8,343 bases of DNA, from NCBI GenBank assembly GCA_029856375.1, contig JAHQWX010000061.1, forward strand, positions 1 to 8,343, read 5' to 3'. The notes under the pieces were generated by a model that saw only the letters and a list, made by a program, of their open reading frames with translations, did no database searches and had not been told where the DNA came from. Below, piece by piece: positions 1-8,343 of the stretch. Positions within the stretch are counted from its first letter, which is position 1. Each line of letters opens with the position of its first letter. A program made the position numbers and the translations under genes. The stretch comes from Promethearchaeia archaeon (GTDB lineage Archaea > Asgardarchaeota > Lokiarchaeia > Sigyniarchaeales > SOKP01).

Positions 1-2
1 TA

Positions 3-83
3 TTATTAATTTTTCCGTCTCTATTAGTGATTATGCTCCTTTTCTATTTTCTTATTCGTAGTTTTTCAAATTCTTCAATATAA
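3..83 (+). CDS. Possible C-terminal end of a membrane protein (5' end outside the window)
   Basis: This reading frame is open from the left edge and ends with TAA at 81-83. It encodes about 26 residues: a strongly hydrophobic stretch (LLIFPSLLVIMLLFYFLI) followed by a short polar tail, RSFSNSSI. That pattern looks like a last transmembrane helix with a positive residue at its membrane exit. The frame would converge on the coiled-coil gene that ends at 147, leaving a short AT-rich gap, which is a normal arrangement. The piece is too short for a family assignment and an open frame of this length can occur by chance. What supports it is the hydrophobic-then-polar layout and the absence of any better frame on either strand here. 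Confidence 0.35.
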   Translation, partial: LLIFPSLLVIMLLFYFLIRSFSNSSI

Positions 84-90
84 ATTTTTG

Positions 91-97
91 AAAAAAA
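91..97 (-). terminator. T-tract downstream of the coiled-coil gene
   Basis: On the minus strand a run of seven T follows the coiled-coil stop codon by about 50 bases. It is flanked by weak AT-only inverted arms (TAAATTT at 81-87 and AAATTTA at 103-109). Archaeal intrinsic termination mainly needs a T-rich tract on the non-template strand, so this is a plausible end for the hsp20 operon transcript. The evidence is compositional only, in AT-rich DNA. Confidence 0.35.
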
Positions 98-146
98 GGT
101 TTAAATTTACTTAAGCCAAATAACGAAATCTATAAGAAGCAAATTC

Positions 147-782
147 TTACGCCGCAGGTATGGTCTCAACGATTGTAACATCAGCGTGCCTGATTTTTTC
201 TCGCTCAGCCAATTTTGCAGAATATTCTTTTCTTAAGTCAGCTAATTTATTCTCCCTTTCTTTTACTCTATTCTCTTGTTTCAACTTCGCTTTCTTGTCT
301 TCGATGAGCAGTTTTTGTACCTTCGTGTATTCCTTTTCTGCAGCTAAAATTCGTTCTTGAGGTTGGTTTTCGTTAACGATTTTAATATACGCCATTTGTT
401 TTTTTGCTAGTGTTTCTCGGGTCATAGCGACATTTTGTTGTTCTCTCGCAAGATCTCCTTTCTCTTTAGCGATTTCTTGCTCTAGTTTCACGATTTTGGT
501 GTTAATCTCTGCGAGTTCAATTTGATTTTTAGCCATTTGATCGTTGTAAATAGCGTTGTTTTTTTCTCTTTTAATTTCTTCTTCTGATACTTCTGATGCT
601 CCAATTTCTTTCAATTGTTGCTTCATTTTTATGTAATTCTTGGCGCTATCAGCCATTTCGCGTTTTATTTTCGCCATTTCTAGCTCTTTTTTAAAGAATT
701 TCTCGCGCGCTTGCGATCGCTTAAGAGTTAATTTTGAGAGATCTCTTAGATTTATTGAGGTCTGTTTTTCCATTGCAGCCAA
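147..782 (-). CDS. Coiled-coil protein, unknown function, third gene of the hsp20 cluster
   Basis: About 210 residues, almost entirely charged and helix-forming (Lys, Glu, Ala, Gln, Leu, Ile), with no membrane segment or signal peptide. Heptad-like spacing of Leu/Ile/Met runs through most of the length, for example QIELAEINTKIVKLEQEIAK. A kink is likely near the Asn-Pro in the NENQPQER segment. The last 12 residues (ADVTIVETIPAA) are not coiled-coil and form a hydrophobic tail. I do not recognise a family. Starts visible in this frame are TTG at 782 or ATG at 773, and neither has a Shine-Dalgarno site. The helix-like sequence continues upstream to codon 834 and would reach an ATG at 844 if one A were added to an A4 run, giving 232 residues (MGEPKIENLESLKRIAEQ...). 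It follows hsp20 and the 56-residue gene in the same direction, so a role as a chaperone partner or structural protein is possible but only inferred. Confidence 0.8.
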   Translation of the reverse strand: MAAMEKQTSINLRDLSKLTLKRSQAREKFFKKELEMAKIKREMADSAKNYIKMKQQLKEIGASEVSEEEIKREKNNAIYNDQMAKNQIELAEINTKIVKLEQEIAKEKGDLAREQQNVAMTRETLAKKQMAYIKIVNENQPQERILAAEKEYTKVQKLLIEDKKAKLKQENRVKERENKLADLRKEYSAKLAEREKIRHADVTIVETIPAA

Positions 783-844
783 ATTTGCGTGTTGTTCGGC
801 AATTCTTTTTAAACTTTCTAAATTTTCTATTTTGGTTCACCCAT
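783..844 (-). other. Probable frameshifted 5' end of the coiled-coil gene
   Basis: On the minus strand an ATG at 844-842 opens MGEPK and then meets TAG. The frame that continues the coiled-coil gene is open from 836 downward and encodes TKIENLESLKRIAEQHANLA, which reads as natural coiled-coil sequence but has no ATG, GTG or TTG before 782. Adding one A to the A4 run (plus-strand TTTT at 830-833) joins the ATG to this frame. The joined start would lie about 30 bases after the stop of the 56-residue gene, a normal operon spacing. I see no Shine-Dalgarno before this ATG, so the start is likely but not certain. Assembly error, real mutation and use of the TTG at 782 are the alternatives. Confidence 0.6.
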
Positions 845-873
845 TTTATTTGTTTTTTTTAATTTTACTAATT

Positions 874-1044
874 TTAATAATCGTATTCAAAACTATCCCA
901 CTCTTCGTTTTCTTCGTCTTCCTCATCTAGGGTTTCTATTTCAATATACACTTCCCCAGAAAGCACATCGTCGTAATCGTCGTGGAAATATTTTCGTTTT
1001 TTGATTTGTTTCTTTTTTTTTTGCGGGCCATTATTTCTTCCCAT
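874..1044 (-). CDS. 56-residue protein with basic head and acidic tail, unknown
   Basis: A complete frame from ATG (1044-1042) to TAA (876-874). The N-terminal third is very basic, with a KKKKQIKKRKY stretch around residues 9-19. The rest is very acidic, rich in Asp, Glu and Tyr (HDDYDDVLSG, EEDEENEEWD) and ends in EYDY. There is a Shine-Dalgarno-like AGGAAGTGG on the minus strand a few bases before the ATG. It sits between hsp20 (48-base gap) and the coiled-coil gene, in the same direction. The sharp charge segregation and the ribosome site argue that it is real. It has no membrane segment and no Cys/His metal site. It is probably an intrinsically disordered, polyampholyte protein. Function is unknown; a partner of the chaperone or the coiled-coil protein is a guess from position. 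Confidence 0.7.
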   Translation of the reverse strand: MGRNNGPQKKKKQIKKRKYFHDDYDDVLSGEVYIEIETLDEEDEENEEWDSFEYDY

Positions 1045-1092
1045 TTTTACCACTTCCTATTTTTCATTAAATTTTAATAGTAAAAAGAAAAA

Positions 1093-1608
1093 TTATTTGA
1101 TTTCAATTGATTTTGCTTCTTTGTCCTCCAATTTTTTCTTAGTAAGAACGATTTTTAAAACACCGTTATCGTAGGTTGCATCGAGATCGGCTTCGGTTGT
1201 GTTTTCGGGTATTTTAAATACTCGATGGTAAGTTGAAGTGCTGTATTCTTTTCTAATGTAACTACCTGCTTTTTCTTCTCGTTCTTCCTTCTTCTCACCT
1301 TTTATTTCTAATCGGTCTTCTATTAAGTTAATTTGTATGTTATCCTTTTCCATGCCAGGTAATTCTAGAGATATAGAGAAAGTATTGTTGTTTTCTGTGA
1401 TATTTGCTAGTGGTATCCTGAATATTGGTTCGTCTTGCCAAACTTTTATGGGAGCCATTAGATTTTCAAATCGGCGCCACATCTTGTTAAAGTAATGATC
1501 CATAGATTGAGACAACGAAAACGGATAGAAATGCCTTAAAGCAATCTCTCTCGAGTTTTCTTTCTTTTCTTCCTCCTTTTTCACCTTTATTTTCTTTGCT
1601 TCAGCCAT
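1093..1608 (-). CDS. hsp20: Small heat shock protein, Hsp20/alpha-crystallin family
   Basis: 171 residues. Hsp20 proteins are ATP-independent holdases that form oligomers and keep unfolding proteins soluble in the cytoplasm. The alpha-crystallin domain covers about residues 66-156. It includes the LPGM turn at 83-86 and the family signature ending in GVL (ATYDNGVLKIVL, 144-155). The C-terminal tail carries the I-X-I oligomer motif (IEI, 168-170). The N-terminal arm is long, with a Lys/Glu-rich start and then an aromatic region (HFYPF, MDHYF, MWRRF), typical of substrate-binding arms. I chose ATG at 1608: it has a Shine-Dalgarno AAGGTGA five bases upstream. An in-frame GTG at 1617 lies inside that site and is therefore unlikely to be the start. 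Likely first gene of a minus-strand operon with the 56-residue and coiled-coil genes, transcribed from the divergent region shared with the ribbon-helix-helix gene. Confidence 0.95.
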   Translation of the reverse strand: MAEAKKIKVKKEEEKKENSREIALRHFYPFSLSQSMDHYFNKMWRRFENLMAPIKVWQDEPIFRIPLANITENNNTFSISLELPGMEKDNIQINLIEDRLEIKGEKKEEREEKAGSYIRKEYSTSTYHRVFKIPENTTEADLDATYDNGVLKIVLTKKKLEDKEAKSIEIK

Positions 1609-1660
1609 TATTTTCACCTTTTTTTTCGTTATTTATGATTGATAATATAGAATAACAAAG

Positions 1661-1675
1661 TATTTAAATGTTATC
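1661..1675 (-). promoter_or_regulatory. TATA box and upstream element of the hsp20 promoter
   Basis: On the minus strand the sequence reads GATAAC-ATTTAAATA. ATTTAAATA is a good archaeal TATA element. Transcription would start roughly 25 bases downstream, near 1637-1640, leaving an untranslated leader of about 30 bases before the ATG at 1608. The preceding GATAAC lies where the TFB recognition element (BRE) would be and is also one arm of the palindrome at 1669-1686. Confidence 0.6.
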
Positions 1676-1686
1676 ATTCGATAACA
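1669..1686. promoter_or_regulatory. Perfect palindrome TGTTATC-N4-GATAACA, candidate operator
   Basis: Two perfect 7-base arms separated by ATTC. The arm nearest hsp20 directly abuts that gene's TATA box. The centres of its two half-sites are 10 bases apart, about one helical turn, which suits a dimeric regulator. The neighbouring ribbon-helix-helix gene is the obvious candidate to bind it; that is an inference from position and from the way this fold usually reads short repeated sites. Confidence 0.55.
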
Positions 1687-1694
1687 ATTTATTC

Positions 1695-1704
1695 AATCGA
1701 TAAC
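1695..1704 (+). promoter_or_regulatory. Third GATAAC half-site, direct repeat of the palindrome arm
   Basis: AATCGATAAC here matches ATTCGATAAC at 1676-1685 in nine of ten positions, with a spacing of exactly 19 bases, close to two helical turns. It immediately precedes the TATA-like TTTAAAA of the ribbon-helix-helix gene. It may be an autoregulatory site, or simply that promoter's BRE. Confidence 0.5.
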
Positions 1705-1711
1705 TTTAAAA
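1705..1711 (+). promoter_or_regulatory. TATA box of the ribbon-helix-helix gene
   Basis: TTTAAAAG follows GATAAC directly. A start about 25 bases downstream would fall near 1732-1738, about 40-45 bases before the ATG at 1779. The arrangement mirrors the hsp20 promoter on the other strand (GATAAC plus TTTAAA). Confidence 0.5.
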
Positions 1712-1778
1712 GCATTTGAAAACATATTAATGTTATGTAGAAGTCGAAAAAAAATTAGGACTTAAAAAAGGGAAAAAA

Positions 1779-2360
1779 ATGACGGATAAAACAAAAAGAA
1801 AACGCAATAATTTTTTATCGTTTAGAGTTTCTGAAAAAACTCTTAAAAATTTAAATTTAATGGCTAAACAAACAGGAAAAACGCGTGGCATAATGGGAAA
1901 AGACGCTATGAAAAACTGGCTTAAATTAGAATTATTCAATCAAACCAATGAAATGATAACGATCTCTAAGAGAATGTTTACCAAATTGCTTTCTCTTCTC
2001 AAACAAGAAGAATTAAACGCTATCGCAGAAGACAATTCTACTCTATTTGCAAATATATTAAAATTTCTAGTTGAAGTACCCATGAATGAAGATACATTAA
2101 AAAAATATGGGACATTTTCGACGGAATTTTTTGGTAAAACCGGCTTCAGATGGTTCAATACTTTGGACATACAAATCCGAGAGAATCGCCTTATCTTCAA
2201 AGGACTCCACGATTTAGACGAAAATTTTTCAACATTTTTCACCCACTTCTATAAAAAACTTCTAACGGATCATTTTAATTTAGATATTGTTGAACATGAA
2301 CAAGATCTATCGCCACAATTAATACTTCTTGAATTTGCCGTTAAAAATACTGGAAAATAA
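1779..2360 (+). CDS. Ribbon-helix-helix transcriptional regulator with an unrecognised C-terminal domain
   Basis: 193 residues. The N-terminus looks like a ribbon-helix-helix DNA-binding fold: a basic leader (KTKRKRN), a strand FLSFRVS (12-18), helix A from about 19 to 33, a GKTRG turn and helix B ending near NWLKL (about 50). Such proteins bind DNA as dimers through the paired strands. Residues 55-193 form a further domain of mixed helix and strand with many aromatics (EFFGKTGFRWFNT, ENFSTFFTHFYKK) that I do not recognise; it may sense a signal or mediate oligomerisation. The ATG at 1779 has only a weak AGGGA site about seven bases upstream but is the first ATG in the frame and sits right before the basic leader. 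The gene diverges from hsp20 across a region with GATAAC repeats, so it is a good candidate repressor or activator of the chaperone operon and of itself. That role is inferred. Confidence 0.75.
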   Translation: MTDKTKRKRNNFLSFRVSEKTLKNLNLMAKQTGKTRGIMGKDAMKNWLKLELFNQTNEMITISKRMFTKLLSLLKQEELNAIAEDNSTLFANILKFLVEVPMNEDTLKKYGTFSTEFFGKTGFRWFNTLDIQIRENRLIFKGLHDLDENFSTFFTHFYKKLLTDHFNLDIVEHEQDLSPQLILLEFAVKNTGK

Positions 2361-2366
2361 AATACC

Positions 2367-2375
2367 TTTTAAAAA
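2367..2375 (+). promoter_or_regulatory. TATA-like element upstream of the GTPase gene
   Basis: TTTTAAAAA, seven bases after the stop of the ribbon-helix-helix gene. It predicts a transcription start near 2396-2398 and a leader of about 80 bases. It rests on resemblance to the archaeal TATA consensus only. Confidence 0.4.
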
Positions 2376-2395
2376 TCTAATCTAATTGGAAAAGA

Positions 2396-2410
2396 CACTC
2401 TGAGAGAGTG
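2396..2410 (+). promoter_or_regulatory. Perfect 6-base hairpin or palindrome CACTCT-GAG-AGAGTG
   Basis: Six perfect pairs around a three-base centre, with three GC pairs, which stands out in this AT-rich stretch. No T-run follows, so it is not a classical terminator for the preceding gene. It coincides with the predicted transcription start of the GTPase gene, so it may be an operator over the start site or a hairpin at the 5' end of the mRNA. Confidence 0.45.
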
Positions 2411-2475
2411 GAAACGAGTAAAGCTAAAATAATAATCAACTAATCAAGGGTTATTGAATCAATCGGAGAAGATAA

Positions 2476-3177
2476 ATGGAGAAAACACCAGAAGAGAATC
2501 AAGTAATTTTTAAAATATTGTATTGGGGAATGGCGGGCTCTGGCAAAACCACTGCGTTAAATACCTTATATCGTTTTACGCAAGAGAATGAAACAGAAAT
2601 TCTTCCAAAAAGCCCAGTAAAATCGGTTAGCAAGAAAGATGGGGCTACATTGTATTTTGATAGAGCGATCTTTCAATCTAGAAAAAATAATAATATACTA
2701 ATTCAAATATTTACTGTAGCTGGACAAAAGCAATTTTATCCTTTAAGAGAGCAGGTATTGGAGGGGACAAATGGAATTATTTATGTCGTGGATTCTCAAA
2801 AGCAATTATTAGAAGACAACATTGATGCGTTAAAGGAATTAAAAAAAGCAACGAAGGGAGCCTTAATTAAGAAAATACCATTAATCGTGATGTTAAATAA
2901 GAAAGATCTCAAAGGTACTATAAAGCGGAATAAAATGATCGAGATTTTAAAGAACGAAGGCCTTTGGTACGATCCCCCCCATAAATTAGCTCCATGGACG
3001 CCTATTGTTTTCGAAACATGCGCGTTGTACAAGAAAAGAAAAAATACTTATCGAAGCCTTCTCGAATGCTTAAGAAGAACTATTTTTTATAATTTATTTG
3101 GAGAAGATGATGAGGCTCCGACTAATGATGATTTATTTAGAAAATTTTTTGAAAAAAAAAGTAAAAAAAGTCACTAA
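2476..3177 (+). CDS. MglA-like small Ras-superfamily GTPase
   Basis: 233 residues. The G motifs are in order: P-loop GMAGSGKTT (18-26), a switch I region ending in ATLYFD (57-62), the G3 region TVAGQ (80-84), G4 NKKD (141-144) and G5 ETCAL (180-184). TVAGQ rather than DTAGQ, followed by YPLREQVLEGTNGIIYVVDSQ-type sequence, is the pattern of the bacterial polarity GTPase MglA (TVPGQ, then ...GVDGIVFVADSQ), so I place it in the MglA/Arf-like branch common in archaea including Asgard. It likely switches between GTP and GDP states in the cytoplasm. MglA works with the Roadblock protein MglB; a Roadblock-like gene lies at 6876-7304, but not next to this one. The C-terminus has an extension of about 25 residues, acidic (EDDEA) and then Lys-rich (FFEKKSKKSH), with no lipidation Cys, that could touch acidic membranes or partners. 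A Shine-Dalgarno GGAG lies seven bases before the ATG. Confidence 0.9.
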   Translation: MEKTPEENQVIFKILYWGMAGSGKTTALNTLYRFTQENETEILPKSPVKSVSKKDGATLYFDRAIFQSRKNNNILIQIFTVAGQKQFYPLREQVLEGTNGIIYVVDSQKQLLEDNIDALKELKKATKGALIKKIPLIVMLNKKDLKGTIKRNKMIEILKNEGLWYDPPHKLAPWTPIVFETCALYKKRKNTYRSLLECLRRTIFYNLFGEDDEAPTNDDLFRKFFEKKSKKSH

Positions 3178-3321
3178 TTGATTCAAGATACTAAAAAAAC
3201 AAATATTAAATATGAACGAATAAAAAAAGGATTCGAATACTATAAGACAAGATAAAAAAAATCAATTTTTAAAACATAAAAGCAAATTATTTAAAAAAAA
3301 ACAACCAGTTCTATCTGATAA

Positions 3322-3336
3322 TTCTAAATATTAGAA
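3322..3336. promoter_or_regulatory. Palindrome TTCTAA-ATA-TTAGAA upstream of the DUF308-like gene
   Basis: Two 6-base arms around a 3-base centre, about 40 bases before the ATG at 3376. A TATA-like TTATTTAAAA near 3288-3297 would place the transcription start close to this palindrome, so an operator is possible. Arms made mostly of A and T make chance occurrence a real alternative. The rest of the 198-base gap after the GTPase gene shows nothing else that I can support. Confidence 0.3.
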
Positions 3337-3375
3337 AAAAATGAAATAATAAAGAATTAATTAAAAGGTGAAGTT

Positions 3376-3939
3376 ATGAGTACAGAAAAATCCCAGAAAA
3401 GATTAGGCGCTATAAATATTATTTTTGGAGTAGTGATAATAATTTTAGCAATAATAGTATGGATTTTTTCAGATTTAGCAATTCTAACTCTTATTACAAT
3501 TATATCGTTTGCGCTAGCGATTTTAGGCTTAGCAAGGATAATAAACGGTGGAACTGATAAAGAGCTTAGTAATTGGGTAAAATTAATGAAGGTTATTACG
3601 GGTACAATCTTTATAATTGTTGCAATAGTGACAATTATTTTACATTTAACGGATCCTACTTTAACTATTGAAACCTTAATTTTAATTTTGGCAAGCGCAT
3701 TATTAATTCTCGGACTTGCACGGTTTGTAAGAGGATTGACGGCTAAGGAGGTCCCAGTTTGGTTTCGTGCTATTATTATCGTAGTTGGAGCAATAACTAC
3801 CGCGCTTTCAATATGGATAATGTTTTCGCTCACACTGGAAAATCTCATTCTAATATATATTCTCGCAATCTTGTTAGTGCTTAATGGAATTGCAAGAATA
3901 ACTCTAGGTTTAGCAATTTTTAAAAGATTTGCCGAATAG
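3376..3939 (+). CDS. DUF308/HdeD-like six-helix membrane protein
   Basis: 187 residues with six predicted transmembrane helices (about 11-31, 34-57, 70-90, 97-120, 130-150, 155-180) and short polar ends. The protein is three copies of a two-helix hairpin. The second helix of each ends in a related motif: ILGLARIINGG (49-59), ILGLARFVRGL (111-121) and LNGIARITLGL (169-179). The GLAR/GIAR positions are about 60 residues apart. This size and hairpin pattern match the HdeD/DUF308 family. In enteric bacteria HdeD belongs to acid resistance; the function in archaea is unknown, and I do not transfer it. The start is well supported: Shine-Dalgarno AAGGTGA lies four bases before the ATG. It probably has its own promoter, since the gap to the GTPase gene is 198 bases. 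Confidence 0.8.
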   Translation: MSTEKSQKRLGAINIIFGVVIIILAIIVWIFSDLAILTLITIISFALAILGLARIINGGTDKELSNWVKLMKVITGTIFIIVAIVTIILHLTDPTLTIETLILILASALLILGLARFVRGLTAKEVPVWFRAIIIVVGAITTALSIWIMFSLTLENLILIYILAILLVLNGIARITLGLAIFKRFAE

Positions 3940-3954
3940 AAAACGATATCTTTC

Positions 3955-3973
3955 AATAATATCTAATATTATT
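3955..3973. promoter_or_regulatory. 8-base-arm palindrome AATAATAT-CTA-ATATTATT
   Basis: Eight perfect pairs around a three-base centre, in the 64-base gap between the DUF308-like gene and the peptidase gene. It is followed by the pyrimidine-rich TTTCTCATTTT. It may help end the upstream transcript or serve as an operator or promoter element for the peptidase. All arm bases are A or T, so hairpin stability is low. Confidence 0.35.
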
Positions 3974-4003
3974 TCTCATTTTAACTATAAGAATTGGATT
4001 TAA

Positions 4004-5296
4004 ATGGAAGACCTTGATTTTATTGAATACAGCGATAAACGTAAACGATTTTCAAATTGTATTAAATTATTTCACTTTCCCAGATTAGCTGGAACGGAAG
4101 GTGAAAAAAAAGCAGTAGAACTTGCTGTTGATTCATTTAATAAAATTGGTTATAAAAAAGAGGATATTCTACAAGAACAATTTCCTTTTTCAACTTTTTA
4201 TTCAGCAGGGATTCTCAAAATAATCATCATAATGAATATGACACTTGTATTGATTTTATTATTTCTAAGTTATTTACGGAGAATCGTTGTATTTGGTATA
4301 ATATTTATAATTTTTATTGTTTCTATTGCGCTTTTAAAGGATATTAGGCATCCTGAATTTTTTAGGTGGTGGGAGCGTAATTTAGGGAAAATTCGTACAG
4401 GAACTAATGTGATTGCCACGGTTCCAGCTAATTTGTTAACTAAAGAAAAAGCAGGGGATATTATAATATCAGCGCACCTAGATACAAAATCTCAGACTTT
4501 TAGAACCAGATGGAGGATCGCATTATTTTCATCCTGGATTATCGTTGAAACTTTACTCATTTTTTCACATTTTACTTCAAATTTATTCTTAGATGTGATT
4601 CCTGAGGACCATAAAGTAATCATTTTCTTCTTCGAACTTTTTATTTATGTGTTATCAGCATTAGTGTTGCTTATTAATGTGTTCCTTCTTTTTTTCAGAA
4701 CTAGAAATGATTCTCCCGGTGCCTTAGATAATGCTTCCGGTATGTCAATTGTTTTTGAATTGAGTTCGATTTTTATTAAGAAACCTTTAGACAATTTCAA
4801 TTTATGGTTTTGTCAATTTTCAGCAGAAGAACAGGGTACTATGGGATCAAGAAATTTTCTTAATCGAAGAGAAGGGAAATTTACGCGAGGAAAAACATTT
4901 CAAATCAATTTTGACATGGTTTCATTACTAGAAGAACCCAAATACAATATTGAATATGTAAAATCGTATGGTTTTTTCCCTAAAAAAAAAATAGCACCGT
5001 TATTAAGTCATTATCTTAAAACGGCCGCAAATGAAAAAAAAATAAAGATACATGGGTTCAATGTAACAGTTGGAGCTCATACCGACTCAATTCCTTTTCA
5101 TTTGAGGAAATTTGGTGTTATTGACATTACTACGCGAGCAGCAACTCGATATACGCATAGTAAAGAAGATACCTGGGAGAGAGTAGACCCGCAAATATTA
5201 ATACAAACATTTTCAATTGTAAAAAGAATGATATTGATGCTTGATAGAGATTTTTACATTTTAAAGGAAAAAAAAGATGAATTAAAAATAAACTAG
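4004..5296 (+). CDS. Membrane-embedded M28 family metallopeptidase
   Basis: 430 residues. M28 enzymes are co-catalytic di-zinc aminopeptidases or carboxypeptidases. The expected residues are present in order: H158 and D160 (SAHLDT), bridging D242 (GALDNASG), E275-E276 (SAEEQGTMGS), D304 (NFDMV) and H385 (YTHSKEDT). The N-terminal helix and RLAGTEGE (27-34) also fit the family. The topology is unusual: a hairpin of two helices at about 68-90 and 93-112 precedes the catalytic strands, and a second pair at about 172-191 and 204-231 lies between H158/D160 and D242, a spacing of more than 80 residues where M28 enzymes normally have a short loop. Because each insert is a pair, all metal ligands end up on the same membrane face; flanking Arg/Lys clusters (RWWERNLGKIR, FRTRWR, FFRTRN) suggest the cytoplasmic side. 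The start ATG has only a weak GGAT upstream. Substrate unknown. Confidence 0.88.
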   Translation: MEDLDFIEYSDKRKRFSNCIKLFHFPRLAGTEGEKKAVELAVDSFNKIGYKKEDILQEQFPFSTFYSAGILKIIIIMNMTLVLILLFLSYLRRIVVFGIIFIIFIVSIALLKDIRHPEFFRWWERNLGKIRTGTNVIATVPANLLTKEKAGDIIISAHLDTKSQTFRTRWRIALFSSWIIVETLLIFSHFTSNLFLDVIPEDHKVIIFFFELFIYVLSALVLLINVFLLFFRTRNDSPGALDNASGMSIVFELSSIFIKKPLDNFNLWFCQFSAEEQGTMGSRNFLNRREGKFTRGKTFQINFDMVSLLEEPKYNIEYVKSYGFFPKKKIAPLLSHYLKTAANEKKIKIHGFNVTVGAHTDSIPFHLRKFGVIDITTRAATRYTHSKEDTWERVDPQILIQTFSIVKRMILMLDRDFYILKEKKDELKIN

Positions 5297-5372
5297 ATGT
5301 AGGTCCTTTTTGAATTATAAATTTTTACATTTTAACAAGAAAAATTAATATTTTTTTAACAAAATGTTTAGA

Positions 5373-5465
5373 AAGGATTAAAGAATATGTTAAAATACAA
5401 AGAAAAATTCGGGTGAAATTCAGATAATCTTCAGCGCAATAATCATTGGATTATGTTTTATCGGT
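5373..5465 (+). other. Shine-Dalgarno, ATG and frameshifted first helix of the transporter gene
   Basis: AAGGAT (5373-5378) lies eight bases before an ATG at 5387, which reads MLKYKEKFG and then TGA. The frame of the transporter is open from 5394 and encodes GEIQIIFSAIIIGLCFIG, an obvious start of a membrane helix, but has no ATG, GTG or TTG before 5466. Removing one base in the A5 run (5403-5407) or in the GGG (5411-5413) joins the two and gives a complete N-terminus of 26 additional residues. Sequencing or assembly error and a true frameshift mutation are both possible. Confidence 0.7.
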
Positions 5466-6869
5466 GTGATAATTCTAATTATTACTAATAAATTAAATAG
5501 AGCAATTGCATCGCTTGCTGGAGCTGTAATTGTTTACTTCGTATTAATTTTTCTTGAGGGATTAGATTTTTCTATTATAGTAGATCTTTTATTTGGTTCT
5601 CAACAAGACGGATTCGTCAATCTTCATTCCTTAATATTGATAATTGGAATGATGCTGATTGTAGCAATATCACACGAAGCCGGCCTATTTCAATTTTTTG
5701 CCGCAAGACTTATAAAACTATCAAAAGGAAAACCAATTCGTCTAATGATAATCTTATGCGTGATAACGATAATTATATCCGCGATTTTAAATAACATATT
5801 AACCGTAATTGTGTTGATACCTCTTACTATTACGATTTCGCGTATGTTAAATACCGATCCTTCCCCCTACATATTAACGGAAGCGGTTTTGGTAAATATT
5901 GGAGGTACGCTGTTTCCAATTTCGTCTATTCCAAATATATTAATAACAACCTATGCTGAAATATCCTTTCTTGAATTTTTTTTGAATGTTGGTTTAGTTT
6001 CATTAATGATATTTGTCCCTACAATTATATTTTTCATCTTTCTTTATAAGAAGGAAATGGTGATTCCAGAAGAGAGCAAGAAAGTTTTAGAAGAATTTAA
6101 TGTGTGGAATGTTGTGCAGAATAAAAAATTACTCTATTATTCGCTTTTTTCTCTATTAATTTTATTTGTTTTAATGATAACAGTACCATCGACTTTGATT
6201 TCAATGGACATGATAGCGTTAACTATTGCTTTAATCTTAATCGTTTTAAGCAGAATAGAACCCAAGGATTTGATTTCTAAAATAGATTTTGAATTAATTC
6301 TTTATCTCCTTGGAATTTTCGTAATTGCAGGGGGTCTGGAAATCACAGGAATTGTCGATTTGATGGGGAATCTTTTATCGATAATTGGAGGGAACGATTT
6401 ATTTACCCAATTAATAGTAATCTTGTGGATTTCAGCCTATTTTAGTAGTAACATTGATAATATTCCAATAACAAAAGTTTTGACGCCAATAATAGGGGAT
6501 ATGGTGGATAATTCGCTACTCGCACCTGGTAATCGATTTTATTATAGTCTCGCGATAGGTGCGAATTGGGGAGATAATTTAACTCCATTAGGAGATAACA
6601 TCCTTGTCATGAATTTGGCCGAACAAAATAAACGCCCAATCACCTTTAAAAAATTCTTTAAATTGGGTTTTACGACCACAAATCTTCAATTATTTATCGT
6701 GTCGATTTATTATTTGGTTGTGTTTTATTTTTTCGTTGGTATCATAATTTTGATAATCATAGCAATAAGTATTTTAGTATTGTATTTCCTAATTAGATAT
6801 GGACCTGAGTCGATTAAAATCAAAATTAATAATATTACATCTAAATTTAGAAATTTAATAATAAAGTGA
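5466..6869 (+). CDS. ArsB/NhaD/P-protein-type ion transporter (probable Na+/H+ antiporter or anion permease)
   Basis: 467 residues from a GTG at 5466 and about 493 if the upstream ATG at 5387 is restored. It is a polytopic membrane protein of the ion transporter superfamily that includes ArsB, NhaD and the P/OCA2 protein. Two related signatures sit in the two halves, as expected from the family's inverted repeat: SAILNNILTVIVLIPLTI (105-122) and SNIDNIPITKVLTPIIG (328-344). IGGTLFPISSIPNI (145-158) corresponds to the IGGTATLIGDPPNI-type segment of relatives, and GANWGDNLTPLGD (365-377) to the second-half pore loop. The usual GDPPN has become SSIPN, so the substrate may differ. The GTG start is doubtful: it has no Shine-Dalgarno and would cut the first membrane helix in half. 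The Roadblock-like gene starts six bases after the stop, indicating one operon. Cations, arsenite or organic anions cannot be distinguished from sequence alone. Confidence 0.85.
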   Translation: MIILIITNKLNRAIASLAGAVIVYFVLIFLEGLDFSIIVDLLFGSQQDGFVNLHSLILIIGMMLIVAISHEAGLFQFFAARLIKLSKGKPIRLMIILCVITIIISAILNNILTVIVLIPLTITISRMLNTDPSPYILTEAVLVNIGGTLFPISSIPNILITTYAEISFLEFFLNVGLVSLMIFVPTIIFFIFLYKKEMVIPEESKKVLEEFNVWNVVQNKKLLYYSLFSLLILFVLMITVPSTLISMDMIALTIALILIVLSRIEPKDLISKIDFELILYLLGIFVIAGGLEITGIVDLMGNLLSIIGGNDLFTQLIVILWISAYFSSNIDNIPITKVLTPIIGDMVDNSLLAPGNRFYYSLAIGANWGDNLTPLGDNILVMNLAEQNKRPITFKKFFKLGFTTTNLQLFIVSIYYLVVFYFFVGIIILIIIAISILVLYFLIRYGPESIKIKINNITSKFRNLIIK

Positions 6870-6875
6870 TGAGAT

Positions 6876-7304
6876 ATGGTTTTTCAGAATATTAAACGCA
6901 TAAAAAGGGCATTACCAGAGGTTTGTCACATAGCAATGTTCTACAACAATGGAACTATTTTCCAAACCACTTTTGAGCACCCAATCAACATCCCCAAATT
7001 AGGTGAAAATCTCGCAGAGATGCTGCTTCACATTAAAAAACTCTACGATATATGCGAATTTAAAATTGATGACTATAAAAGATTAGTATTTGAAACAGAG
7101 GAGATTTCGCTAATAGTTTTAAAACTCGGAGAAGATAGCAACATTGGACTATTTTTTAGGAAAGAGGAAGGGAAGGACTTAAAATTAGGATCAATTAGAA
7201 GGTATTTGGAGAGAATTGAAGACCTTGTAGATGTATCACAGGAAGAAATAGAAAGACTTGACCAAGAGGACGAAAAAAAAGAAGAAGAGAAAAAAGAAAT
7301 TTAA
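6876..7304 (+). CDS. Roadblock/LC7-like domain protein
   Basis: 142 residues. Residues 1-110 have the layout of a Roadblock/LC7 (MglB, longin-related) fold: a first helix (IKRIKRALP), a strand pair with a turn (CHIAMFYNNGTIFQTTFE), a long central helix (PKLGENLAEMLLHIKKLYDI), then strands (YKRLVFETEEISLIVLKLG and SNIGLFFRKE) and a closing helix. Proteins of this type dimerise and act as scaffolds or GAPs for small GTPases such as MglA. The tail (about 120-142) is a charged, disordered Glu/Lys run. It starts six bases after the transporter stop; a GTGAT that overlaps that stop codon can pair with the 16S anti-Shine-Dalgarno five bases before the ATG, so coupled translation is likely. The pairing suggests that it connects a GTPase to control of the transporter, but this is inferred. 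Family assignment is by fold pattern and could be a related longin-type domain. Confidence 0.7.
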   Translation: MVFQNIKRIKRALPEVCHIAMFYNNGTIFQTTFEHPINIPKLGENLAEMLLHIKKLYDICEFKIDDYKRLVFETEEISLIVLKLGEDSNIGLFFRKEEGKDLKLGSIRRYLERIEDLVDVSQEEIERLDQEDEKKEEEKKEI

Positions 7305-7331
7305 AAATTGAAAAGTAAAAATAGATGTTTT

Positions 7332-8343
7332 CTATAACCACTTCTTTCTTTTAAAAAAGAATAACAATATAATTGCTATTATAATCATAACTATCCAAGT
7401 AATTGGATAACCTAAAGGCGATTGGAGTTCGGGCATAAAGAGGAAATTCATTCCATAAACTCCCGCAATAAATGTTATGGGAATAAAAATTGTTGATATA
7501 ATCGTGAGTACTTTCATTATTTCGTTCATTTTATTGCTTATGCTCGAAAGATATAAGTCCATCATACCCCCTAATATATCACGGAAATTTTCCACAGTAT
7601 CAATAATCTGAATCGTGTGATCGTAAAGGTCTCTGATATATATTTTAGTTTCTTCTTTAATAAGATCCGTTTCCTCTCTTTGTAATCGATTTATAACCTC
7701 CCGGAGAGGCCAGACGGACTTTCTAAATATAATATTCCCTCTTTTCAACTTGTATACATTTTGTAAAGTCTCAGTAGTGGGATGTTCGATTAATTCATCC
7801 TCTAAAGTTTCAATTTTATCGTCCATGTTTTCTAAAATTACGAAATAGTTATCAATAATAGCGTCTAAAATGCAATACGCGAGATAATCGGATTTCATTT
7901 TTCTTATTCGCCCTCTACCGCTCTTTAGTCGCTGACGAATTATTTCAAGAATTCCAATTTCTCTCTCTTGAAAAGTTAAAACGAATTGCTCACCAAACAC
8001 CAAACTTACTTGTATGGGTTCAATTTCCTCAGTTTCCTTATCTAAGTATAGCATTTTCAAAACAACAAAATAATGATCCTCGTAATTATCAATTTTTGAA
8101 CGCTGTTCTATGTGCTCAATGTCTTCTAAAAGTAAAGGATGTAAATCGAATTGATTACCAATTTGTTCAATGATTTCGGGATTATGTAAGCCTTTAATAT
8201 TTATCCATCTTATCGTTGATTTTTCTATATCTCGAAGATTAGATACAACTAATTGTGATTCTTTTAATGTAAACTTTTTTAAATTGTAATCAATAATTGT
8301 AATTTTCAGTTCTTCATCTTTTTTCTCTCCTGTAAAAACGATT
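7332..8343 (-). CDS. corA: CorA-type Mg2+ channel, 5' end outside the window
   Basis: 336 residues are visible; the frame runs open to the right edge (first whole codon at 8342), so the start is missing. The N-terminal cytoplasmic domain contains the CorA pattern INIKGLHNP...FDLHPLLLEDIEH...QRSKIDNYEDHYFVVLKMLY at visible residues ~56-99. A long helical stalk follows, with SDYLAYCILDAIIDNYF and the late segment NFRDILGGMMDLYLSSISNKMNEIMKVLT. The pore motif YGMNF (visible residues 296-300) comes at the end of the first membrane helix, then the MPEL loop and a second helix ending in the basic KRKKWL. CorA pentamers carry Mg2+ (also Co2+ or Ni2+) into the cytoplasm. A TTG at 8060 is not the start, because good CorA sequence continues upstream of it. 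It converges on the Roadblock-like gene with a 27-base gap. Relatives of the ZntB type are the main alternative, but GMN with MPEL favours CorA. Confidence 0.95.
   Translation of the reverse strand, partial: IVFTGEKKDEELKITIIDYNLKKFTLKESQLVVSNLRDIEKSTIRWINIKGLHNPEIIEQIGNQFDLHPLLLEDIEHIEQRSKIDNYEDHYFVVLKMLYLDKETEEIEPIQVSLVFGEQFVLTFQEREIGILEIIRQRLKSGRGRIRKMKSDYLAYCILDAIIDNYFVILENMDDKIETLEDELIEHPTTETLQNVYKLKRGNIIFRKSVWPLREVINRLQREETDLIKEETKIYIRDLYDHTIQIIDTVENFRDILGGMMDLYLSSISNKMNEIMKVLTIISTIFIPITFIAGVYGMNFLFMPELQSPLGYPITWIVMIIIAIILLFFFKRKKWL

What the first reader, a model, noticed from the sequence alone, without database searches (positions are those of the whole stretch)
1661..1711. GATAAC repeats joined to both TATA boxes between hsp20 and a ribbon-helix-helix gene: candidate chaperone regulon switch
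Within 35 bases there are three GATAAC half-sites: a perfect palindrome TGTTATC-N4-GATAACA (1669-1686) and a direct copy 19 bases further (1697-1704; 8 bases TCGATAAC identical). Half-site spacings of 10 and 19 bases put them on roughly one helix face. Each promoter has GATAAC immediately upstream of its TATA box, on opposite strands. A ribbon-helix-helix gene beside such sites suggests a divergent autoregulated switch for the Hsp20 operon, different from the Phr and HSR1 regulators known from Pyrococcus and Archaeoglobus. The competing explanation is that GATAAC is a BRE for TFB: it matches RNWAAW at five of six positions.
Basis: partly seen in the sequence, partly recalled or inferred. Interest (0 to 1): 0.72.

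Follow-up and report, generated by a model that had tools for sequence, protein, structure and literature searches.

The report
Lokiarchaeal regulator with shared two-way operator
In Lokiarchaea (archaea of the group thought closest to eukaryotes), the gene of a predicted DNA-binding protein and its back-to-back neighbour share a conserved DNA sequence that touches both of their promoter boxes; the protein likely binds it and would switch both genes off until a still unknown signal arrives.

Summary
The GATAAC array is real and correctly placed. In one AT-rich sequence the palindrome is not significant (954 of 2000 shuffles hold one), but comparison settles it: an inverted repeat (consensus GTTTTC-N4-GAAAAC) abutting a TATA box stands upstream of 21 of 23 orthologous ribbon-helix-helix (RHH) genes, against 1 of 452 other upstream regions. 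A third half-site lies exactly 19 bp on in 15 of the 16 loci, of 22, where it was found. In 83 genomes of the class the TATA-plus-palindrome occurs in 15, once each, always beside this gene. It is no BRE: GATAAC before TTTAWAW occurs twice in the own genome, both times here. It is no chaperone regulon: hsp20 is in the divergent operon in 3 of 23 loci; the usual first divergent gene encodes a tiny Asp/Glu-rich protein (16 of 21 relatives). The regulator's C-terminal domain is predicted to have the TRAPP/V4R/H-NOX fold. Most likely this is an autoregulated one-component repressor, like methanogen MsvR in operator geometry but with another DNA-binding domain. Binding, repression and ligand are inferred.

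The parts
1651..1656 (+). Weak flanking half-site AATAAC (consensus GATWACA in relatives) on the far side of the divergent TATA box
   Evidence: C at this place 15 of 15, following A 14 of 15, first G 10 of 15
1661..1668 (-). TATA box TTTAAATA of the divergent hsp20 operon
   Evidence: eight columns with 14 or 15 of 15 identical; role as promoter inferred
1669..1686 (.). Palindromic operator TGTTATC-N4-GATAACA (consensus TGTTTTC-N4-GAAAACA)
1697..1704 (+). Third half-site TCGATAAC (consensus TCGAYAAC), 19 bp after the right arm, abutting the regulator's TATA box
   Evidence: 19 bp in 15 of 16 loci where found (22 examined)
1705..1712 (+). TATA box TTTAAAAG of the RHH gene
   Evidence: role as promoter inferred
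1718..1723 (+). Weak fourth half-site GAAAAC downstream of the regulator's TATA box
   Evidence: partly conserved (C 10 of 15 in the aligned column; the window is shifted by one base)
1779..2360 (+). Regulator gene, 193 aa: N-terminal ribbon-helix-helix domain plus predicted TRAPP/V4R/H-NOX-fold domain (about residues 54-193)
1093..1617 (-). hsp20, first gene of the divergent operon in this window
   Evidence: PF00011 E 5.9e-22; only PF00011 match in the own genome
874..1053 (-). Small acidic protein, 59 aa, second gene of the divergent operon; likely counterpart of the tiny Asp/Glu-rich proteins that come first in relatives
   Evidence: counterpart by composition and place, not by alignment
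147..782 (-). Coiled-coil protein, third gene of the divergent operon, predicted as three long helices

Best explanation
The conserved block of about 70 bp between the two genes is most likely a shared operator to which the predicted ribbon-helix-helix protein encoded next to it would bind, repressing its own promoter and the divergent hsp20/acidic-protein operon together. Shown by sequence comparison: an inverted repeat GTTNTC-N4-GANAAC abuts the divergent TATA box, a third half-site at a nearly fixed 19 bp abuts the regulator's TATA box, and the dyad with its TATA box was found only beside this regulator gene in the genomes searched. Inferred: RHH dimers would bind the two arms and the third half-site and so cover the places where TFB and TBP must sit on both strands. 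Inferred: the C-terminal domain, predicted to have the TRAPP/V4R/H-NOX fold (a group with heme-NO, phenol and palmitate binders), would sense a small or hydrophobic ligand and release the DNA, so that one signal raises both the regulator and the operon.
Confidence: 0.62

Rival explanations
1. The RHH protein binds the same operator but activates one or both promoters, for instance by recruiting TBP or TFB, instead of blocking them.
For: The near-fixed placement of palindrome, third half-site and TATA boxes would also suit recruitment.
Against: Half-sites lie where TFB contacts the DNA and seem to flank both TATA boxes on both sides, the geometry of occlusion (inference). Mth MsvR bound to comparable boxes prevents binding of TBP and TFB (PMC3729527, passages).
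Confidence: 0.15
2. Another, unlinked regulator binds the operator, and the RHH gene is only one of its targets.
For: Linkage does not show which protein binds; no binding data.
Against: In 58 genomes the degenerate palindrome has 9 off-locus places, 7 inside reading frames; with the TATA box it occurs only beside RHH in 83 genomes. A trans-acting regulator would be expected to have sites elsewhere.
Confidence: 0.12
3. The element is a chaperone-regulon switch for Hsp20.
For: Hsp20 is the first divergent gene in the window and in L048 and sits in the operon of L034.
Against: 20 of 23 loci show no hsp20 beside the RHH gene (some flanks are short). The two thermosome matches of the own genome are on contigs without an operator match.
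Confidence: 0.07
4. GATAAC is only the TFB-recognition element (BRE) of two back-to-back promoters.
For: It abuts both TATA boxes and matches RNWAAW (recalled consensus) at five of six positions.
Against: 0 of 146 TATA-like boxes in 312 kb of the own genome have GA[ATC]AAC just before them (noisy TATA calls). GATAAC-N0-1-TTTAWAW occurs in the whole assembled genome only at these two places, reversed control 7. TCGAYAACYTTAWAW in 58 genomes: 23 matches, about 70 for the reversed control. The right arm of the palindrome is conserved although no TATA box follows it in most loci.
Confidence: 0.03

Closest known systems
MsvR of methanogens (PMC3729527; passages read)
   Same: [quoted passage not shown] partial inverted repeat with 6-bp arms and a 4-bp gap (TTCGTA-N4-TACGAA) plus a third box as partial direct repeat; in Methanothermobacter transcribed divergently from its target operon; boxes overlap BRE/TATA and binding prevents TBP and TFB binding.
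   Different: MsvR has a helix-turn-helix domain and conserved V4R cysteines that act in redox sensing; here an RHH domain and no cysteine in the window protein, none in 50 of 58 aligned members. Operator letters differ. Different lineage.
Asgard TRAPPC3 and bacterial V4R sensors PoxR/DmpR (PMC10933270; passages read)
   Different: No Pfam V4R match was listed; no four-cysteine Zn site; fused to an RHH domain.
Haloarchaeal RHH regulator CdrS (PMC7439475; passages read)
   Same: Archaeal RHH_1-family transcription regulator.
   Different: CdrS is a 55-aa single-domain protein that regulates ftsZ2; no sensor-like domain.
Phr of Pyrococcus (PMC10746257; passages read)
   Same: Archaeal negative regulator with a palindromic site, with Hsp20 among its targets.
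   Different: Phr controls many heat-shock genes; here one locus, and Hsp20 is a minority partner.

Membership tests
Ribbon-helix-helix (CopG/RHH_1) DNA-binding family | Sequence-profile match | tested here: inconclusive
   RHH_1 matches 42 of 58 aligned members at E<=0.5, best 2.2e-4; family profile against solved structures: ORF56, CopG and other RHH chains at E 0.03-0.09 over about residues 12-54. The window protein alone is under the cut-off (12.6 of 20.5 bits).
Ribbon-helix-helix (CopG/RHH_1) DNA-binding family | Strand-helix-helix order at the N terminus | tested here: inconclusive
   Model has helices 19-32 and 36-54; the strand, which needs the dimer, is not formed in the single-chain model. 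N-terminal part not modelled alone.
TRAPP/V4R/H-NOX fold group | Three helices, two strands, helix, two strands; structural match | tested here: met
   [not shown]
V4R (sequence family) | Profile match to the V4R family | tested here: not met
   No V4R row in the window scan up to E 1 nor among the 25 of 29 families shown for 58 members up to E 0.5.
MsvR | Helix-turn-helix domain and conserved cysteines in V4R | tested here: not met
   RHH instead; no cysteine in the window protein or in 50 of 58 members.
MsvR | Inverted repeat with N4 gap plus third half-site at own promoter, divergent operon | tested here: met
   layout of MsvR from passages of PMC3729527. Similarity of layout only, letters differ.
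H-NOX | Heme bound through a proximal histidine | not testable with these tools
   H144 is invariant in 58 members but its structural place was not compared residue by residue.
BRE (TFB-recognition element) | Motif before TATA boxes genome-wide | tested here: not met
Phr/HSR1-type heat-shock regulon | Operator at several heat-shock genes | tested here: not met
   Operator pattern at contigs 483 and 427 only; thermosome matches on contigs 481 and 70; assembly 69% complete.

The most novel reading that the evidence does not exclude
Lokiarchaea use a cysteine-free TRAPP/V4R/H-NOX-fold domain, the fold of eukaryotic vesicle-tethering subunits, as the sensor of an RHH one-component repressor, and have reached the same circuit as methanogen MsvR (6-N4-6 dyad plus third half-site over two divergent promoters) with an unrelated DNA-binding domain; the tiny Asp/Glu-rich protein it controls is a feedback partner of the repressor, for instance a DNA mimic.
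Probability: 0.25. Interest if true: 0.75.

Novelty: new variant of a known kind. Interest (0 to 1): 0.56.

Why it matters
It gives a base-resolution, testable regulator-operator pair for Asgard archaea; the rows listed by the paper searches (open-licence library, capped listings) include no title or abstract start on such a pair. It separates operator from BRE in an archaeal promoter by comparison alone. If the sensor fold holds, it links a fold best known from eukaryotic vesicle traffic to ligand-controlled transcription in the archaeal group nearest to eukaryotes, and shows the same operator layout as MsvR reached with a different DNA-binding domain.

Tried and rejected
BRE reading: rejected. 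Chaperone regulon: not supported (against this, the window's hsp20 is the only PF00011 match in the own assembly). Single-sequence significance of the palindrome: tried, not significant. Off-locus matches of the palindrome in 58 genomes: 9 places, of which 7 lie inside reading frames and 2 between them (L054 and L064); L054 is in the own genome (contig 427, 5466-5482), has no abutting TATA box by eye, and was left as probable chance. Operator upstream of coil genes without RHH: none within two mismatches in 19 loci, four with three mismatches; a few of these loci hold little upstream DNA. Thiol switch by analogy with MsvR: rejected for lack of cysteines. A tree of 22 RHH proteins set L050-L052 apart with support and left the window's place open. 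H-NOX-type heme binding: not tested. The RHH part does not appear in the fold lists; it was not modelled alone. Rows dropped before counts: L053 (broken gene); L039, L043 (near-duplicate of L040), L047, L049, L050, L051, L052 as well; for L039, which has two RHH genes in tandem, the second copy was used and the first.

Full report
What is in the sequence. The palindrome TGTTATC-ATTC-GATAACA (1669-1686), the direct copy TCGATAAC (1697-1704) and the two TATA boxes (1661-1668 minus, 1705-1712 plus) are at the stated places. The flanking genes are Hsp20 (PF00011, E 5.9e-22) and a 193-aa protein whose RHH_1 match is weak on its own (E 0.14). The window is contig 483 of a 2.54-Mb, 503-contig, 69%-complete genome. 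The 22 loci with a relative found among 84,980 species genomes are all titled Candidatus Lokiarchaeota or Lokiarchaeia. The contig of the same-family genome G016 that holds the gene (116,275 bases) has the length of the named contig of L033, so the window's family is lokiarchaeal.

Is it more than chance? From this one sequence, no: 954 of 2000 dinucleotide shuffles of the 161-bp intergenic region hold a palindrome with 7-bp arms, and 233 of 2000 hold one plus a third 6-mer copy. From comparison, yes. Upstream of 23 RHH genes (window, L032-L053) the inverted repeat GTTNTC-N3/4-GANANC, at most one mismatch in the right arm, with an abutting TATA-like box occurs in 21; the misses are L051 and L053, a gene broken near its start. 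Of 452 other upstream regions, searched on both strands, 15 hits were counted and 1 had the TATA box. With an 18-base consensus, 14 of 22 RHH upstream regions are within two mismatches and 17 of 22 within three (the window has three); of 451 other upstream regions 0 and 3. The consensus was drawn from the same loci, so these figures are partly circular.

Anatomy. Fifteen of the 23 loci align without gaps, but for one base in L033, from 18 bases before to 54 bases after the palindrome's first base. Conserved: GATWACATAGTATTTAAATGTTTTCATWTGAAAACA, then a 10-bp spacer that is not conserved, then ATCGAYAACTTTATATACTTTGAWAWCA. G and C of both arms, at four places of the dyad (offsets 1, 6, 11: 15 of 15; offset 16: 13 of 15), G of the third half-site (15 of 15) and its C (14 of 15) stand out. 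The third half-site starts 19 bp after the right arm in 15 of the 16 loci where the script found it, 18 bp in L033; in the other 6 of 22 it found none. Read by eye: in L049 a GATATC lies 9 bp after the right arm, about one turn less; in L050 and L052 there is no spacer and both arms abut TATA boxes; L051 is degenerate. So the unit is a half-site next to a TATA box on each strand.

Not a BRE. In 312 kb of the own genome (40 of 503 contigs) 0 of 146 TATA-like boxes, from 189 upstream regions, have GA[ATC]AAC in the eight bases before them (the TATA calling is noisy). In the whole assembled genome GATAAC-N0-1-TTTAWAW occurs twice, at 1662-1675 and 1699-1711 of this window, against 7 for the reversed control. 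TCGAYAACYTTAWAW in 58 genomes has 23 matches, 5 of them at RHH loci, against about 70 for its reversed control.

It belongs to the RHH gene. In 83 genomes of the class (own one included), TATWTAAATGTTNTCANNYGANAA occurs in 15, once each; the reversed control in none. All 15 lie 85-118 bp from the matched part of the RHH gene. Twenty-two of the 83 genomes have a close RHH (E<=1e-40, my cut; 8 more have weaker ones): 15 of these 22 and 0 of the other 61 have the site (hypergeometric 1.4e-11, not corrected for kinship). The four same-genus genomes have neither. A looser palindrome without TATA has 9 off-locus places in 58 genomes, 7 inside reading frames. Of 30 coil-gene loci, 9 of 11 with RHH in the locus have the site (six distinct operators; misses L090 and L100), and 0 of 19 without RHH, at up to two mismatches.

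Partners. The first divergent gene is a tiny Asp/Glu-rich protein (42-67 aa, often KKKKYDYEYDDY... and ending IYS) in 16 of 21 relatives; in L042 that frame has a stop. In the window a 59-aa acidic protein comes second, behind hsp20. Exceptions: a 279-aa membrane-like protein in L033, a 527-aa protein in L039, a methyltransferase/ATP-grasp protein in L047, Hsp20 in L048. Behind the acidic gene comes the coiled-coil protein in most loci, or a 640-690-aa protein in L049-L052 (methyltransferase/ATP-grasp by Pfam for L047 and L049; L050-L052 by eye). Hsp20 is in the divergent operon in 3 of 23 loci: window, L034, L048. It is the only PF00011 match in the own assembly; the two thermosome matches are on contigs without an operator match.

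How it most likely works. The RHH protein likely binds the dyad and the third half-site and would block TFB and TBP at both promoters; a ligand in the C-terminal domain would release it. Binding, repression and ligand are inference. The nearest known circuit is MsvR (PMC3729527, passages): helix-turn-helix plus V4R, inverted repeat TTCGTA-N4-TACGAA with a third box as partial direct repeat, a divergent operon in Methanothermobacter, and prevention of TBP and TFB binding. It works like MsvR but is not a member: different DNA-binding domain and no redox cysteines.

Verdict. Observation confirmed and widened; an autoregulated divergent switch is well supported at the DNA level; BRE refuted; chaperone regulon not supported. 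New variant of a known kind.

Noticed in passing
L017 (G012), L030 (G033), L016 (G006), about 100 bp upstream of the matched gene part: Distant relatives of the RHH protein have other palindromes at a similar place, e.g. TTGTAACAATTGTTACAA in L017 and TTTGACAAG-N7-CTTGTCAAA in L030 (7 loci looked at, no significance test). The family may have diverged together with its operators.
   Followed up: partly
G000 contig 427, 5466-5482 (L054): Second own-genome match to the degenerate palindrome (TGTTATCATATGATAAC), between two reading frames, without an abutting TATA box by eye.
   Followed up: partly
window 147-782; L035, L036, L046 and others: Coiled-coil family of about 218 aa, predicted as three long helices (mean pLDDT 91.4), often in two copies on either side of the RHH gene; 32 database proteins, those with an organism name from Asgard archaea; no Pfam match.
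   Followed up: partly
window 2476-3177: Arf-like small GTPase (PF00025, E 1.7e-15) directly downstream of the RHH gene.
   Followed up: no
window 5466-6869 and 6876-7304: CitMHS-type transporter (PF03600, E 2.9e-57) followed by a protein with the stretch MFYNNGTIFQTTFE; by eye the same pair recurs near the RHH gene in several relatives.
   Followed up: no
L042, acidic reading frame upstream of the RHH gene: The tiny acidic reading frame holds one in-frame stop; decay or an assembly error.
   Followed up: no
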